Both the position numbers and the translations under genes were made by a program. Below are positions 1 through 64,000 of a stretch of 64,000 bases of DNA, piece by piece (the stretch's first letter is position 1; each line of letters begins with the position of its first letter). Below the pieces are notes generated by a model, which saw only the letters and a program-made list of their open reading frames with translations, was not told where the DNA came from and did no database searches. Source of the stretch: an uncultured Alphaproteobacteria bacterium (GTDB taxonomy: Bacteria; Pseudomonadota; Alphaproteobacteria; Rhodobacterales; Rhodobacteraceae); contig CACBAM010000004.1 in assembly GCA_902537215.1 (NCBI GenBank), positions 1-64,000 of the forward strand, in the 5' to 3' direction.

Positions 1-942
1 ACTGGTGCTGCCACTATAATGATAACAGGATTGGCTGTTGGCATGCAATCTGTCGCAATACCAGTACTTGCAATAGTTGTAATTATTTTTACCGCTAACT
101 CTTTTGCAGGCCTTTATGGCGTTGGAATGGCAGCTGTCGGTATGTTAAGTACGGTTGGAATTACTATGGCCATTGATGCCTATGGTCCTGTAGCGGATAA
201 CGCAGGCGGTATAGCGGAAATGTCAGAGATGGGCAAAGAGACACGGGAAATAACCGACTCATTGGATGAAGTCGGGAATACAACTGCCGCAATTGGAAAA
301 GGCTTTGCTATAAGTGCTGCAGCTCTTGCCGCTTTGGCATTGATAAGTGCATACATAGAGAAAATTAGCGGAAGCGACAGTAGTTTTGTTCTGGCTATTA
401 ATGATCCTTTAGTTTTAGCAGGTATGTTCCTTGGCGGTATTTTCCCATTCCTGGTTAGTTCAATGACGATGACAGCAGTTGGTGATGCAGCCTTTGATAT
501 GATAAAGGAGATAAGGCGTCAATTTAAAGAAATTCCTGGCCTTCTTGAAGGGAAAGCAAAGCCAGATACTGCAAAATGCGTGGACATCGCAACGAAAGCA
601 GCACTAAGAAAAATGATAGCTCCTGGTGCATTAGCGGTTTTAGCCCCAGTTGTGGTAGGAACAATTCTAGGCCCTAAAGCATTGGGAGGAATGCTTGGAG
701 GAGCACTTATATGTTGTGTAATGATGGCCCTTATGATGGCTAATGCTGGAGGTGCTTGGGATAATGCAAAAAAGTATGTTGAAAAAGGCAACCTTGGTGG
801 AAAAGGCTCTGAGGTACACAAAGCTGCAGTGGTTGGTGACACGGTTGGAGATCCTCTAAAAGATACTTCAGGACCTTCAATGAATATTTTGATTAATGTG
901 ATGGCTATCGTTAGCTTGGTTATTGCCCCATTACTTATATAA
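1..942 (+). CDS. hppA: Membrane-bound ion-pumping pyrophosphatase (HppA), C-terminal part
   Basis: The reading frame is open from base 1, so the gene enters from the left and only the last 313 residues are seen; the family is usually near 700 residues. It couples pyrophosphate hydrolysis to H+ or Na+ export across the inner membrane. The acidic motif [16 protein letters not shown] lies near residue 59 of the fragment, and the C-terminal block [15 protein letters not shown] is intact, as are several hydrophobic spans. The motif [10 protein letters not shown] (about residues 92-101) has Ala where K+-independent enzymes have Lys (GNTTKA.TKG), which places it in the K+-dependent subfamily. Whether it pumps Na+ or H+ cannot be told from this part. 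Family identity is secure; the gene ends in a hairpin terminator. Confidence 0.95.
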
Positions 943-950
943 AATATATT

Positions 951-983
951 GTTAAGGCTTTACTACTTAAGTAAAGCCTTAAC
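951..983. terminator. Bidirectional hairpin terminator between hppA and yqeY
   Basis: A perfect 14-base inverted repeat (left arm 951-964, right arm 970-983, five-base loop) starts 8 bases after the hppA stop. Its right part lies inside the last codons and stop of the convergent yqeY gene, so the coding sequence of the YqeY C-terminus (KALLK) forms half of the stem. It could end transcription from either side; a T-rich tract flanks it weakly. Confidence 0.7.
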
Positions 984-1415
984 AATCCCGGATGCTTTCC
1001 CAAAATCCATCCTACCGCTGAACTTTTCTTTCAGCTGCCCCATTATCTTACCCATATCTTTAATGGTCAATTGCTCATGAGTATCAATTATTTTTGAAAC
1101 CTCAGTATGAATTTCTTCATCGGTAAGTTGATTAGGTAAAAATTCTTGAATTATTTTAATTTCTTCTCTTTCTCGCTCAGCGAGCTCAACTCTGCCACCT
1201 TCCTCATATTGAATAATACTTTGTTTTCTTTGTTTAACCATATTTGATAATATTAATATGATTTCGGCATCACTTACACCTTCAGTATTTTCTTCTGACC
1301 TAACTGCAATGTCTCTGTCCTTTATAGCAGCATTTATCAGCCTTAAAGTAGCTACTCGCTGTTTTTCCTGGGATTTAATTGCTTCTTTTAAGTTTGCATC
1401 TAACTCCGATCGCAT
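963..1415 (-). CDS. yqeY: GatB/YqeY domain protein
   Basis: A 150-residue protein of the GatB/YqeY family, which shares the helical tail domain of the GatB subunit of the tRNA amidotransferase and is thought to bind tRNA or assist amidotransfer. Typical family features are the charged N-terminal helix (MRSELDANLKEAIKSQEK), the segment LPNQLTDEEI and the C-terminal glycine-containing GKIMGQLKEKFSGRMDFGKA. Length is normal. Start ATG at 1415 is preceded by AGAGG at five-base spacing. It is divergent from carA, a common alphaproteobacterial pairing. Its cellular role is poorly known, so only the family call is firm. Confidence 0.9.
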   Translation of the reverse strand: MRSELDANLKEAIKSQEKQRVATLRLINAAIKDRDIAVRSEENTEGVSDAEIILILSNMVKQRKQSIIQYEEGGRVELAEREREEIKIIQEFLPNQLTDEEIHTEVSKIIDTHEQLTIKDMGKIMGQLKEKFSGRMDFGKASGIVKALLK

Positions 1416-1552
1416 AATTACCTCTCTATATTCGGGTCACAATTTTACATCAAAATTATAAGATGGTCTGTGTAGCAAGTTAATCTTTTATTTGCAATGA
1501 AAAAGAATAACTCATAGCTTGTAAAAAATTATTAATATTTTACTAATAAGAT

Positions 1553-2695
1553 ATGAGAAAATTTTCTGGTTTATTATTATTGGATGATGGTACAGCTTGG
1601 GATGCAATTGGCTATGGTAACGAGGGTTTTGGTGTCGGTGAATTATGTTTCAACACGTCAATGACTGGTTATCAAGAAATAATTTCAGACCCATCCTACG
1701 CTGAACAAATAATTACTTTTACATTTCCACATATAGGAAATGTAGGCACAAATAGATATGATAACGAGTCTTTTAAACCTTTGGCGACAGGGGTCATTAC
1801 ACGTGCAAAACCTACTAAGCCCTCAAACTGGAGAAACGAACTTTCTTTTGATCTTTGGCTTAACAGTAATAATATAACAGGAATTTATGGAATTGATACT
1901 CGGGCTTTGACTAGAAAGATTAGAGATTTGGGTGCTCCCAAGGCCATAATTAATTTTAACAAAAATGGTGAACACAACTTGGAATACCTTAGACAAGAGT
2001 TAGCTAATTGGCCTGGAATTGAAGGAAGAGATCTCACTAGAAAAGTTAATTTAATTAATGAACAAAAAAAGAAGGATGAAACAAATATAATTAATGACTC
2101 AGCAAAAGTACTGGTATTTGATTTTGGAACAAAATTAAACATCGTAAACTCTCTTAATAATCATAAAATAGAAGTTGAAACGATATCCGGTCACTCAACT
2201 TTTGACGAAATTATAGCATCAAAACCACATGGGATATTGCTTTCAAATGGACCTGGAGATCCTGCAGCTACTAACATTTTTACTAACAAAGTACTTAAAA
2301 AGCTGGTTCGAGATACCTCTATTCCAATCTTTGGAATTTGCTTGGGGCACCAGCTTTTAGGCCTAGCTTTGGGTGCAAAAACAGAAAAAATGAACCATGG
2401 TCACCATGGGGCAAATCATCCAGTATTAGATCTAAGGACTGGTAAGGTGGAAATCACGTCAATGAACCATGGATTTGCGATTAACTCCCAAAGTTTACCA
2501 CAAAATATTTTTGAAAGCCACGTTTCTCTCTTTGACGGGTCGAACTGTGGAATAGAGCATAAAGATAAAGATATATTCTCTGTCCAATATCACCCTGAGG
2601 CAAGTCCAGGCCCACATGATAGCCTTTATCTATTTAGTAAATTCGTTAAAATGGTAATGAAATATAAAAATAATGAACGAGAAAAAATATCCTAG
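1553..2695 (+). CDS. carA: Carbamoyl-phosphate synthase small subunit
   Basis: Glutamine amidotransferase subunit of carbamoyl-phosphate synthase, feeding ammonia to CarB for pyrimidine and arginine synthesis. The N-terminal CarA-specific domain (FNTSMTGYQEIISDPSYA) is followed by a class I glutaminase domain with nucleophile Cys263 in GICLGHQ and His347/Glu349 in QYHPEA. Length 380 is typical. No strong ribosome-binding site precedes the ATG. The 137-base gap to divergent yqeY must hold both promoters. carB is not in the window. The 3' end overlaps the next gene by 23 bases, suggesting cotranscription. Confidence 0.97.
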   Translation: MRKFSGLLLLDDGTAWDAIGYGNEGFGVGELCFNTSMTGYQEIISDPSYAEQIITFTFPHIGNVGTNRYDNESFKPLATGVITRAKPTKPSNWRNELSFDLWLNSNNITGIYGIDTRALTRKIRDLGAPKAIINFNKNGEHNLEYLRQELANWPGIEGRDLTRKVNLINEQKKKDETNIINDSAKVLVFDFGTKLNIVNSLNNHKIEVETISGHSTFDEIIASKPHGILLSNGPGDPAATNIFTNKVLKKLVRDTSIPIFGICLGHQLLGLALGAKTEKMNHGHHGANHPVLDLRTGKVEITSMNHGFAINSQSLPQNIFESHVSLFDGSNCGIEHKDKDIFSVQYHPEASPGPHDSLYLFSKFVKMVMKYKNNEREKIS

Positions 2696-3869
2696 TGTAA
2701 TCATTTCAGGGCTTGGAATATCTGGTTTAATTACCGCCTCTTTGCTATGCAAAGAGAAAATTAAAGTTGAGTGCTTTGAGCCAATTGACATTTCAAAATT
2801 TCATGCAGATCAAAGAACCACCGCTTTTCTTAATCCTGCCATAGGCGTTTTCAAAGAGATAGGTATTTGGGGGAAAATAGAGCCCTTCTCTCAACCGCTT
2901 AAAGAGATGGAAATAATTGATGCTGGTAGCAAAGAAAGAGCAGGGCCAGCGAGCGTGGTATTTGAGCCAAAAGAAGTCAAAATTGAAAATTTTGGTTTTA
3001 ACGTTCCCAATGGCATATTGCGATTGGAGCTGTTAGGCTGGCTAAAAAAAAACCAAAATTTTGTTTTAAACATTGGAGACCCAATAGTTAACCATTATGC
3101 CTTTGATGACAATATTGTTGTAAGAACTGAAAAAGGCAAAGAGCTAAATGGGAACCTGTTAATATCTTGTGAAGGAAGAGAAAGCGCAATAAGGAAAAGA
3201 GAGAAAATTAGTACCATTAAAACATCTTATAACCAGTTGGCAATGGTCTTTCAAGTTTCTCACTCAAAGAAACACAAAGAAAGAACAACTGAAATATTGG
3301 ATGTTGGAGGACCTTTTACGATAATTCCACTTCGAACCACTTCAAAACAAACAAAGTCAACTGTTGTTTGGGTGGATAATTCCGATGTTATCAATAAAGC
3401 ATATAGTTTAGAAAATGCAGAATTTGACACTCTTATTTCAAAAAAAAGCTTGGGTATTAGGGGAAACATAAAGCTTGTTGGTAAAAGACAGAAATGGCCG
3501 GTATCCTCGCAATTCTCAAAAACTCTTATAAGTAAAAGAACTGTTCTTATTGCTGAAAGTGCACATGTTATGCCTCCGACTGGCGCCCAAGGCCTTAATA
3601 CCTCCATCGAAGATATTACTGCTCTTCACAATATATGCAAAACAGCGCTTAAAAATAATCAAGATATAGGATCAGATAGAGTTTTGAGACAATATAACAT
3701 TAAAAGATTTCCTCTGACTGGAAGCAAAGTTTTTGGTATTCACCTACTGAACAAAATCTCGATGACAGAAAATAGTTTCCTTCGAATTGCGCGGAAAAAA
3801 TTTTTAATATATTTAAATCAAAGCCCATTGCTTAGAAAGACTCTAATAAAAGCTGGCTTGGGGAAATAA
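2673..3869 (+). CDS. FAD-dependent monooxygenase of the UbiH/UbiF/Coq6 family
   Basis: A 398-residue flavoprotein hydroxylase. The N-terminal Rossmann motif GLGISGLITASLL binds FAD; the mid-protein segment around residue 105 follows the family (PNGILRLELL); the C-terminal FAD motif is AESAHVMPPTGAQGLN, a slight change from the usual GDAAH. Such enzymes hydroxylate the ubiquinone ring. Which ring position is used cannot be told. It overlaps the end of carA by 23 bases and so depends on carA transcription. Family assignment is strong; ubiquinone biosynthesis is inferred from the family. Confidence 0.85.
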   Translation: MNEKKYPSVIISGLGISGLITASLLCKEKIKVECFEPIDISKFHADQRTTAFLNPAIGVFKEIGIWGKIEPFSQPLKEMEIIDAGSKERAGPASVVFEPKEVKIENFGFNVPNGILRLELLGWLKKNQNFVLNIGDPIVNHYAFDDNIVVRTEKGKELNGNLLISCEGRESAIRKREKISTIKTSYNQLAMVFQVSHSKKHKERTTEILDVGGPFTIIPLRTTSKQTKSTVVWVDNSDVINKAYSLENAEFDTLISKKSLGIRGNIKLVGKRQKWPVSSQFSKTLISKRTVLIAESAHVMPPTGAQGLNTSIEDITALHNICKTALKNNQDIGSDRVLRQYNIKRFPLTGSKVFGIHLLNKISMTENSFLRIARKKFLIYLNQSPLLRKTLIKAGLGK

Positions 3870-3898
3870 ATTGGAAAAAGTATATTTTGTACTGGTGA

Positions 3899-4966
<1,068 letters not shown>

Positions 4967-4969
4967 AAT

Positions 4970-5323
4970 ATGTCAAACGTTTTATTGATAAGCCATTTAA
5001 TAGTCACAGTTTTTCTAATACTTGTTGTTTTATTTCAAAGATCAGAAGGTGGAGGTTTGGGCATGGGCTCTGATAACCAAGGCTTCGGAACTGGAACAAA
5101 ACAAGCGAACCCTTTATCGAAACTAACTTGGTTTCTGACAGCGTTGTTTTTTTTAATAGCAATCTTGCTTACTATTCTTTCTATAAATAGTGGGTCAAAT
5201 AAGTCAGTTTTCGAGGAATCTGAAGGAGTAGAGGGGTCTAAGAAAAAAGAATTAACGCCTGAGTTACCAGACTTAAATAAGTTTAAAAACACCGACGGCG
5301 TTTTAACGCCTCCTACCGAATAA
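4970..5323 (+). CDS. secG: Preprotein translocase subunit SecG
   Basis: Small inner-membrane subunit of SecYEG. Two transmembrane helices (residues about 4-22 and 52-72) flank the conserved cytoplasmic loop QRSEGGGLGMGSDNQ. The acidic, proline-rich C-terminal tail is variable in alphaproteobacteria. Length 117 is normal. It sits between ilvC and pyrG; secG-pyrG adjacency is common in alphaproteobacteria, which supports the call. Confidence 0.93.
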   Translation: MSNVLLISHLIVTVFLILVVLFQRSEGGGLGMGSDNQGFGTGTKQANPLSKLTWFLTALFFLIAILLTILSINSGSNKSVFEESEGVEGSKKKELTPELPDLNKFKNTDGVLTPPTE

Positions 5324-5397
5324 AAATGAACTATCACCTTGTGAGTTTTGTTATTCTAAAATAAACTTGGTCGACAGTTCTATTTGAAAGATTTATT

Positions 5398-7038
5398 TTG
5401 GCGAATTTTATTTTTATCACAGGCGGTGTTGTGTCTTCTTTAGGAAAAGGACTGACATCAGCGTCATTAGGTGCGCTTTTACAAGCAAGAGGCTTTTCAG
5501 TAAGACTAAGAAAACTCGATCCATATTTGAACGTTGACCCAGGTACAATGTCACCTTTTGAGCACGGGGAGGTATTTGTCACTGATGATGGCGCTGAAAC
5601 AGACCTTGATCTGGGGCATTATGAGAGATTCACAGGAGTAGCAGCTCAAAGTACCGACTCTGTTTCTTCTGGCCGTATATATTCTACGGTCCTAGAGCGC
5701 GAAAGGAAAGGTGACTATCTAGGAGAAACTATACAAGTGATCCCTCACGTAACAAATGAAATAAAAAAATTCCTCGCACAACATGAAAACGAAGTCGACT
5801 TCATGCTTTGTGAAATAGGTGGAACGATAGGAGATATTGAAGGCCTCCCTTTCTTTGAAGCTATCCGTCAATTTTCTCAAGAAAAAAAAACCAATTCCTG
5901 CATTTTTGTACACTTAACGTTGCTGCCTTTTCTATCGTCTTCAGGCGAACTAAAAACCAAACCAACCCAACACTCTGTCAAGGAATTAAGGTCTATTGGA
6001 ATAAGTCCAGATATTTTAGTTTGTCGATCGGAAGTGCCAATTCCTAAGAAAGAGAAAGAAAAAATCGCACTTTTCTGTAATGTTGATGAAAAAAATATTA
6101 TTGCGGCTAATGATCTTGAAACAATTTATGAAGCTCCAATTGCTTTTTTTGAAGAAGGATTAGATGTTGCAGTTCTTCAAGTTCTAGACTTAAAATCTAA
6201 AAAAGAACCTGACTTGAATATTTGGAATGATGTTAGCTCAAGATATCGTAACTCAGAAGGGTCAGTCAAAATCGCTGTTGTTGGAAAGTATACAAAACTT
6301 GAAGATGCCTATAAGTCTCTTTCAGAGGCTCTTATTCATGGAGGTTTAGCTAATAAAACTAATGTAGAAGTAACATGGCTGGAATCTGAAGAGTTTGAAA
6401 AATCCGCTCAAACAAAGCGATTAAATAAGTTTGACGGCATATTGATACCAGGTGGATTTGGGAAAAGAGGAACCGAAGGGAAAATTAAAGTCATAAAATA
6501 TGCAAGAGAAAAACAAGTTCCCTTCCTTGGAATTTGTTTGGGCATGCAATTACTAGTAATAGAGTACGCAAGAAATTGTGCCGGCCTTAGAAAAGCAAAT
6601 TCTGAAGAATTCGATGACAAATCAAATAGCTCTGGAGATCACCTAATCTATCATCTTTCCAAATGGGTTAAAGGTCAGAATGTTGAAATTAGAACTAAAG
6701 TCCAAAATAAAGGTGGGACAATGAGGCTAGGAGCCTACCCTGCAAAAATAAAAAAAGGGACAATGGCTTATTCAATTTATAAAAAAGCAATAGTTTCAGA
6801 AAGGCATCGGCATCGGTTCGAGGTTAATGTCAATTACCAAAAAGCTCTTGAAGACAATGGTCTAACTTTTTCTGGATTTTCTCAAGATGGATCACTGCCA
6901 GAGGTAGTAGAACTGTCTTCACATCCATTTTTTTTGGGAGTACAATTTCATCCTGAGCTCAAATCCAAACCTTTTGAACCCCATCCTATTTTTTCAAATT
7001 TCATAAAAAAAGCTTTAGAACAAACTCGGTTAGTTTAA
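5398..7038 (+). CDS. pyrG: CTP synthase
   Basis: Aminates UTP to CTP with glutamine and ATP. The synthase domain opens with [15 protein letters not shown] and contains [13 protein letters not shown]; the C-terminal glutaminase has PGGFGKRG, nucleophile Cys in GICLGMQ and the catalytic His/Glu in [10 protein letters not shown]. At 546 residues it is full length. The start is TTG at 5398: the conserved N-terminus begins at the next codon and no ATG lies just upstream in frame. The ribosome-binding site is weak (GAAAG). Confidence 0.97.
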
Positions 7039-7051
7039 AGGAATATTATAA

Positions 7052-8578
7052 ATGATAAATTATTATGATTGGGCAGAACATCAGTCAAAGATGCACTCCA
7101 ATAAAGTTGCTATTACGGACTATTCTCTCAACAAGAAAATATCATACAAGGAATTGAACTTATCATCTTGTAAAATAGCCAATTTTCTGCAGAACATGGA
7201 CATTGGGCATAGCAACCGGGTTGCTATTTTGTCAAAGAACCATAGTATTTTCTTCGAACTCCAGTTTGCCTGTTCTAAAATTGGCTCAATTATGGTGCCT
7301 TTAAACTGGAGGCTTACAGCAAATGAATTAGCTTTTATATTAAACGATTGCGAACCAAGTTTGCTTATTGTTGACGATTGCTTCAAAACAACAGCCGAAC
7401 AACTTCGCTTGTTAATACCAAATATGATTATCCAATTTTTCAACTCAGACGAAAAACCAAGTGAGTTTCAAGAAAATATTAAAGAGGCCCCTAGTGATTT
7501 TAAAAAAGTTTCCCTCACTTTGGATGACCTAATAATGATAATGTACACTTCGGGGACCACCGGACATCCCAAGGGTGCAAAAATAAATCATAAAATGCAA
7601 TTGTTTAATGCAATTAACCTATCTGGGATAGCTAACTTGACTAGCAAGACTAAACAATTGGTTATACTACCTTTATTCCATACTGGTGGAATAAATTGTT
7701 ATGCAAATCCAGTTCTTCACCAAGGTGGGGAAATTATAATTATGAGAGAGTTTGATCCGATGCATGCTTTAAAAGCAATAAATTCTGATGAACTTGAAAT
7801 AACACATTTATTTGCCGTTCCAGCGCCTTTACAGTTTATGATGCAACATTCTGACTTTGAAACAACTGATTTTAATAGGTTGGTAAACGTTGGTGTAGGC
7901 GGTGCACCATGTGCAGAAATAATAATTAAGACTTGGCAATCTAAGGGAATTGATGTGATTCAAGGATGGGGGATGACTGAAACAAGTCCTGCTGGAATTT
8001 TCTTAGCCGCTGAAGACTCTCTTAATAAGATAGGCTCTGCGGGGAAAGCTGTGCTACATACCTCCATAAAGATTATAGATAAGAATATGACACCAGTAGA
8101 ACCAAATCAGGTGGGAGAACTACTAATTAAAGGTCCAAATGTAACCCCTGGCTATTGGAAGAATGAAGAAGCAACTAGAGGATCATTTCATGAAGGTTGG
8201 CTTAAAACAGGAGACTTAGCTAAATTTGATGAAGACGGTTTTGTATTCATTGTTGACAGAGAAAAAGATATGTATATTTCAGGTGGAGAAAATGTTTATC
8301 CTGCTGAGGTAGAAAACATACTTTATCAGCTTGATGAAATTGCGGAACTGGCTGTAATTGGGGTTCCTGATAAAAAATGGGGAGAGACAGGAAAACTATT
8401 CGTGGTTTTGAAAAAAAATAAAGAGTTGCCAGAAGAAAAAATTATAACACATTGTCTCAATAACTTAGCAAAATTTAAAATACCTTCTGAAATAGTATAT
8501 GTTTCAGAGCTACCTAGAAACGCTACTGGAAAAGTTTTAAAACGCACCTTGAAGGAAATTACGGAAAAAAATGTTTAA
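7052..8578 (+). CDS. Acyl-CoA synthetase (AMP-forming), class I adenylate-forming ligase
   Basis: Activates a carboxylic acid to its acyl-adenylate and then to the CoA thioester. The P-loop-like motif MYTSGTTGHPKGAK lies near residue 165; QGWGMTET near residue 307 and the hinge motif GWLKTGDLAKFDEDGF near residue 382 are intact, and the C-terminal lysine motif PRNATGKVLKR is present. Length 508 fits medium- or long-chain and related ligases; substrate cannot be deduced. AGGA precedes the ATG. The stop overlaps the next start by 8 bases, implying an operon with the TerB-like gene. Confidence 0.88.
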   Translation: MINYYDWAEHQSKMHSNKVAITDYSLNKKISYKELNLSSCKIANFLQNMDIGHSNRVAILSKNHSIFFELQFACSKIGSIMVPLNWRLTANELAFILNDCEPSLLIVDDCFKTTAEQLRLLIPNMIIQFFNSDEKPSEFQENIKEAPSDFKKVSLTLDDLIMIMYTSGTTGHPKGAKINHKMQLFNAINLSGIANLTSKTKQLVILPLFHTGGINCYANPVLHQGGEIIIMREFDPMHALKAINSDELEITHLFAVPAPLQFMMQHSDFETTDFNRLVNVGVGGAPCAEIIIKTWQSKGIDVIQGWGMTETSPAGIFLAAEDSLNKIGSAGKAVLHTSIKIIDKNMTPVEPNQVGELLIKGPNVTPGYWKNEEATRGSFHEGWLKTGDLAKFDEDGFVFIVDREKDMYISGGENVYPAEVENILYQLDEIAELAVIGVPDKKWGETGKLFVVLKKNKELPEEKIITHCLNNLAKFKIPSEIVYVSELPRNATGKVLKRTLKEITEKNV

Positions 8579-9026
8579 AGATTTAATTAATTTATTTGCA
8601 AAGCCACAGGATCAAGTAAAGCAGTCTTTTGATCGAATGGAGGTACTTGCGTTAACCGCAATATTTATCAGGATAGCTAAGTTGGACGGAACTTTTGACA
8701 TTAATGAACGAGAGAAAATTAAAGAGTTAATAATAAAGAGATTTGATTTCAACGATGAGAATACTGAAAATGTGCTTAATATGGCAGCTAGGCTAGAAGG
8801 ACAATCAAATGACAATGTTCAGTTTATTAAAGTAATAAAAGAAAGCATAGCTTATGAAGAAAGATTTAATTTGCTTAAAGATTCTTGGATATTAGTCATG
8901 GCAGACGGTAAGAGAACTTATGAAGAAGACGGTTTTATGAGATTATTTTGCAGTTTGCTGGGTCTTTCAGATAAAGATAGTGCGCTTGCAAGACAGATCG
9001 TATTAAAAGAACAAAAAACTAATTGA
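8571..9026 (+). CDS. TerB-like (tellurite-resistance family) protein
   Basis: A 151-residue all-helical protein. Segments IAKLDGTFDINEREKIKEL near residue 37 and MADGKRTYEEDGFMRLF near residue 109 are two copies of the acidic metal-binding pattern (DG.....E...) of the TerB/DjlA N-terminal domain. In alphaproteobacteria such single-domain proteins commonly sit among housekeeping genes and their role is unknown; tellurite resistance should not be assumed. It overlaps the acyl-CoA synthetase end by 8 bases and ends 9 bases before purL. Confidence 0.75.
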   Translation: MFKDLINLFAKPQDQVKQSFDRMEVLALTAIFIRIAKLDGTFDINEREKIKELIIKRFDFNDENTENVLNMAARLEGQSNDNVQFIKVIKESIAYEERFNLLKDSWILVMADGKRTYEEDGFMRLFCSLLGLSDKDSALARQIVLKEQKTN

Positions 9027-9035
9027 GTCCCTAAA

Positions 9036-11231
9036 ATGACGCCCAAGGATCATTCTCCAATAATCATAAGAGCTCATGGTCTTACAACGAAAGAGTATAA
9101 TCAGATTAAAAAAATATTGGATCGAACCCCAAACATTACAGAATTGGGAATTTTTTCTGCAATGTGGAACGAGCATTGTTCATATAAGTCATCAAGAAAA
9201 TGGCTTAAAGAACTTCCAACAGAAGGCAATCAAGTCATTTGTGGTCCTGGTGAAAATGCTGGAATAGTTGCTATTGATGAGAGACTTGCATTGGCATTTA
9301 AAATGGAAAGCCACAATCACCCTAGCTATATTGAGCCTTTCAACGGAGCAGCAACTGGAGTAGGAGGAATATTGAGAGATGTTTTTACGATGGGAGCAAG
9401 GCCTATTGCTGTTATGAACTCATTATCAATGGGATCAGCTGACAAAATTGAGACCAAAGAAATTCTTCGTGGAGTTGTTAAAGGTATAAGCCATTATGGA
9501 AATTCTTTTGGTGTACCCAATGTGGGTGGCGAGCTTAGATTTCATGCTTCATATAATCGCAACTGCCTCGTTAATGCCTTTGCTGCCGGTATTGTTAATA
9601 GAAACGAGATCTTTTATTCAAAAGCAACTGGCATTGGTTCTCCAATAGTTTATATGGGTGCAAAAACGGGAAAGGATGGTGTTGGAGGAGCTAGTATGGC
9701 GTCCGAAAGCTTTGATTCAGATGACAAACTTAATAAAGCTAAACGACCTTCTGTTCAAATTGGAGATCCTTTTTTAGAAAAAAAGCTCATGGAGGCATGT
9801 TTCGAACTTATGAGTAGCGGGTGTGTGATCGCAATACAAGATATGGGAGCTGCTGGATTAACATGTTCTTCCGTGGAAATGGGAGACAAAGGTAATCTCG
9901 GTATTTTTCTTAACTTAGATAAAGTTCCCATACGCGAAGATCAAATGACTGCTTACGACATAATGCTGTCGGAAAGCCAAGAAAGAATGCTTGCAGTAAT
10001 AAAGGCTGGACATGAAGATCAAGCAAAAAAGATTTTTAGCAAATGGGACCTAGATTTTGCTGTGATAGGTAATACGATTGAAGAGGATAAGCTCTTAATT
10101 AATTTTAACAATAAAATTGTTGCCGACTTACCCCTTAAGTGCTTGTCCGATCAGGCGCCCCAATATAACAGACCATGGACCTCCCCTAAACGAAAGAAGT
10201 TGTATACAGACATTCCAAGCATAACTATTCAAGGAGCAATAGAAGTTTTACTGTCATCACCCAATCACTGTTCTAAACGATGGGTTTGGGAACAATATGA
10301 CCATATGATACTAAATAATACTCTTAAGCGTCCCGGATTGGATGCTGCAGTCACTAGGATTGATAAAACGAGTTATGGGTTGGTCTTTTCCTGTGACAGC
10401 AACCCGTTACTATGTTCGATAAACCCCTTCGAGGGTGGGAAACAAGCTGTAGCAGAGTGTTACAGAAACATCATCTCATCAGGTGGAACTCCATTAGCAA
10501 TTACCGATAATCTTAATTTTGGTAGTCCAGAAGATTCAGAAATAATGGGTCAATTTGTTAACTGCATTAAAGGAATTAAAAAAGCCTGTGTCGAATTAAA
10601 TTTTCCTGTAGTTTCAGGAAATGTAAGCTTTTATAATCAGACCGATGGAAAATCAATTCTGCCAACTCCAACTATTGGAGGCGTGGGTCTAATAAAAAAT
10701 ATTTCGGATCATACTGCGGGAACGATAAATGAAAATGACTTTTATTATACAATTGGTAAAACTGATGAAAAAACTACAGCATTAGCTCTTTTAACTGAGC
10801 TCTCCCAAACACCAATTGAAAATATAAACATAAAAGTCAATTTAGAAGAAGAAAAGCGTAATGGACAATTTATTTTATACCTATTTCGTGAAAAACTGAT
10901 ATCAAGTGCTCACGATGTATCAGATGGAGGGATAGCGCTCGCGTTGTGCGAATTGGCAATTATCAACGATCTAGGTTTTATTGTGACCGAGGGGTCAACA
11001 GAGTATTTTTTCAACGAGACTCAAGCGCGATACGTAATTACTGTAAATCCCTCGAAGGAGAAAGAGCTAATCTCTTTGGCTAAGGAAAAAGACGTGCATT
11101 TAACTAAATTGGGTGTCGCTAAAGGTACCAAACTTTGTTTTGGGCAAAATTTTCTTAGTCTTGCTTATGTAAATGATCTTTACCACAATGTAATAAGTAA
11201 TATGATGGAGAGTAAAAATAATTTGAATTAA
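9036..11231 (+). CDS. purL: Phosphoribosylformylglycinamidine synthase subunit PurL (small type)
   Basis: Fourth step of purine synthesis, converting FGAR to FGAM. At 731 residues it is the small PurL, which needs PurQ (glutaminase) and PurS; neither is in the window. Conserved landmarks are [11 protein letters not shown] near residue 43, [21 protein letters not shown] near residue 90 and [16 protein letters not shown] near residue 270. The downstream bolA-grxD pair gives the usual alphaproteobacterial order purL-bolA-grxD. Confidence 0.97.
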
Positions 11232-11255
11232 CTAAACCCAAAGGGGAAAAAGCGT

Positions 11256-11495
11256 ATGGCAATAAGTGCCGAAAAAATAAAGGAACTCTTAAGGAAAAAA
11301 TTTCCTCAGGCCGATATTGAAATAATTGATACCGCAGGAGATAGTAACCATTATTCTGCTACAATCGCTACTAAAGAGTTTCGAGGAAAATCCCGAATAG
11401 AGCAACATAAATTAGTTTATAAGGCATTAGAGGGAGCAATGGATGGGAGCAATGGAATTTTACATGCCCTTGCTTTGCAAACAAAAATAAAATAG
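11256..11495 (+). CDS. bolA: BolA family protein
   Basis: A 79-residue BolA-like protein, which pairs with monothiol glutaredoxin in handling [2Fe-2S] clusters. The BolA fold signature is seen in the helix-loop IKELLRKKFPQADIEIIDTAGD, with later segment KSRIEQHKLVYKALEGAM and the conserved HALALQTK C-terminus. AAAGGGG precedes the ATG. The partner grxD begins 10 bases downstream, supporting a joint role in iron-sulfur assembly or iron sensing. Confidence 0.93.
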   Translation: MAISAEKIKELLRKKFPQADIEIIDTAGDSNHYSATIATKEFRGKSRIEQHKLVYKALEGAMDGSNGILHALALQTKIK

Positions 11496-11505
11496 GAGAT
11501 AGAAA

Positions 11506-11871
11506 ATGAATGAAAACGTGAAATCTAGAATTGAAGCATTAATCAATGAACATGACGTAGTCCTTTTTATGAAAGGTACATCAAAAATGCCACAATGTGG
11601 TTTCTCTAGTAGAGTTGTCGGTATTTTAAATTATCTCCAAATTAATTTTAAAGATATAAATGTTTTGGAGGATGATGATATTAGACAGGGAATTAAAGAT
11701 TTCTCTGATTGGCCAACAATTCCTCAGCTATACGTAAAAAATGCATTCATAGGGGGTGCAGATATAATCACAGAAATGACTATGTCAGGTGAGCTAGATC
11801 AATTATTTACGGAAAAGAGTGTGTCCTTTAGTCAAGAAGCAGCTGCAAGGATTAGAGAAGAAAACGCTTAA
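11506..11871 (+). CDS. grxD: Monothiol glutaredoxin (Grx4 family)
   Basis: A 121-residue glutaredoxin with the monothiol active site CGFS (in KMPQCGFSSRV near residue 30), the helix WPTIPQLYVKNAFIGGADI carrying the cis-Pro loop and the glutathione-binding Gly-Gly-Ala-Asp. Such proteins carry [2Fe-2S] clusters with glutathione and BolA. A strong AGGAG lies before the ATG. The 3' end overlaps the convergent zapA stop by four bases. Confidence 0.95.
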   Translation: MNENVKSRIEALINEHDVVLFMKGTSKMPQCGFSSRVVGILNYLQINFKDINVLEDDDIRQGIKDFSDWPTIPQLYVKNAFIGGADIITEMTMSGELDQLFTEKSVSFSQEAAARIREENA

Positions 11872-12311
11872 AATAATTTTGGTTGATCCGTTTCAATTTG
11901 TTGCGTTGAGTTCTCGTCAGAAAGAAATATATCTGATTTTTTATCACTTAATTTTGAAACCATTTCTAATTTAGCTACAATTTTTTCTACCAAGCTTTCT
12001 AGCTTCTGATAATCACTTTGTAGAGAATTTCTATGCCGTTCTAACTCTTGGTTTTTGTTTTTTAGATCAACGAGATCTTCTGATTTTTCTTTAAATGCTT
12101 TTGACTCACATTCTACGTCTACCAAACGGTCGGCTATCATTAATGCAGAAAGTAATAACATCTTTGACTCTGGAAGCCGGCCCAATTGAGATTGAATAGA
12201 ATCAGCTTCCTCATTGATTAGTGCAGCTGCCTCTTTAACTTTCTCCTGCTCTTCGTTGTCACAGGCAACTGAAAAAATACGCCCACCGATTGATATTTCT
12301 AATTCAGTCAT
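11868..12311 (-). CDS. zapA: Cell division protein ZapA
   Basis: FtsZ-ring stabiliser. The N-terminal ZapA globular head (MTELEISIGGRIFSVACDNE, EEQEKVKEAAALINEEADS) is followed by a helix with LLSALMIADRLVDVE and a C-terminal coiled coil (about residues 80-125). At 147 residues it is slightly longer than many ZapA proteins because of the coiled-coil tail. It overlaps the upstream DUF4164 gene by 8 bases and converges on grxD. Confidence 0.88.
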   Translation of the reverse strand: MTELEISIGGRIFSVACDNEEQEKVKEAAALINEEADSIQSQLGRLPESKMLLLSALMIADRLVDVECESKAFKEKSEDLVDLKNKNQELERHRNSLQSDYQKLESLVEKIVAKLEMVSKLSDKKSDIFLSDENSTQQIETDQPKLF

Positions 12312-12561
12312 TATTTGTCTCTAAAATTTCCTTTAATTTCATAATTAGCCTATCTATCTCCTCAGCGTCACTCTCCGCAGCCTTTTCTAACTTGCTAATT
12401 TTGATTAATAAATCATCAATATTGTGGGTGTTCGTTTCTACATCTTTATCTTTTTTATTAATATTGCCTGAAGCCTCACTCAAATTTTTATTTGCCAAGG
12501 CTAGTTCTAGCTTTTCCAAGGCAATTTCAAATCTTTTTTCTAATTTAACTAATTGGGTCAT
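12304..12561 (-). CDS. DUF4164-type small coiled-coil protein
   Basis: An 85-residue, almost entirely helical protein with heptad-like spacing and many Lys/Glu (LEKRFEIALEKLELALA near the start). Alphaproteobacteria often carry a DUF4164 gene directly upstream of zapA and divergent from tkt, exactly as here. The function is unknown; a division-related role alongside ZapA is inferred from coupling (8-base overlap). Start ATG at 12561. Confidence 0.75.
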   Translation of the reverse strand: MTQLVKLEKRFEIALEKLELALANKNLSEASGNINKKDKDVETNTHNIDDLLIKISKLEKAAESDAEEIDRLIMKLKEILETNND

Positions 12562-12695
12562 GGCACGATATATCTGCTATTATAACCGCTCTATTTGATT
12601 TAACACAAACCTTTTTCTAAAATACAAATATTAGATTTACTATGCTAAAAAATTACATATTATAACGAAACTGACTATAAGCAAAATTTTTTAAA

Positions 12696-14717
12696 ATGGA
12701 TATTGATACTTTACGAAAAAGTTTTTCCGACCATTGGGATAAAGCTACTGCAATCAGGATGTTATCTGTGGATGGAATTGAGAAAGCTAATAGCGGTCAT
12801 CCAGGAATGCCGATGGGTATGGCTGATGTTGTAACAGTTTTATTTGAGAAACACCTAAAGTTCTTTTCATCGGAGCCTAATTGGTTCGATAGAGATCGTT
12901 TTGTTTTATCTGCGGGTCACGGATCAATGCTTTTATATTCTGTTCTTTATTTAGCCGGTTATCCAGATATTACATTAGAGGATATAAAAAACTTTAGGCA
13001 GCTTAATTCAAAAACTGCTGGGCACCCAGAATATGGCCATATTCCTGGTATTGAAACGACTACAGGTCCATTAGGACAAGGACTTGGTAATGCCGTTGGG
13101 ATGGCTATCGCTGAGGAATTCATTGGAACAAGATGGGGTAGCGATCTCTGTGACCATTACACATATGTGATTGCTGGCGATGGGTGTCTTATGGAAGGTA
13201 TAAGCCAGGAAGTTATATCATTAGCAGGCAAACTAAAACTAAAGAAGCTAATAGTAATTTGGGATGATAATGGAATTACTATTGATGGAGGAGTCGAGCT
13301 TTCTTGTAATACTGACCAGATCTCTAGATTCAAATCGTCTGGATGGTCAACTTTTTCTTGTGATGCTCATAACCCGGTTGAAATTGATCAAGCGATAAAT
13401 AATGCAAAAAAAGACAACCGCCCATCCTTAATTGCTGCAAAATCAATAATTGGTTACGGTTCGACAGCTAAACAGGGAACCTCAGGAGTGCATGGTGCTC
13501 CATTGGGGAAGAATGAGGTTGAACAATTAAGAAAAAGTTTTGATTGGCAGCACAAAGAATTTGCAATACCGTCAAATATAAAGGAAGCGTGGGTAAAAGT
13601 AGGGCATAAAAATCGCACAGTTTTTAAAGATTGGACAGACCGCTTCCAATCTCTATCGGAAAAGAAAAGAACCGCTTTTTTAAATGAGCTAGATAAAATA
13701 TTTCCCTCAAAACTTACTCGAGGTATTAAAAATTTTAAAAAACTATATTCACAAGAAATTCAAACAGAACTAGCAACAAGAAAAGCCAGTGAGTTATGCC
13801 TGGACCTAATAAATGAGTGTTTTAATAATACCATTGGGGGCTCTGCAGACTTGACAGGCTCAAACAACACCAAAACAAAAACGATTGAGGTTTTTTCAGA
13901 GCTAAATCGATCAGGCAGATACATACATTATGGTATAAGAGAGCACGGAATGGCAGCTATCATGAATGGAATGTCTTTACATGGGGGAATAATTCCCTAT
14001 GGAGGTACATTTCTGACCTTCTCTGACTATTGTCGGGGTGCAATTCGTTTAAGTGCACTAATGGGTTTGGGCGTTATTTATGTTATGACCCACGACAGCA
14101 TAGGTTTGGGTGAAGACGGACCAACACATCAACCAGTGGAGCATTTGGCATCTCTTCGATCGATACCAAATTTAAACGTTTTTAGACCATGCGATGTTAT
14201 AGAGACTATTGAATGCTGGGAGATTGCACTCAAGTCAAAAAATAAACCCTCTATTATTTGTTTATCGAGACAGAATTTACCTTTAATTAGAAAGGAACAA
14301 GTTTCAATTAATCGATCGTCTAAAGGCGCATATATTGTAAAAGATTTTATTAATAAGAAAAAAGTAATACTTATAGCAACTGGCTCTGAAGTTCAGATTG
14401 CATTGATAGCGGCAAAGGTACTAGAAAATAATGGAATTGGTACAAGGGTAATTTCGTTACCTTCATGGGAATTATTTGATGAACAAGATTATAAATATAA
14501 GAAAAAATTGTTACCTAGAGGCACCGTCAGAATAGCTATAGAAGCTGGGGTTAAGTTAGGTTGGGAAAAATGGCTTTATGAAAATGGTGGTAGCAAAATC
14601 AGAACCTCCTTTATAGGAATGAAGGGCTTTGGAGCTTCTGCGCCAGCAAAGGATCTCTTTGATCATTTTCAAATCAATGTTGACGAAATATGTCGACAGG
14701 CTAAGACATTGATTTGA
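12696..14717 (+). CDS. tkt: Transketolase
   Basis: Thiamine-diphosphate enzyme of the pentose phosphate and Calvin cycles moving two-carbon units between sugar phosphates. ThDP motif GDGCLMEGISQEV near residue 160, N-terminal NSGHPGMPMGMADV near residue 32 and pyrimidine-domain segment GLGEDGPTHQPVEHLASLR near residue 472 are all present. Length 673 is normal. Transcribed away from the DUF4164-zapA pair; the 134-base gap must contain both promoters, and a weak TTTACT/TATTAT pair is visible for tkt. The pgk gene follows directly. Confidence 0.97.
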   Translation: MDIDTLRKSFSDHWDKATAIRMLSVDGIEKANSGHPGMPMGMADVVTVLFEKHLKFFSSEPNWFDRDRFVLSAGHGSMLLYSVLYLAGYPDITLEDIKNFRQLNSKTAGHPEYGHIPGIETTTGPLGQGLGNAVGMAIAEEFIGTRWGSDLCDHYTYVIAGDGCLMEGISQEVISLAGKLKLKKLIVIWDDNGITIDGGVELSCNTDQISRFKSSGWSTFSCDAHNPVEIDQAINNAKKDNRPSLIAAKSIIGYGSTAKQGTSGVHGAPLGKNEVEQLRKSFDWQHKEFAIPSNIKEAWVKVGHKNRTVFKDWTDRFQSLSEKKRTAFLNELDKIFPSKLTRGIKNFKKLYSQEIQTELATRKASELCLDLINECFNNTIGGSADLTGSNNTKTKTIEVFSELNRSGRYIHYGIREHGMAAIMNGMSLHGGIIPYGGTFLTFSDYCRGAIRLSALMGLGVIYVMTHDSIGLGEDGPTHQPVEHLASLRSIPNLNVFRPCDVIETIECWEIALKSKNKPSIICLSRQNLPLIRKEQVSINRSSKGAYIVKDFINKKKVILIATGSEVQIALIAAKVLENNGIGTRVISLPSWELFDEQDYKYKKKLLPRGTVRIAIEAGVKLGWEKWLYENGGSKIRTSFIGMKGFGASAPAKDLFDHFQINVDEICRQAKTLI

Positions 14718-14735
14718 TTGCGATTTCATTTAAAT

Positions 14736-15926
14736 ATGATGTTGAAAAAAATTCAAGATGCCGAGATAAAGAAACAGACGGTCATCCTCCGTCTTGACTT
14801 AAACGTTCCTTATTCAAATGGCAAAAGTAGTGATACATCAAGAATAGAGAAAACAAAAGAAACAATACATCATCTAATAAAAAACAAAAACAAAGTAGTT
14901 ATACTTTCACACTTTGGGAGACCAAATGGAAAAATAAATAAAGATCTAAGCTTAAGAAAACTATTGGGATACCTTAATGAAATCCTTAATTTAGATTTAA
15001 AATTTTTGCCATCACTTGAAATAGACTTATGGAGAGAAGAAATTGAAGCTTCTCCCTTTCCCTCAATTTTCTTATTGGAGAATGTACGATTTTCCAAATT
15101 AGAAGAGCTTAATGATCCTGACTTTAGCGCCAAACTTGCTTCACTTGGCAATTTTTATTGTAATGATGCCTTTTCAGTCTCACATAGAGCCCATGCCTCT
15201 ACTCAGGGGATAACTAATTATCTCCCAAGTTTTGCGGGTTTTCTTGTTCAAAGTGAACTTAAAGCTTTGTCTTTAGCATTGGAGCAACCTTTAAAACCAG
15301 TCACAGCTATTGTGGGAGGTTCCAAGATATCAACAAAACTTGAGCTTCTAGATAATTTAAGCAATAAAGTAGAATATTTGATAATTGGTGGGGCAATGGC
15401 CAATACATTCCTTAGTGCTCAGGGATATGGAATTGGTATATCATTTACAGAAAAAAAAATGATACAGACTGCAAAGGAAATAATTCAAGAACTGAAATAT
15501 AAAAAATGTAAGTTAGTCTTACCTCAAGATATAGTCTGTGCCGACTCACTTAATGAAAAAAAGGAAGCCCAAACATTTAGAGTTGATTGTTGCCCATTAG
15601 ATAAAATGATCCTTGATATAGGAATAAATTCTCAAAAGGACATAATGGATATAATTAAAAAATCAAAGACCTTGATTTGGAATGGCCCGCTGGGTGCATT
15701 TGAAACTCCACCATTTGATCAAGGAACAAATAATATAGCAAACTACGCAGCAAATAGAACTTCAAAAAAGCAATTAGTCTCAATAGCAGGGGGTGGTGAT
15801 ACTGTGAGTGCTCTTAAAACATCCGCTTCAATTTCAAAATTTAGTTATGTTTCAACTGCTGGAGGTGCTTTTCTGGAATGGTTAGAAGGCAAATCACTTC
15901 CTGGTATCGAATCACTCAAAATATAA
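14736..15926 (+). CDS. pgk: Phosphoglycerate kinase
   Basis: Glycolytic and gluconeogenic kinase interconverting 1,3-bisphosphoglycerate and 3-phosphoglycerate. N-domain substrate motif LRLDLNVPYSNGK, the HFGRPNGK loop, VIVGGSKISTKLELL-like hinge (VGGSKISTKLELL) and C-terminal nucleotide loop SIAGGGDTVSAL are all visible. I chose ATG 14736 (a second in-frame ATG follows it at 14739); an in-frame TTG at 14718 right after the tkt stop would add six residues with no family support. gap is not between tkt and pgk here, unlike many proteobacteria. Confidence 0.95.
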   Translation: MMLKKIQDAEIKKQTVILRLDLNVPYSNGKSSDTSRIEKTKETIHHLIKNKNKVVILSHFGRPNGKINKDLSLRKLLGYLNEILNLDLKFLPSLEIDLWREEIEASPFPSIFLLENVRFSKLEELNDPDFSAKLASLGNFYCNDAFSVSHRAHASTQGITNYLPSFAGFLVQSELKALSLALEQPLKPVTAIVGGSKISTKLELLDNLSNKVEYLIIGGAMANTFLSAQGYGIGISFTEKKMIQTAKEIIQELKYKKCKLVLPQDIVCADSLNEKKEAQTFRVDCCPLDKMILDIGINSQKDIMDIIKKSKTLIWNGPLGAFETPPFDQGTNNIANYAANRTSKKQLVSIAGGGDTVSALKTSASISKFSYVSTAGGAFLEWLEGKSLPGIESLKI

Positions 15927-15930
15927 AAAA

Positions 15931-16287
15931 ATGATTCCTTTTACGAATCAAGTATGTAATGATTCGTTTGAGGATCCTAAATTGTTCAAAAGCATAAAAA
16001 TTTTAGAAATTACTTTGTCCGCTGTATGCTTTATACTTTGTTTTTATTTTATAATTGCATCGTTCAAAGGAGAGTTTGGTGTTTCTTATAGGTACCAGCT
16101 TTTAGCAAAAGAAAAAGCTTTGACCAAAGAGTTAAAGTTGGTAAATGAAAAAACTAAGGCAGTTAAAAACAAAATTAAGCGGCTTTCAGATACAAGCCTT
16201 GACTTAGAACTTCTTGACCAGCAGGCAAGAAAAATTTTAGGGCTCATTGGTGAAGATGAACTAATAGTGTTTAAAATTAGATATTGA
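15931..16287 (+). CDS. Septum formation initiator family protein (FtsB/DivIC-like)
   Basis: A 118-residue bitopic membrane protein: short cytoplasmic N-terminus, one transmembrane helix at about residues 28-48, then a periplasmic coiled coil rich in Lys/Glu (KEKALTKELKLVNEKTKAVK) and the family ending LDLELLDQQARKILG. FtsB/DivIC proteins join FtsL and FtsQ in the divisome. Its position just upstream of the pdh genes is standard in alphaproteobacteria. Starts four bases after the pgk stop. Confidence 0.88.
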   Translation: MIPFTNQVCNDSFEDPKLFKSIKILEITLSAVCFILCFYFIIASFKGEFGVSYRYQLLAKEKALTKELKLVNEKTKAVKNKIKRLSDTSLDLELLDQQARKILGLIGEDELIVFKIRY

Positions 16288-16317
16288 AAAAATTTAGTTT
16301 AACGCTAAACTACATAT

Positions 16318-17292
16318 ATGAGAAAATCCAGTGCGTCAAAAAAAGAGTTACTTGAGCTTTATCACAAGATGCTCCTAATTAGAAGATTTGAAGAAAAAGC
16401 GGGGCAGCTTTATGGCATGGGACACATTGGGGGATTTTGTCATTTGTATATAGGCCAGGAGGCCGTTGTTGTGGGAATAGACTCCATTAAGGAAAATGGA
16501 GATCAAAACATTACTTCTTACAGAGATCATGGTCATATGCTAGCTTGTGGCATGGATCCAAAAATGGTAATGGCAGAACTCACGGGTCGTTCTACTGGTT
16601 ACTCAAAGGGTAAAGGGGGATCTATGCATATGTTCTCTAAAAGTGAAGGCTTTTATGGAGGGCACGGAATTGTAGGCGCACAAGTACCAATTGGTGCTGG
16701 TATCGCTTTTGCAAATAAATATAAAAAAAATAGTTGCGTATGTTTCACTTATTTTGGTGAAGGGGCTGCAAATCAAGGGCAAGTATATGAAGCTTTCAAT
16801 ATGGCTTCACTTTGGAGGTTACCAGTAGTTTTCGTTATTGAAAATAACCAGTATGCCATGGGGACTTCTATGGTTCGAGCGTCCTCAACTGAAGAGATGT
16901 TTGCAAGAGGACTGGCTTTCAATATTCCAGGGAAAGCCGTTAATGGTATGAATGTTCTTGATGTAGCGAAAGAAGCTGCTCAAGCGGCAGATCATTGTAG
17001 AACTGGTAAAGGGCCTTTTATACTTGAAATGAAAACATACAGGTATAGAGGGCACTCTATGTCTGACCCTGCAAAATATCGAACTAGAGAAGAGGTTCAA
17101 AAGGTCAGAGAAGAAAAAGACCCAATAGATATGCTACGGTCTGTATTGATAGAAAAACATAAAATCTCAGAAAAGCAGTTTAAATCAACGGATGCTGAGA
17201 TTAAAGCAATAGTAACTGAAGCGTCAGACTTTGCTTTAAACAGTTCAGAACCTGATATCGAGGAACTTTGGACTGATGTGTACTCTGGTTAA
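16318..17292 (+). CDS. pdhA: Pyruvate dehydrogenase E1 component, alpha subunit
   Basis: Decarboxylates pyruvate with thiamine diphosphate, as an alpha2beta2 tetramer with PdhB. N-terminal MLLIRRFEEKAGQLYGMG, the loop YRDHGHMLACGMDP, the ThDP motif GEGAANQGQVYEAFNMA near residue 143 and the phosphorylation-loop-like RYRGHSMSDPAKYRTREE near residue 242 are all typical. Length 324 matches alphaproteobacterial PdhA. pdhB follows 15 bases later. Confidence 0.96.
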   Translation: MRKSSASKKELLELYHKMLLIRRFEEKAGQLYGMGHIGGFCHLYIGQEAVVVGIDSIKENGDQNITSYRDHGHMLACGMDPKMVMAELTGRSTGYSKGKGGSMHMFSKSEGFYGGHGIVGAQVPIGAGIAFANKYKKNSCVCFTYFGEGAANQGQVYEAFNMASLWRLPVVFVIENNQYAMGTSMVRASSTEEMFARGLAFNIPGKAVNGMNVLDVAKEAAQAADHCRTGKGPFILEMKTYRYRGHSMSDPAKYRTREEVQKVREEKDPIDMLRSVLIEKHKISEKQFKSTDAEIKAIVTEASDFALNSSEPDIEELWTDVYSG

Positions 17293-17307
17293 AAATTAGG
17301 AAAAAAA

Positions 17308-18699
17308 ATGAAGACCCAAATTTTAATGCCCTCTCTCTCACCCACTATGGAAGAAGGTAGCCTTGCCAAATGGTACGTTAGCCCAGGAGATAAGGTTAAA
17401 CCAGGTGATATCATAGCTGATATTGAAACGGATAAAGCTCTAATGGAATATGAAAGTATTGAGGAAGGCACCATTGTTGAACTAATTGTTAAGGAGGGAA
17501 CGGAGAATATAAAAGTTAATGCCTTGATCGCGGTAATCGAAACCGAAGGCGCCGATGAGATTAATATTAGAAAGGTTGATGATAGCAAGATAATTGAGCC
17601 TGCTAGTATTGATAGTAATGAAGAAATTTTGAGCAAAGAAGATAAGATAGATAGTGTAAATACGACACTAGAAGACAGTAAAAAACTCGATAATGAGACA
17701 ACCGAAAATAAGGTAGTGAATGAATTAACTGTTAGGGAAGCAATAAACAGTGCAATTGCCGAGGAGATGAGACTTGATGAGGATGTTTTTCTAATGGGTG
17801 AAGAGGTAGGAGAGTATCAAGGAGCATACAAAGTTAGTCAGGGCTTGCTTGAAGAGTTTGGGTCGGAACGAGTAATAGATACTCCTATCACTGAGCATGG
17901 GTTTACCGGATTAGCTGTTGGCGCTGCTTTTACAGGAATAAGACCAATAGTCGAGTTCATGACATTCAATTTCGCCATGCAAGCTTTAGATCAGATAATT
18001 AACTCAGCAGCTAAAACAAATTATATGTCAGGTGGACAAATTAATTGTCCAATTGTCTTTAGGGGGCCAAACGGAGCAGCCGCTAGAGTCGCAGCTCAAC
18101 ATAGCCAGGATTTCGCATCATTATACGCTTCAATTCCAGGTTTGAAAGTGATTCAGCCATTTTCTGCAGAAGATGCGAAAGGTTTACTAAAGTCAGCGAT
18201 TAGAGAAAATAATCCGGTTATTTTTCTTGAAAATGAGATTTTGTATGGAAAATCTTTTCCAGTAAATATTGATTCTGAACAAATTATACCAATTGGAAAG
18301 GCGAAAACTATTTCAACCGGACAGGACGTGACTATTATTAGCTATGGAATCGGCATGATGCACACGCTTGAGGCTGATAAGAAGCTGAAGGAACTAGGAA
18401 TAAGTGCAGAGATAGTCGATTTAAGAACAATAAGGCCAATTGACTTCGATACAATAATAGAGTCAGTGAAAAAGACTAATAGATGTGTAACCGTAGAAGA
18501 ATCTTTTCCTGTTTGTTCAGTCGGAAGCTACATTGGCTCACAAATCATGATAAGAGCATTTGACTACTTGGATGCCCCAGTGTTGAATTGTACAGGGAAA
18601 GACGTTCCTATGCCCTATGCAGAAAATTTGGAAAAAGCAGCCTTAATTACTCCAGACGAGATCGTTTTTTCTGTTAAACAAGTTCTTTATAAAGATTAA
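17308..18699 (+). CDS. pdhB: Pyruvate dehydrogenase E1 component, beta subunit, with N-terminal lipoyl domain
   Basis: Residues 1-78 are a biotinyl/lipoyl domain with the lipoylation site Lys43 in [10 protein letters not shown]. An acidic linker (about 80-140) leads to the transketolase-like E1-beta domain ([19 protein letters not shown] onward; GRP-type segment [20 protein letters not shown] near 250) and C-terminal transketolase domain. A lipoyl domain on E1-beta is an alphaproteobacterial trait. Here it is the only lipoyl domain in the operon because the E2 gene downstream lacks one. AGGA precedes the ATG. Confidence 0.96.
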
Positions 18700-18706
18700 A
18701 TTAATT

Positions 18707-19582
18707 ATGGGTAGAATATTTATAACGCCTTTAGCCAGAAAGTTAGCCTCTTTAAATTCTATAAATATCAAAGATATTTTAGGTACTGGACCAAGGGGAA
18801 GAATCACGAAAATTGATATCGAAAAACATTTAAAGCTACCCTCGTCTAGCAGAGATATCGAACAAAAGAATAATGCCGGACAAGTTATTGGTATAGACCA
18901 TGAGCTTATAAGCGTACCTAAAATAAGACAAATAATTGCGGAAAAGCTAACCCTTTCAAAGTCGTCAATACCTCACTTTTACTTAAGACGCAAAGCTAGA
19001 GTAGATGAATTGATTAACTTTAGAAATAAGACAAATAATTTACTTGAAAAAAACAATAAAATATCAATAAATGACTTTTTTATAAAAGCATGTGCTTGTG
19101 CTTTAATAGATTTTCCTGACTGTAATATGATCTGGCAAGAACAACATATGTTGAAATTTAACGAAGTGGCAATTGGAGTAGCTATATCAACTGAAGCGGG
19201 ACTCTATACCCCAACTCTAAGAAACATTGATAAAAAATCATTAAGTCAAATTTCCTTAGAAATGAAAAGTCTTATTGAAAAAGCAAAGAAAAAGCAACTG
19301 CGAAACAGTGACTTTATAGACTGTGCGCATGCCATTTCGAATTTGGGAATGTTTTCTATCGAAAACTTCGATGCAATTATTAACCCACCAAATTCATCAA
19401 TATTAGCGGTTGGGGCAGTTAAGGATGAGGTTATTAGTGAGAATGGAACTTTTTTATCATGCAAACAAGTTTACTTAACATTATCCGTAGATCATAGAAC
19501 GATTGATGGAGAACTGGGCGCAAAATTTCTTGATCGAATAGTATTCTACCTACAAAATCCCACTGTTCTCATGATAAAATAA
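18707..19582 (+). CDS. pdhC: Dihydrolipoamide acetyltransferase (E2) lacking a lipoyl domain
   Basis: Core acetyltransferase of pyruvate dehydrogenase. The protein begins directly with the peripheral-subunit-binding domain (ITPLARKLASLNSINIKDIL, GTGPRGRITKIDIEKHL, residues 4-42), then a linker and a catalytic domain ending in the active-site motif SVDHRTIDGELGAKFLDRI near residue 263. At 291 residues it is about 130 shorter than usual E2; there is no lipoyl domain and no room for one in the seven bases after pdhB. The single lipoyl domain on E1-beta must therefore serve the E2 core. lpdA (E3) does not follow. Confidence 0.93.
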   Translation: MGRIFITPLARKLASLNSINIKDILGTGPRGRITKIDIEKHLKLPSSSRDIEQKNNAGQVIGIDHELISVPKIRQIIAEKLTLSKSSIPHFYLRRKARVDELINFRNKTNNLLEKNNKISINDFFIKACACALIDFPDCNMIWQEQHMLKFNEVAIGVAISTEAGLYTPTLRNIDKKSLSQISLEMKSLIEKAKKKQLRNSDFIDCAHAISNLGMFSIENFDAIINPPNSSILAVGAVKDEVISENGTFLSCKQVYLTLSVDHRTIDGELGAKFLDRIVFYLQNPTVLMIK

Positions 19583-19583
19583 A

Positions 19584-20396
19584 CTAGTTTTTGTTTAAAA
19601 TTTGGTCCATCGTTTTTGATGGTTCCGGACACCCTGAACTTCCCACCTCTTTGGCGGGTACCCCAGCTACTGTCTTAAAAGAAGCTACGGACTTCAAGAC
19701 CAACGAACCAGCAGCGACCCTGGAGCACTCTCCAATCGAAATATTACCTAATATTTTCGCACCAGCTCCAATTAAAACATTATTTCCTATCTTTGGGTGT
19801 CTGTCACCCCGAACTTTTCCAGTACCACCTAGCGTGACAGAATGCAAAATAGAGACATTATTCCCAACTTTAGCCGTTTCTCCGATAACTAGATTATGAG
19901 CATGATCTAACATAATGCCCTTGCCTATTTTTGCACCGGGATGAATGTCTATACTGAAAACCTCAGATACTCTCATTTGTAAATAAAGAGAAAAATCTAT
20001 GTCTCCATTATTGTAAAGTGCATTTCCAATTCGGTGTGCTTGTAATGCAATGAATCCTTTGTAAAAGAGAAAAGGTTGATAAAACCAGTGGCAAGCAGGA
20101 TCCCTTTCATAAAAGGCAATCAAGTCATCCACTGCGTAATCACAAATATAAGGAAAATTACTAATTTGCTTTTGCAGAATTGGAATGAGATGTCCCAATT
20201 CAAAATCAGGGTTAGAAACCTTAACAGCGATGATATGCGATAATGCATCGCCGAAACTACTTTGACCCAAAATATTGTCTTTAAAATATTTTTTCATGTA
20301 ATTAGATTTCTTTAAGGATACCTGAGCTTCCTTGCAGATTGTTTCCCAAATCTTTTTTATTTTTATATCAGTTTGCTCCAATGACAATGCCTCCAT
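19584..20396 (-). CDS. cysE: Serine O-acetyltransferase
   Basis: First step of cysteine synthesis: acetyl-CoA plus serine to O-acetylserine. The N-terminal helical domain (about residues 15-140) is followed by the left-handed beta helix of hexapeptide repeats (DIHPGAKIGKGIMLDHAHN, VIGETAKVGNNVSILHSVTL, GDRHPKIGNNVLIGAGAKIL). Active-site His residues lie in the DHAHN and DRHPKIG segments. Length 270 is typical. It converges on pdhC with a one-base gap. Confidence 0.95.
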   Translation of the reverse strand: MEALSLEQTDIKIKKIWETICKEAQVSLKKSNYMKKYFKDNILGQSSFGDALSHIIAVKVSNPDFELGHLIPILQKQISNFPYICDYAVDDLIAFYERDPACHWFYQPFLFYKGFIALQAHRIGNALYNNGDIDFSLYLQMRVSEVFSIDIHPGAKIGKGIMLDHAHNLVIGETAKVGNNVSILHSVTLGGTGKVRGDRHPKIGNNVLIGAGAKILGNISIGECSRVAAGSLVLKSVASFKTVAGVPAKEVGSSGCPEPSKTMDQILNKN

Positions 20397-20433
20397 TGAT
20401 GATTCTTATTAACAACATAATTACGTTAAAAAA

Positions 20434-21411
20434 TCAATTTTCTATCTTCAATCTTCTATACTCTTTAACAAACCTGTTATGCTGTTTGAGATCCTTTGAA
20501 AAATTATGCCCTCCCTCTCCATTGGCAACAAAAAACAAGAAGTCTGTTTTAAGTGGATTTGAAACCGCGTAAATTGATGATTTGCTTGGATTACAAATTG
20601 GGCTAGGTGGAAGGCCATCAATTTTATATGTATTAAAGGGGGACTTTGTCTTAAGATCACTTCTATTAAGCTCTCTATTTAGCGGTTCTCTACCTTCTGT
20701 TAAACTATAGACAACAGTTGGATCAGATTGCAATCTCATTTTTTTTTTCAAACGATTTAAAAACACGGAAGCAACTTTTTTTTTGTCCTCCTCATTACCA
20801 GCTTCTTTCTCCACCATAGATGCCAAAATTAAGAGATCAAAGGCATTTTTCAGTGGCAATTCAGGATCCCTGTTTTCCCACGCAGTTTCTAATATCCTTT
20901 TTTGATTATTTCTCATTTTTAAAAAGAGATCTTTTTTCTTTGTGGTAATATCAAAACTGTATGTATTGGGAGCAAGCAAGCCCTCTTCACTGAAACTAAT
21001 CAAGTCGCCTTTAATCCTTGGATCATTATTTATCCGATGTATTACTGAAATCGTGCTAAGACCCTCGGGTATCGTGATTTTATTTTGAACCGATACTCCG
21101 GTAATCACTGCATCTAAAATATCTTTAATAGAGGCAGTTTTTGGAATCATGTATTCTCCAAACTTTATTTTGTCATTAAAGCCCTTAAGCCTCACAACAA
21201 GCATAAAAACCATGCGGTTTTCGATCAGATTTAATTCTCTTAGGTGACTGGCAATATTTGCTACACTTTGGCCCTTACTTATAATCAATAATTGCTCTTG
21301 CTCACTTGGGCCCGCCTTTTCATAGTAAAGTTCGAAACTAGTTATTGCAATATAAACAGAAATTAAACACGCTAAAAATAAGTAAAAAAAGTGAGAAAAA
21401 AAAGTAGCCAT
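20434..21411 (-). CDS. mltG: Endolytic transglycosylase MltG (YceG-like)
   Basis: Inner-membrane murein lytic transglycosylase that cuts nascent glycan strands. One N-terminal transmembrane helix (about residues 6-26) anchors the periplasmic domain. Family landmarks: IPEGLSTISVIHRI near 118, LASMVEKEAGNEEDKKKVAS with the catalytic Glu near 197, FLNRLKKKMRLQSDPTVVYS, and the C-terminal FNTYKIDGLPPSPICNP. Length 325 is normal. It is the last gene of the fabD-fabG-acpP-fabF-mltG order. Confidence 0.93.
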   Translation of the reverse strand: MATFFSHFFYLFLACLISVYIAITSFELYYEKAGPSEQEQLLIISKGQSVANIASHLRELNLIENRMVFMLVVRLKGFNDKIKFGEYMIPKTASIKDILDAVITGVSVQNKITIPEGLSTISVIHRINNDPRIKGDLISFSEEGLLAPNTYSFDITTKKKDLFLKMRNNQKRILETAWENRDPELPLKNAFDLLILASMVEKEAGNEEDKKKVASVFLNRLKKKMRLQSDPTVVYSLTEGREPLNRELNRSDLKTKSPFNTYKIDGLPPSPICNPSKSSIYAVSNPLKTDFLFFVANGEGGHNFSKDLKQHNRFVKEYRRLKIEN

Positions 21412-21432
21412 TACTTAGTTTTTGCGGAATTT

Positions 21433-22692
21433 CTAATTTAGTTTTCCCACTACTAAAGATGCATTGGTGCCACCGAACCCAAAGGAGTTTGATAGAGCCC
21501 TTGTAACTTTTCTCTCCCGCGCATGCTTTGGGACAAGATCTATTTTAGTATCGACAGCTGGGTTTTCAAGATTAATGGTTGGTGGAACAATTTGATCTCG
21601 AATTGATAGTATTGAAAAAATAGCTTCGACCGAGCCCGCAGCTCCTAGTAAGTGACCAATTGATGATTTTGTAGAGGACATGGATATTTTGTTTGCATAA
21701 TTCATAGCTAACGATTCGACGGCACTTAATTCTATGGTATCAGCCATAGTAGACGTACCGTGTGCATTAATATAGTCAATATCAGAAATATTTGATTGAC
21801 TGCTTTTGAGTGCTGCGCTCATCGATCTTTTGCCACCATCTCCATCTGGTGGAGGCGCAGTAATATGGTATGCATCGCCGGTCAGCCCATAACCCAAAAC
21901 CTCACAGTATATTTTAGCGCCCCTTTTTTTTGCATGCTCAAGCTCTTCTAGCACCACTATCCCAGCACCTTCTCCCATAACAAAGCCATCTCTATCGACA
22001 TCATATGGCCTACTGGCGATACTTGGATCTTCTCCAAATTTTGTTGATAAAGCCTTACATGCATTGAACCCAGCTATTCCCAGTTCTGTTATAGGGCTTT
22101 CAGCACCACCAGCTATCATTACATCAGCTTCGCCAGATATAATAAACCTAGAAGCATCACCGATAGCATGCGCACCCGTTGAACAAGCTGTTACCACAGA
22201 ATGGTTTGGTCCTTTAAAGCCATATCTTATTGAGACCTGACCAGAGATCAAATTGATCAATGCCCCGGGTATGAAGAAAGGAGAAACTCTCCTCGGTCCC
22301 TTATCTTTGATTAAATTAGCAGTATCTCCTATAGACTGAAGACCACCTATACCTGAACCTATCATTACACCGGTTCGAAGTAAGTCTTCCTCTTTATCAG
22401 GAGTCCAACCGGCATCCTTTACAGCTTGATCCGCCGCGCATATACCGTAGAGAATGAAGTCATCAACTTTCCTTCTATCTTTTATATTCATCCACTCGTC
22501 GGGATTAAATTTTTCTTCTGAGTCATCACCGAAAGGGATTTCACAAGCATAACTTGTAGAATAATCTGATGGGTCAAATTTTGTTATCTTCGTTGCTGAT
22601 GACTCCCCTTTTAATAGCCTATTCCATACTATTTCAACGCCGCACCCAAGTGGGGTCAATAATCCTATTCCAGTTACTGCAACACGTCTCAT
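21433..22692 (-). CDS. fabF: 3-oxoacyl-ACP synthase II (KAS II)
   Basis: Elongating condensing enzyme of type II fatty acid synthesis. Catalytic Cys in VTACSTGAHAIGDA near residue 169, His in NAHGTSTMADTIEL near residue 308 and second His in KSSIGHLLGAAGSVEA near residue 345 complete the Cys-His-His triad. Length 419 is typical. It lies directly downstream of acpP in a fatty-acid operon. mltG follows after 21 bases. Confidence 0.97.
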   Translation of the reverse strand: MRRVAVTGIGLLTPLGCGVEIVWNRLLKGESSATKITKFDPSDYSTSYACEIPFGDDSEEKFNPDEWMNIKDRRKVDDFILYGICAADQAVKDAGWTPDKEEDLLRTGVMIGSGIGGLQSIGDTANLIKDKGPRRVSPFFIPGALINLISGQVSIRYGFKGPNHSVVTACSTGAHAIGDASRFIISGEADVMIAGGAESPITELGIAGFNACKALSTKFGEDPSIASRPYDVDRDGFVMGEGAGIVVLEELEHAKKRGAKIYCEVLGYGLTGDAYHITAPPPDGDGGKRSMSAALKSSQSNISDIDYINAHGTSTMADTIELSAVESLAMNYANKISMSSTKSSIGHLLGAAGSVEAIFSILSIRDQIVPPTINLENPAVDTKIDLVPKHARERKVTRALSNSFGFGGTNASLVVGKLN

Positions 22693-22731
22693 GCTTTTCT
22701 ATCTAATGTGATGCTCCGAGTTTCAAGTACC

Positions 22732-22965
22732 TTAAGAGTTTTCTTCGATGAACTTCACAGCATCACCGACAGTCTGGATGGTTTCGGCTGCATCATCTGG
22801 AATTTCTATACCAAATTCTTCTTCGAAAGCCATCACCAGCTCCACTGTGTCAAGGCTATCCGCGCCCAAATCATCTATAAAAGATGAACTATCTGATATC
22901 GAGCCTTCTTCTACACTCAAGTGCTCTACAACTATTTTTTTAACTCTATCTACAACATCACTCAT
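22732..22965 (-). CDS. acpP: Acyl carrier protein
   Basis: A 77-residue, strongly acidic four-helix carrier. The phosphopantetheine attachment Ser lies in [28 protein letters not shown], the strongest ribosome-binding site in this part of the window, precedes the ATG, which fits the very high expression of AcpP. A 148-base gap separates it from fabG, so acpP may also have its own promoter. Confidence 0.98.
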
Positions 22966-23113
22966 ATTAACCTCCTCATCATCTTACAGATTATTTGGCC
23001 TGTTTTCTGTTACGAAAATAGCCAACTTTCGATAATTTTTTTCTTTTATACATAATTATGAAAACAAGCAATACTTATCTGGAAAATTTTAGAGTAAGAC
23101 GGAGAAAAACTCT

Positions 23114-23857
23114 CTACGTTAGGAAAAGGCCTCCGTTAACGTGTATGTTTTGCCCGGTAATATAACCTGCTTCATTAGTCACAAGAAATAACACCAATGC
23201 TGATACATCATCGCCAGTCCCCATTCTGCCTATTGGAATCCTCTCAGTTATTTTCAACTTTTGATCATCTGTCAATTTAGCTGTCATAGATGTATCAATA
23301 AATCCTGGTGATATGCAGTTGACTGTAATGCCTCTTGTTGCAACTTCTAATGCCAATGATTTTGTTAGTCCATTCAATGCACCTTTGGCAGCTACATAAT
23401 TGCTTTGCCCAGGATTACCCGTCGACGCAACTACAGAAGAAATATTTACTATTCTTCCCCATTTATTTTTAATCATTCCTCGAATGAACTTCCTGCAAAT
23501 TATCATCGATGCATCGAGATTAATTGCAAAAACCTTATCCCAAGCATTATCAGTCATTCTCATAAATAGATTATCTTCAGTAATACCCGCATTATTTACA
23601 ATAATGCTGATACCTCCATATTTCTCAATTATCGAGTCACAAAAATCACTTACATTTTCTCTTTCACTTAAATCAACGGAAAAATAGTTAATATTCTCTG
23701 TAGTTGGTAGCTCATTTCGTAACTTAGATATTTTCTCTTTGGAAGATCCAACGAGAAAGAGATTAGCTTTTGTCGAAGCAAATGCCTTAGATAGGCTAGT
23801 ACCTATTCCTCCAGTTGCACCGGTAATTAGAATATTTAAGTTTTCCAAATTAGTCAC
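23114..23857 (-). CDS. fabG: 3-oxoacyl-ACP reductase FabG
   Basis: NADPH-dependent ketoreductase of fatty acid synthesis, SDR family. Cofactor motif GATGGIGTSLSKAF near residue 13, NNAG near residue 88, catalytic Ser in NISSVVASTG and Tyr/Lys in SNYVAAKGALNGL are present; the C-terminus GQNIHVNGG is typical. Start is GTG at 23857, which lies inside the last codons of fabD (8-base overlap), pointing to translational coupling. Confidence 0.95.
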   Translation of the reverse strand: MTNLENLNILITGATGGIGTSLSKAFASTKANLFLVGSSKEKISKLRNELPTTENINYFSVDLSERENVSDFCDSIIEKYGGISIIVNNAGITEDNLFMRMTDNAWDKVFAINLDASMIICRKFIRGMIKNKWGRIVNISSVVASTGNPGQSNYVAAKGALNGLTKSLALEVATRGITVNCISPGFIDTSMTAKLTDDQKLKITERIPIGRMGTGDDVSALVLFLVTNEAGYITGQNIHVNGGLFLT

Positions 23858-24797
23858 TGATCATTTCCAAAGCTTGATCGATCTGAGGAGCCAGGCCTAC
23901 CGAAAGAACGTTTGCATCAGGAATTGTTCTTTTCACCGTCCCGGTCAATATTTTACCTGGACCTATTTCAAAAAAGTTTTTTATACCATATTGGTCTGCC
24001 ATCTTTACTAAACTCTCTCTCCATCTTACTGTTGCACAAATCTGTTTGACTAACCTATCCACTAAACCCTCAGTTGAACAAAGTATACTTAAATCAACGT
24101 TCTGAATAATTGGAACTATTGGGTTTGAGAAATTTACTTTTCCCAATTCAGATTCCATTGCTAAAGCAGCCGGTTTCATAAGAGGAGAGTGAAAAGGGGC
24201 AGAAACTGGAAGTTTAATAATTCTCTTAGCGTTTTTCTCTTTTAAAATATCAGAGAACTTTTCCACTTCTTTCTTTTCGCCAGAGATAACCACTTGTGAA
24301 GGGTCGTTGTCGTTAGCAACTTGGATCAAATGGTTGTCGCTTTTACTTGTAATTATAAGTTCGTTTACAATTTCACTAGTTAAGCCTAAAACAGCGACCA
24401 TTGAACCCTTACCTTCAGAGACCGCTTTTTGCATAGCTATTCCCCTTTTTCTTAATACTATGGCAGTATCTCTCAGAGAAATTACCCCTGAAGCGCACAG
24501 GGCACTATATTCTCCTAATGAGTGCCCAGCTAAAAGCTCAATTGTTTTAAGATCCAACCCATTGGATGACATGACCCTTAAAACCGCAATAGAAGCTGCC
24601 ATAATGGCGGGTTGAGCATTTTTTGTTAATGTTAATTCTTCAATATCGCCTGAAAACATCAACGCCGACAGTTTTTCTCCAAGAGCTTCATCAACCTCCG
24701 AAAAAACATCTTTGGCTACCTCAAACTGGCTTGCTAATTCTTTCCCCATACCTATAAATTGTGATCCTTGGCCTGGAAATAAAAAAGCTTTTTTCAT
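23850..24797 (-). CDS. fabD: Malonyl-CoA:ACP transacylase
   Basis: Loads malonyl groups on to ACP. N-terminal FLFPGQGSQFIGMGKEL, nucleophile Ser in the elbow GHSLGEYSAL near residue 92, Arg117-type segment (VLRKRGIAMQ) and catalytic His in PVSAPFHSPLMKPA near residue 200 are intact. Length 315 is normal. GAGGAAAAGG precedes the ATG. First gene of the fatty-acid cluster; divergent from rpsF. Confidence 0.96.
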   Translation of the reverse strand: MKKAFLFPGQGSQFIGMGKELASQFEVAKDVFSEVDEALGEKLSALMFSGDIEELTLTKNAQPAIMAASIAVLRVMSSNGLDLKTIELLAGHSLGEYSALCASGVISLRDTAIVLRKRGIAMQKAVSEGKGSMVAVLGLTSEIVNELIITSKSDNHLIQVANDNDPSQVVISGEKKEVEKFSDILKEKNAKRIIKLPVSAPFHSPLMKPAALAMESELGKVNFSNPIVPIIQNVDLSILCSTEGLVDRLVKQICATVRWRESLVKMADQYGIKNFFEIGPGKILTGTVKRTIPDANVLSVGLAPQIDQALEMISD

Positions 24798-24880
24798 ATC
24801 CTTTTCCTCGCATTCGTTCTTAGAAAAATTGCTTTGTGATAGTTTTTATACCAAAAAAATCATTTAGACAATGCAACTGT

Positions 24881-24910
24881 TTGCTTGCTTTTTTATTTTT
24901 GCTGTATATA
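24881..24910 (+). promoter_or_regulatory. Candidate sigma-70 promoter of rpsF operon
   Basis: TTGCTT at 24881-24886 and TATATA at 24905-24910 are separated by 18 bases, about 34 bases ahead of the rpsF start. The position, between divergent fabD and rpsF, is where a promoter for the ribosomal operon is expected. Confidence 0.45.
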
Positions 24911-24943
24911 ACAATCTCAACCAACTATTTTGAAGGTCTTTTA

Positions 24944-25294
24944 ATGCCCAATTACGAACACGTTTTTATTTGTAGACAAGATTTAACATCCGTACAAGCT
25001 GAGACTCTCGCCGAAGAATTTAAAGGTACTCTCGCTGAGAATGGTGGAAAAGTAATTGAAAGTGAATATTGGGGCTTGAGATCAATAGCTTACAGAATGA
25101 ACAAAAATAGGAAGGGTCATTATTTTATGTTTAAATCAAATAGTGAAGCAAAAGCGGTGGCTGAAATGGAGCGACTGATGAACATACATGAAGATATTAT
25201 GAGATTTTTAACTATTAAGGTAAAAGAGCATAAAGATGGTCATTCAATCATGATGAACAGTAGGAATAAAGACGAAGAAGAGAGGACTGATTGA
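24944..25294 (+). CDS. rpsF: 30S ribosomal protein S6
   Basis: Small-subunit protein binding next to S18. The conserved N-terminus is [17 protein letters not shown] and the segment [19 protein letters not shown] near residue 45 matches S6; an acidic C-terminal tail follows. I chose ATG 24944, preceded by GAAGG at seven bases; the frame is open further upstream to 24836 but that part is hydrophobic, unrelated to S6 and covers the promoter. Length 116 is normal. rpsR follows almost immediately. Confidence 0.96.
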
Positions 25295-25296
25295 AT

Positions 25297-25560
25297 ATGG
25301 AGAAGAGGTATAATGATAGAAGGTCTCAAAATAATAACAACAAACACTATTTTAGGCGTCAAAAAAGTTGTCCGTTCTCCGAAAAAGGGGCACAACCTAT
25401 TGACTACAAGGATGTAAGGACTCTTCAAAAATTTATTTCAGAGAGAGGGAAAATCATACCGTCGAGGATTACTGCGGTTTCAACCAAGAAACAAAGAGAA
25501 CTTGCAATCGCAATAAAACGAGCTAGGTTCTTAGGCTTGTTGCCTTACGCAGTTAAATAG
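25297..25560 (+). CDS. rpsR: 30S ribosomal protein S18
   Basis: An 87-residue basic protein with the conserved core [19 protein letters not shown] and [20 protein letters not shown], ending in [10 protein letters not shown]. An upstream in-frame TTG overlaps the rpsF stop; ATG 25297 with AGAGGA upstream is the more likely start. The gene sits between rpsF and rplI as in most bacteria. Confidence 0.96.
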
Positions 25561-25568
25561 GCCTCAGC

Positions 25569-26201
25569 ATGGAAATCATATTACTTCAAAAGATAAATAA
25601 ACTAGGAAATATAGGCGATACAGTTAAAGTAAAGCCAGGATTTGGTAGGAATCACCTTATTCCTAGTGGTAAAGCTTTGAGAGCAACGAAAGAAAACAAA
25701 GAAGTTTTTGAAACCACAAAAGCAAAGTTACTAGAGAAAAATAAGAACGAGATTGAAAAAGCAGAGAAAATACGAGCGGAAGTAGAATCTTTGAATTTGA
25801 TGATTGTTAGGTCAGCATCTGATACGGGAATATTGTATGGGTCGGTTACCACAAGAGATATTGTAAACCTCATTGGTGAAAATGGAATAATACTAAGCAG
25901 AAGACAGATAGCTTTAGACAAACCCATAAAAGAGTTAGGATTATTCGACATGAGTGTAATTTTGCATCCTGAAGTTGAAAGCAAAATAAAATTGAAAGTG
26001 GTACGAAGCTTAGGGGACACTACACCGGATATAGAAGATAAAAAGGATGCAGATAACAGTTCAGATGAAATTAATGCGGAGCTTAACGAAAGCCTCCTAG
26101 AGGATGGCGTTTCACTGAAAACTGTAGAGACTATCTCTGAAGAAGTAAAAGAAGAGATCAGCTCTGAAAATAAAGCACCTGAGAAAAGCGGAACAGAATA
26201 A
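25569..26201 (+). CDS. rplI: 50S ribosomal protein L9
   Basis: The N-terminal rRNA-binding domain (MEIILLQKINKLGNIGDTVK, PGFGRNHLIPSGKALRAT) is joined by a long basic helix to the C-terminal domain (GSVTTRDIVNLI). After about residue 150 comes a 55-residue acidic, Ser/Glu-rich extension that ordinary L9 lacks; extended acidic tails are known in alphaproteobacterial L9. Total 210 residues. Confidence 0.95.
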   Translation: MEIILLQKINKLGNIGDTVKVKPGFGRNHLIPSGKALRATKENKEVFETTKAKLLEKNKNEIEKAEKIRAEVESLNLMIVRSASDTGILYGSVTTRDIVNLIGENGIILSRRQIALDKPIKELGLFDMSVILHPEVESKIKLKVVRSLGDTTPDIEDKKDADNSSDEINAELNESLLEDGVSLKTVETISEEVKEEISSENKAPEKSGTE

Positions 26202-26274
26202 TCTGCTAATCAATACAAGAGATTGTACCCAACAAGCATAACACTATGAAATAGCGATTGTTGGCATAATTAAT

Positions 26275-26304
26275 TTGGTGAAAAAAAAAGAGTTAGTATA
26301 TACT
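26275..26304 (+). promoter_or_regulatory. Candidate promoter of dnaB
   Basis: TTGGTG at 26275-26280 and TATACT at 26299-26304 are 18 bases apart. Transcription would begin near 26311, only about ten bases before the chosen dnaB start, giving a very short leader. The 110-base gap after rplI contains no terminator that I can see. Confidence 0.4.
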
Positions 26305-26320
26305 ATCTGCGGTGAGACTC

Positions 26321-27769
26321 ATGGATAATGTTAAACTTGATCAAACGGCGGATGTCGACAAATCTTCCACTTTTAATCTTGAAGCCGAGCAAGCTCTGAT
26401 AGGTTTGCTATTAGTGAATAGCGAAATTTTAGGGGAAATAGAATACATTATTGATGAAGATCATTTCTATGACGGGATAAATAAAAAAATATTCACCCAT
26501 ATTGCATCTAGAACGAAAAAAGGGCTTATTGTCTCACCAATTACTTTAAAACCATATCTAGACTCAGACGAGGATTTCCATGATATAGACGTTCCTTCTT
26601 TGCTTACAGAATTATCTGCTATGGCTATAAGCGCCTATGCAGCAAAAGACTATGCAAATGCTTTATATGATTTAGCAGTTAGAAGAAAACTCGTTGATAT
26701 TGGAAACGAAATAATTCTTGACGCAAAAAAAATAACAGAGGAAACAGTCCCTTCTCAACTTATTACAAAAGCAGAACAATCTCTTTATAATGTGGCATCA
26801 AATGGTACTCAATCAAAAAGCTTTGAGCCTCTTGTAAAAGCTGCGACTGAGGCAATCGAATTGGCCAACAGAGCTTTCGACTCAGATATACAAGGCGTAT
26901 CGGGTATACCTTCCGGATTTATTGACATAGACAAAAAATTGGGAGGGTTGCAGAATTCAGATTTGATAATTCTTGCTGGACGGCCATCTATGGGAAAAAC
27001 CGCTTTGGCAACAAATATTGCATACAATGCCTCGATCGCTAATTTTAAGAAATATGGCAAAGCTGCTAGTGTTGGCTTCTTTTCACTTGAAATGTCTTCA
27101 GCACAGCTCGCCACAAGAATTTTATCTGATATAAGCAAAATTCCTTCAGAACAGATTAGAAGAGGTGAGCTATCCGAAAATGAATTTAATCAGTTCGTGG
27201 ATGCTGCTCGGTCACTGGATCAAAGTAAATTTTTTATAGATGATACTCCGGCGCTTTTAATATCAAGTATAGCATCTAAAGCTAGAAGGCTAAAAAGAAC
27301 ACATGGCCTTGATCTTTTGATAATAGATTATCTTCAATTAATACGGGCTTCATCAAATAGAGAAAACAGAGTTAATGAAATTGCTGAAATAACTCAAGGG
27401 CTTAAAGCAATTGCAAAAGAATTGAATATACCTGTCTTAGCTTTATCTCAACTCTCTCGGCAAGTGGAAAATAGAGATGATAAAAGACCACAACTTGCAG
27501 ATCTACGGGAGAGTGGTTCCATTGAACAAGATGCTGACGTTGTTTTGTTTATATTTCGAGAAGAATATTATAAAGAGAGGGAAAAACCAGGCGATCAAGA
27601 CCTTGATGCACTTATAAAGTGGCAAGAGGAAATGGAACAAATTCATGGAAAAGCAGAGTTAATAATTGGAAAGCAACGCCATGGTCCAGTTGGTACAGTT
27701 GATTTAGCTTTTGATGGACGTTTTACACGATTTGGTAATTTGGCAAAGAGCCATCAAGTCAAAAATTGA
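26321..27769 (+). CDS. dnaB: Replicative DNA helicase DnaB
   Basis: Hexameric helicase of the replication fork. N-terminal primase-binding domain (NLEAEQALIGLLLVNSEILG), linker, then RecA-like motor with Walker A GRPSMGKTALATNIA near residue 222, Walker B LLIIDYLQLI near residue 332, and DNA-binding loop segment LSQLSRQVENRDDKRPQLAD. C-terminal GKQRHGPVGTVDLAFDGRF is typical. I chose ATG 26321 (482 residues), preceded by GGTGAG; a GTG nine bases upstream is an alternative. Confidence 0.97.
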   Translation: MDNVKLDQTADVDKSSTFNLEAEQALIGLLLVNSEILGEIEYIIDEDHFYDGINKKIFTHIASRTKKGLIVSPITLKPYLDSDEDFHDIDVPSLLTELSAMAISAYAAKDYANALYDLAVRRKLVDIGNEIILDAKKITEETVPSQLITKAEQSLYNVASNGTQSKSFEPLVKAATEAIELANRAFDSDIQGVSGIPSGFIDIDKKLGGLQNSDLIILAGRPSMGKTALATNIAYNASIANFKKYGKAASVGFFSLEMSSAQLATRILSDISKIPSEQIRRGELSENEFNQFVDAARSLDQSKFFIDDTPALLISSIASKARRLKRTHGLDLLIIDYLQLIRASSNRENRVNEIAEITQGLKAIAKELNIPVLALSQLSRQVENRDDKRPQLADLRESGSIEQDADVVLFIFREEYYKEREKPGDQDLDALIKWQEEMEQIHGKAELIIGKQRHGPVGTVDLAFDGRFTRFGNLAKSHQVKN

Positions 27770-27784
27770 GACTTAGGATAATAA

Positions 27785-28825
27785 TTGTCTCCTGAACTTC
27801 ATATTAATCTTGCCAATTTAAGAAGTAACATCAAATTTTTCCAAACAATAATAAAAAAAAATACTGAGCTATCGGCTGTTGTTAAATCAGACGCTTATGG
27901 CCTAGGCATCGCGAAAATTGTTCCTGAAATTGAGCGATATGGAGTAAGAAGTTTTTTTACAGCAACTATTATTGAAGCAATAAAGATAAGGAGTTTCTCA
28001 AGGGATTCTGAAATATTTACTTTAAATGGATTTGATTTTCTGAAATCTAATCTTTACCGGGAACATAATATAACTCCAATTATTAATAATATTTTAGAAG
28101 CCCAAAAGTTTATTGAAATTTTTAATCAAACGCAAAAGGTTGCCATTCAACTAAATACCGGCATGAACCGCTTAGGACTGGATACGCAATCTCTCCTTGA
28201 AAACATCGATATAATAAAATCACTACCATTGAATTTGATTTTGACACATTTAGCTTGTGCAGACGAAACATCCAATAAAGAAAACAAAGCGCAAAAAGAC
28301 CTATTTATTAAATTATGTAAATTTTTACCTAACATTCGTCAAAGTATCTCGGCGAGCCATGGAACTTTATTGGGGAACGAGTTTCACTTTGATATGGTCA
28401 GGCCTGGTATTGGGTTATATGGAGGAATTAGGAATAATGGATTGAAAGAAGTTATTCAAATAAAGGTTCCAGTCCTTCAAGACTTTATAATAGATAAAAA
28501 CATGCAAGTTGGTTATAACTTTACATACAAAGCTAAACATAAAATGAGAGTTGCTACTCTAGCGATGGGATATGCGGACGGTTTACCGAGAACACTGAGT
28601 AACATAGGTAAATTATTCTATGGAAGCACACCATGCCCCATAATAGGTAGAATTTCTATGGATCTGGTTACAGTAGATATTTCAAATTTACCCAAAACCC
28701 CTAAATATCTTTGTGTATTTTCACCTGAATATCGAGTTGATGATTTTGCGAAAGACTGTAAAACCATTAGTCATGAAGTGCTAGTGAATTTAGGTGAAAG
28801 AATTAGCAGAGTTTACTCGAAATAG
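27785..28825 (+). CDS. alr: Alanine racemase
   Basis: PLP enzyme making D-alanine for peptidoglycan. The PLP lysine is in SAVVKSDAYGLG near residue 34; GMNRLGL, SASHGTL and RPGIGLYGG follow in order, and the C-domain has MGYADGLPR and IGRISMDLVTVDIS. Length 346 is slightly short. The start must be TTG 27785: a stop codon immediately precedes it in frame and AGGA lies five bases upstream. Position after dnaB is the normal alphaproteobacterial order. Confidence 0.93.
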   Translation: MSPELHINLANLRSNIKFFQTIIKKNTELSAVVKSDAYGLGIAKIVPEIERYGVRSFFTATIIEAIKIRSFSRDSEIFTLNGFDFLKSNLYREHNITPIINNILEAQKFIEIFNQTQKVAIQLNTGMNRLGLDTQSLLENIDIIKSLPLNLILTHLACADETSNKENKAQKDLFIKLCKFLPNIRQSISASHGTLLGNEFHFDMVRPGIGLYGGIRNNGLKEVIQIKVPVLQDFIIDKNMQVGYNFTYKAKHKMRVATLAMGYADGLPRTLSNIGKLFYGSTPCPIIGRISMDLVTVDISNLPKTPKYLCVFSPEYRVDDFAKDCKTISHEVLVNLGERISRVYSK

Positions 28826-28833
28826 GAAATTAT

Positions 28834-29616
28834 ATGAAAATTATTTTTTATATTGGACTTATAGGTAACACACTTCTAATTTTTATTTCCAAGATTGGTA
28901 TTTTTAGCCGATTTACCTGGAAGATTCTATCATATGCACTTAAGGGACCATTCTACGCTAAGGCCTTTTTCAATCAATTAATACAAATAGGGTTTATGTC
29001 TTTACCTGTTGTAGGATTGACTGCAGTTTTTACTGGCGCCGCCTTAGCTCTTCAAATTTATTCTGGAGGAACTCGCTTCAATGCCGAAAGTGTAGTTCCT
29101 TCAATAGTGGCTATTGGTATTTGTAGAGAGTTAGGACCTGTGCTTTGTGGATTGATCATGTCGGGTCGGGTTGCTTCGTCAATATCCGCTGAAATAGGAA
29201 CAATGAAAGTTACAGAACAGGTTGACGCTCTGTATACACTAAATGCAAACCCATATAATTTTCTTATTATACCCCGTGTTTTAGCTTGTATTATTTCATT
29301 ACCACTCTTGACACTTACTGGCGATATCCTTGGCATTCTAGGGGGATTCTTGGTTGGCGTTAGTACTCTTGAATTTAATCCATCAAATTATTTATTAAAT
29401 ACAATTAAATTCCTAGAATTAGCCGACGTTGTCTCTGGTTTAATAAAAGCGGGTTTTTTCGGGTTAATCATTGGCGTGCTAGGGACATTTCATGGACTGA
29501 ATACAACAGTTGGAGCACGAGGTGTTGGCAAAGCAACTATCAACTCTGTTGTTTGGTCTTCAATAACTATTCTTGCCGCAAACTACATTTTAACAGAAGC
29601 CTTATTTAATAAATGA
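28834..29616 (+). CDS. mlaE: MlaE-family ABC transporter permease
   Basis: Inner-membrane permease of the Mla phospholipid transport system. The family signature GRVASSISAEIGTMKVTEQV lies near residue 110, with EQVDAL following; five or so hydrophobic segments are visible. Length 260 is typical. The stop overlaps mlaF by four bases (ATGA). No MlaD or MlaC gene is adjacent in this window. Confidence 0.92.
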   Translation: MKIIFYIGLIGNTLLIFISKIGIFSRFTWKILSYALKGPFYAKAFFNQLIQIGFMSLPVVGLTAVFTGAALALQIYSGGTRFNAESVVPSIVAIGICRELGPVLCGLIMSGRVASSISAEIGTMKVTEQVDALYTLNANPYNFLIIPRVLACIISLPLLTLTGDILGILGGFLVGVSTLEFNPSNYLLNTIKFLELADVVSGLIKAGFFGLIIGVLGTFHGLNTTVGARGVGKATINSVVWSSITILAANYILTEALFNK

Positions 29617-30347
29617 TCAAAAAATTGAAAATCGAAGTGAAAAACCTAAATAAGGTAATAGACTCCAAACGGATTTTAAAGAATATTTCTTTTACAATTG
29701 AGCCAGAGGAGCATTTGGTAATTATAGGTGGTTCAGGCGCAGGCAAGTCTATGTTAGCAAAGTGCATATTAGGACTTGAAAATATTAGCTCTGGTTCAAT
29801 ATTTTTTGATGGTAAGCTGATTAGCAGAAATGCAGATCGGCAAAAAATTTTAGATAAATTGGGCGTTTGTTTTCAAAGTAATGCGCTATTCGATAGCTAT
29901 AATATTTGGCAGAACATTGCATTTAAAAAACTATATAATGAAAAATCGCCTAGCATTATAAAGCTTAGAAAACTAGCAATAGAAAGGCTAAGAGAGGTTG
30001 GATTGCCCACTAATATAGCCGAGGACTACCCATCTGAATTATCTGGAGGAATGCAAAAAAGGGTTGGCATAGCTAGATCAATATTTTCAGATCCAGATAT
30101 TCTGATTTTTGATGAACCAACTACTGGGCTTGACCCAATAATGTCAAAAAAAATAATTTCTTTAATTAGTAAAATCATAAAAGATTCCAAAAAAACTGCT
30201 ATTACAATCACCCACGATATTAATTTGGCAATGTTTCTTGCGACGAAGATTATTCTATTAAATGATGGAAAAGTTGAATGGTCTGGAAATCCAAAACAGG
30301 CTATCTTATCCAAAAATAAATTGTTAAAGATATTCTTAAATGGTTAA
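29613..30347 (+). CDS. mlaF: MlaF-family ABC transporter ATP-binding protein
   Basis: ATPase of the Mla lipid transporter. Walker A IGGSGAGKSMLAKCILGLE near residue 37, Q-loop in GVCFQSNALFDSYNIW, ABC signature SELSGGMQKRVGIARS near residue 140 and Walker B DILIFDEPTTGLDP near residue 161 are all intact, with switch His in TITHDI. Length 244. Coupled to mlaE by a four-base overlap. The MCE-domain partner must be encoded elsewhere if this is a complete system. Confidence 0.92.
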   Translation: MIKKLKIEVKNLNKVIDSKRILKNISFTIEPEEHLVIIGGSGAGKSMLAKCILGLENISSGSIFFDGKLISRNADRQKILDKLGVCFQSNALFDSYNIWQNIAFKKLYNEKSPSIIKLRKLAIERLREVGLPTNIAEDYPSELSGGMQKRVGIARSIFSDPDILIFDEPTTGLDPIMSKKIISLISKIIKDSKKTAITITHDINLAMFLATKIILLNDGKVEWSGNPKQAILSKNKLLKIFLNG

Positions 30348-30397
30348 TTTCTTAGAAAGTTTGTTAATTAAATTTCTTTACAAAGGAATCTGAGCTA

Positions 30398-30958
30398 ATG
30401 GAGATCTTGTCCTCTTTTGATTTGATTTCTGCCGGATTGATAATTTTCTCAGGAGTTTTTGCCTACTATAGAGGCTTCATAAAAGAAGTTCTGCTAATTT
30501 TAAACTGGTTTCTGGCAATTGTGGTAGCTTATCTTATTACCCCGCTGATTTTTACTACTATTTCCGAAATAGATTTTGTCATGGGCATATTAGGCGATAG
30601 CTGTGAATTGATGATGATTCTTTCTTTTATTTTGGGCTTTACACTAGCTCTTATAGCTATCTCGTTCATTACATACAGAATTTCATACTTTATTGAAACA
30701 TCAACTCTTAACGAGCTAAATAAAATCTTTGGTTTGCTTTTTGGGTTTTTAAGAGGGGGAATAATAATAATAATTTTTCTTGTTATTTATAATCAGGTGC
30801 TTAATGACTCCGATAGATGGAAATTTATTGGGCTGTCTAAGTCCAATATGATCACTTTAGATGTGCAAGAAAAAATACTCACAAACTATCCCCAAAATAT
30901 TCCAGAGTGGATAATTAGCAATTACGATAATCTGTTAACAACTTGTGTAAAAAAGTAA
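30398..30958 (+). CDS. cvpA: CvpA family membrane protein
   Basis: A 186-residue inner-membrane protein with four hydrophobic segments; the first contains the CvpA pattern FDLISAGLIIFSGVFAYYRG followed by FIKEVLLILNWFLAI. CvpA is linked to colicin V production and envelope homeostasis in other bacteria; the molecular function is unclear. purF, its usual downstream neighbour in alphaproteobacteria, is missing and an SDR follows directly. Confidence 0.87.
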   Translation: MEILSSFDLISAGLIIFSGVFAYYRGFIKEVLLILNWFLAIVVAYLITPLIFTTISEIDFVMGILGDSCELMMILSFILGFTLALIAISFITYRISYFIETSTLNELNKIFGLLFGFLRGGIIIIIFLVIYNQVLNDSDRWKFIGLSKSNMITLDVQEKILTNYPQNIPEWIISNYDNLLTTCVKK

Positions 30959-31662
30959 TGAATATAGATCATAATTCTAAGAGACTTTCTGGTTCAAAAG
31001 TGCTTATAACAGGAGCAACAAGTGGCCTAGGATTTAGCACCTCTATCGCGTTGGCTCAGGAGGGTGCAGAAGTTATTGCCGTCGGTAGAGATAAGAATCG
31101 ATTAGAAGACCTATCTGACGCTATAGAACATACAAAAGGGTCAGTAACGCTTGTGTGTATGGATCTAGCAAAGCAGGGAACAATTGAAGAGCTATCAACT
31201 AGAGTATCAGAAAATTTTGGAGAACTTCATGGTATTATTCACTGTGCTATGTCTTCACTTCAAATGATGCCAATCAATCAAGTTTCTTTGATAGAGGCAG
31301 AGATTAATTTACTTTCACCAATCATGATTTCCTTTAGATTAATATCATGTTTTCATCGATTATTAAGTAGAGATCCTAAAGGTTTATTCGTTTATGTCTC
31401 CGATGTTAGAACAAAAAAATTTAATGGTACCTACAATTCGGCAAAAAAAGCATGTGATCAACTATTCCTATCATATCAAGAAGAAAATAAGAGACTAGGA
31501 ATCAATGTTCTAATTCAATATCCAGGGCCAATGGGAACAAAGTTAAGAAAAAAGATGCTTCCAGGTGAGAGTAATATTGATGCTGATGCTGTTGAAAAAG
31601 AAGCCAGAAAAATAATAGAGAAGATTTTAATGCTTACTAAAAGTGAAAGGATTATCACCTGA
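30958..31662 (+). CDS. Short-chain dehydrogenase/reductase
   Basis: A 234-residue SDR. Cofactor motif TGATSGLGFSTSIALAQEGA near residue 16; the catalytic Tyr/Lys pair is in GTYNSAKKACDQLF near residue 160. The usual NNAG is replaced by IHCAMSS, and the catalytic-Ser position lies in VYVSDVRT. I chose ATG 30958, whose A is the last base of the cvpA stop. In alphaproteobacteria a related SDR follows cvpA-purF, so this is the same locus with purF lost. The 3' end overlaps convergent der by 36 bases. Confidence 0.85.
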   Translation: MNIDHNSKRLSGSKVLITGATSGLGFSTSIALAQEGAEVIAVGRDKNRLEDLSDAIEHTKGSVTLVCMDLAKQGTIEELSTRVSENFGELHGIIHCAMSSLQMMPINQVSLIEAEINLLSPIMISFRLISCFHRLLSRDPKGLFVYVSDVRTKKFNGTYNSAKKACDQLFLSYQEENKRLGINVLIQYPGPMGTKLRKKMLPGESNIDADAVEKEARKIIEKILMLTKSERIIT

Positions 31663-32991
31663 CTTAAATATTATTCTTATTGGTGTACCAAGAAGACCAA
31701 AATCTTCTCTAAATGAGTTTTCAAGATACCTTTTGTAAGATTTTGACACGATTCCGTTGTGAGAAGTAAATATTTTGATAGTTGGCGGTCTAGTATTTGA
31801 TTGCACTATATACTTCAGCTTAATTCTCCTTTTTTCGTTGTTAGTTGGTGGAGCGTGTTTATCAAGTTTTTCCTTCAACCAAGTATTCAGATTGGAAGTT
31901 GACTGTCTAAAGTTCCAATTTGAATAAGCTTTCATCACATTTTCTCTTAAGTTATCAAGGCCAATACTTTTTAAACCTGAAATATAAGAAAAATATGCTC
32001 CTTTAAACTGAGGCAAGGATTTTGAAATAGTTTTCTTCAGCTTTTCATCAACAAATTTTTTATCAAAAATTTTGTCACTCTTGTTGACAACAAAAACGAT
32101 CGCTCTACCCTCTCTCTCACACAGAGAGGCAAGCTTTTGATCCTGAGCATTAAGTAATTCATCAGGTTCTAAAACTAATATAACAATTTGAGAAAACTTT
32201 ATAGCTTTTAAAGTTTCTTTTACTGACTCTTTTTCTAAAGAATTATCAATTTTGCGCTTTTTCCTTGCACCAGCAGTATCGTAAATCTTGAAAAAATCAT
32301 TATCCCAATCAAACAAAACAAAATTGCTGTCTCTGGTTAATCCGGCTTCCGGACCAGTAACAAATCTTTTCTGTTTTATAATCGCGTTTACAAGTGTAGA
32401 TTTCCCGACATTTGGGCGACCGATTATCGCTATATTGATAGGTTTTTTATCAAAATTAGATCCTTCTTTCGCAATCGATTCTAGCTTGTTTTCTTGACAA
32501 ATATCTTCGAGGGCAGTGAACACTTTTTCTATCCCTAACCTGTGCGCACTAGAAACAAAAATAACATAAGGTAAACCAAAGAAGTTTATATCTTCTTCGA
32601 AAAATCTCTGTTTAATCACAGATGATTCAACCTTATTTATCACCAAAATAGTAGGTTTATTCAACCTCCTACAAACTTGAAATATTTCTTTATCTTCAAA
32701 GGTCACTCCGGTTCTGCCATCTAAGACAAATAGAATAATATTCAAATGATTAATTAAATTGAGGGTGTATCTATTTATTGTCTTTTCTTGTTCAGAAATA
32801 AGTGATGATTTCAGGCCAGCAGTATCCACTAATTGGACTTGAAAATTTTTTAAGTCTAGAAGTTCTTCCTTATAATCGCGTGTAACTCCAGCAAAATCAC
32901 CAACGATCGCTCTAGTACGTCCCAGCAAACAATTGAAGAATGTAGATTTCCCAACATTAGGGCGACCAACTATACCTGCTCTTATGAACAA
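31627..32991 (-). CDS. der: Ribosome biogenesis GTPase Der (EngA)
   Basis: Two tandem GTPase domains and a C-terminal KH-like domain. Domain 1: GRPNVGKSTFFNCLLG near residue 8, DTAGLKS, NKVE. Domain 2: GRPNVGKSTLVNAII near residue 192, DTAGARKK, NKSD. Length 454 is typical. The start is TTG 32991, strongly supported by AGGAG at six-base spacing with no ATG nearby. The last 36 bases overlap the convergent SDR gene. The BamB-like gene lies upstream. Confidence 0.95.
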   Translation of the reverse strand: MFIRAGIVGRPNVGKSTFFNCLLGRTRAIVGDFAGVTRDYKEELLDLKNFQVQLVDTAGLKSSLISEQEKTINRYTLNLINHLNIILFVLDGRTGVTFEDKEIFQVCRRLNKPTILVINKVESSVIKQRFFEEDINFFGLPYVIFVSSAHRLGIEKVFTALEDICQENKLESIAKEGSNFDKKPINIAIIGRPNVGKSTLVNAIIKQKRFVTGPEAGLTRDSNFVLFDWDNDFFKIYDTAGARKKRKIDNSLEKESVKETLKAIKFSQIVILVLEPDELLNAQDQKLASLCEREGRAIVFVVNKSDKIFDKKFVDEKLKKTISKSLPQFKGAYFSYISGLKSIGLDNLRENVMKAYSNWNFRQSTSNLNTWLKEKLDKHAPPTNNEKRRIKLKYIVQSNTRPPTIKIFTSHNGIVSKSYKRYLENSFREDFGLLGTPIRIIFKSGDNPFTFSKH

Positions 32992-33008
32992 GAAATTCTC
33001 CTTATCGA

Positions 33009-34295
33009 CTAGTTAAATATATTCAACATACCATCTTCGGAAACAAACATCAGTCTTTTGTTTACTACTACTGGAGGAGACGAAATTTTTTTTTCAAGTT
33101 TTTCCTTATTCAGCAGCCTTCCATCTTCCGGAGAAAACCAATAAGCATTTTTATCAGTAGCAAGAACTAGCAACTTATTTTGAAGAAGTAACGGACCGTA
33201 ATATTTGACCCATCTTTTACCTGTAAACTCTTTTAAAAAAACTATTTTCCCATTCTTGGAATTAATTCTTCCTATCAAAGAGTTGTTCGAAGAGTAGAAA
33301 GCGGAATTACCAGATACTACAAGTCGACTAGAACTCTGAATGTTGTTTCTCCATAAAACTTTCCCACTTTTGGTCGCGGAAAAGGTTTCACCAAAGGCAC
33401 CTACTCCAAATATAGTTGATCCGTATACTGCCGGATCACTAGCAAAATCGCCTAACGCAGCAGATGCTGAACCAATATTAGAATTTTCTAAATTTATTTC
33501 CCACTCTTCTATTCCATTCACCGCGTTTAGTGCTACTAAAGAACCACCACTAAATGGGAAAAGCACCTTATTTCCTGCGGCAGCAGGAGATACTGTTGCA
33601 AAAACCTTTGTGTTTTTCTGAGGTCCCTTTTTTGTCCACCTTAACTTGCCCTTAACATCAAAAGACACAGCAATATCATCTCCTGTAACTCCAAAAATAA
33701 ACCCCTTATGAAATATTGGTGCTGATCTAAATGGTCTCTTGAAGTCGTATCTCCAATCAACTCTCCTCTTCGATATACTAATTAGCAAGAGCTCTCCGAA
33801 TGATGAAGTAACGGCAAGCTTATCTTTATTTATTGCCAAGCCACCATATATATTATTCTTAGCCCCACTCCCTTCAGGAACAATACTTAGCTCCCAAAGG
33901 AATTGCCCTTTGTCATTATAAACAACAACATATCCATTGGGTGTCATCAAAAAAATCTGATTATTTCGAACAATTGGCTCAGAGTATGATCCTCTTGGGC
34001 CAACTTTAACTTTGGAATAAGAACTAAATTTTCCTTTTGCTGAGAAAGCTATATTACCTAAACTATGGCTTGACCCACCACCGCTATGCGTCCAAGAGCT
34101 AATATCTTTCGGATTTCCAAGAGCTAATTTTTGGCTTTTTTTGTTTGTTTCGTAAACCTTTTGTTCCAATAAAACTGGCTGCCTAAACCCTTCTAGTCTC
34201 TCATCATTGGAACAATTCTGAGCAAAAATAGCGGAGGTTAGTAGGATTAACTTAAAATAAGCAGATCCTTTATAAATATAATCAGTTAAGCTCAT
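33009..34295 (-). CDS. PQQ-like beta-propeller lipoprotein, BamB-like
   Basis: Predicted outer-membrane lipoprotein: hydrophobic signal (YFKLILLTSAIFA) ending in the lipobox AQNC near residue 28. The rest is made of repeated PQQ-like blades with the pattern ...VVVYNDKGQFLWEL, KRRVDWRYDF, VKGKLRWTKK, VNGIEEWEIN, KSGKVLWRN. BamB supports the BAM outer-membrane assembly machine; der-bamB-yfgM is a conserved order. ATG 34295 is chosen; an in-frame TTG at 34307 has a better-placed AGGA and is a real alternative. Overlaps the upstream gene. Confidence 0.85.
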   Translation of the reverse strand: MSLTDYIYKGSAYFKLILLTSAIFAQNCSNDERLEGFRQPVLLEQKVYETNKKSQKLALGNPKDISSWTHSGGGSSHSLGNIAFSAKGKFSSYSKVKVGPRGSYSEPIVRNNQIFLMTPNGYVVVYNDKGQFLWELSIVPEGSGAKNNIYGGLAINKDKLAVTSSFGELLLISISKRRVDWRYDFKRPFRSAPIFHKGFIFGVTGDDIAVSFDVKGKLRWTKKGPQKNTKVFATVSPAAAGNKVLFPFSGGSLVALNAVNGIEEWEINLENSNIGSASAALGDFASDPAVYGSTIFGVGAFGETFSATKSGKVLWRNNIQSSSRLVVSGNSAFYSSNNSLIGRINSKNGKIVFLKEFTGKRWVKYYGPLLLQNKLLVLATDKNAYWFSPEDGRLLNKEKLEKKISSPPVVVNKRLMFVSEDGMLNIFN

Positions 34296-34920
34296 AAATT
34301 TTTTCAATTTCTTTTATCCTGTTAACCTGTTCAGGCATAATTGATGGATCCGATAATATAAGCTTCACGTGTGACTTTATGTTAGATAAGTCACTAATTT
34401 TCACATATAGATATAGCTTTTGCTCTAACGCTAATAACTTCAAGGGACCATCTGGACCAGATAGCTCATCAAGAATATCTACTTTCTTTTTGTCACTAAG
34501 ACTTTTTGCGGGGTCTATTAAATACAACTGGAATTTTGAATAATGATTAAAAAATTTATTTTCACCATGTTTATTAATTATATACTCATACGCAGCTGTT
34601 GCGCTTTTAGTGTCACCTTTTTCTTCAAAATATTTTGCTTCATTCAACTTAATAAAAACAGATAAAAATTTGTTATCGATTTCTTCAGTAACTATTTGAC
34701 CATTATTTTTTAAATTTTCCACCACGGAAACCAAAAACTCTCCATTTTTTTGTGCCCTGGCTTTTTTAGAAAACTTGAAATATTCATTTCCTCCAACTAC
34801 TCCAATTAAGAGTATAATCAAAGCAAATAGAGGCCACTTAAATTTATTAAGAATTTTAAATAAGTTATCCTTTTTAACTTCTTCGCTGACCTCTTTGATG
34901 AAGTTCTCTGACTCAACCAT
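34282..34920 (-). CDS. YfgM-like (tetratricopeptide, DUF2133) membrane protein
   Basis: A 212-residue bitopic protein: basic cytoplasmic N-terminus (FKILNKFKWP), one transmembrane helix at about residues 31-48 (LFALIILLIGVVGG), then a periplasmic helical region compatible with degenerate TPR repeats (AKYFEEKGDTKSATAAYEYI). YfgM-type proteins are ancillary subunits of SecYEG and chaperone secreted proteins. It overlaps both neighbours, between the Atm1-type ABC gene and the BamB-like gene. Confidence 0.8.
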   Translation of the reverse strand: MVESENFIKEVSEEVKKDNLFKILNKFKWPLFALIILLIGVVGGNEYFKFSKKARAQKNGEFLVSVVENLKNNGQIVTEEIDNKFLSVFIKLNEAKYFEEKGDTKSATAAYEYIINKHGENKFFNHYSKFQLYLIDPAKSLSDKKKVDILDELSGPDGPLKLLALEQKLYLYVKISDLSNIKSHVKLILSDPSIMPEQVNRIKEIEKIYELN

Positions 34921-36763
34921 TAATATTTGTCCCGCTTATCTGTAATTTCGTATTTTTCTGTTTTTCCCACAATTCTTTGTATAGTCCCTTTTCCTGCATT
35001 AAACTATCATGTTTTCCCTTTTGGGTCAGTCGACCATTTTCTATAACAAAAATATTGTCGGCACCCGAAATGGAAGATAACCTATGAGATATAATTATAA
35101 AAGTCTTACTTGTCTTTTTTTCTAATAAATTTTCAACAATTATTTTTTCCGTTTTTGAATCCAGTGAACTAGTAGCTTCATCAAGAATATTAATGTAACA
35201 ATCTTTCAATAGCATTCTGGCAATAGCAACCCTTTGCTTTTCGCCTCCAGATAACTTAAGACCTCTTTCACCGACCTGAGTTGCCAAACCCTCCGGTAAA
35301 CTTAAAATAAAATCCGTTAAATCTACTTGTTCAATAACACTATTCAACTTGTCATCTGAGACGTGATAAGAACCGTATTTAATATTGTATTCTAACGTAT
35401 CATTAAAAAGAACAATATCCTGGGGAGTAACTGCTATCTGCTTTCTCAACGTAGCTGTTTTTATGTCAGCACTGTCCCTTCCATCGATTAAAATCTTTCC
35501 ACTCAATGGTTTATAAAAACCAAAAACTAGTTTTCCTATTGTGGACTTACCGCTGCCAGAGGGTCCAACTATCGCGATTGTTTTTCCAACAGGTATGGAA
35601 AAACTAACATCGCTAATAACGTTCCTAGCTCCAGCATACCCAAAAGAAACTTTGTCAAAAATAAATCCCTGCTCAATAGAAGTAAGCTTGTCTTTTACAA
35701 TTTCATCCTCTTCCTTATCCTCCCCAAACAAAATAAATAAATCCGCCATATCAACCAACGCCTGCCTTATTTCCCGATAAACAGTACCTAAAAAATTTAA
35801 TGGTAAAATCAATTGCAACATAATTGCGTTCAATCCAACCAAACCACCTACTGTTAAAGAGCCGTCAACAACCTGTTTTGTTGAAATAACTATTAGGATC
35901 AGCAACCCCAATGTTACAATAAGAGCCTGACCAAAATTAAGCAATGATAACGATTTCCCAGTCTTAATAGCATAGAGCTCATATGAATTTAATGATTTCA
36001 AATACTTTTCTTTTTCATGATTTTCTGCAGAAAAATATTTAACAGTCTCATAGTTTAGAAGGCTATCTATCGTCTTTTGGCTTAAGTCAGCATCCCACAT
36101 ATTCATTTTTCTTCGTATTCTCACTCTCCAATTTGTTATGCTTACAGTGAAAATGACATATAGAAATATTGTGACCAAAATAATAATTAGAAAAATTTCG
36201 TCAAACTTGTAAGTAATCAAAATACAGACAAACAGCAACTCGAGAATTAAAGGTCCAATAGAAAAAAGTACAAACCTCAGGAGAAATTCTATACCCCGCA
36301 CGCCTCGATCAATAACCTTATGTAAAGAACCAGTCTGTCTAGACAAGTGGAAACTCAGAGGAAGACTATGTATATGTTGAAAGGCATCCATACTGAGTCT
36401 TTTCAGACCATTTTGAGCAACATTAACAAAAAGAAAGTCTCTAATTTGTACAAAAGCAACCGATGAAAACCTTGCTGCTCCATACCCCAAAGCCAAAGCA
36501 AGTGCTCCCCATATTACAAAGTCACCTGTCTTGGTGCCATTAACTAAAAGATTCAATTCATCGACCAAGGTCATAAGCAATAAAGGTGTTAAAACTGTAA
36601 AAACTTTTGCAAGTACTAAACAAAACAGTGAAGCTATGACCCTAATTCTGAAAATTAGTTCATTCGGCCACAAGTAGCGAAAAGTAGTTACAAAAATAGA
36701 CTTATAATCCTCCTGCTTTTTGACTTTCCTCAATTCGTCATTTACATAAGAACTGGATGTCAT
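34913..36763 (-). CDS. Atm1/HMT1-type ABC exporter (fused permease and ATPase)
   Basis: A 616-residue half-transporter. Six transmembrane helices occupy about residues 45-330, then the nucleotide-binding domain: Walker A GPSGSGKSTIGKLVFG near residue 398, signature LKLSGGEKQRVAIARMLL near residue 500, Walker B INILDEATSSLDSKT. Resemblance to the Atm1 (mitochondrial Fe-S) and bacterial heavy-metal/glutathione-conjugate exporter group comes from the segment SLPLSFHLSRQTGSLHKVIDRG. Substrate is probably a glutathione-linked compound, but this is inferred from the family. Confidence 0.85.
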   Translation of the reverse strand: MTSSSYVNDELRKVKKQEDYKSIFVTTFRYLWPNELIFRIRVIASLFCLVLAKVFTVLTPLLLMTLVDELNLLVNGTKTGDFVIWGALALALGYGAARFSSVAFVQIRDFLFVNVAQNGLKRLSMDAFQHIHSLPLSFHLSRQTGSLHKVIDRGVRGIEFLLRFVLFSIGPLILELLFVCILITYKFDEIFLIIILVTIFLYVIFTVSITNWRVRIRRKMNMWDADLSQKTIDSLLNYETVKYFSAENHEKEKYLKSLNSYELYAIKTGKSLSLLNFGQALIVTLGLLILIVISTKQVVDGSLTVGGLVGLNAIMLQLILPLNFLGTVYREIRQALVDMADLFILFGEDKEEDEIVKDKLTSIEQGFIFDKVSFGYAGARNVISDVSFSIPVGKTIAIVGPSGSGKSTIGKLVFGFYKPLSGKILIDGRDSADIKTATLRKQIAVTPQDIVLFNDTLEYNIKYGSYHVSDDKLNSVIEQVDLTDFILSLPEGLATQVGERGLKLSGGEKQRVAIARMLLKDCYINILDEATSSLDSKTEKIIVENLLEKKTSKTFIIISHRLSSISGADNIFVIENGRLTQKGKHDSLMQEKGLYKELWEKQKNTKLQISGTNING

Positions 36764-36791
36764 TATCGTTTCATTACTATTTTTTCAGAAA

Positions 36792-37886
36792 TTAGTTTGG
36801 TAGTGAAAACACTTGGCCCGGATAAATTAAATCAGGATCTTTTATTAGATGAGAATTTCTTTCAAATATTTCAACATATTGTATGCCTTTTCCATAATAT
36901 TTTCTTGCGATCCTCCACAAACTATTTCCTGGTTGCACGGTAATGCTCCCTTCCCCCATAGCTTGAATAAGTGCTTCGTTTTCTTTTTTAAAAGGCAGCT
37001 CCAGCCTACCTTCGACAATTCCATTGTCGTTTAATTCGTCAAGTCTTAAGGTGTAAACTCCAGCTTGAATATCTGAGAGTGTAGTTTTCCACGCTCCACT
37101 TTCATTTACTTTTACCTCACTTTCCAATTTATTATTCAAGTAAATTCTAATTATGTTACCAAGTCGCGCTCTACCGGCTAGCTCGGTACTTGAATCCTGA
37201 GTGTAACTTATCGTATCTAATGTAATACTATCAACGGAACTCACTTGAATTGGCGCGAGAATTTTAAGGTCATTTCCGTCATCTCTAACAATTAATGGCT
37301 TTTTTTCTACTTTATTTACCTCTTTTTCATTACTTTTCTCGACTTGAGGTAGTACAAAAAATAAATCAGCTGAGTCGACTATTTTTTCTACGCCTTTATC
37401 CTCAATTAATCCTCTGATTTTGACAGTCTGAACTAACCCTGTGCTCTGAGCTTTTCCAAATATAACAAAGCTTCCATCGGCCTCAGTTTTATCAGCTCCG
37501 ATAATTTTTTTATTATCCGCTAGAATTTCAATTTTGGCTTCCCTTGAAACTTTACCTGCTGATATGATGTTTCCAAACTCATCTACACGAAAAACATCAA
37601 CCGACACACTATCAACTTGCTCCAAAACCTCTTTATTTTCTTGTTTAGAGGGTTCCTTTTGTTTTGACTTGTCAGAAGTTCCATCGGCAGATTCTTTTGT
37701 TTCTTCAGTTAAATCTATTTTTTCTGCAACCTTTTCTTCATTACTTACATCTTGTTTTTCTGCTGAGGGCTCTTGACGCAGCTCTTGCTGACTAGTGAAG
37801 AAAAAATAAGTAGGGGTAACAATTGCAACTGCCAAAATAGCAAGCAACCCATAAGTACCCGTATACTTTAAAAGAAAATTAATCAT
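36792..37886 (-). CDS. Membrane-anchored LysM-domain protein
   Basis: A 364-residue protein with an N-terminal membrane helix (about residues 11-31), an acidic low-complexity linker (residues 35-90, rich in Glu/Lys/Ser), Ig-like beta domains (VDVFRVDEFGNIISAGKVSR; SSTELAGRARLGNIIRIYLN) and a C-terminal LysM domain (ITVQPGNSLWRIARKYYGKG...DLIYPGQVFSLPN). LysM binds peptidoglycan glycan strands. Similar proteins are widespread in alphaproteobacteria without a known role. It is divergent from the LOG-family gene. Confidence 0.85.
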   Translation of the reverse strand: MINFLLKYTGTYGLLAILAVAIVTPTYFFFTSQQELRQEPSAEKQDVSNEEKVAEKIDLTEETKESADGTSDKSKQKEPSKQENKEVLEQVDSVSVDVFRVDEFGNIISAGKVSREAKIEILADNKKIIGADKTEADGSFVIFGKAQSTGLVQTVKIRGLIEDKGVEKIVDSADLFFVLPQVEKSNEKEVNKVEKKPLIVRDDGNDLKILAPIQVSSVDSITLDTISYTQDSSTELAGRARLGNIIRIYLNNKLESEVKVNESGAWKTTLSDIQAGVYTLRLDELNDNGIVEGRLELPFKKENEALIQAMGEGSITVQPGNSLWRIARKYYGKGIQYVEIFERNSHLIKDPDLIYPGQVFSLPN

Positions 37887-37964
37887 TGGCTCTCCCAGTC
37901 CTTAGGGTAAACTGGATTTCTATGAAAAACTACTAAAAATTGTGGGAAACGTTCTCTTAAAAAT

Positions 37965-38543
37965 ATGAAAAATATAAAACAAAAAAAATCCCTTTGTGTC
38001 TTCTGTGGCTCAAAAGATGGGAATAGCTCAATTTATAAAGAGGCTGCCGAAAAATTAGGAGAACAACTTGCGAAAAATAAAATCAAATTAGTTTATGGAG
38101 GTGGCTCACTCGGACTTATGGGGGAACTCTCTAAAAGTGTGCATAAAAATAATGGAGAGGTACTTGGCATAATTCCCAAACATTTATTACAGATAGAAGG
38201 CATAGACAAAAACCATGGAGAGATAATTATCACTGATGACATGCATATTAGAAAAAAAACAATGTATGATAATTCAGATGCTTTTTTGTGCTTACCAGGA
38301 GGCATTGGTACGCTTGAAGAAGTGTCTGAAACAATAACTTGGTTTCAGTTGAACATTAGTAGAAAACCAATATTTTTCTTAAATATTAATGGTTACTGGG
38401 ATAATTTCAGGATACTCCTGGATCAGTTCGTTTCTTTAGAATTTGCTAGCACAGACCTTTTAAATTATTTTAGCTTTTTTGAAAGCGTCGAAACACTAAT
38501 ACCATCTTTATTGAGCTCTTTGGAGATTGACTCAAAAGAATAG
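37965..38543 (+). CDS. LOG family protein (cytokinin riboside 5'-monophosphate phosphoribohydrolase-like)
   Basis: A 192-residue Rossmann-fold hydrolase. N-terminal CVFCGSKDGNSSIYKEAAEKLG, glycine-rich YGGGSLGLMGELSKSV near residue 44 and the family motif PGGIGTLEEVSETITW near residue 110 with the catalytic Glu. LOG enzymes cleave the N-glycosidic bond of (cytokinin or AMP-like) nucleotides; the bacterial substrate is usually unknown. The last 79 bases overlap the convergent rarD gene. Confidence 0.9.
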   Translation: MKNIKQKKSLCVFCGSKDGNSSIYKEAAEKLGEQLAKNKIKLVYGGGSLGLMGELSKSVHKNNGEVLGIIPKHLLQIEGIDKNHGEIIITDDMHIRKKTMYDNSDAFLCLPGGIGTLEEVSETITWFQLNISRKPIFFLNINGYWDNFRILLDQFVSLEFASTDLLNYFSFFESVETLIPSLLSSLEIDSKE

Positions 38544-39373
38544 ATAAATAACGCTACCCAAATAAGAAAGAACGCTATAGCGTGGCCCAACTCGAATGCT
38601 TCTTCAAAATAAAAGATTGCAATTATAAATTGTATTGTTGGATTTAAGTACTGCACCAAACCGACAGTGGCATAAGAAAAAACTTTCGTCCCTGTAGAAA
38701 ATAATACGAGAGGAATAGCGGTAATTAGCCCAGAAAATATCAATAGAATTAAAGTACTATCGGCAAATATATTTTCCCTATTTATAGTTGGTTCAGTGAA
38801 GATAATCATCACTATTATCACTAACGGTGTAATCAAAATCGTTTCATACGCAACAGATGAAATAGGATTTAATTTTATGTTGCTTTTTATTAAGCCATAG
38901 AAACCAAAGCTAAATGCAAGTATCAGAGCCAGGCCAGGTATTTCTCCATTCATATAAATTAATGAAACAACAGATATAATGACGAGACAGATAGCAAGAG
39001 TTTGAATGATAGTATATTTTTCTCGTTTGAAAACAATTCCAAGAAAAACGGCCACCAAAGGAAATATGTAATAGCCCAGTGAAGCCTGAAGTGCATTGCC
39101 TGAGGTTACCGCATAAATAAAACCATACCAATTAATGGAAATCAATATACCAGCCAAAAAAAGTAAGCCTATTTCACCTAAACCTTTTTGGAAAAATTTA
39201 CGATTTAAACCTAAAAAAAAATGAAGATAAAGAAATAAAAATATTGCAGACCAAACCGATCTATATGCCACTATCTCGATTGAAGAGACATTATATAGGA
39301 GATCATAAAAAATTGGGGACAGTCCCCAAATGACTGTCCCTAAAATTAAATAAAGTAGGTACTTAAGATGCAA
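38465..39373 (-). CDS. rarD: RarD-type EamA/DMT transporter
   Basis: A 302-residue membrane protein with about ten hydrophobic helices in two EamA-like halves. The N-terminal segment LILGTVIWGLSPIFYDLL and VAYRSVWSAIFLFLYLHF match RarD. Substrate is unknown; the 'chloramphenicol-sensitive' name is historical. No ATG exists upstream before a stop, so the start is TTG 39373 or a later codon; no clear ribosome-binding site is seen. Its C-terminal 79 bases overlap the LOG gene on the other strand. Confidence 0.85.
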   Translation of the reverse strand: MHLKYLLYLILGTVIWGLSPIFYDLLYNVSSIEIVAYRSVWSAIFLFLYLHFFLGLNRKFFQKGLGEIGLLFLAGILISINWYGFIYAVTSGNALQASLGYYIFPLVAVFLGIVFKREKYTIIQTLAICLVIISVVSLIYMNGEIPGLALILAFSFGFYGLIKSNIKLNPISSVAYETILITPLVIIVMIIFTEPTINRENIFADSTLILLIFSGLITAIPLVLFSTGTKVFSYATVGLVQYLNPTIQFIIAIFYFEEAFELGHAIAFFLIWVALFIYSFESISKELNKDGISVSTLSKKLK

Positions 39374-39401
39374 TGTAGAAAAAGGTTGGGAATTTTAGCT
39401 A

Positions 39402-40001
39402 CTACATTCTTGACGCTACATTTTCCCAATTAACTAACTTATCTAAAAAATTTTCCAAGTAAGCAGGTCTCTTATTTCTGAAATCGATGTAATATGAATG
39501 TTCCCAAACATCACATCCTAAAAGAGCTGTCTCATTATGGCACAACGGATTGACACCATTTTCGGTCTTTGAAATTTTGAGACTTCCATCATTCGATTTT
39601 ACAAGCCATACCCAGCCTGATCCAAACTGTCCAACTCCTGAAGCACAAAAATCTTCTTTAAACTTTCCAAAAGAACCAAAACTATCGTCTATCGCTGATG
39701 CCAATTCACTTGGTAACCCCGTTTGGTTTGGACCCATCATTTCCCAAAACTGCATGTGGTTCCAGTGCTGTGACGCATTATTAAAAATACCAGACTGAGC
39801 AATCGCCGATGAGTCATAAGATTTAGTTATTATTTCTTCTAACGTCATATTTTCGTACTCAGTTCCTGCTATAAGCTTATTACCATTATCAACATAAGCC
39901 TTGTGGTGCAAATCATGATGAAACTCCAAAGTTTCTTTGCTCATGCCTGCTGCCTCAAGGGCGTCATGGCTATAAGGCAAATCATTAAGTTCAAATGCCA
40001 T
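39402..40001 (-). CDS. sodB: Superoxide dismutase [Fe]
   Basis: Cytoplasmic enzyme disproportionating superoxide. The four metal ligands are in FHHDLHHKAYVDN (His near 27), ASQHWNHMQFWEM (His near 77), and LGCDVWEHSYYIDFRNKRPAYL (Asp and His near 160). Gln in QSGIFNNASQHWNH and the overall sequence fit the iron type. Length 199. The ATG is preceded by AAAGGAGA, and a promoter-like pair lies further upstream. Confidence 0.95.
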   Translation of the reverse strand: MAFELNDLPYSHDALEAAGMSKETLEFHHDLHHKAYVDNGNKLIAGTEYENMTLEEIITKSYDSSAIAQSGIFNNASQHWNHMQFWEMMGPNQTGLPSELASAIDDSFGSFGKFKEDFCASGVGQFGSGWVWLVKSNDGSLKISKTENGVNPLCHNETALLGCDVWEHSYYIDFRNKRPAYLENFLDKLVNWENVASRM

Positions 40002-40028
40002 TTTAAATCTCCTTTAAATAATATTCAT

Positions 40029-40056
40029 TTATTAGCATAAATAGTTTGTTAAGCAA
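40029..40056 (-). promoter_or_regulatory. Candidate promoter of sodB
   Basis: On the minus strand, TTGCTT (40051-40056) and TAATAA (40029-40034) are 16 bases apart; transcription would start about 20 bases before the sodB ATG and include the AAGGAG ribosome-binding site. Confidence 0.45.
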
Positions 40057-40068
40057 CAGTTCAGTGAG

Positions 40069-41031
40069 TTAAAATTGGGTTCCTGCAGTTGAAACTTTTT
40101 CATCCCAATTCCGTTTAACATCAAGTATCAATAGAATTTTCGCTGCTACAAAAATTGATGAATAAGTCCCAACTAAAACACCCCAGATCATAGCAAACGT
40201 AAACCCTCTAATAACATCGCCACCTAGAAAATACAGAGCGAAAAGAGCCAATAAAGTTGTTACAGAAGTCATAATTGTCCTACTTAAAGTATTATTTATC
40301 GACATGTTTAAAACTTTCAGTAATGGCATCGATTTAAAATTTCTGAGATTTTCTCGCACGCGATCAAATACGACAACGGTATCATTTAAAGAGTAACCTA
40401 TAATTGTAAGTAAAGCCGCTATTATTGATAGGTTAAATTCATACCTTAGAATTGAAAAAACGCCAATGGTCAAAATGACGTCATGAATAAGTGCAAGTAC
40501 TGCTCCAAGAGCAAATTGCCACTCAAACCGTAACCAAATATATACTAAAACTGATATAACAGCTAAGAGAACAGCCAGCATACCATTTCTCACAAGCTCT
40601 GATGAAACCTTGGATCCAACCGATTCAATTTGTAAGAATTTTATATCAGGCACTTTATTCAGCAGTAAAGCTTTTACCTTTGTTTCAATACTTTGGCCTT
40701 CAGTTTTTTCAACTTTAATGATAAAAATATTATCGGTACTCGTTAATGTTCCAGCACTCAAAGTCTCTAATGGGTTAGTTGCTTGGGATATAGAAACATC
40801 CCCTAAATTTGAGCCGCTTAGCGTAATTCGAACATCCGACACCTCTATCTTTTCTGAACTTGATACCATAAACATGGTACCACCACGAAAATCTATGCCA
40901 TAATTTAGCCCTAAAATAGAGAATAACATAATGGATGCTAAGATAGCCCCCAGTGACAAATAGGACAGCAAATTAGAAAAGCTGAAAAATTCTATTTCTT
41001 TTGACTGATTAAATAACCCTCTAAGTAACAT
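40069..41031 (-). CDS. secF: Protein translocase subunit SecF
   Basis: RND-type membrane subunit that uses proton motive force to help Sec export. N-terminal helix and the SecF motif YGIDFRGGTMFMV near residue 46, periplasmic domain, then five helices with YSLNDTVVVFDRVRENLR near residue 212. Length 320 is normal. Its ATG directly abuts the secD stop, with yajC upstream: the standard yajC-secD-secF operon. Confidence 0.96.
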   Translation of the reverse strand: MLLRGLFNQSKEIEFFSFSNLLSYLSLGAILASIMLFSILGLNYGIDFRGGTMFMVSSSEKIEVSDVRITLSGSNLGDVSISQATNPLETLSAGTLTSTDNIFIIKVEKTEGQSIETKVKALLLNKVPDIKFLQIESVGSKVSSELVRNGMLAVLLAVISVLVYIWLRFEWQFALGAVLALIHDVILTIGVFSILRYEFNLSIIAALLTIIGYSLNDTVVVFDRVRENLRNFKSMPLLKVLNMSINNTLSRTIMTSVTTLLALFALYFLGGDVIRGFTFAMIWGVLVGTYSSIFVAAKILLILDVKRNWDEKVSTAGTQF

Positions 41032-42669
41032 TTATACCCTCAAAACTTTTGGCTTATAAAATAAGATATATAGATCGATAAGCAGTCTCGTTATTAGTAA
41101 AGCTGTAAATACAGACGTAATTATCCCTAATCCTAAAGTCACCGAAAAACCTTTAATTGGTCCCGAGCCAAAGAAAAAGAGAATGATAGCTGCTATCATG
41201 GTAGTTACATTTGCATCAACAATTGAGGACAAAGCTTTTTCATATCCAATTTTTATTGAGTTAAAAATAGTGCCATTCTTTTTAATCTCCTCTTTTATAC
41301 GTTCGAAAACAAGAACGTTAGCGTCCACTGCCATACCAATTGTTAAAACAATTCCCGCTATACCCGGCAAGGTCAGGGTAGCACCAAGAATTGATAGTAA
41401 TGCCATCACTAAGATAATATTCAACATCAGAGCAACATTTGCGAAAATGCCAAAAAGACCATAACTTAACCACATAAAAGTTAGAACGAGAAGTCCACCA
41501 ACTAAAGCTGCTAATTTCCCAGCATTAATGCTATCGCGTCCCAACTCAGGCCCAATAGTCCTTAATTCTAATACTTCGATCTCAGCAGGCAGTGCACCAC
41601 TTCTCAGCAAAATGGCGAGCCTATTACTCTCCTCTACCGAGAAATTGCCAGTTATGATACCTGAGCCTCCCGGTATATGACTGCGAATTGTAGGAGCTGA
41701 GATAACCATATTGTCTAAAACTATTGCAAATGGCGAGCCTATATTGTCTTTTGTATAATTTCCAAATTTTAATGCAGCTGAGGGATTAAAATTAAATGAG
41801 ACTGCTGGCAGGCCATTTTCATCAAAAGATGGTTGTGCATTGGTTAAGTTTTCTCCAGAAACAACCGGCCTTTTTTTAATCAGATAAAAAATATCATTAT
41901 TTTGGTCGGAGCCAAGTACAATTTCATCTAATTTTGCAGAAAAGTTTGAACTACTGTCTATCGACACAACTTTATTGAATGTAAGCTTTGCTGTCTTTCC
42001 TAGAAGAGCTATTAACTCTTCACTTGAACCCAAACCAGGGACCTGCACCAAGACCCTTTTCCTTCCTTGTCTTTGGATAGTCGGTTCTCTTGTACCAGTT
42101 TCATCAACCCTTCTTCTTATAATCTCCAGTGATTGTTCGATTACTTGCTTTTCAAGAGCTCTCGTTTGTTCGTCAGAAAATGTAATTGTTATTATATTTT
42201 CCAGTGAACTAATTTTTAGTATATCTCTTTGCACCGACCCTGACCACCTAGATGAAAATAATTCTGTTGAAGAGTTAAATTTGTCTATCTCCTTAATTGC
42301 AAAATCAATGTTTTCTGATTTACCAATTTCAATCTTTAGTTGGTCTCCTGAGGTGTCTATTCTTCTTATTGATCCAAGCTCTTTCCTTTTTTTAACTAAA
42401 GAGCTCCTTACATCCGTCCAAAGGAAATCAAATTTTTCTCTTATTACATCATCTGTTTTTACCTCGAGCAGCATGTATACACCGCCCCTGAGATCTAATC
42501 CAAGCTTTACAAGGGTAGAGGGCAGAAAATCGGGCCATGCGGATGTCTGTGTGGGCTTATTTAGCTTTTTATCAACTGTACTGTAAAAAAAATTAGGTAA
42601 CGCAAATAAAAGCGATGAAAAACAAATAATTGCGATTAACAATATCCTAAAAAAACTAAGTTTTGCCAT
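41032..42669 (-). CDS. secD: Protein translocase subunit SecD
   Basis: Partner of SecF in late-stage protein export. After the N-terminal helix comes LGLDLRGGVYMLLEVK near residue 53 and the periplasmic P1 domain (RRVDETGTREPTIQRQG RKR near 190, written in two parts); the C-terminal membrane domain holds IGMAVDANVLVFERIKEE near residue 443. Length 545 is normal. It directly abuts yajC and secF. Confidence 0.96.
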   Translation of the reverse strand: MAKLSFFRILLIAIICFSSLLFALPNFFYSTVDKKLNKPTQTSAWPDFLPSTLVKLGLDLRGGVYMLLEVKTDDVIREKFDFLWTDVRSSLVKKRKELGSIRRIDTSGDQLKIEIGKSENIDFAIKEIDKFNSSTELFSSRWSGSVQRDILKISSLENIITITFSDEQTRALEKQVIEQSLEIIRRRVDETGTREPTIQRQGRKRVLVQVPGLGSSEELIALLGKTAKLTFNKVVSIDSSSNFSAKLDEIVLGSDQNNDIFYLIKKRPVVSGENLTNAQPSFDENGLPAVSFNFNPSAALKFGNYTKDNIGSPFAIVLDNMVISAPTIRSHIPGGSGIITGNFSVEESNRLAILLRSGALPAEIEVLELRTIGPELGRDSINAGKLAALVGGLLVLTFMWLSYGLFGIFANVALMLNIILVMALLSILGATLTLPGIAGIVLTIGMAVDANVLVFERIKEEIKKNGTIFNSIKIGYEKALSSIVDANVTTMIAAIILFFFGSGPIKGFSVTLGLGIITSVFTALLITRLLIDLYILFYKPKVLRV

Positions 42670-42951
42670 TTATTTTTTTGCAGGCTCAGTTTTGCCTAAT
42701 ACATTTACAACTGTAGATCTTATAACTGAAACCTTAACATCCTTTGCTAATTCTACCTCGATTTCTTCACCTTCCTTAACCTTTGTTATTTTACCAATAA
42801 TACCACCCTGTGTTAAAACCTGATCACCTCTTCGAAGATTGTCGACCATATTTTTATGCTCTTTGATTTTTTTCTGCTGAGGTCTGATCAACAAAAAGTA
42901 CATGATTACAAATATCAATATTATAGGAATAAAACTTTCTAATCCGTTCAT
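42670..42951 (-). CDS. yajC: Preprotein translocase accessory subunit YajC
   Basis: A 93-residue protein with one N-terminal transmembrane helix (ESFIPIILIFVIMYFLLIRP), the conserved RPQQKKIKEHKNMVDNL and the cytoplasmic beta domain RGDQVLTQGGIIGKI. AGGAGAG precedes the ATG. It forms an operon with secD and secF. Confidence 0.95.
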   Translation of the reverse strand: MNGLESFIPIILIFVIMYFLLIRPQQKKIKEHKNMVDNLRRGDQVLTQGGIIGKITKVKEGEEIEVELAKDVKVSVIRSTVVNVLGKTEPAKK

Positions 42952-42985
42952 GATTTCTCTCCTAACATTTCTTACTTTCTAACGG

Positions 42986-43234
42986 TTAATAACAAATAAT
43001 CAATGGCAAACTTTTTTTACGTGGTTGTTCATAATGACAATAAACTAGTTGGTCATCTACAATTATTGAAAAAGTTCGATATCTATCAAGCTGTTTGCTT
43101 TTAATCACTTCTTTTGCCCGAATTAATTTTTCTTTAATCTCTCGTTTTACGAGGCCATTGTAAGTCTGCTCGTTTGCAACACTCACACAGACAGTGAAAA
43201 CGTATGCTAAACAAATATAACTAAACTTAAACAT
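42986..43234 (-). CDS. Small secreted protein of unknown function
   Basis: An 82-residue protein with an N-terminal signal-peptide-like segment (FSYICLAYVFTVCVSVANEQ; possible cleavage after SVA) and a basic mature part (REIKEKLIRAKEVIKSKQ, SIIVDDQLVYCHYEQPRKKS) with two cysteines near the end. I do not recognise a family. ATG 43234 is chosen over a TTG one codon upstream. It starts six bases after the stop of another small secreted protein, so the two probably form a pair. Confidence 0.6.
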   Translation of the reverse strand: MFKFSYICLAYVFTVCVSVANEQTYNGLVKREIKEKLIRAKEVIKSKQLDRYRTFSIIVDDQLVYCHYEQPRKKSLPLIICY

Positions 43235-43239
43235 CAATA

Positions 43240-43596
43240 CTACTTATTACACGTTGAATTATAAAACAACTGCTCTTTATTTAAATTCTGCCAAAGTGTT
43301 ACTTCTTTGAGGTCAGATCCCCTGCTAATATTTAGTAGAACTCCGGATGGAGAAGAAAACAGATAAAATGAGGGATGAGAATAAATTAACTCAAAAAACT
43401 TTGTGTCTAAGTCCCCTCCTAAAATAGATAAGGAGGAATTATTAATTTTTATAGAAAAATTGTTTTTCAAGATTTTTTTGTTCTTAATCTCTTTCCATGG
43501 TGCACAATAGAAAACAAAGTCCGACGAATAAGAACATACAGGCCATGAAAATAGACCCGTTAACAGAACAAGTGCTGATAATCTTTTTGAAATCAT
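43240..43596 (-). CDS. Small secreted protein of unknown function
   Basis: A 118-residue protein with a clear signal peptide (SALVLLTGLFSWPVCSYSSD; cleavage likely after CSYS or nearby). The mature domain looks beta-rich (NFSIKINNSSLSILGGDL; FYLFSSPSGVLLNISRGS) with a cysteine near each end (FYCAPW, NSTCNK). No family recognised. It is divergent from the acyl-CoA ligase gene, and its downstream partner is the other small secreted protein. Confidence 0.65.
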   Translation of the reverse strand: MISKRLSALVLLTGLFSWPVCSYSSDFVFYCAPWKEIKNKKILKNNFSIKINNSSLSILGGDLDTKFFELIYSHPSFYLFSSPSGVLLNISRGSDLKEVTLWQNLNKEQLFYNSTCNK

Positions 43597-43702
43597 AGCG
43601 TTTAGTTTCTAAAAGAATTTTGTTTATATTTTTAGTTGTAGCAAATAATTAAATATTAATATAGGTCTAGAGAAATTTTTTTAATTAATTCGGAGCGATA
43701 TT

Positions 43703-45220
43703 TTGGTCACAAGTTTAACTGGTAATTCAATCGTTGAGATTATGAATGTGCATAGAGGTCAATGTCTCTTTAGTGACGATGGATTAAAATTGGAGTACGA
43801 GGATTTAGTAGAAACCATAGAGGAGTTTGGCAAACAACTTTCATCAATAGAAATGGAAAATAATAAAATTTGTGCTCTAGTACTGCCCAACGGGGTTGAT
43901 ATGGCCATTAGTTTTCTAGCCCTCGCTAATTATGTGACTGTATCACCGCTCAACCCAAATTACACTAAAGAAGAATTCTTATTTTTCTTAGAAGACTTAG
44001 ATTGTGAGTTTATAATTACCGATAACAATGCATCAAATTCTCTTCTGGATGCAGCAAAACAACTCAAAATAAAACTCTTCTACCTAAATAATTATTCTCC
44101 AAAAAATAGACTTTCATTAAAATCATTGTCGACCCCTTCTAAATGTTTACTTGATCAAAATAAAGCCGATGATATTTGTTTAATATTACATACTTCGGGA
44201 ACAACATCTCGGCCAAAACAGGTACAGCTCTCTTGTATGAACATCATATCCTCAGCATTGAATATCGCTCGCGTGCTTCAGCTTGAGAGAGAAGACAAAG
44301 GCATGAATATAATGCCACTATTTCATATTCATGGCTTGATCGCTTCTTTACTATCATCAATTGTTACAGGCTCAAGTGTTATTTGTACTAGCGGCTTTAA
44401 TGCGCTGACTTTTTATGGAAATATAAAAACCTTTAAACCGACATGGGTAACAGCTGTACCTACAATGTATCAAGCTATCTTATCGAGAGCTTCAAGAAAT
44501 AAAGAAATAATCCAAGCGTCAAGCTTGAGATTGCTGAGGTCATCTTCTGCTGCAATGCCAGTAGCTACAATAGAAGCGCTAGAAAATGCTTTCCGGTGCC
44601 CCGTTATTGAAGCTTATGGGATGACAGAGGCCTCGCATCAAATGGCTTCAAATTTTTTGGATAGTATAAGAAAACCAGGGTCTGTGGGTAAATCTGCGGG
44701 CCCAGAAATAGCACTTTTTAGAGATAATAAGCTAACAACTGTCGCAAATACGGTTGGGGAAATAGTTATTAGGGGATCAAACGTAACTAAAGGATATAAA
44801 AACAATAATAAAGCAAATAAGGAAAACTTTTTTAATGGATGGTTTAAAACAGGTGATTTAGGAAAATTCGATGAGGATGGGTTTTTATTTATTTCGGGCA
44901 GAATCAAAGAAATTATTAATAAGGGAGGTGAAAAAATTTCTCCACAAGAGGTTGACGAAGCTCTTATGAAACATGAAGCAGTTTTCCAAGCTGTATGTTT
45001 TTCAGTAAAACACGAAAAATTGGGAGAGAATATCGCTGCTGCTGTAGTTTTAAAGGATGGTTCAACCATCGATGATAAAGATTTAAGGACACATTTATCC
45101 AAGTCAATAGCAACTTTTAAAATTCCTAGACCGATCTTAATTCTTGATGAAATTCCAAAAGGGAATACAGGTAAGATACAAAGAATTGGGCTTGCCAAAA
45201 AATTAGGACTTGAGCCATGA
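43703..45220 (+). CDS. AMP-dependent acyl-CoA ligase
   Basis: Class I adenylate-forming enzyme, 505 residues. Core motifs LILHTSGTTSRPKQVQLS near residue 155, EAYGMTEASHQM near residue 303, GWFKTGDLGKFDEDGFLFISG near residue 385 and C-terminal PKGNTGKIQR are intact. It resembles the oxalate/medium-chain-type ligases more than FadD proper, but the substrate cannot be read off. Start is TTG 43703 with GGAG at seven-base spacing. Its stop overlaps the reductase gene by four bases. Confidence 0.85.
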   Translation: MVTSLTGNSIVEIMNVHRGQCLFSDDGLKLEYEDLVETIEEFGKQLSSIEMENNKICALVLPNGVDMAISFLALANYVTVSPLNPNYTKEEFLFFLEDLDCEFIITDNNASNSLLDAAKQLKIKLFYLNNYSPKNRLSLKSLSTPSKCLLDQNKADDICLILHTSGTTSRPKQVQLSCMNIISSALNIARVLQLEREDKGMNIMPLFHIHGLIASLLSSIVTGSSVICTSGFNALTFYGNIKTFKPTWVTAVPTMYQAILSRASRNKEIIQASSLRLLRSSSAAMPVATIEALENAFRCPVIEAYGMTEASHQMASNFLDSIRKPGSVGKSAGPEIALFRDNKLTTVANTVGEIVIRGSNVTKGYKNNNKANKENFFNGWFKTGDLGKFDEDGFLFISGRIKEIINKGGEKISPQEVDEALMKHEAVFQAVCFSVKHEKLGENIAAAVVLKDGSTIDDKDLRTHLSKSIATFKIPRPILILDEIPKGNTGKIQRIGLAKKLGLEP

Positions 45221-46194
45221 AAATTTGTATCTTTGGAGGTGGATCAATTGGAGGTCTTTTAGCAGTAAATTTAGAAAAGATTGGAATTAATGTAAGCATT
45301 ATTGCAAGAGGGCAGCATTTAGAAGTTATGAAAAAAAATGGCCTCACTATTATTGATCCGACAGGAGAAGAGAGGAGTGCAATTGTTACTTGCACTGATG
45401 AAACTTTATCATTAGGAGTTCAGGACTATCTTTTCCTAACAATCAAATCACCCGCACTTTTACCTAGTCTTCAAGCGATGAAGCCTCTTATTGGGAAAGA
45501 TACAACAATAATCACGTGTATGAATGGAATTCCACACTGGTATTTTCATAAATTAGATAATAAGTATGCAGATTATAAAATAAAGTGCTTAGACCCAAAA
45601 TTAATCATCGATACCATTCTACCTCCAGATAACGTTGTGGGATCAGTTGTCTACCCAGCTTGCGAGATATTAAAACCGGGAACAATTAAGCATATCGCTG
45701 GAAACAGATTTAGTCTCGGTGAACCCGAGGGAAGTGAAAGTGATAGATTGAAAATCATCTCTGACATCTTAAAGGCCGCAGGTTTCAGAGCACCTATTCA
45801 AAAAAATATTCGTGATGAAATATGGTTGAAATTAATAGGAAATCTAAGTTTCAATCCAATATCTGCTCTTACAGGGGCTACATTGGAGCAGATTTGTAAC
45901 GACCAAGGAACTGAGGCAATTGTAAGAGCAATGATGACTGAAGCGAAAATAATTGCTGAAGAACTGGGAGCGAAGATAAATATGTCGATTGAAAAGAGGA
46001 TTGACGGAGCCAGAAAAGTCGGAGCACATAAAACTTCTATGCTTCAAGATATAGAAGCAGGTAAACCGATTGAGATAGACTCAATTATCATAGCGGTAAA
46101 AGAGTTGGGTGAGTTAACATGCTCCCCTACCCCCTATATTGATATAATTCTCAATCTAATACTTCAGAAAGCTAAGCTCATAGGCTGTCTTTAG
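45217..46194 (+). CDS. Ketopantoate reductase family protein (ApbA/PanE)
   Basis: NADPH-dependent 2-dehydropantoate 2-reductase family. Rossmann motif CIFGGGSIGGLLAVNLEK at the N-terminus, TIKSPALLPSLQAMKPL and CMNGIPHW near residue 107, and C-terminal helical domain with EIWLKLIGNLSFNPISALTG near residue 205 carrying the catalytic Lys/Asn. Length 325 is slightly above PanE. True PanE activity (pantothenate) or a related reductase are both possible. It is coupled to the acyl-CoA ligase by a four-base overlap. Confidence 0.82.
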   Translation: MKICIFGGGSIGGLLAVNLEKIGINVSIIARGQHLEVMKKNGLTIIDPTGEERSAIVTCTDETLSLGVQDYLFLTIKSPALLPSLQAMKPLIGKDTTIITCMNGIPHWYFHKLDNKYADYKIKCLDPKLIIDTILPPDNVVGSVVYPACEILKPGTIKHIAGNRFSLGEPEGSESDRLKIISDILKAAGFRAPIQKNIRDEIWLKLIGNLSFNPISALTGATLEQICNDQGTEAIVRAMMTEAKIIAEELGAKINMSIEKRIDGARKVGAHKTSMLQDIEAGKPIEIDSIIIAVKELGELTCSPTPYIDIILNLILQKAKLIGCL

Positions 46195-46233
46195 CCAATC
46201 AAAGCTTTACTTCCCTTTAATTTATGCTATCGA

Positions 46234-47424
46234 ATGAACAGTTTAAAAAAAGAACTTTTGCAAATGACTTATGCCGCTCCTACCAATATTACCTTATCCG
46301 CTATAGCTGGAATATATATTTTGGCACAAGTAATTATAGTTCCAGCCCTACCAGATTTGGGAATAATTTTTTCGAGTGATTATAGAACTATTCAACTAAG
46401 TGTCTCTGCGTTTTCAATAGGAGCAGCAATCGTCAATTTAATTGCCGGTCCTTTGTCGGATCGTTTTGGACGGAGGCCGGTTGCGATAGGTTTTTTTATA
46501 ATATTCATACTATCCTCTTTAGGATCTTATTTTTCTGAAAATATATATGTATTTCTTTTTTTACGATTTCTGCAAGCCTCTTCTGCTGCGGGCATGGTAC
46601 TCGCCAGAGTCATTGTAGGAGATATTTATCAAGGTAATAAGGCGACAGTAATGTTTGGATATATTTCAACCATAATGGCCATAGGGCCCCTCATAGGACC
46701 CTTATTAGGAGGATTGATTTCAGATTATTTCGGCTCGATGCAAATATTTAATTTTCTTACGGCACTGGGTCTCTTTCTTTTTATACTCATTATTTTTGAT
46801 CTGAAAGAAACAAACTTTAATAAATCAGAAAGCATGATAAACCAAATAAAATCCTATCCGTTACTACTTTCATCAATGAATTTCTGGCCTCCGACTTTGG
46901 TCTCTGCATTCAGTTTTTCAATATTTGGAATATTTTTTGTAGGAGCTCCTTATGTTGCAGCAAAGGTATATGATCTATCTCCATCACAAATTGGAATGCT
47001 GCTTGCCTTAATGCCTTTAGGATTTGTACCTGGGAACATAATTGTTGGAAAACTAGTAAACCGATTTTCTACGAGGCTTCTTTTAATTTTAGGGTCGATA
47101 CTATTAATGATTGGACCATCCCTGTCATTTTTCACTTCGAATTTATATGGGCATCAGTTGGCTTTTTTTATGCCGATGATAATCATGGCTTTTGGAACAG
47201 GCATAATATGGCCTGTTGCAAATACTGCGATTATTCAGGCAGTTCCAAGTTTAGCTGGAAGTGCCTCTGGTATAAGTTCCGCTTTAATGGTCACTACGTC
47301 AGCAATATCAAGTGGTGTTTTGGGTTGGAACATCGAAAATAATGACCCCATTTTGGCATTGGTTAGCATGCTTATTCTGGTAGGAGCTGCAACAATTTTA
47401 TCATCACTTTTTATAAAAAATTAA
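46234..47424 (+). CDS. MFS transporter, Bcr/CflA-like drug efflux family
   Basis: A 396-residue protein with 12 predicted transmembrane helices. The MFS loop 2-3 motif is GPLSDRFGRRPVAIGF near residue 70; motif in helix 5, GPLIGPLLGGLISDYFGSM near residue 150, is the antiporter signature of Bcr/CflA drug exporters. Substrate unknown. It follows the ligase-reductase pair by 40 bases and may belong to the same unit; it ends two bases before convergent ccmE. Confidence 0.85.
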   Translation: MNSLKKELLQMTYAAPTNITLSAIAGIYILAQVIIVPALPDLGIIFSSDYRTIQLSVSAFSIGAAIVNLIAGPLSDRFGRRPVAIGFFIIFILSSLGSYFSENIYVFLFLRFLQASSAAGMVLARVIVGDIYQGNKATVMFGYISTIMAIGPLIGPLLGGLISDYFGSMQIFNFLTALGLFLFILIIFDLKETNFNKSESMINQIKSYPLLLSSMNFWPPTLVSAFSFSIFGIFFVGAPYVAAKVYDLSPSQIGMLLALMPLGFVPGNIIVGKLVNRFSTRLLLILGSILLMIGPSLSFFTSNLYGHQLAFFMPMIIMAFGTGIIWPVANTAIIQAVPSLAGSASGISSALMVTTSAISSGVLGWNIENNDPILALVSMLILVGAATILSSLFIKN

Positions 47425-47426
47425 CT

Positions 47427-47852
47427 TTAATTAGAGTAATCACTATTCAACGTTCTTTGGAGTTCACGAGGCATATATTTTTCGTCATGCTTGGCCAATA
47501 CTTGGGACGCTACAAAAACTTTTTCTTTCAATTGACCTCTAACGATCACTCCGCGCCCTTCGGCAAAAAGGTCAGGTAATACTCCAGTATATTTAACTTT
47601 AACTTCGTTAGTACCATCTGTTATCACAAAAAAGACGTCGACGCCTGTACTTTTGATACTATTTCTCATCACTAGACCACCGACCCGTAAATTAATTGTA
47701 TCATCTTTCAGCTCAAGTAGCTGCGTTGGAGATTTATAAAATTCAATGCCTGATCGAAATGCATTTAGTAATATGATAGTTGTTACTGTTAAAATAATCA
47801 TTCCAAACGAAATAAACATTATCCGTATTTTTTTTTTGTTATATTTGCTCAT
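47427..47852 (-). CDS. ccmE: Cytochrome c maturation protein CcmE
   Basis: Periplasmic haem chaperone. One N-terminal transmembrane helix (IMFISFGMIILTVTTIILL), the domain motif LRVGGLVMRNSIK near residue 55, and the haem-binding His in LAKHDEKYMP near residue 122, which attaches haem covalently in this family. Length 141 is normal. Other ccm genes are not in the window; it is downstream of argC with a one-base gap. Confidence 0.93.
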   Translation of the reverse strand: MSKYNKKKIRIMFISFGMIILTVTTIILLNAFRSGIEFYKSPTQLLELKDDTINLRVGGLVMRNSIKSTGVDVFFVITDGTNEVKVKYTGVLPDLFAEGRGVIVRGQLKEKVFVASQVLAKHDEKYMPRELQRTLNSDYSN

Positions 47853-47853
47853 T

Positions 47854-48897
47854 TCAAGGAAAAATTGGACTTTCCATCAGCCCAGTTGTCTCATCAAAGT
47901 CAAACATTATATTAGCGTTCTGAATAGCTTGGCCTGCAGAGCCCTTTATCAAGTTATCTAGAACTGAAATAACGACACTTCTATTTTTATTATGATCTGA
48001 AACAACACCAATATGGCAAAAATTTGAGCCTCTAACATGTTGAGTGGCCGGTATTTCTTCAATTGGCAAAATAATTATAAAGGGTGCATTACTGTAAAAC
48101 TCTTCCAATGTTTTATGAACTATGGAGGCAGGTGAATCTATAGGTATAGATACAAGAACTCCTCTATTTTGAGGCAATAAGTGTGGGATAAATGTTATAT
48201 CAATTCTATTATTTGTAGTTTTTTTAAACTCTTGCTCTAACTCTGCGATATGCCTATGTCTACCAATATTATATGGTTTTACACCTTCAGAAACTTCTGA
48301 ATGAATAATATTTTGCTTTGCATCTCTCCCAGCGCCAGATACTCCTGCTCCTAGATTAATTGTTAACTTATCGCTATTAATAATTCCCTCGTTCAAGAGT
48401 GGAAGCACGGGATAGAGTGTCGCAGCAGAATTACAACCAGTACAGGCAATCAAAGATCCTTTCTTTATTTTTTCTTTATAAATTTCTGTCAAGCCATAAA
48501 CTGCTTTTTTTTGTAGAGAATGCGCAATATGTTTTGATCCATACCACCTTTCATATTCCTCAACCCGTTCCAGTCTAAAATCCGCTGATAGATCGATAAT
48601 CTTTTTCCCGTCAGGAATTCTTACGATGATTTCCTGGCTTGTTGCGTGAGGCAGTGCACAAAAAATTAAATCTATATTATCAAAATTCATTTCCTCAAAG
48701 TTTATGAAATCTGGTATGCTTAGATGCCTAAGGTGCGGAAATAAATCTTGTATTTTTTTACCGGCGTTTCTATTAGCTACAACTTGATTCAACTCAAAAT
48801 ACGGGTGTTTTGAAATAAGACGTATAAGTTCCGCACCGGTATAACCACTGCCACCAATAATAGAAACCGATATAGGATCTTTAACACTATTTGCCAT
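47854..48897 (-). CDS. argC: N-acetyl-gamma-glutamyl-phosphate reductase
   Basis: Third step of arginine synthesis. The NADP-binding motif GGSGYTGAELIRLISKHP near residue 15, catalytic Cys in LIACTGCNSAATLYP near residue 153 and His segment in KPYNIGRHRHIAELEQE near residue 210 are all present. Length 347 fits the common ArgC type. Starts at ATG 48897, followed by ccmE and preceded by an acyltransferase gene. Confidence 0.95.
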   Translation of the reverse strand: MANSVKDPISVSIIGGSGYTGAELIRLISKHPYFELNQVVANRNAGKKIQDLFPHLRHLSIPDFINFEEMNFDNIDLIFCALPHATSQEIIVRIPDGKKIIDLSADFRLERVEEYERWYGSKHIAHSLQKKAVYGLTEIYKEKIKKGSLIACTGCNSAATLYPVLPLLNEGIINSDKLTINLGAGVSGAGRDAKQNIIHSEVSEGVKPYNIGRHRHIAELEQEFKKTTNNRIDITFIPHLLPQNRGVLVSIPIDSPASIVHKTLEEFYSNAPFIIILPIEEIPATQHVRGSNFCHIGVVSDHNKNRSVVISVLDNLIKGSAGQAIQNANIMFDFDETTGLMESPIFP

Positions 48898-48906
48898 GGC
48901 GTCAAA

Positions 48907-49791
48907 TTATCCTAAAAACAAACCATTTTCAAATGTTTGGTTAGGATCATTTGAAAGTAAGTATGACTGAACTCTTAGATATTCCATCATACCATCAAGA
49001 TCCTTAGAATATCTTTGCAAATACTTTGAACCTATTTTTTTGCCGATAGCAACATCTACCTTCCTATCAACTTTCCTTCCAAACTCTCTAATCAAAAGAG
49101 CCATTCTTAGATTATAGCTCATATGACTTGCGATCTGAAACAGCCTACTATTACTACCTCCAAAGAAAATTGGAACGACAGTGGCATCAGACTTCAAAAT
49201 AAGTTTCGATGTAAATCTTTTCCAAAAAGGATCAAGAGGACGACTGAAAAGCTTCGCTGAAGTTGCCACCGTGCCTCCAGGAAAAATTCCAACAATACCA
49301 CCCCCCTTTAGAAAGCGAATTGCCTCATTTCTCGTCTTTATGTTCTGAATATTACCCTCTCTATTTTCTTCAAAACTTATAGGGAGAACTACCTCATCAA
49401 GATCTTTTGCTTTCCTAAAAACTCTATTAGCGATTATTTTAAAATCATTCCGTGTCTTGGATAAAATATACCCAAGGAGCAACCCATCCAAAATACCAAA
49501 TGGGTGGTTAGAGACAATAACTACTGGTCCTTTTTTAGGTATATCCTCAAGAGACCCCTTAATTAAATTCATTTTTATGTTATACCTCTCAACCATGACC
49601 TCCCAAAAATTTCGACCTTTGGCCACTTCTATTTCATAGTCCTTTGCTCTTTTTATTAAGCCAATCCTGCCAGTAATATTTTCTATAGATCGAATAAATA
49701 ATTGACCCAATAGACCATTAGCTGAAGTAGCATAGGAAATGTCTCGAGCAACATCGTTTTTCATAAATAAACCAATAGTTGTATTTCGCAT
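48907..49791 (-). CDS. Lysophospholipid/ornithine-lipid type acyltransferase (PlsC superfamily)
   Basis: A 294-residue acyltransferase. Block I is VVIVSNHPFGILDGLLLG near residue 90 (the His...Asp with five intervening residues seen in haemolysin-like acyltransferases), followed by block III-like GGIVGIFPGGTVATSAKLFS near residue 170 and VVPIFFGGSNSRLFQIAS. Such enzymes acylate lysophospholipids or lyso-ornithine lipids at the inner membrane. The exact acceptor is unknown. Transcribed in the argC-ccmE direction, divergent from the SDR gene. Confidence 0.82.
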   Translation of the reverse strand: MRNTTIGLFMKNDVARDISYATSANGLLGQLFIRSIENITGRIGLIKRAKDYEIEVAKGRNFWEVMVERYNIKMNLIKGSLEDIPKKGPVVIVSNHPFGILDGLLLGYILSKTRNDFKIIANRVFRKAKDLDEVVLPISFEENREGNIQNIKTRNEAIRFLKGGGIVGIFPGGTVATSAKLFSRPLDPFWKRFTSKLILKSDATVVPIFFGGSNSRLFQIASHMSYNLRMALLIREFGRKVDRKVDVAIGKKIGSKYLQRYSKDLDGMMEYLRVQSYLLSNDPNQTFENGLFLG

Positions 49792-49893
49792 TTTGTAAAT
49801 AACTAATGAGAAAACCTATACAGTAAATCTCATTTTTATTTTTAGTAAAAGTAAATTACAATACTGTTAGGATTTTAAATGAAGGGATTAATC

Positions 49894-50634
49894 ATGCAAC
49901 TAAAAGGTAAAACCGCGATTATAACAGGTGGAGGTTCTGGATTTGGAGCTTCAATGGCTGATTTATTTGCAAAGAATGGAGCAAAAGTCATTGTTGCAGA
50001 TATAAATCTCGATAGTGCTCGCAAAGTAGCTGAGGGTACAGGGGGATATGCTTTAGAAGTAGATGTATCAAACGCAAAAAGCGTTGAACAAATGAAAATC
50101 GATATTTTTAAAGAACACAAAAAGGTCGATATTGTTGTTAATAATGCAGGCACAACACATCTACCCGCACCCATGGAGACCATAGAGGAGGATGAATTTG
50201 ATAGAGTATTTAATGTAAACTGTAAGTCAGTTTACCTAACAGCAAAGCATTTTGTACCTCATTTTAAAGAAAATAAAAGCGGTGTAGTTCTAAATATTGC
50301 GAGTACTGCAGGTGTTTCTCCAAGACCGAATCTAAATTGGTATAATTCATCAAAAGGGTGGATGATTCTTGCATCGAAAACTATGGCTATTGAACTAGCC
50401 CCATTTGGGATAAGGGTAAATGTCATCAACCCTGTTGCTGGCGAAACTCCTCTGCTGAAATCGTTTTTGGGAGAAGATACTCCTGAGATGAGAGGGAAAT
50501 TTCTTTCTACTATTCCATTGGGTCGATTTTCTATGCCTGAAGATATTGCTTCTGCAGCTCTTTTTCTCTGTTCAGATTCAGCAAGTATGATTACGGGCGC
50601 TAATTTAGAGGTTGACGGCGGGAGAACAATATAA
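49894..50634 (+). CDS. Short-chain dehydrogenase/reductase
   Basis: A 246-residue classical SDR. Cofactor motif TGGGSGFGASMADLFAKNGA near residue 10, VADINLD (Asp selects NAD), NNAGTTH near residue 85, catalytic Ser in NIASTAGVSPRP and Tyr/Lys in LNWYNSSKGWM, C-terminal GANLEVDGGR. I chose ATG 49894 (MQLKGK, a common SDR opening, with AAGGGA upstream); ATG 49879, also with AGGA, is an alternative. Substrate unknown. Confidence 0.88.
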   Translation: MQLKGKTAIITGGGSGFGASMADLFAKNGAKVIVADINLDSARKVAEGTGGYALEVDVSNAKSVEQMKIDIFKEHKKVDIVVNNAGTTHLPAPMETIEEDEFDRVFNVNCKSVYLTAKHFVPHFKENKSGVVLNIASTAGVSPRPNLNWYNSSKGWMILASKTMAIELAPFGIRVNVINPVAGETPLLKSFLGEDTPEMRGKFLSTIPLGRFSMPEDIASAALFLCSDSASMITGANLEVDGGRTI

Positions 50635-50644
50635 ATAGATCCAA

Positions 50645-51646
50645 ATGACAAAGCTTTTTAATGGTCCCTCAAATTCGATCACTGATATTGGTGGTTTCCT
50701 AGTCGGCAACGCTCATGATGACAAGTTAAATTCCGGGGTAACCGTTTTAACGCGATCAACTTCGTTTAGAGCGAGCGTCAGTATTTTGGGGGGAGCACCA
50801 GGTACGAAAGAAACAGATTTATTATCACCAGATAAAATAGTTGAGAATATTGATGGAATTGTACTTGCTGGAGGATCTGCATTCGGTTTAGATGCTTCCA
50901 GCGGGGTAATGGATTGTCTGAAAAATCAAAACCGTGGTTTTGATACTGGATCGATTAAAGTTCCTATTGTGCCTAGTGCAATTCTTTTTGATCTTAAAAA
51001 TGGGGGCTTTAAAGATTGGAAAATAAATCCCTATCGTGATCTTGGCCGAAATGCTTTTTTAAATGTCTCTGAAAAATTTGAAATCGGCTCGGTAGGCGCT
51101 GGCTGTGGGGCAACTACAAGTGTTGTCAAAGGCGGGTTAGGAACTGCTTCATTTTTTTACGGTGATCGAGTAAAAGTGGGGGCCATTGTAGTAGTTAATT
51201 CAGTTGGATCTCCTTGTTTTCCTGGAACCAATATTCTTTACTCAGATTTTTATGGCGCAAACAAGGAGCATCTTGAAAAACCTGCAACAACCTCCTTAAT
51301 TAACCCTACTAAGCTGCTTAAAGGTGAGGCTACTACTTTAGGTATAGTTTGTACAAACTTAAATTTTAATAAAAGTGACCTTAACCGAATAGCAACAGCT
51401 GCTCATTCGGGAATAGCTAGAGCAATTGAACCTAGCCATACCCCTTTTGATGGAGATATTATTTTTGCTGCTACATCAGGAACACAGCCCATATATGGTA
51501 AGGACAAAGATCTTATGCTAGTATGTCAGCTGAGTGCTCTATGCATCACTCAAGCGGTAGGAAGCGCAATTAAGGCTGCAAGGAAAAAAAGGGGAGACAA
51601 GCTGGCTTGTTGGGCTGACTTAAAAACTTTATATGATAAAAGTTGA
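50645..51646 (+). CDS. P1 family peptidase (DmpA-like)
   Basis: A 333-residue Ntn-type hydrolase of the DmpA/L-aminopeptidase D-Ala-esterase group. Landmarks: NSITDIGGFLVGNAHDD, LAGGSAFGLDASSGVMD near residue 78, GSVGAGCGATTSVVKGGLGT near residue 155 and the self-processing region around GEATTLGIVCTNLNF near residue 220, where a Thr is the likely nucleophile after autocleavage. The physiological substrate is unknown. It starts 10 bases after the SDR and overlaps the next gene's upstream TTG. Confidence 0.85.
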   Translation: MTKLFNGPSNSITDIGGFLVGNAHDDKLNSGVTVLTRSTSFRASVSILGGAPGTKETDLLSPDKIVENIDGIVLAGGSAFGLDASSGVMDCLKNQNRGFDTGSIKVPIVPSAILFDLKNGGFKDWKINPYRDLGRNAFLNVSEKFEIGSVGAGCGATTSVVKGGLGTASFFYGDRVKVGAIVVVNSVGSPCFPGTNILYSDFYGANKEHLEKPATTSLINPTKLLKGEATTLGIVCTNLNFNKSDLNRIATAAHSGIARAIEPSHTPFDGDIIFAATSGTQPIYGKDKDLMLVCQLSALCITQAVGSAIKAARKKRGDKLACWADLKTLYDKS

Positions 51647-51654
51647 TTAAAGTT

Positions 51655-52071
51655 ATGAAGTATAAAGAAGTTTTGTTCGTTTTAGGTTGTATTGTTATTA
51701 TTTTTGTGGGCGGATTTTTCCTGCTTCCCAAAGTTTTTTCAGAATTCCAAGATGAAGAAGTTATTAGAGTGAGGGTTTCTCTTGAAAATAAGTGCTCAAT
51801 AACTGATGATGCATTTGTAGTGCTGGATGAGAGTACTAAAATAAAAACGCCGTTTTATGGTAAAATTGCTGTTTTACGCACTAAAAGAAATGCCCCTCTG
51901 AGGCTATGGATGTCTCCAAATTTTCCTCAATTCAGATATGATGGTGAAATACAAAGAGCAGAAGAAGAAATGGTTATGATTTCAGATTGCAATCGTAATC
52001 CCAGAATGGACAGCGTGATGAAATCAATGAGAGAGGCCTTTTCATCATCCGAGGTCAAAAAAAACGAATGA
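51655..52071 (+). CDS. Membrane-anchored hypothetical protein
   Basis: A 138-residue protein with one N-terminal transmembrane segment (VLFVLGCIVIIFVGGFFLLP) and a soluble, beta-rich domain with two cysteines (NKCSITDD near 46, ISDCNRN near 115). No family recognised. ATG 51655 is chosen; a TTG at 51643 overlapping the P1 peptidase stop is an alternative. Probably in one unit with the SDR and peptidase upstream. Confidence 0.65.
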   Translation: MKYKEVLFVLGCIVIIFVGGFFLLPKVFSEFQDEEVIRVRVSLENKCSITDDAFVVLDESTKIKTPFYGKIAVLRTKRNAPLRLWMSPNFPQFRYDGEIQRAEEEMVMISDCNRNPRMDSVMKSMREAFSSSEVKKNE

Positions 52072-52081
52072 AATCATTTTG

Positions 52082-53206
52082 CTAACAAATTTTTTCTAAT
52101 ACAGCTTCAAAATTAGAGATTGTTCTATCAGGGTTTTTAAGTTTATCTAAACCAAAGAGACCAAGCCTGAAAGTCTTGAAATCGTTCCCTTCACCACACT
52201 CTAGGGGTACACCTGCGGCTATTTGCATCCCATTTTCTGCGAATATCTTACCATTTTGAAACGAGTCGTTTTCTGTATAACTTACTATAACGCTTGTAGC
52301 CTTAAACCCATCTGCTGCCACACTCTTAAAACCCTTACCTTCTAACAAAACTCTAATTGAATTTCCAATGTAATTTTGCTGATCTCTAGCATTTTCAAAG
52401 CCAAAATCCTCCGTCTCCTTTACTGTTTTTTCAAACTTTACAAGTGAGTCAGTAGGCATTGTTGTATGATATGCGTGCCCATTATTTTCGTAGGCGTTCA
52501 TGACTCCAAACCATTTCTTTAAATCACAGCTAAAGCTTGAGCTTTCAGTTTTCTCCATCACATTAATTGCATTTTCGCTAAGCATTACAACACCAGCACA
52601 AGGTGATGCAGACCACCCTTTTTGGGGGGCTGTTAATAAAACATCAACTCCAGTGGTTTTCATATTGACCCACGCCGCGCCTGAAGCGACGCAATCTAAG
52701 ACAAATATTCCACCATGAGAATGAACAGCATTTGATATCCCCTCAAGAAATTCATCAGGTAGAATAATACCAGCCGAAGTTTCCACATGTGGTGCAAAAA
52801 CAACGGACGGTTTATTTTCATGAATATATTGTGTTATTTCATCAAGGGATACAGGTTTAAAAGGTGCTTGAAAATTTTCAAAAGTTGGTGAAGCACTTAA
52901 AACCTTAACATTCGATGTAATGTTACCCTTTGAAAAAATCTGGCTCCAGCGAAAACTGAACCAACCATTTCTGATCACAAGAACATTTTGATCGTTAGCA
53001 AACTGCCTGGCTATCGCTTCCATTCCAAATGTACCTCCACCTGGAATAAGAGCTACTCCTTCTGACCCGTAGACTTGCTTGAGTTTTTTAGAGAGACTTC
53101 GCATCACCAACTGGAAGTTTTGAGACATATGATTTAAAGATCTGTCGGTAAATACTACCGAGTACTCAAACAACCCGTCTGGATCGATATTCTGTAAAAG
53201 CGCCAT
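52082..53206 (-). CDS. Class V aminotransferase (alanine-glyoxylate type)
   Basis: A 374-residue PLP enzyme. PLP-binding landmarks are LIPGGGTFGMEAIARQF near residue 53, HVETSAGIILP near residue 140, VLDCVASGAAWVNM near residue 169 and Schiff-base Lys196 in LTAPQKGWSASP. The fold matches alanine-glyoxylate/serine-pyruvate aminotransferases, but the amino donor is not determinable. Converges on the membrane-anchored protein gene with a ten-base gap. Confidence 0.85.
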   Translation of the reverse strand: MALLQNIDPDGLFEYSVVFTDRSLNHMSQNFQLVMRSLSKKLKQVYGSEGVALIPGGGTFGMEAIARQFANDQNVLVIRNGWFSFRWSQIFSKGNITSNVKVLSASPTFENFQAPFKPVSLDEITQYIHENKPSVVFAPHVETSAGIILPDEFLEGISNAVHSHGGIFVLDCVASGAAWVNMKTTGVDVLLTAPQKGWSASPCAGVVMLSENAINVMEKTESSSFSCDLKKWFGVMNAYENNGHAYHTTMPTDSLVKFEKTVKETEDFGFENARDQQNYIGNSIRVLLEGKGFKSVAADGFKATSVIVSYTENDSFQNGKIFAENGMQIAAGVPLECGEGNDFKTFRLGLFGLDKLKNPDRTISNFEAVLEKIC

Positions 53207-53292
53207 TATTCAACAATCTCCTATTTATAAGTTATAAGATATATATCAGAAAATTTTAATCTCTAGCAATTAAGAAAATTATGACTTTTTTC

Positions 53293-54039
53293 TTAACCCA
53301 GTTTATCGAAATCTCCATGCCTCCCAAAACCTTTTTTGAAGTTTTTAGCTCCATTTAAACCCTCTTCTAATAGAGCTTTTTTCCCATTAAACCATTCTTG
53401 TTTGAGTGCGTCTATCATTGAAAGCCCTTCTTGAGCATAAACTGACTTCCTATCTGCCTGCACACAAATTTGAGGAAATTTTGCAATCTGATGTGCTAAT
53501 TCCTCCGCTTTCTGCCTAGAACCATCATCTTCTACAATATATTCACATAGACCCAAAGCCAAGCATTCTTTTGCCTTAACTTGCCGTCCTGTCAAAATAA
53601 TTTCCAAAGCGCGGCCACGCCCAACAATTCTTGGCAACCTTATGGTGCCTCCATCAATCAAGGGTATTCCCCACCTTCTACAATACACTCCAAGATAAGA
53701 GGATACCTCCATTACTCTAAAATCACACCATAAAGCTAATTCCATCCCACCTGCTACAGCCGGTCCAGCTATTGCTCCAATCACAGGTTTTTTAAGGTTA
53801 AGACGACTCGGACCCATAGGTCCTCTGGGTAGCAAATTATTATCTTTTAAAACCTTTTCATCTAAATCAATATCTAGCGCTTTCAAAGGGTCATCTTTAT
53901 TCAAAGCTGACGCAAATTTTAAATCCCAACCTGCACAAAAAGCTCCTCCTTCACCCCAAAAAACTGCAACTTTTCCATCTTTGCTATTATTAAATTCTAA
54001 AAAAGCATCCGTTAACCGATCAGCACTTGATGGATCCAT
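53293..54039 (-). CDS. Enoyl-CoA hydratase/isomerase family protein, 5' end frameshifted
   Basis: Crotonase-fold protein. From the in-frame ATG at 54039 it has 248 residues: MDPSSADRLTDAFLEF, oxyanion-hole motifs GGAFCAGWDLKF near residue 31 and IAGPAVAGGMELALWCDFRV near residue 88, and GTIRLPRIVGRGRALEI. The usual first 25 residues are not in this frame: upstream it reads KGVWTIIHSRPESRNA without a start codon. A normal start (MSVRVEK) lies in another frame at 54110. Translation from 54039 would lose the first beta strand, so the product may be inactive. The active-site acids of true hydratases are not clear. Confidence 0.75.
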   Translation of the reverse strand: MDPSSADRLTDAFLEFNNSKDGKVAVFWGEGGAFCAGWDLKFASALNKDDPLKALDIDLDEKVLKDNNLLPRGPMGPSRLNLKKPVIGAIAGPAVAGGMELALWCDFRVMEVSSYLGVYCRRWGIPLIDGGTIRLPRIVGRGRALEIILTGRQVKAKECLALGLCEYIVEDDGSRQKAEELAHQIAKFPQICVQADRKSVYAQEGLSMIDALKQEWFNGKKALLEEGLNGAKNFKKGFGRHGDFDKLG

Positions 54040-54110
54040 TGCATTTCTACTTTCTGGACGAGAATGAATTATCGTCCAGACCCCTTTGTTTTTTCAACCC
54101 TTACAGACAT
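54040..54110 (-). pseudogene. Displaced 5' end of the enoyl-CoA hydratase gene
   Basis: ATG at 54110 opens MSVRVEK in one frame; after a run of six A (plus-strand T run 54089-54094) the family sequence continues in the next frame as KGVWTIIHSRPESRNAMDP. Adding one A would restore a single 272-residue ORF from 54110 to 53293. This is a one-base deletion, a sequencing error, or a slippage site. Confidence 0.7.
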
Positions 54111-54219
54111 GACATTCTCACAATCCTATTTATTTATATGACTATCATACAAAAGCTATAATTTCATGAAAGTTTAATTAAATATGAGAGACTTTGTGCT
54201 GAACAAAAAATCTATAAAA

Positions 54220-54897
54220 TCAGGTTGGTTTAAACGTTTGAAAACTTATGTTGGTCGTATAGCCCTCCGTTAATGCCCAATCACCAAACTTGAAACTTTT
54301 GAAAATTACTCCTGAGGAAAAAGTGTTTGAACAGATTAAAAAAACTTCAATATCTTTATAATTGCTTGAAATTACATCAAAAACGCCCTTCCACCAGTCG
54401 GCACATCTAACAGTAATATGAGCATTTTCTCCATTTGGAAGTAAGGCGGCAGCCTTATAGCATGCCACATTAACAACTAGCAATTTTTTTGAAAGAGAAA
54501 ACAATTCGCTTACAACTTTTGGAATATCCTCAATAAAAATATGCTCAAGGACATCCATACACACCACACAGTCAGCTTTCTTTTTTTCCATTAAACCTCT
54601 TGCAGGTTCAAAGGTATGGACCCTCTGTATTTGGAAAAATTGCTTTGCAGACTGTTTTGTTCCTGGGTCAAACCCAGGATCATCCCAATCTGAGCCTCCC
54701 CCACCGTAATCTAAAACTGTTTTTATTTTCTCACTAGAGATTTGATGTTTACATATATGCCTAAATTTCCTAAGTTGAAAATCATTATAGACTTGTTCTT
54801 TTCTAGTTCCGTCTACTCTATCGATGCCTTTTACTGCCATTTCTTCGTACAATTTTATTAAGGCGTTTCCTTTTTTTGACAGTTTTATCTCCTCCAT
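54220..54897 (-). CDS. SAM-dependent methyltransferase-like protein
   Basis: A 225-residue protein with a class I methyltransferase core. Motif I is VLDYGGGGSDWDDPG near residue 63 (acidic-glycine loop, slightly degenerate), followed by VHTFEPARGLMEK (motif II-like), and CVVCMDVLEHIFIEDIPKVV near residue 112, typical of Methyltransf_11/23 proteins. Substrate unknown. GGGGAG lies five bases before the ATG. The gene is in the variable region downstream of rpsI. Confidence 0.75.
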   Translation of the reverse strand: MEEIKLSKKGNALIKLYEEMAVKGIDRVDGTRKEQVYNDFQLRKFRHICKHQISSEKIKTVLDYGGGGSDWDDPGFDPGTKQSAKQFFQIQRVHTFEPARGLMEKKKADCVVCMDVLEHIFIEDIPKVVSELFSLSKKLLVVNVACYKAAALLPNGENAHITVRCADWWKGVFDVISSNYKDIEVFLICSNTFSSGVIFKSFKFGDWALTEGYTTNISFQTFKPT

Positions 54898-54934
54898 AAT
54901 ACTCCCCTACTACAAGTATTGATCAAATAATTTT

Positions 54935-55156
54935 TTACATGCTAATAGTTTTAATGTTTTTGTCATTAAATGATAGCTTATTAACATCACAATCGAATTT
55001 AATTGATGGCCAGCGATTTATTATAGCTTCTTCAAAAGAAAGTCCTTTTTCATCAACAAAGCCTCTCACGTTTGCATCACTGTCTATTTTAGCCCAATCT
55101 AAAATATCACTATTTTTAAGTTGTTCGATGATTAGTTGGTTAGTTTGTAGCAGCAT
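54935..55156 (-). CDS. Small hypothetical protein
   Basis: A 73-residue frame from ATG 55156 (a GTG at 55171 is possible). The composition is protein-like: LLQTNQLIIEQLKNSDILDW, then DANVRGFVDEKGLSFEEAII and NRWPSIKFDCDVNKLSF. The complementary frame on the other strand is Ser/Leu-rich and looks like a shadow. No ribosome-binding site stands out and I recognise no family. Confidence 0.4.
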   Translation of the reverse strand: MLLQTNQLIIEQLKNSDILDWAKIDSDANVRGFVDEKGLSFEEAIINRWPSIKFDCDVNKLSFNDKNIKTISM

Positions 55157-55171
55157 GAGGAAACATCTCAC

Positions 55172-55486
55172 ATAGAGTTACCTATGTCTAGTATCTAGGG
55201 CAGAACCTAAGCTGGACTTAAGAAGTAGGTTATAGTTTAGAGATTTAATTTGGAAAGCTTAAATCAGTTTAAGTACAGAGTTCGATAATAAGTCTCAATG
55301 ATATCTTCTATAATAAACTATTTCAAAAGGATTAGGTAACTCCTACTGTAATTGGGCGGGTTTGTTGGTTAGTGACACCTCCATCCACCGCCGACAAAAC
55401 TTAACTTTATAGTTTCTGTTTGTTTTGTAGAATAATTTAGCTTCATCGCTTATAGTTATATCAAACCATCAAATCTCCGTAAATAT
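55172..55486. other. Intergenic stretch with no gene seen
   Basis: No convincing ORF, tRNA or promoter. It contains a local GC-rich patch (55354-55392) with a possible hairpin: 55360-55368 can pair with 55391-55400 (one bulge, 22-base loop), and GGCGG at 55355-55359 could instead pair with CCGCC at 55388-55392. Confidence 0.4.
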
Positions 55487-55828
55487 ATGGAAAGCCTTAA
55501 AATGAGACACTTTATTTGTACACACACCTTTCATTCAGAGGAAACAAAAAAAGCATACTTTGAAGATAATAAGGATATCACCTCTAAAGAGTGGTTTGCA
55601 TCTGTTGAAGGAGAGAAAGTAAAATGTATCCAGCACTGGTTAGGAGATCAGGATTTTTGGTTTTGTCATTGGATCGCTGAAAGTGAAAATCAAATCCACG
55701 AAAAACTTGAAGCTATAGGAGCTGATAAACTATTTCTTACTTTGCCGCAAGAAATGAAAGTATATGCAACCGCGGAGGAACCAGACAGAAAGCTCTACAA
55801 TATAACTAGTAATACAAAAATTATTTAA
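55487..55828 (+). CDS. Small protein with THTFHS...FCHW signature, copy 1
   Basis: A 113-residue protein. HFICTHTFHSEETKKAYF near the start and DFWFCHWIAESENQIHEKL, GADKLFLTLPQEMKV later are shared with the 138-residue protein at 61364-61780 (HYIATHTFHS, DFFFCHWFAVDEQ, GGDKFFATMATQI). The alternation of short strands and helices suggests a ferredoxin-like alpha/beta fold. Function unknown. ATG 55487 is used; ATG 55502 with GGAAAG upstream is equally plausible. The 3' end overlaps the convergent small gene by eight bases. Confidence 0.65.
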   Translation: MESLKMRHFICTHTFHSEETKKAYFEDNKDITSKEWFASVEGEKVKCIQHWLGDQDFWFCHWIAESENQIHEKLEAIGADKLFLTLPQEMKVYATAEEPDRKLYNITSNTKII

Positions 55829-56114
55829 CTTGCATGCATTGAAAGGCATTTACAATCACTCTTTCGTTATCACTTAGAGGTACTTGATCTGTTACTATTT
55901 TGGCACTCTTTGAATAAAAGGTATCAACTGAGGTAATTTTATTTTTTCCTTTAAATAAAACTAACTCCTTCTCACACTCATCTTTTGATTCATAGGAGTA
56001 TGCAAGCTTTAACTCCGTTTTTACAAATTTATTTCCCAAATTTAATCCTGAGAACACAATTTCTCCTTCGGGAAGAGCAACAATTATCTGATAGAATACG
56101 ATTATCCATTTCAT
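55821..56114 (-). CDS. Small exported hypothetical protein
   Basis: A 97-residue protein with a hydrophobic N-terminus (MKWIIVFYQIIVALPEGE) that could be a signal sequence and a mature part with two cysteines (KDECEKELV, AFQCMQVK). No family recognised. The ATG overlaps the stop of the upstream cupin gene by four bases (ATGA), so it is translationally coupled to it. Confidence 0.6.
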   Translation of the reverse strand: MKWIIVFYQIIVALPEGEIVFSGLNLGNKFVKTELKLAYSYESKDECEKELVLFKGKNKITSVDTFYSKSAKIVTDQVPLSDNERVIVNAFQCMQVK

Positions 56115-56539
56115 TTTTTATTATTATTCCTTTTGAATTTTTGAAGAACATCTTCAAGCTCGGGCATAGCAATTAATTCATCTTGATCATCACCTGATGA
56201 ATGGACAACTATCCATATACACTCTTTATCACTACGATTATAGGGTGTATGAGGCACATTACCTGGTATAAATATTTGTTCTCCCTTTTTAACTTCAGTT
56301 TCATTTTCTAAATTTTCCCCATGAAAGACTGAGCACTCGCCCTCAAGTAAATAGGCTATTGTTTCAATATCCTTATGCACGTGAGGCACAGGATGTACAC
56401 CTGCAGGCATAGGTAAGATATTCATGCAAATTTTTTCTGATCCAGCAGTTTTTCTTGACGCACCTGATCCGTACGCCACGCCTTGTGCCCCAAAATAAGT
56501 TTTACCAGGTTTTATCAGCCTCACCTTATCATCAATCAT
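56111..56539 (-). CDS. Cupin domain protein
   Basis: A 142-residue single-domain cupin. Cupin motif 1 is VHPVPHVHKDIETIAYLLEG near residue 55 (metal-binding His/His/Glu pattern) and motif 2 is IFIPGNVPHTPYNRSD near residue 91 (His ligand). Such proteins are small metal-dependent dioxygenases, isomerases or sensors; the role here is unknown. It heads a two-gene unit with the exported hypothetical protein. Confidence 0.8.
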   Translation of the reverse strand: MIDDKVRLIKPGKTYFGAQGVAYGSGASRKTAGSEKICMNILPMPAGVHPVPHVHKDIETIAYLLEGECSVFHGENLENETEVKKGEQIFIPGNVPHTPYNRSDKECIWIVVHSSGDDQDELIAMPELEDVLQKFKRNNNKK

Positions 56540-56590
56540 TTTTTTACCCTTTCAATTGCGCTCCTAATAGTGTTCTAAGCTAGTTTATTA

Positions 56591-56758
56591 TTAATTTTTC
56601 CTTTCCAATCTTAATATTCTAGCGATTTCAAGTGCCATTTCTTTTTGCCCAAAAAAAGGAGCCTCTTCACAGGCTTTTGCTAAAAATTCGATGTCTTTTG
56701 TAGCATTATATTTTTTCCAAATTTCACTCATAAATTTTTCTTTATCTTCTTTCTCCAT
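56591..56758 (-). CDS. 55-residue acidic-basic microprotein
   Basis: An ORF of 55 codons from ATG 56758 with AGAGGA at six-base spacing, a very good initiation signal. The product is helical and charged: MEKEDKEKFMSEIWKKYNAT, then EFLAKACEEAPFFGQKEMAL and EIARILRLERKN. No family recognised. It starts three bases after the stop of the next small ORF upstream, so it is the last member of a three-gene microprotein unit. Confidence 0.6.
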   Translation of the reverse strand: MEKEDKEKFMSEIWKKYNATKDIEFLAKACEEAPFFGQKEMALEIARILRLERKN

Positions 56759-56761
56759 CTT

Positions 56762-56884
56762 TCATCCTCTTAAAAAAACAATTCTATTAATAAGATAATT
56801 GGTGGGGACGCGATCCACCCAGAAAGATATCCTATTATCAAAAGCGCTCAAACAAACAAAAAAAATTACAAAATTTTTCATCAT
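56762..56884 (-). CDS. 40-residue hydrophobic microprotein
   Basis: Starts at tandem ATG codons (56884 and 56881) that overlap the stop of the zinc-ribbon gene, and ends at 56762, where its stop overlaps the ribosome-binding site of the next ORF. The N-terminus MMKNFVIFFVCLSAF is hydrophobic and could be a short membrane or signal segment. Its support is mainly position between two better small genes. Confidence 0.35.
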   Translation of the reverse strand: MMKNFVIFFVCLSAFDNRISFWVDRVPTNYLINRIVFLRG

Positions 56885-57060
56885 TTCTTTTTGCTTTTCC
56901 AAGTACCACCATATTGGTAATTCATTCGATATTTTTTTTTGATAAGGCTTAAACAATTCTTACAAAGGAAAATCCAAGTCATCTCCCCACCGTACCGGCA
57001 TCGATATAGAACATCATCAAGTTCTTTACACTCGAAACAAACTTTTGCTCTTTTTCTCAT
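56881..57060 (-). CDS. 59-residue zinc-ribbon microprotein
   Basis: ATG 57060 to TGA 56881. Two CxxC knuckles are spaced as in zinc ribbons: VCFECKELDD near residue 8 and FLCKNCLSLI near residue 32, with YRCRYGGEMTW between them, and a basic C-terminus (YQYGGTWKSKKK). Zn binding is expected; the partner (nucleic acid or protein) is unknown. First gene of a tightly spaced minus-strand unit with the 40- and 55-residue ORFs, just downstream of repeat copy A. Confidence 0.6.
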   Translation of the reverse strand: MRKRAKVCFECKELDDVLYRCRYGGEMTWIFLCKNCLSLIKKKYRMNYQYGGTWKSKKK

Positions 57061-57169
57061 TCACCAAAGATATCAAAAAAGATCAGTAATTACAGAACGC
57101 AAATCTTTAGAAGGTCTGGAAGGCAAATTGAATACAATTACTGATGCTCATACATAAGTATTTTCTAAC

Positions 57170-57560
57170 TTCGAATTTTTGTGAATCTGAAATGACTCTG
57201 TGTCTCTTTTGTGACTTAACCGAGCAAACGCTTTTAATAAAATAAAGCGATTATTAAAAAAATGTGCATCGAGCGTACATCCAAAAAAATAGCACTTAGA
57301 AAACTGAAATGATTGCAAGTTATTGATTTAATTATATTTTTAAAAGCACTAACAAACGATGTGGCACAAATGTGCTCGTGTCTTGACACGTTTCGCTCAA
57401 ACACCATTTATTTTCAACTTTTCAAAAAAAAGGCGGGTTATGCCCAGTTCTGCCCGACTTATACCTACATGCCTTCGTTACAGTACTCTTTTATCATTTC
57501 TACAAACTTCTTGTATCTACCAAGAATATGAAAGATGAATAAATTAACTTTATATGACAT
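57170..57560. repeat. Island repeat, copy A (decayed rpsI-tail module)
   Basis: Shares long blocks with copy B (58880-59336): GTGAATCTGAAATGACTC at 57181 onward, AAATAAAGCGATTAT near 57241, a decayed rpsI tail at 57299-57314 (minus strand: SFQF preserved, remainder deleted), the palindrome CGTGTCTTGACACG at 57377-57390, CGTTTCGCTCAAACA after it and a 31-codon ORF at the right end. Compared with B about 75 bases are missing next to the rpsI-tail relic. Confidence 0.75.
57465..57560 (-). CDS. Conserved 31-residue microprotein, copy A
   Basis: Minus-strand ORF of exactly 31 codons; its sequence has the shared core HILGRYKKFVEMIKEYCNEG. The copy in repeat B (59241-59336) has the same length with no indel; 12 of 96 bases differ, five of them at silent third positions, and the nonsilent changes include E/D and K/N. 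No ribosome-binding site precedes this copy. It may be a real peptide or just part of the repeat. Confidence 0.35.
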   Translation of the reverse strand: MSYKVNLFIFHILGRYKKFVEMIKEYCNEGM

Positions 57561-57683
57561 TAATTACACTTTTATTTTCTATCACTCTTAGGAAATACAC
57601 CAATACGAATGTCTTTTTCAAATACCCCCTAGCATTTGTAATATATATCTACCAACATACATTTGTGATCTTTGTTTATCTAT

Positions 57684-57882
57684 CTAATAACCCTCAGTGT
57701 CTAGGCTATAAGGATCTAGATTAGATACACCTTGTTCATCTTCTATATATTGCTTTCTTTTCGTAATAGTAATGCCCGTCTTTTACGTGTATAAATGAAG
57801 AGGGGTTATAATGCACCTTTTTGTTCTTTATGCATTTAAAGCAACTTAGTTGACAAGCGTAATATAAAAATCTAATACTCAA
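57684..57882 (-). pseudogene. Possible frameshifted small gene
   Basis: Two overlapping minus-strand frames both look protein-like: from TTG 57882 a frame with CFKC and SSFIHVKDGHYYYEKKAIY ending at 57736, and in another frame YIEDEQGVSNLDPYSLDTEG ending at 57684. Joined by one frameshift they would give a small protein of about 65 residues. It overlaps the promoter of the divergent FkbM gene, so it is uncertain. Confidence 0.2.
57850..57878 (+). promoter_or_regulatory. Strong sigma-70-like promoter of the FkbM-family gene
   Basis: Perfect TTGACA at 57850-57855 and TAATAC at 57873-57878 with 17-base spacing. Transcription would start near 57885, about five bases before the ATG at 57890, so the mRNA would be nearly leaderless, consistent with the absence of a ribosome-binding site. 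Confidence 0.6.
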
Positions 57883-57889
57883 GATTGTA

Positions 57890-58738
57890 ATGCGAGTTAA
57901 CAAAATTAAATTTACTCACAATCAAAAAAATTACGATTTCTATTATCCAATTAGTGCAACAAAACAGACTAACGGTTTTAAGAATATTCTGACTGGCAAA
58001 TCTTACCCTTTAATTAAGAAAAATCCAAAATTGATTTTAGATGTTGGTGCTAACTTGGGATCAACAAGCATGTTTTTTGCTATCAACTACCCTAAAGCAA
58101 AAATATTCTCATTTGAGCCAACCGAAATGAACTTCAGATGGCTTCAAAAAAATACTGAGATTTTTCAGAATATTACGAGAATAAAAAAGGGAGCATACTT
58201 TAAAGATACCACAGCAAAAATTTATTTAGACTCAGAAAGCGGTGGCAGGAACTCTATTCATAAGGAGTGGACAAAATCAGACAGATACGAAACTGTTGAA
58301 TTAATCAATCTTGGAAAGTTCCTAGAAACAAATAATCTAATTGAAAAAATAGATATTTTAAAAATAGATACTGAAGGTTGTGAGGTAGATATCCTTTCTT
58401 CAATCGAGACTTATTTAGAAAATATAGATGTGATTTATTTAGAGTATCATGTAAAAGACGATCAAGAGGTTATCTTGGAGATACTTTCCAAAAGCCACAT
58501 TGTCATACAAAAAACAGCAAATGCTGAGGTACTTAGTAAAGTTAGTTCAGCACTTATTGGGAGTCTCTGTCTAGCAGACGTAACTGTAAACGGTAAAATA
58601 ATTTTAAGTGCTGGCAAAAAAATTACCGAATCCGATATAAAAGAATTTCAGAAATCTTCTGTTCAAACTGTTAAAGTTTTGTCAGATACCATGGGAGAAA
58701 TAGTTTTTCTAAATAAAAACATAGTTTCTACCGATTAA
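57890..58738 (+). CDS. FkbM family methyltransferase
   Basis: A 282-residue SAM-dependent O-methyltransferase. Motif I is LILDVGANLGSTSMFFAI near residue 47, followed by IFSFEPTEMNFRWLQKN (FkbM-type FEP), and the family signature IDILKIDTEGCEVDIL near residue 154. FkbM enzymes methylate hydroxyls of glycans or secondary metabolites; the substrate is unknown. The gene stands alone on the plus strand between direct repeats A and B, which makes it look like a cassette cargo. The last 80 residues (about 200-282) are less typical. Confidence 0.85.
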   Translation: MRVNKIKFTHNQKNYDFYYPISATKQTNGFKNILTGKSYPLIKKNPKLILDVGANLGSTSMFFAINYPKAKIFSFEPTEMNFRWLQKNTEIFQNITRIKKGAYFKDTTAKIYLDSESGGRNSIHKEWTKSDRYETVELINLGKFLETNNLIEKIDILKIDTEGCEVDILSSIETYLENIDVIYLEYHVKDDQEVILEILSKSHIVIQKTANAEVLSKVSSALIGSLCLADVTVNGKIILSAGKKITESDIKEFQKSSVQTVKVLSDTMGEIVFLNKNIVSTD

Positions 58739-58789
58739 TTTCTTGAGTATTAGGTTCATGTAGTTTTCAAACCTGTTAACCCTACTAGA

Positions 58790-58906
58790 TTACGACATTG
58801 TTTTTTGAGCCTGAATTCGCATTCTCAAGACACTTGTAAGAAAGAGATTATCTCCAAAACCTTCTATCTCTGTTTTTTCTAAGTATTGATTTGTGTTTTC
58901 TATCAT
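58790..58906 (-). CDS. 38-residue ORF starting in repeat B (MIENT type)
   Basis: ATG 58906 opens MIENTNQYLEKTEIEGFGDN and ends at 58790. Its first codons lie in the constant part of repeat B; the same opening M[I/V]ENT..YLE appears at repeat C (62848) with a different continuation, and a degraded LENT at copy A. No ribosome-binding site stands out. Confidence 0.3.
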   Translation of the reverse strand: MIENTNQYLEKTEIEGFGDNLFLTSVLRMRIQAQKTMS

Positions 58907-59336
58907 TGCATTTTTTGTGAAACTGAAACGACTCTGTGACTCTTTTGTGACTCATGATGACAAACACCTTAAATAAAATAAAGCGATTATCGAAAAATAG
59001 CCTCAAAAGTGACTCACAAAAAAAGCACTTAAAAACAACTAAGCGTGTCTTACAAAGATTTTATCAAAAACTGTAGCGTGAAAAAATCAGCGCTTTGAGA
59101 ATTGAAACGACCGCAAATTATTGATTTCAGAAATATTTTGAGAACGCTTTTAAAACGTGCATCGTGTCTTGACACGTTTCGCTCAAACATAATTTATTTT
59201 TGACTTTTCAGCAAAAACCCACTTTATGCCCAATTTCTGCCTACATGCCTACGTTACAGTACTCTTTTATCATATCTACAAACTGATTGTACCTTCCTAG
59301 AATATGAACAATGAATGAGTTAACTTTATCTGACAT
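58880..59336. repeat. Island repeat, copy B (complete rpsI-tail module)
   Basis: Most complete copy. From left to right: MIENT start region; GTGAAACTGAAACGACT at 58917; TGTGACTC direct repeat; AAATAAAATAAAGCGATTAT near 58971; a 100-base block shared with copy C (AGCACTTAAAAAC ... AACTGTAG.GTGAAAAAATCAGCG); intact rpsI-tail relic at 59087-59113; palindrome CGTGTCTTGACACG at 59163-59176; and a 31-codon ORF at 59241-59336. Same orientation as copies A and C. Confidence 0.8.
59241..59336 (-). CDS. Conserved 31-residue microprotein, copy B
   Basis: Same length and layout as copy A at 57465, with core HILGRYNQFVDMIKEYCNVG. ATG 59336 is preceded by GGGA at three bases and begins 16 bases after the stop of the small gene at 59353-59646, so it could be the last cistron of that minus-strand unit. 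No family recognised. Confidence 0.4.
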   Translation of the reverse strand: MSDKVNSFIVHILGRYNQFVDMIKEYCNVGM

Positions 59337-59352
59337 TAATCCCATTTTGCTA

Positions 59353-59646
59353 CTACCTTCTTACTGACTCAATTAAATCACCATCAAATACGAGCATATC
59401 ATGAATATCAAATGCAAATTTTTCTCTCCATTGATTTGCTTTGATACTAATTTCCTCAAAGTTTTCTTTTGTATCCACGATAGCAAAAGTTAATACGGAT
59501 AAAGGTGTAGCTCTTACCCAATGGATTTCTTGAATTCCTTCTACTTCAAACTTTAAAGATTTAATAAAATCTCTGTGACTAAATATATATTTTTCACATT
59601 CTGTTTGTGACTTAAAGTTAAAAATATTCGTTACCGTAATACTCAG
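59353..59646 (-). CDS. Small ferredoxin-like-fold protein, paralogue 2 (CTG start)
   Basis: A 97-residue paralogue of the adjacent gene at 59661. Shared blocks: IFNFKSQTECEKYI, VEGIQEIHWVRATP, NQWREKF, FDIHDMLVFDGDLIES. A stop lies four codons upstream and there is no ATG, GTG or TTG near the start; the aligned first codon is CTG at 59646, preceded by AGGGGG at five bases. Either CTG is used or the copy is dying, but the rest of the frame is intact. Fold inferred; function unknown. Confidence 0.6.
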   Translation of the reverse strand: MSITVTNIFNFKSQTECEKYIFSHRDFIKSLKFEVEGIQEIHWVRATPLSVLTFAIVDTKENFEEISIKANQWREKFAFDIHDMLVFDGDLIESVRR

Positions 59647-59660
59647 CTTTGCCCCCTAAG

Positions 59661-59948
59661 CTAGTTTCTAAATGAATCTATTAATTCACCATCAAATACT
59701 AGAGTATCATGAATACCAAAGTCGTGCTGTTCTCTCCACTTATTTGCTATTCCTTTTATAACATCCGCATGCTCCTTTGATTTTAAAATAGAAAAAATCA
59801 ACAACGATTCTGGAGTCGCACGTACCCAATGTATCTCCTGTATCCCTTCAACTTCGATTGCTTGCATAAATTCTTTGTGGCTTGCAATGTACTTGTCACA
59901 TTCTGTTTTGGACTTAAAGTTAAAAATATCTGTTCTTGTAATGCTCAA
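59661..59948 (-). CDS. Small ferredoxin-like-fold protein, paralogue 1 (TTG start)
   Basis: A 95-residue protein starting at TTG 59948 (no ATG upstream before a stop): SITRTDIFNFKSKTECDKYI, EGIQEIHWVRATPESLLIFS, WREQHDFGIHDTLVFDGELI. Strand-helix pattern resembles dimeric alpha/beta-barrel small proteins (antibiotic-monooxygenase-like), but no catalytic motif is recognised. Tandem duplicate of 59353-59646, in the unit GST, HCCA isomerase, paralogue 1, paralogue 2. Confidence 0.65.
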   Translation of the reverse strand: MSITRTDIFNFKSKTECDKYIASHKEFMQAIEVEGIQEIHWVRATPESLLIFSILKSKEHADVIKGIANKWREQHDFGIHDTLVFDGELIDSFRN

Positions 59949-59949
59949 T

Positions 59950-60576
59950 TTATTTTTCGCTCTCTCTTAGGCACTCTATCGCATCCTCAAGTCTATCATC
60001 ACCCCAAAAAATCTCATTTTCCACAGTAAATGATGGAGCTCCAAAAATCCCCTTAGTTAAAGCTTCCTTAGTATTAGCATTATATTCATTCGCAATCACT
60101 TGTTGTTGCGATTTTTCTAAGACTTGCACCAAGTTTTTTTCGAGGTTTTTAAATGTCTCTTCCAAATTCCGTTCAGAGCCAGCTTCCTTACCTTCTAAAA
60201 ACCATACCTTATACGTTTCTCTGAAATATTCTAAATACCAACCTTCTTTATTCGCTACCAAACCAATTTTATTAGCTAAATCGAATTCTTGTAATGGGTA
60301 TGGAACTGGAGTTTTAGGTACTGGTAAACCATATTTCTTTGCTCGCCTTTCAATATCCCGCCACATGTATCTTGTTTTTTCCTTCTTTTCTGGAGGAAAG
60401 GGAATATTATTTTGGGCTTTCATTATATTTCTTATACTAAAAGGCTTAATAAGAAGTTTTAAGTTCTTAGTTTTTCTTACCTCCTCTAGTCTTAACGCCG
60501 TAAGATAAGTGTATGTGCTTCCAATAGATAGCCAAGCAGTTAATGTTCTTGAAAATTTACTATCCACTTCACTCAA
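59950..60576 (-). CDS. 2-hydroxychromene-2-carboxylate isomerase / DsbA-like (kappa GST) family protein
   Basis: A thioredoxin-fold enzyme of the HCCA isomerase group: WLSIGSTYTYLTALRLEEV near the N-terminus carries the active-site Ser, followed by the helical insert, then LTKGIFGAPSFTVENEIFWG with the cis-Pro loop and DDRLEDAIECL. It likely acts with glutathione on aromatic or other electrophiles. No ATG exists; TTG 60576 with GGGG upstream is chosen, GTG 60567 and GTG 60624 are alternatives. About 208 residues. The start region overlaps the 3' end of the GST gene. Confidence 0.78.
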   Translation of the reverse strand: MSEVDSKFSRTLTAWLSIGSTYTYLTALRLEEVRKTKNLKLLIKPFSIRNIMKAQNNIPFPPEKKEKTRYMWRDIERRAKKYGLPVPKTPVPYPLQEFDLANKIGLVANKEGWYLEYFRETYKVWFLEGKEAGSERNLEETFKNLEKNLVQVLEKSQQQVIANEYNANTKEALTKGIFGAPSFTVENEIFWGDDRLEDAIECLRESEK

Positions 60577-61240
60577 TATATCCCCTGTTGTAATTCGATG
60601 GATAAGTCTTTCTAACCCACTCACAAATTTTTGGATTATTGTCTACATTTTTGAAGATTTTCGTTATTTTTGGATAATTCACAAAATACGGCTGAGGTAT
60701 TCCTGCAACCAAGTCTGAGGCAAGCCAACCAATACCTCTCCATATAGCAATATCTGCAATAGTCATTTCTTTTCCCACTATCCAAGTTTGATTTGCAGAA
60801 ATATTATCCTCTAACATATCCAGTTTTCTTTTTAATTCTCCTTCAGCTAATATCCTACGATGCTGAATTTTTTCATCTTCTGTTAATGGACTGTTCGATG
60901 GTATATAAACCAAGTTAGTTAAATCAGTAACGAAATCGATGAATTGATCAATTAAAGCACAGCTAATACTATCCTCTGATGGGTATAACCCAGATAATTT
61001 TCCACAGAATCTTGCTATTGCTCCAGTCTGAGCAATCGGCACACCATCCACAACCAGGCAAGGTATTTGATGAAAAGGCAGCTTTGTACCATCTTTTAAA
61101 AAGCCAGTTTCTTTAGCAGAACGAAACTCCTCGAGAGTAATTCGTTTGTCATTAAAACTGATACCACCGATAAACAATGGTATTCTTGCTAACTCTATTC
61201 TCCAAAAAGGATAATCTAAATATATCAAAGTTACATTCAT
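60569..61240 (-). CDS. Glutathione S-transferase family protein
   Basis: A 223-residue GST. The N-terminal thioredoxin-like domain contains LPFHQIPCLVVDGVPIAQTG near residue 55 (cis-Pro and glutathione gamma-glutamyl contact, with QT in place of QS), and the helical C-domain has WIVGKEMTIADIAIWRGIGW (N-capping box with Asp) near residue 157. ATG 61240 is preceded by GGAG at six bases; a TTG 12 bases upstream lacks support. Heads a unit with the HCCA isomerase, both glutathione-linked. Confidence 0.82.
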   Translation of the reverse strand: MNVTLIYLDYPFWRIELARIPLFIGGISFNDKRITLEEFRSAKETGFLKDGTKLPFHQIPCLVVDGVPIAQTGAIARFCGKLSGLYPSEDSISCALIDQFIDFVTDLTNLVYIPSNSPLTEDEKIQHRRILAEGELKRKLDMLEDNISANQTWIVGKEMTIADIAIWRGIGWLASDLVAGIPQPYFVNYPKITKIFKNVDNNPKICEWVRKTYPSNYNRGYIE

Positions 61241-61363
61241 TTCATACTCCAACGATTAGCCCTATATACGAACCTAGACAACTTTACCTTTAGTTCATTA
61301 AGTTACAAAACTTAAAATATTAAAAAATGAGAAATGCTGTTGAAAGTTTAAAAGGGCTAATAT

Positions 61364-61780
61364 TCAGCTGAGTTTTTCCAAATAAGAACGCATTACTTTG
61401 ATGTTTACACGTGGAGCGTCAATTTGAGTTGCCATCGTCGCAAAAAATTTGTCACCACCATTAGAAGAAAGTCTGTCAATTATAGTTTGCTCATCTACTG
61501 CAAACCAATGGCAGAAAAAAAAATCTCCACGTCCATAAAACATTTGGTAAAGCAATGCATAATCTGACACCTCAAAGTTGTTATTAAAATCTCCCTCGAC
61601 TAGTGCTCTATCTTTTAAGAGCTTAAAGAAGCTTTGTTTTAATTCGATACTTTCATTCCCGAACCAATCTGAATTCTTTTTTCGATGACTATTCACTTCT
61701 CGAAACTCTTTTCTTACCTTTGCAGAATGAAACGTGTGTGTTGCGATATAGTGCTTAAGCTTTGGTTTTTTTTCACTCAT
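61364..61780 (-). CDS. Small protein with THTFHS...FCHW signature, copy 2
   Basis: A 138-residue paralogue of 55487-55828, about 25 residues longer because of an insert (LLKDRALVEGDFNNNFEVSD). Shared motifs: KHYIATHTFHSAKVRKEF, DFFFCHWFAVDEQTIIDRL, GGDKFFATMAT. ATG 61780 has GGAG nine bases upstream. Conserved His, Cys-His and Trp could bind a metal, but this is a guess. Function unknown. Confidence 0.65.
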   Translation of the reverse strand: MSEKKPKLKHYIATHTFHSAKVRKEFREVNSHRKKNSDWFGNESIELKQSFFKLLKDRALVEGDFNNNFEVSDYALLYQMFYGRGDFFFCHWFAVDEQTIIDRLSSNGGDKFFATMATQIDAPRVNIKVMRSYLEKLS

Positions 61781-61890
61781 TTTCAACTACTCCTGAATAT
61801 GTGAATGAATTTTAAACATACAACATTTGAACTTTTTGATAAAATAAAAGTCGATCAATGAGGGTATTTAGAAGTGATTGAGGGCACAAT

Positions 61891-62217
61891 ATGACTTATT
61901 TCGATAAAATGGTAAAAGATATGCGGAACAAGGATCTGGATGCTATTCAGGATTGGTTACACCCTGATTTTTTATTTGTTGCTGATTTTGAAATGCTCAC
62001 TAGAGAAGACTGGCTTGAGGAAACTAAGAAAGAGTTCAATAGAAATGAAGTCACACTTCATGATAATGCTAAATGTACTTTGGAGAATGAGCACATAGTT
62101 GTTTTCGAACAAAAGTACGTTCGTGAAGGACAATTAGTTCTATCAGTAAATTCGACGCACTTTAGAGATGGAAAACCGTGGAGAACTATAATTAATAGAA
62201 TTCCTATTGAAGAATAA
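61891..62217 (+). CDS. NTF2-like/SnoaL-fold protein
   Basis: A 108-residue protein with the SnoaL/DUF4440 pattern: MTYFDKMVKDMRNKDLDAIQ helix, DWLHPDFLFVADF, then antiparallel strands (ENEHIVVFEQKYVREGQLVL) and a final PWRTIINRIP. GAGGG precedes the ATG at six bases. Members include ketosteroid isomerase-like and unknown enzymes. Overlapped by 11 bases at most with the next gene's upstream frame; probably in one unit with it. Confidence 0.68.
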   Translation: MTYFDKMVKDMRNKDLDAIQDWLHPDFLFVADFEMLTREDWLEETKKEFNRNEVTLHDNAKCTLENEHIVVFEQKYVREGQLVLSVNSTHFRDGKPWRTIINRIPIEE

Positions 62218-62236
62218 GCAAAAAAAGGAAATTAAA

Positions 62237-62524
62237 ATGACACCAACTAACGTCGTATCAATGGATTTTGAAACAAAAGAGGCTATGGAAGATTTTCTGA
62301 ACACGTATGAAAGAGACAGTCCCACTCTATACCCTGATGCTGAAATGCTATTGATGATTAAAACAACTGAAACAAGCTGTGTGGGCGTTTCAGTTTATCC
62401 CAACGAAGAAGCGCGTAGTCTTGCTGAAAGTCGTACATCAGGCAAACTAAAATATCTTGTTAAGGAGAATTTCAGACTGTCTGGAGATATGGTTATAAAG
62501 CACGTATTTACAAATAAAGGATAA
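62237..62524 (+). CDS. Small alpha/beta protein of unknown function
   Basis: A 95-residue protein: TNVVSMDFETKEAMEDFLNT, DAEMLLMIKTTETSCVGVSV, YPNEEARSLAESRTSGKLKY. The helix-strand pattern and YPNEEAR segment resemble antibiotic-monooxygenase-like or similar ferredoxin folds, as in the tandem paralogues at 59.4-59.9 kb. ATG 62237 with AAAGGAA upstream is preferred to a TTG at 62207. Function unknown. Confidence 0.6.
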   Translation: MTPTNVVSMDFETKEAMEDFLNTYERDSPTLYPDAEMLLMIKTTETSCVGVSVYPNEEARSLAESRTSGKLKYLVKENFRLSGDMVIKHVFTNKG

Positions 62525-62529
62525 TAAAA

Positions 62530-62592
62530 ATGGCTGATTTCTTTCCCAAAGTAAATTACATAAAGTTTGATGATACTTATATATTTAGTTAG
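62530..62592 (+). other. 20-codon ORF, possible remnant of a larger gene
   Basis: ATG 62530 to TAG 62590 encodes MADFFPKVNYIKFDDTYIFS, five bases after the preceding stop. The first dozen residues resemble the N-terminus of xylose isomerase, but the similarity is short and may be chance. Confidence 0.2.
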
Positions 62593-62713
62593 GCACGTCC
62601 CCACTTTTAATAGTTAAGATTAAACCAAGAGCCACTAAAGCAAGTAGCACCAGATAAATTACTAAACTGTAGAGAATTGCAGTTTCCCATGTTTTTAAGA
62701 GGAATGTTTTCAT
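62585..62713 (-). CDS. 42-residue single-span membrane microprotein
   Basis: ATG 62713 to TAA 62585. A short basic-amphipathic N-terminus (MKTFLLKTWETA) leads to one hydrophobic helix (SLVIYLVLLALVALGLILTI) and a short polar tail. The ATG overlaps the stop of the upstream small frame by four bases (ATGA). Single-span peptides of this size are often regulators or toxins, but nothing here decides that. Confidence 0.5.
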   Translation of the reverse strand: MKTFLLKTWETAILYSLVIYLVLLALVALGLILTIKSGDVPN

Positions 62714-62848
62714 TTATTAATCGCTATATTGTTTAATGCAGAAGCAACTGCTTTTTCATCAAGAGTGCCATCTCGTAGCTGAGTAATTATTTCAGCAGCC
62801 AACTCAATGTCTTTTGCTTTCTAGGTAGAGAAAAGTGTTTTCAACCAT
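62710..62848 (-). pseudogene. Frameshifted small ORF starting in repeat C (MVENT type)
   Basis: ATG 62848 opens MVENTFLYLE; the frame then stops early, while another frame, offset by one base, continues with KDIELAAEIITQLRDGTLDE and KAVASALNNIAINK to a stop at 62710. One inserted or deleted base near 62821 would join them into about 45 residues. Its first codons match those of the ORF in repeat B. Confidence 0.35.
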
Positions 62849-62993
62849 CGCATTTTTCGTGAATCTGAAAAGATAACGTGCATCAAACGTGCATTCAAAA
62901 AAAGCACTTAAAAACGACTTAGTGCTTGTTTTATAACAATTTTATTAAAAACTGTAGAGTGAAAAAATCAGCGTTTTGAAAACTGAAAAGATC
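62821..62993. repeat. Island repeat, copy C, running into the 3' end of rpsI
   Basis: Shares with copy B the start region of the MxENT ORF, GTGAATCTGAAAAGAT at 62859-62874, AGCACTTAAAAAC near 62903 and AACTGTAGAGTGAAAAAATC up to the rpsI stop; the motif GAAAACTGAAAAGATC at 62978-62993 is the rpsI coding tail. It lacks the AAATAAAGCGATTAT block found in A and B. Confidence 0.75.
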
Positions 62994-63423
62994 TTCTAGC
63001 TTTAGGCTTTCCATATTTTTTACGTTCAACAACTCTACTGTCTCTGGTTAGAAATCCGGCGGTCTTTAAAGCTCCCCGTAACTCGCCATCAAACAGAGTG
63101 AGCGCTTTTGATAGTCCATGTCTCACGGCGCCTGCTTGCCCGGAAAGACCTCCGCCTTTTACAGTCGCCATTACATCAAATTGATTTTCTACACTAGTAA
63201 CCGAAAATGCTTGTTGAATAATCATTTGCAGAGTTGGGCGAGCGAAATATTCATTCACTGGTTTTTTATTAACCGTTATTTTACCGCTACCTTTCTTTAT
63301 CCATACTCTAGCGACAGCATCTTTCCTTTTCCCAGTGGAATAAGCCCTTCCTAGGCTATCGAGTTTTGGCTTTTCACTATTTTCACTAGTTGGAGTGCTT
63401 ACTACTTCCTCAACTTCAGCCAT
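62968..63423 (-). CDS. rpsI: 30S ribosomal protein S9
   Basis: A 151-residue S9 with an acidic N-terminal extension of about 25 residues ([15 protein letters not shown]), then [59 protein letters not shown] and the conserved basic tail [17 protein letters not shown] that reaches the ribosomal P site. Its start overlaps the rplM stop by one base. Its 3' end is the anchor of the island: relics of this tail occur in repeat copies B and A. Confidence 0.97.
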
Positions 63424-63890
63424 TATCTAACTCTCCTGGTATTTTTTTCATTAATATCCTTTATATCAAATATCTCTGGGCTTTGACCTTCGTGTGGATG
63501 GCTTTCCCCCTTATATATTCTCAAATTTGTCATTTGCTTCCTAGATAAAGGACCACCCGGCAGCATGCGCTTTACTGCTTTTTCAATAACTCTCTCGGGA
63601 AACTGACCTTCTAACACATCACTAGCTACTCTAGATTTAATTCCACCTGGATAACCTGTGTGCCAGTAATACGTTTTAGTGTCTCTTTTATTTCCAGTCA
63701 AATGTACCTTTTCAGCGTTTATAACTATGACGTTATCACCCATATCCATATGAGGGGTATATGTAGGCTTTTCTTTTCCTCTAAGGATAGTGGCAACCTT
63801 AGCGGCCAAGCGTCCCAAAACAACACCATCGGCGTCTATTAAAATCCACTTTTTCTGTATCTCAGAGGGCTTTATTGAAAAGGTTTTCAT
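63423..63890 (-). CDS. rplM: 50S ribosomal protein L13
   Basis: A 155-residue L13 with [53 protein letters not shown] and [24 protein letters not shown] precedes the ATG. rplM-rpsI is a near-universal bacterial operon and shares a TAATG stop/start here. Confidence 0.97.
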
Positions 63891-63914
63891 AAAAATATCC
63901 TAAATCCGTGTAAT

Positions 63915-63942
63915 CTTTTAACCGATTAATTCCCTAGGTCAA
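63915..63942 (-). promoter_or_regulatory. Candidate promoter of rplM-rpsI
   Basis: On the minus strand TTGACC (63937-63942) is followed after 16 bases by TAAAAG (63915-63920), about 25 bases before the rplM ATG. The -10 match is modest. Confidence 0.35.
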
Positions 63943-64000
63943 TAGCAAAGTGTCATGTTTATCTTTATTTTTAGCAAAATTACTTTTTTACGGGTCTAGC

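What the first reader, a model, noticed from the sequence alone, without database searches (positions are those of the whole stretch)
57170..62994. Tandem module array at the 3' end of rpsI marked by displaced rpsI tails
Three same-orientation repeat copies lie downstream of rpsI. C contains the live rpsI tail; B contains a complete but dead tail; A a truncated one. Decay increases with distance from rpsI. Elements that insert at the 3' end of a gene and carry a replacement tail leave exactly this record, and rpsI 3' ends are known targets of integrative elements in other bacteria. Here modules are small, carry accessory genes (GST pair, FkbM, microproteins) and no integrase is seen, so the mobilising machinery is unknown; recombination between repeats, or an integrase supplied in trans, are options.
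Basis: partly seen in the sequence, partly recalled or inferred. Interest (0 to 1): 0.86.

Follow-up and report, generated by a model that had tools for sequence, protein, structure and literature searches.

The report
Stacked mobile elements behind rpsI
Behind the ribosomal-protein gene rpsI this bacterium carries a stack of worn-down mobile DNA elements, each of which seems to have entered at the end of rpsI and brought a fresh copy of that end; related bacteria still hold intact versions with the recombinase that most likely put them there.

Summary
Copies C, B and A are left ends of integrative elements: rpsI tail, terminator-like hairpin, 11-bp-period repeats, start of a tyrosine integrase. 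Integrase remnants stand at all three window heads. Three same-genus genomes carry the intact 486-aa integrase 184 nt after the rpsI stop; a fourth is cut by a contig end. All 35 matches to the head, in 18 of 22 genus genomes, lie behind rpsI in one orientation. For two species pairs the integrase is 87-91% identical at fourfold sites against 41-44% for rplM+rpsI; for the third pair 91% against 68%. Cargo differs between species; a 1.5-kb unit without integrase, bounded by rpsI tails, sits first in one species and behind an integrase element in three. Outside the genus 11 of 14 related integrases also sit behind rpsI, 2 do not, 1 is untestable. In kind this is tandem accretion, known from streptococci and tRNA islands; the alphaproteobacterial family was not found in the paper searches made. 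How units pass between cells is unknown.

The parts
62968..63423 (-). rpsI (ribosomal protein S9), integration target; its last codons are taken to come with the element
62875..62994 (-). Copy C, left end of unit 1: live rpsI tail, terminator-like hairpin (about 62896-62928), paired 11-bp-period repeats (62875-62894)
62710..62848 (-). Integrase pseudogene of unit 1: first codons fused to the last 37 codons (109/113 nt identical to L043); the middle is deleted
62207..62524 (+). Cargo F4, small protein without Pfam match (95% DNA identity to a copy in L039 unit 1)
61891..62217 (+). Cargo F9, DUF4440
61364..61786 (-). Cargo F14, no Pfam match
60569..61252 (-). Cargo F15, glutathione S-transferase-like
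   Evidence: (homologue from L033)
59950..60624 (-). Cargo F16, DSBA-like thioredoxin-fold protein
59661..59948 (-). Cargo F4, second copy; a decayed third copy at about 59353-59645
59241..59336 (-). 31-aa ORF in the right end of unit 1; relatives of it in L031, L041, L043 and in unit 2
59081..59240 (-). Right end of unit 1 joined to displaced rpsI tail B (complete tail at 59087-59110)
58799..59080 (-). Copy B, left end of unit 2: hairpin, repeats, first ~36 codons of the integrase (58799-58906, 98/109 nt, one gap), the rest lost
57890..58738 (+). Cargo of unit 2, FkbM methyltransferase
57465..57560 (-). 31-aa ORF in the right end of unit 2
57284..57374 (-). Right end of unit 2 joined to degenerate displaced rpsI tail A
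57154..57302 (-). Copy A, left end of unit 3: repeats and a few codons of the integrase start

Best explanation
The array is the decayed record of repeated site-specific integrations into the 3' end of rpsI by elements of one family. Inferred mechanism: a tyrosine integrase, encoded just inside the element's left end, recombines a core within the last ~20 nt of rpsI with the same sequence on the circular element. The element supplies the end of rpsI plus a terminator, so rpsI stays intact and insulated, and the old tail and terminator are pushed to the element's far end. As the live rpsI end stays the site of choice, each newcomer lands nearest to rpsI, and older elements are displaced and tend to decay. 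Units that lost the integrase keep both att ends and may be moved by an integrase supplied in trans. Shown by sequence: family, site, orientation, tail copies at element ends, stacking, horizontal spread, integrase remnants in the window. Inferred: the crossover position, the role of the paired repeats as arm-type binding sites, movement in trans. Unknown: the route between cells.
For: Integrase remnants at the window's three heads. Intact integrase 184 nt after the rpsI stop in L039, L042, L043, the L042 copy matching PF00589 at E 3.7e-12. 35 of 35 head matches in 18 of 22 genus genomes behind rpsI in one orientation. Between the four integrase-bearing loci the rpsI body is 75-90% identical, the tail 92-100%, the leader 93-98% and the integrase start 98-100%, in all six pairs. 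Fourfold-site identity of the integrase 87% and 91% against 41% and 44% core for L039-L042 and L039-L043, 91% against 68% for L042-L043. Cargo fourfold identity exceeds core by over 15 points in 92 of 215 pairs, is lower by as much in 18 (most similar paralogue pair chosen). L041 lacks the integrase element that L039, L042, L043 carry in front of the same 1.5-kb unit. Displaced heads in 9 of 15 loci with over 4 kb of downstream sequence, 16 copies (11 of them trained the profile); a tenth locus, L037, has a displaced piece. Beyond the genus 11 of 14 integrases behind rpsI (28-30, 65-67), plus L050.
Against: No circular form or activity was seen. No displaced tail was found behind the distant integrases in the DNA at hand (L050 3.2 kb, L069 17.7 kb, G450 38.9 kb, L072 1.8 kb, L074 1.2 kb), so tail displacement is shown only in the genus. 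2 of 14 distant integrases (L077, L086) have no rpsI within their ~1.5 kb flanks. L031 has its better-preserved copy farther away. Six of 15 loci show no displaced copy. In 18 of 215 pairs cargo is clearly less similar than core.
Confidence: 0.92

Rival explanations
1. Local tandem duplication or slippage of the rpsI end made the repeats; the genes between them came by other routes.
For: The copies are direct repeats beside the parent gene.
Against: Each window copy carries integrase start codons that rpsI does not have; intact integrases stand at the same place; the right-end sequence before displaced tails is not rpsI sequence; identity between species is higher inside the element than in rpsI.
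Confidence: 0.03
2. Integrase elements built the site, but the small units without integrase now spread by homologous recombination between rpsI and the heads (for example after DNA uptake), not by an integrase in trans.
For: Units without integrase share heads of about 200 nt and lie between homologous flanks; cargo moves between species.
Against: rpsI differs by 10-25% between the species compared, and similarity of the 1.5-kb unit stops at its left tail, as site-specific exchange would give; recombination through the heads could give that too.
Confidence: 0.35
3. The elements are satellites packaged by an unknown helper phage, with rpsI as their attachment site.
For: Small size, tyrosine integrase, no relaxase or other transfer family among the ORFs scanned.
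Against: No viral contig matched six peptide patterns of the integrase or two exact head patterns; only partial matches of 27-28% identity in 7 of 50,697 phage records; no phage structural family among the proteins scanned.
Confidence: 0.2
4. The array is an integron-like cassette array.
For: Small genes in units with repeated ends, variable between species.
Against: The integrase matches phage integrase families (PF00589, phrog_1) and lies inside the mobile unit; repeats carry an rpsI tail and a hairpin; cargo lies in both orientations.
Confidence: 0.02

Closest known systems
IMESag-rpsI of Streptococcus agalactiae (PMC5090054, abstract and passages; PMC5704250, passages) and streptococcal ICEs at rpsI (PMC4701971, abstract and passages)
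   Same: Tyrosine integrase, 3' end of rpsI; IMESag-rpsI is about 9 kb.
   Different: Those encode a relaxase or a conjugation module, and the IMESag-rpsI paper found no strain with two copies; here no relaxase was found among the ORFs scanned, copies are stacked, and units can be as small as 0.8-1.5 kb.
CIMEs and tandem accretion (review PMC5704250, passages)
   Same: Elements that lost integration genes but kept att sites, stacked with incoming elements.
   Different: Described there for ICEs and IMEs; here one genus shows it at one ribosomal gene with units in which no conjugation gene was found.
Additive flexible genomic islands and tycheposons (PMC10872708, abstract and passages)
   Same: Variable cargo in aquatic plankton; the additive island shows recurring copies of the last 20 bp of a tRNA gene.
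   Different: The anchor is a tRNA gene there and a protein gene here; the heads here include a hairpin and paired repeats.

Membership tests
Site-specific integrative element (tyrosine integrase type) | Tyrosine recombinase gene next to an att site | tested here: met
   in relatives; only remnants in the window
Site-specific integrative element (tyrosine integrase type) | Direct repeats of the target end at both element ends | tested here: met
   In the genus. Not found for the distant integrases
Site-specific integrative element (tyrosine integrase type) | Excision and circular form | not testable with these tools
   No reads
Integrative and mobilizable or conjugative element | Relaxase or conjugation genes | tested here: not met
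   None among the ORFs that one search lists for the three integrase elements, each scanned against Pfam itself or by one member of its family (21, 22, 73); shorter ORFs unique to one locus were not scanned
Phage satellite | Phage-derived packaging or capsid-remodelling genes, or packaging by a helper | tested here: inconclusive
   No such family in Pfam or for the 9 proteins scanned against PHROGs; packaging untested
Integron | Integron integrase outside the cassettes, attC sites | tested here: not met
   Integrase matches phage integrase families and lies inside the unit (21, 23); repeats carry the rpsI tail. No search for attC was made
CIME | Both att ends kept, integrase lost | tested here: met
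   Window units 1 and 2; 1.5-kb unit in L041, L039, L043 (68). Origin from a conjugative element not shown

The most novel reading that the evidence does not exclude
An rpsI-specific integrase family in Alphaproteobacteria sustains a shared pool of minimal cassettes of 0.8-1.5 kb (one or two small genes between two rpsI tails, no transfer gene) that are inserted one after another behind a ribosomal gene and move between species in trans: a cassette system that works somewhat like an integron but is built on a phage-type integrase and a protein-gene end.
Probability: 0.4. Interest if true: 0.8.

Novelty: new variant of a known kind. Interest (0 to 1): 0.64.

Why it matters
It gives a concrete, testable route by which small-genome (probably marine) bacteria gain and lose accessory genes: one fixed landing site, an ordered stack of insertions, and an integrase whose target is known. 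The rpsI end is an attachment site in streptococci; a second family at the same gene across Alphaproteobacteria suggests that this gene end is reused. Reading the DNA behind rpsI could uncover many more such stacks.

Tried and rejected
AlphaFold model of the integrase from four sequences: mean pLDDT 38, discarded. Gene transfer agent as carrier: GTA_TIM family in 0 of 22 genus genomes, found in 1 of 14 control genomes; one family in draft genomes, so weak evidence. Right ends of the distant elements: no displaced tail in the DNA at hand; a 13-of-14-nt match to the tail 34 kb behind rpsI in G450 is no better than the other chance pieces listed. Similar DNA in phage records for window 56800-64000: none. 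A second core-like site at the end of the head was considered; by eye the resemblance is slight, no test was run, and it was dropped. Integron and local duplication were rejected as stated under rivals. Four other integrase-like matches in the genus (L056, L060, L061, L062) served as a contrast: no rpsI in their loci.
Full report
Observation. The window holds rpsI on the minus strand (62968-63423) and three same-orientation copies of a module at its 3' side: C with the live tail, B with a complete displaced tail at 59087-59110, A with a truncated one near 57284-57312. The similarity goes past the tail. It includes a hairpin followed by T's that looks like an intrinsic terminator (-7.2 kcal/mol, z -2.3 in C; -5.5 kcal/mol, z -1.0 in B, so weak there; -11.3 kcal/mol, z -4.7 for the form seen in L043) and a pair of repeats with an 11-bp period.

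Relatives. rpsI was found in 17 of 22 genomes of the genus, the window's own included; an 18th, G021, has a contig that starts in the rpsI tail. In the 16 relatives I took the DNA behind rpsI, from 0.2 to 16 kb as contigs allowed, and compared the first 13 kb. Eleven loci, the window included, reach a shared aminotransferase-like core gene; no two of the eleven have the same set of listed ORFs in between (gene names for core genes are from my reading of the sequences). The site is nearly empty in L045 and in G021, where a GNAT gene is the only listed match between rpsI and the core genes; L045 has a displaced tail behind it, about 0.8 kb from rpsI. Displaced heads were found in 9 of the 15 loci that have over 4 kb of downstream sequence, 16 copies in all; L040 and L044 were too short to tell and are left out. 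Eleven of the copies trained the profile; of the other five, two were already seen and three (two in L042, one in L045) are new. The L031 copy at 2299 is a head without the rpsI tail. Of the six loci without a copy, L037 has a displaced head piece.

The integrase. In L039, L042 and L043 a 486-aa protein starts 184 nt after the rpsI stop codon, on the same strand; the L042 copy matches Phage_integrase (PF00589, E 3.7e-12) and phrog_1 integrase (E 2.2e-27). In L044 the contig ends after its first 35 residues, 100% identical. Residues that I take, from recall, as catalytic (R286, K317, R396, Y428) are invariant in seven family members. The window holds its ruins: the last 37 codons at 62710-62822 (109 of 113 nt identical) fused to its first codons, the first ~36 codons at 58799-58906 (98 of 109 nt), and a few codons in copy A. 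Of 30 heads tested, 15 score above all 200 shuffles for the integrase start (shuffles of single bases). So the modules are left ends of integrase-bearing elements.

Site specificity. The 219-nt head has 35 matches in 18 of 22 genomes; every one is behind rpsI in one orientation, comparing. Some are pieces of one head. The four genomes without a match (G007, G011, G016, G020) also gave no rpsI. Four other integrase-like matches of the genus have no rpsI in their loci.

Mobility. The integrase is 87% (L039-L042) and 91% (L039-L043) identical at fourfold sites while rplM plus rpsI give 41% and 44%; for L042-L043 it is 91% against 68%. The accompanying serine resolvase gives 89%, 89% and 90%. Along the DNA, the rpsI body is 75-90% identical between the four integrase-bearing loci, the tail 92-100%, the leader 93-98% and the first integrase codons 98-100%; for L042-L043 the step is small (90% to 93%). 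Of 215 cargo comparisons, cargo exceeds core by more than 15 points in 92 and is lower by as much in 18; where a genome had several paralogues the most similar pair was used, which favours high values. The window's own GST gene is an example: 88% at fourfold sites to L042 against 45% core.

A unit without integrase. A unit of 1.54 kb with F25 (no Pfam or PHROGs match) and F26 (antibiotic biosynthesis monooxygenase family) lies between two rpsI tails. It is next to rpsI in L041 and second, behind an integrase element of 7.4-10 kb, in L039 and L043; in L042 it is second as well, about 1.45 kb long, with a decayed right tail. L041 and L039 are 95-100% identical through the middle ~1.1 kb of the unit and 83-94% towards its ends; they fall to unrelated sequence left of the left tail, while right of the right tail the next head continues at 69-84% before similarity ends. 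L041 is thus the state without the integrase element, and the unit itself is discrete.

Beyond the genus. A Caspian metagenome genome (L050) has a 51% identical integrase behind rpsI. Searches at E <= 1e-40 of 385 genomes of the class and 149 of the family (profile A2) and 398 of the phylum and 390 of the order (profile A3; overlapping sets) gave 14 distinct loci: 11 behind rpsI, 2 without rpsI in their flanks (L077, L086), 1 untestable because its contig ends (L067). A3 was made from rpsI-site integrases, one of which (G520) it found again, counted once. The gap between rpsI and the integrase is about 0.15-0.2 kb in nine of the eleven, about 0.6 kb in L083 (a broken gene) and 1.3 kb in L081. 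The paired 11-bp-period repeats recur with different letters in L064, L065 and L068 (0, 0 and 4 of 200 shuffles as good); in the genus the same test gives 1, 10, 0, 0 of 200 for L039, L042, L043, L044 and 4 of 200 for copy C; it did not single them out in L050 (73 of 200) and L066 (77 of 200).

Mechanism. The best account is site-specific integration at the rpsI end, with replacement of tail and terminator, repeated in tandem, with decay of older elements. Tail displacement is shown in the genus only. Movement in trans of units without integrase, arm-type function of the repeats and the carrier between cells are inference or unknown. Among the ORFs that one search lists for the three integrase elements, scanned themselves or by a family member, no relaxase, type IV secretion or phage structural family was seen; besides the integrase and the resolvase, one small L042 protein matches the serine Recombinase family.

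Known kinds. rpsI is a documented target of streptococcal ICEs and of IMESag-rpsI, and accretion with integrase loss is described in a review (PMC4701971, PMC5090054, PMC5704250; passages read). An island with recurring tRNA ends is described in freshwater plankton (PMC10872708, passages). Paper searches: rpsI with genomic island, integrase and Alphaproteobacteria (2 papers, in the passages seen neither on this); rpsI gene with integration site and integrative (6, by title Firmicutes or the review); ribosomal protein S9 with integrase, genomic island and insertion site (7, by title Firmicutes); rpsI with tyrosine recombinase, attachment site and Proteobacteria (3, streptococcal or the review); rpsI with Rhodobacteraceae and integrase (0); rpsI with roseobacter and genomic island (0). 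None showed the alphaproteobacterial family. Most subscription papers are not held, so this is not proof of novelty.

Host. One search names four of the relatives as uncultured Alphaproteobacteria isolates AG-430-P14, AG-349-J18, AG-337-E14 and AG-895-K23. That they are marine single-cell genomes, and that the very large family in the genome set is Rhodobacteraceae, are inferences of mine and not tool results.

Noticed in passing
window 59241-59336 and 57465-57560 (minus); L031, L041, L043: A 31-aa ORF is kept in the right ends of five units (in L031 it runs on to 51 aa, in L041 it starts with GTG); differences lean to third codon positions, but the pairs are not independent.
   Followed up: partly
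window 59353-59948 and 62207-62524: Three copies of one small protein family (F4) sit in the same unit, two in tandem (one decayed) and one inverted near the other end, as if cargo were duplicated or assembled by repeat exchange.
   Followed up: no
window 62818-62848; L036 head: The integrase deletion in copy C and the one behind rpsI in G002 (L036) join nearly the same points, at a short shared stretch; either inherited or a recurrent microhomology deletion.
   Followed up: partly
L042 around 11430: A third tail is joined directly to the sequence around the integrase start, with hairpin and repeats between them missing.
   Followed up: no
L032, L034, L036, L038: C-terminal pieces of the serine resolvase that accompanies intact integrase elements survive in genomes where no intact integrase was found.
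   Followed up: no
L066 and L084: Near these distant rpsI integrases lie large genes that look like a helicase or restriction-type protein, judged by eye from translations, so their cargo may be defence rather than small enzymes.
   Followed up: no
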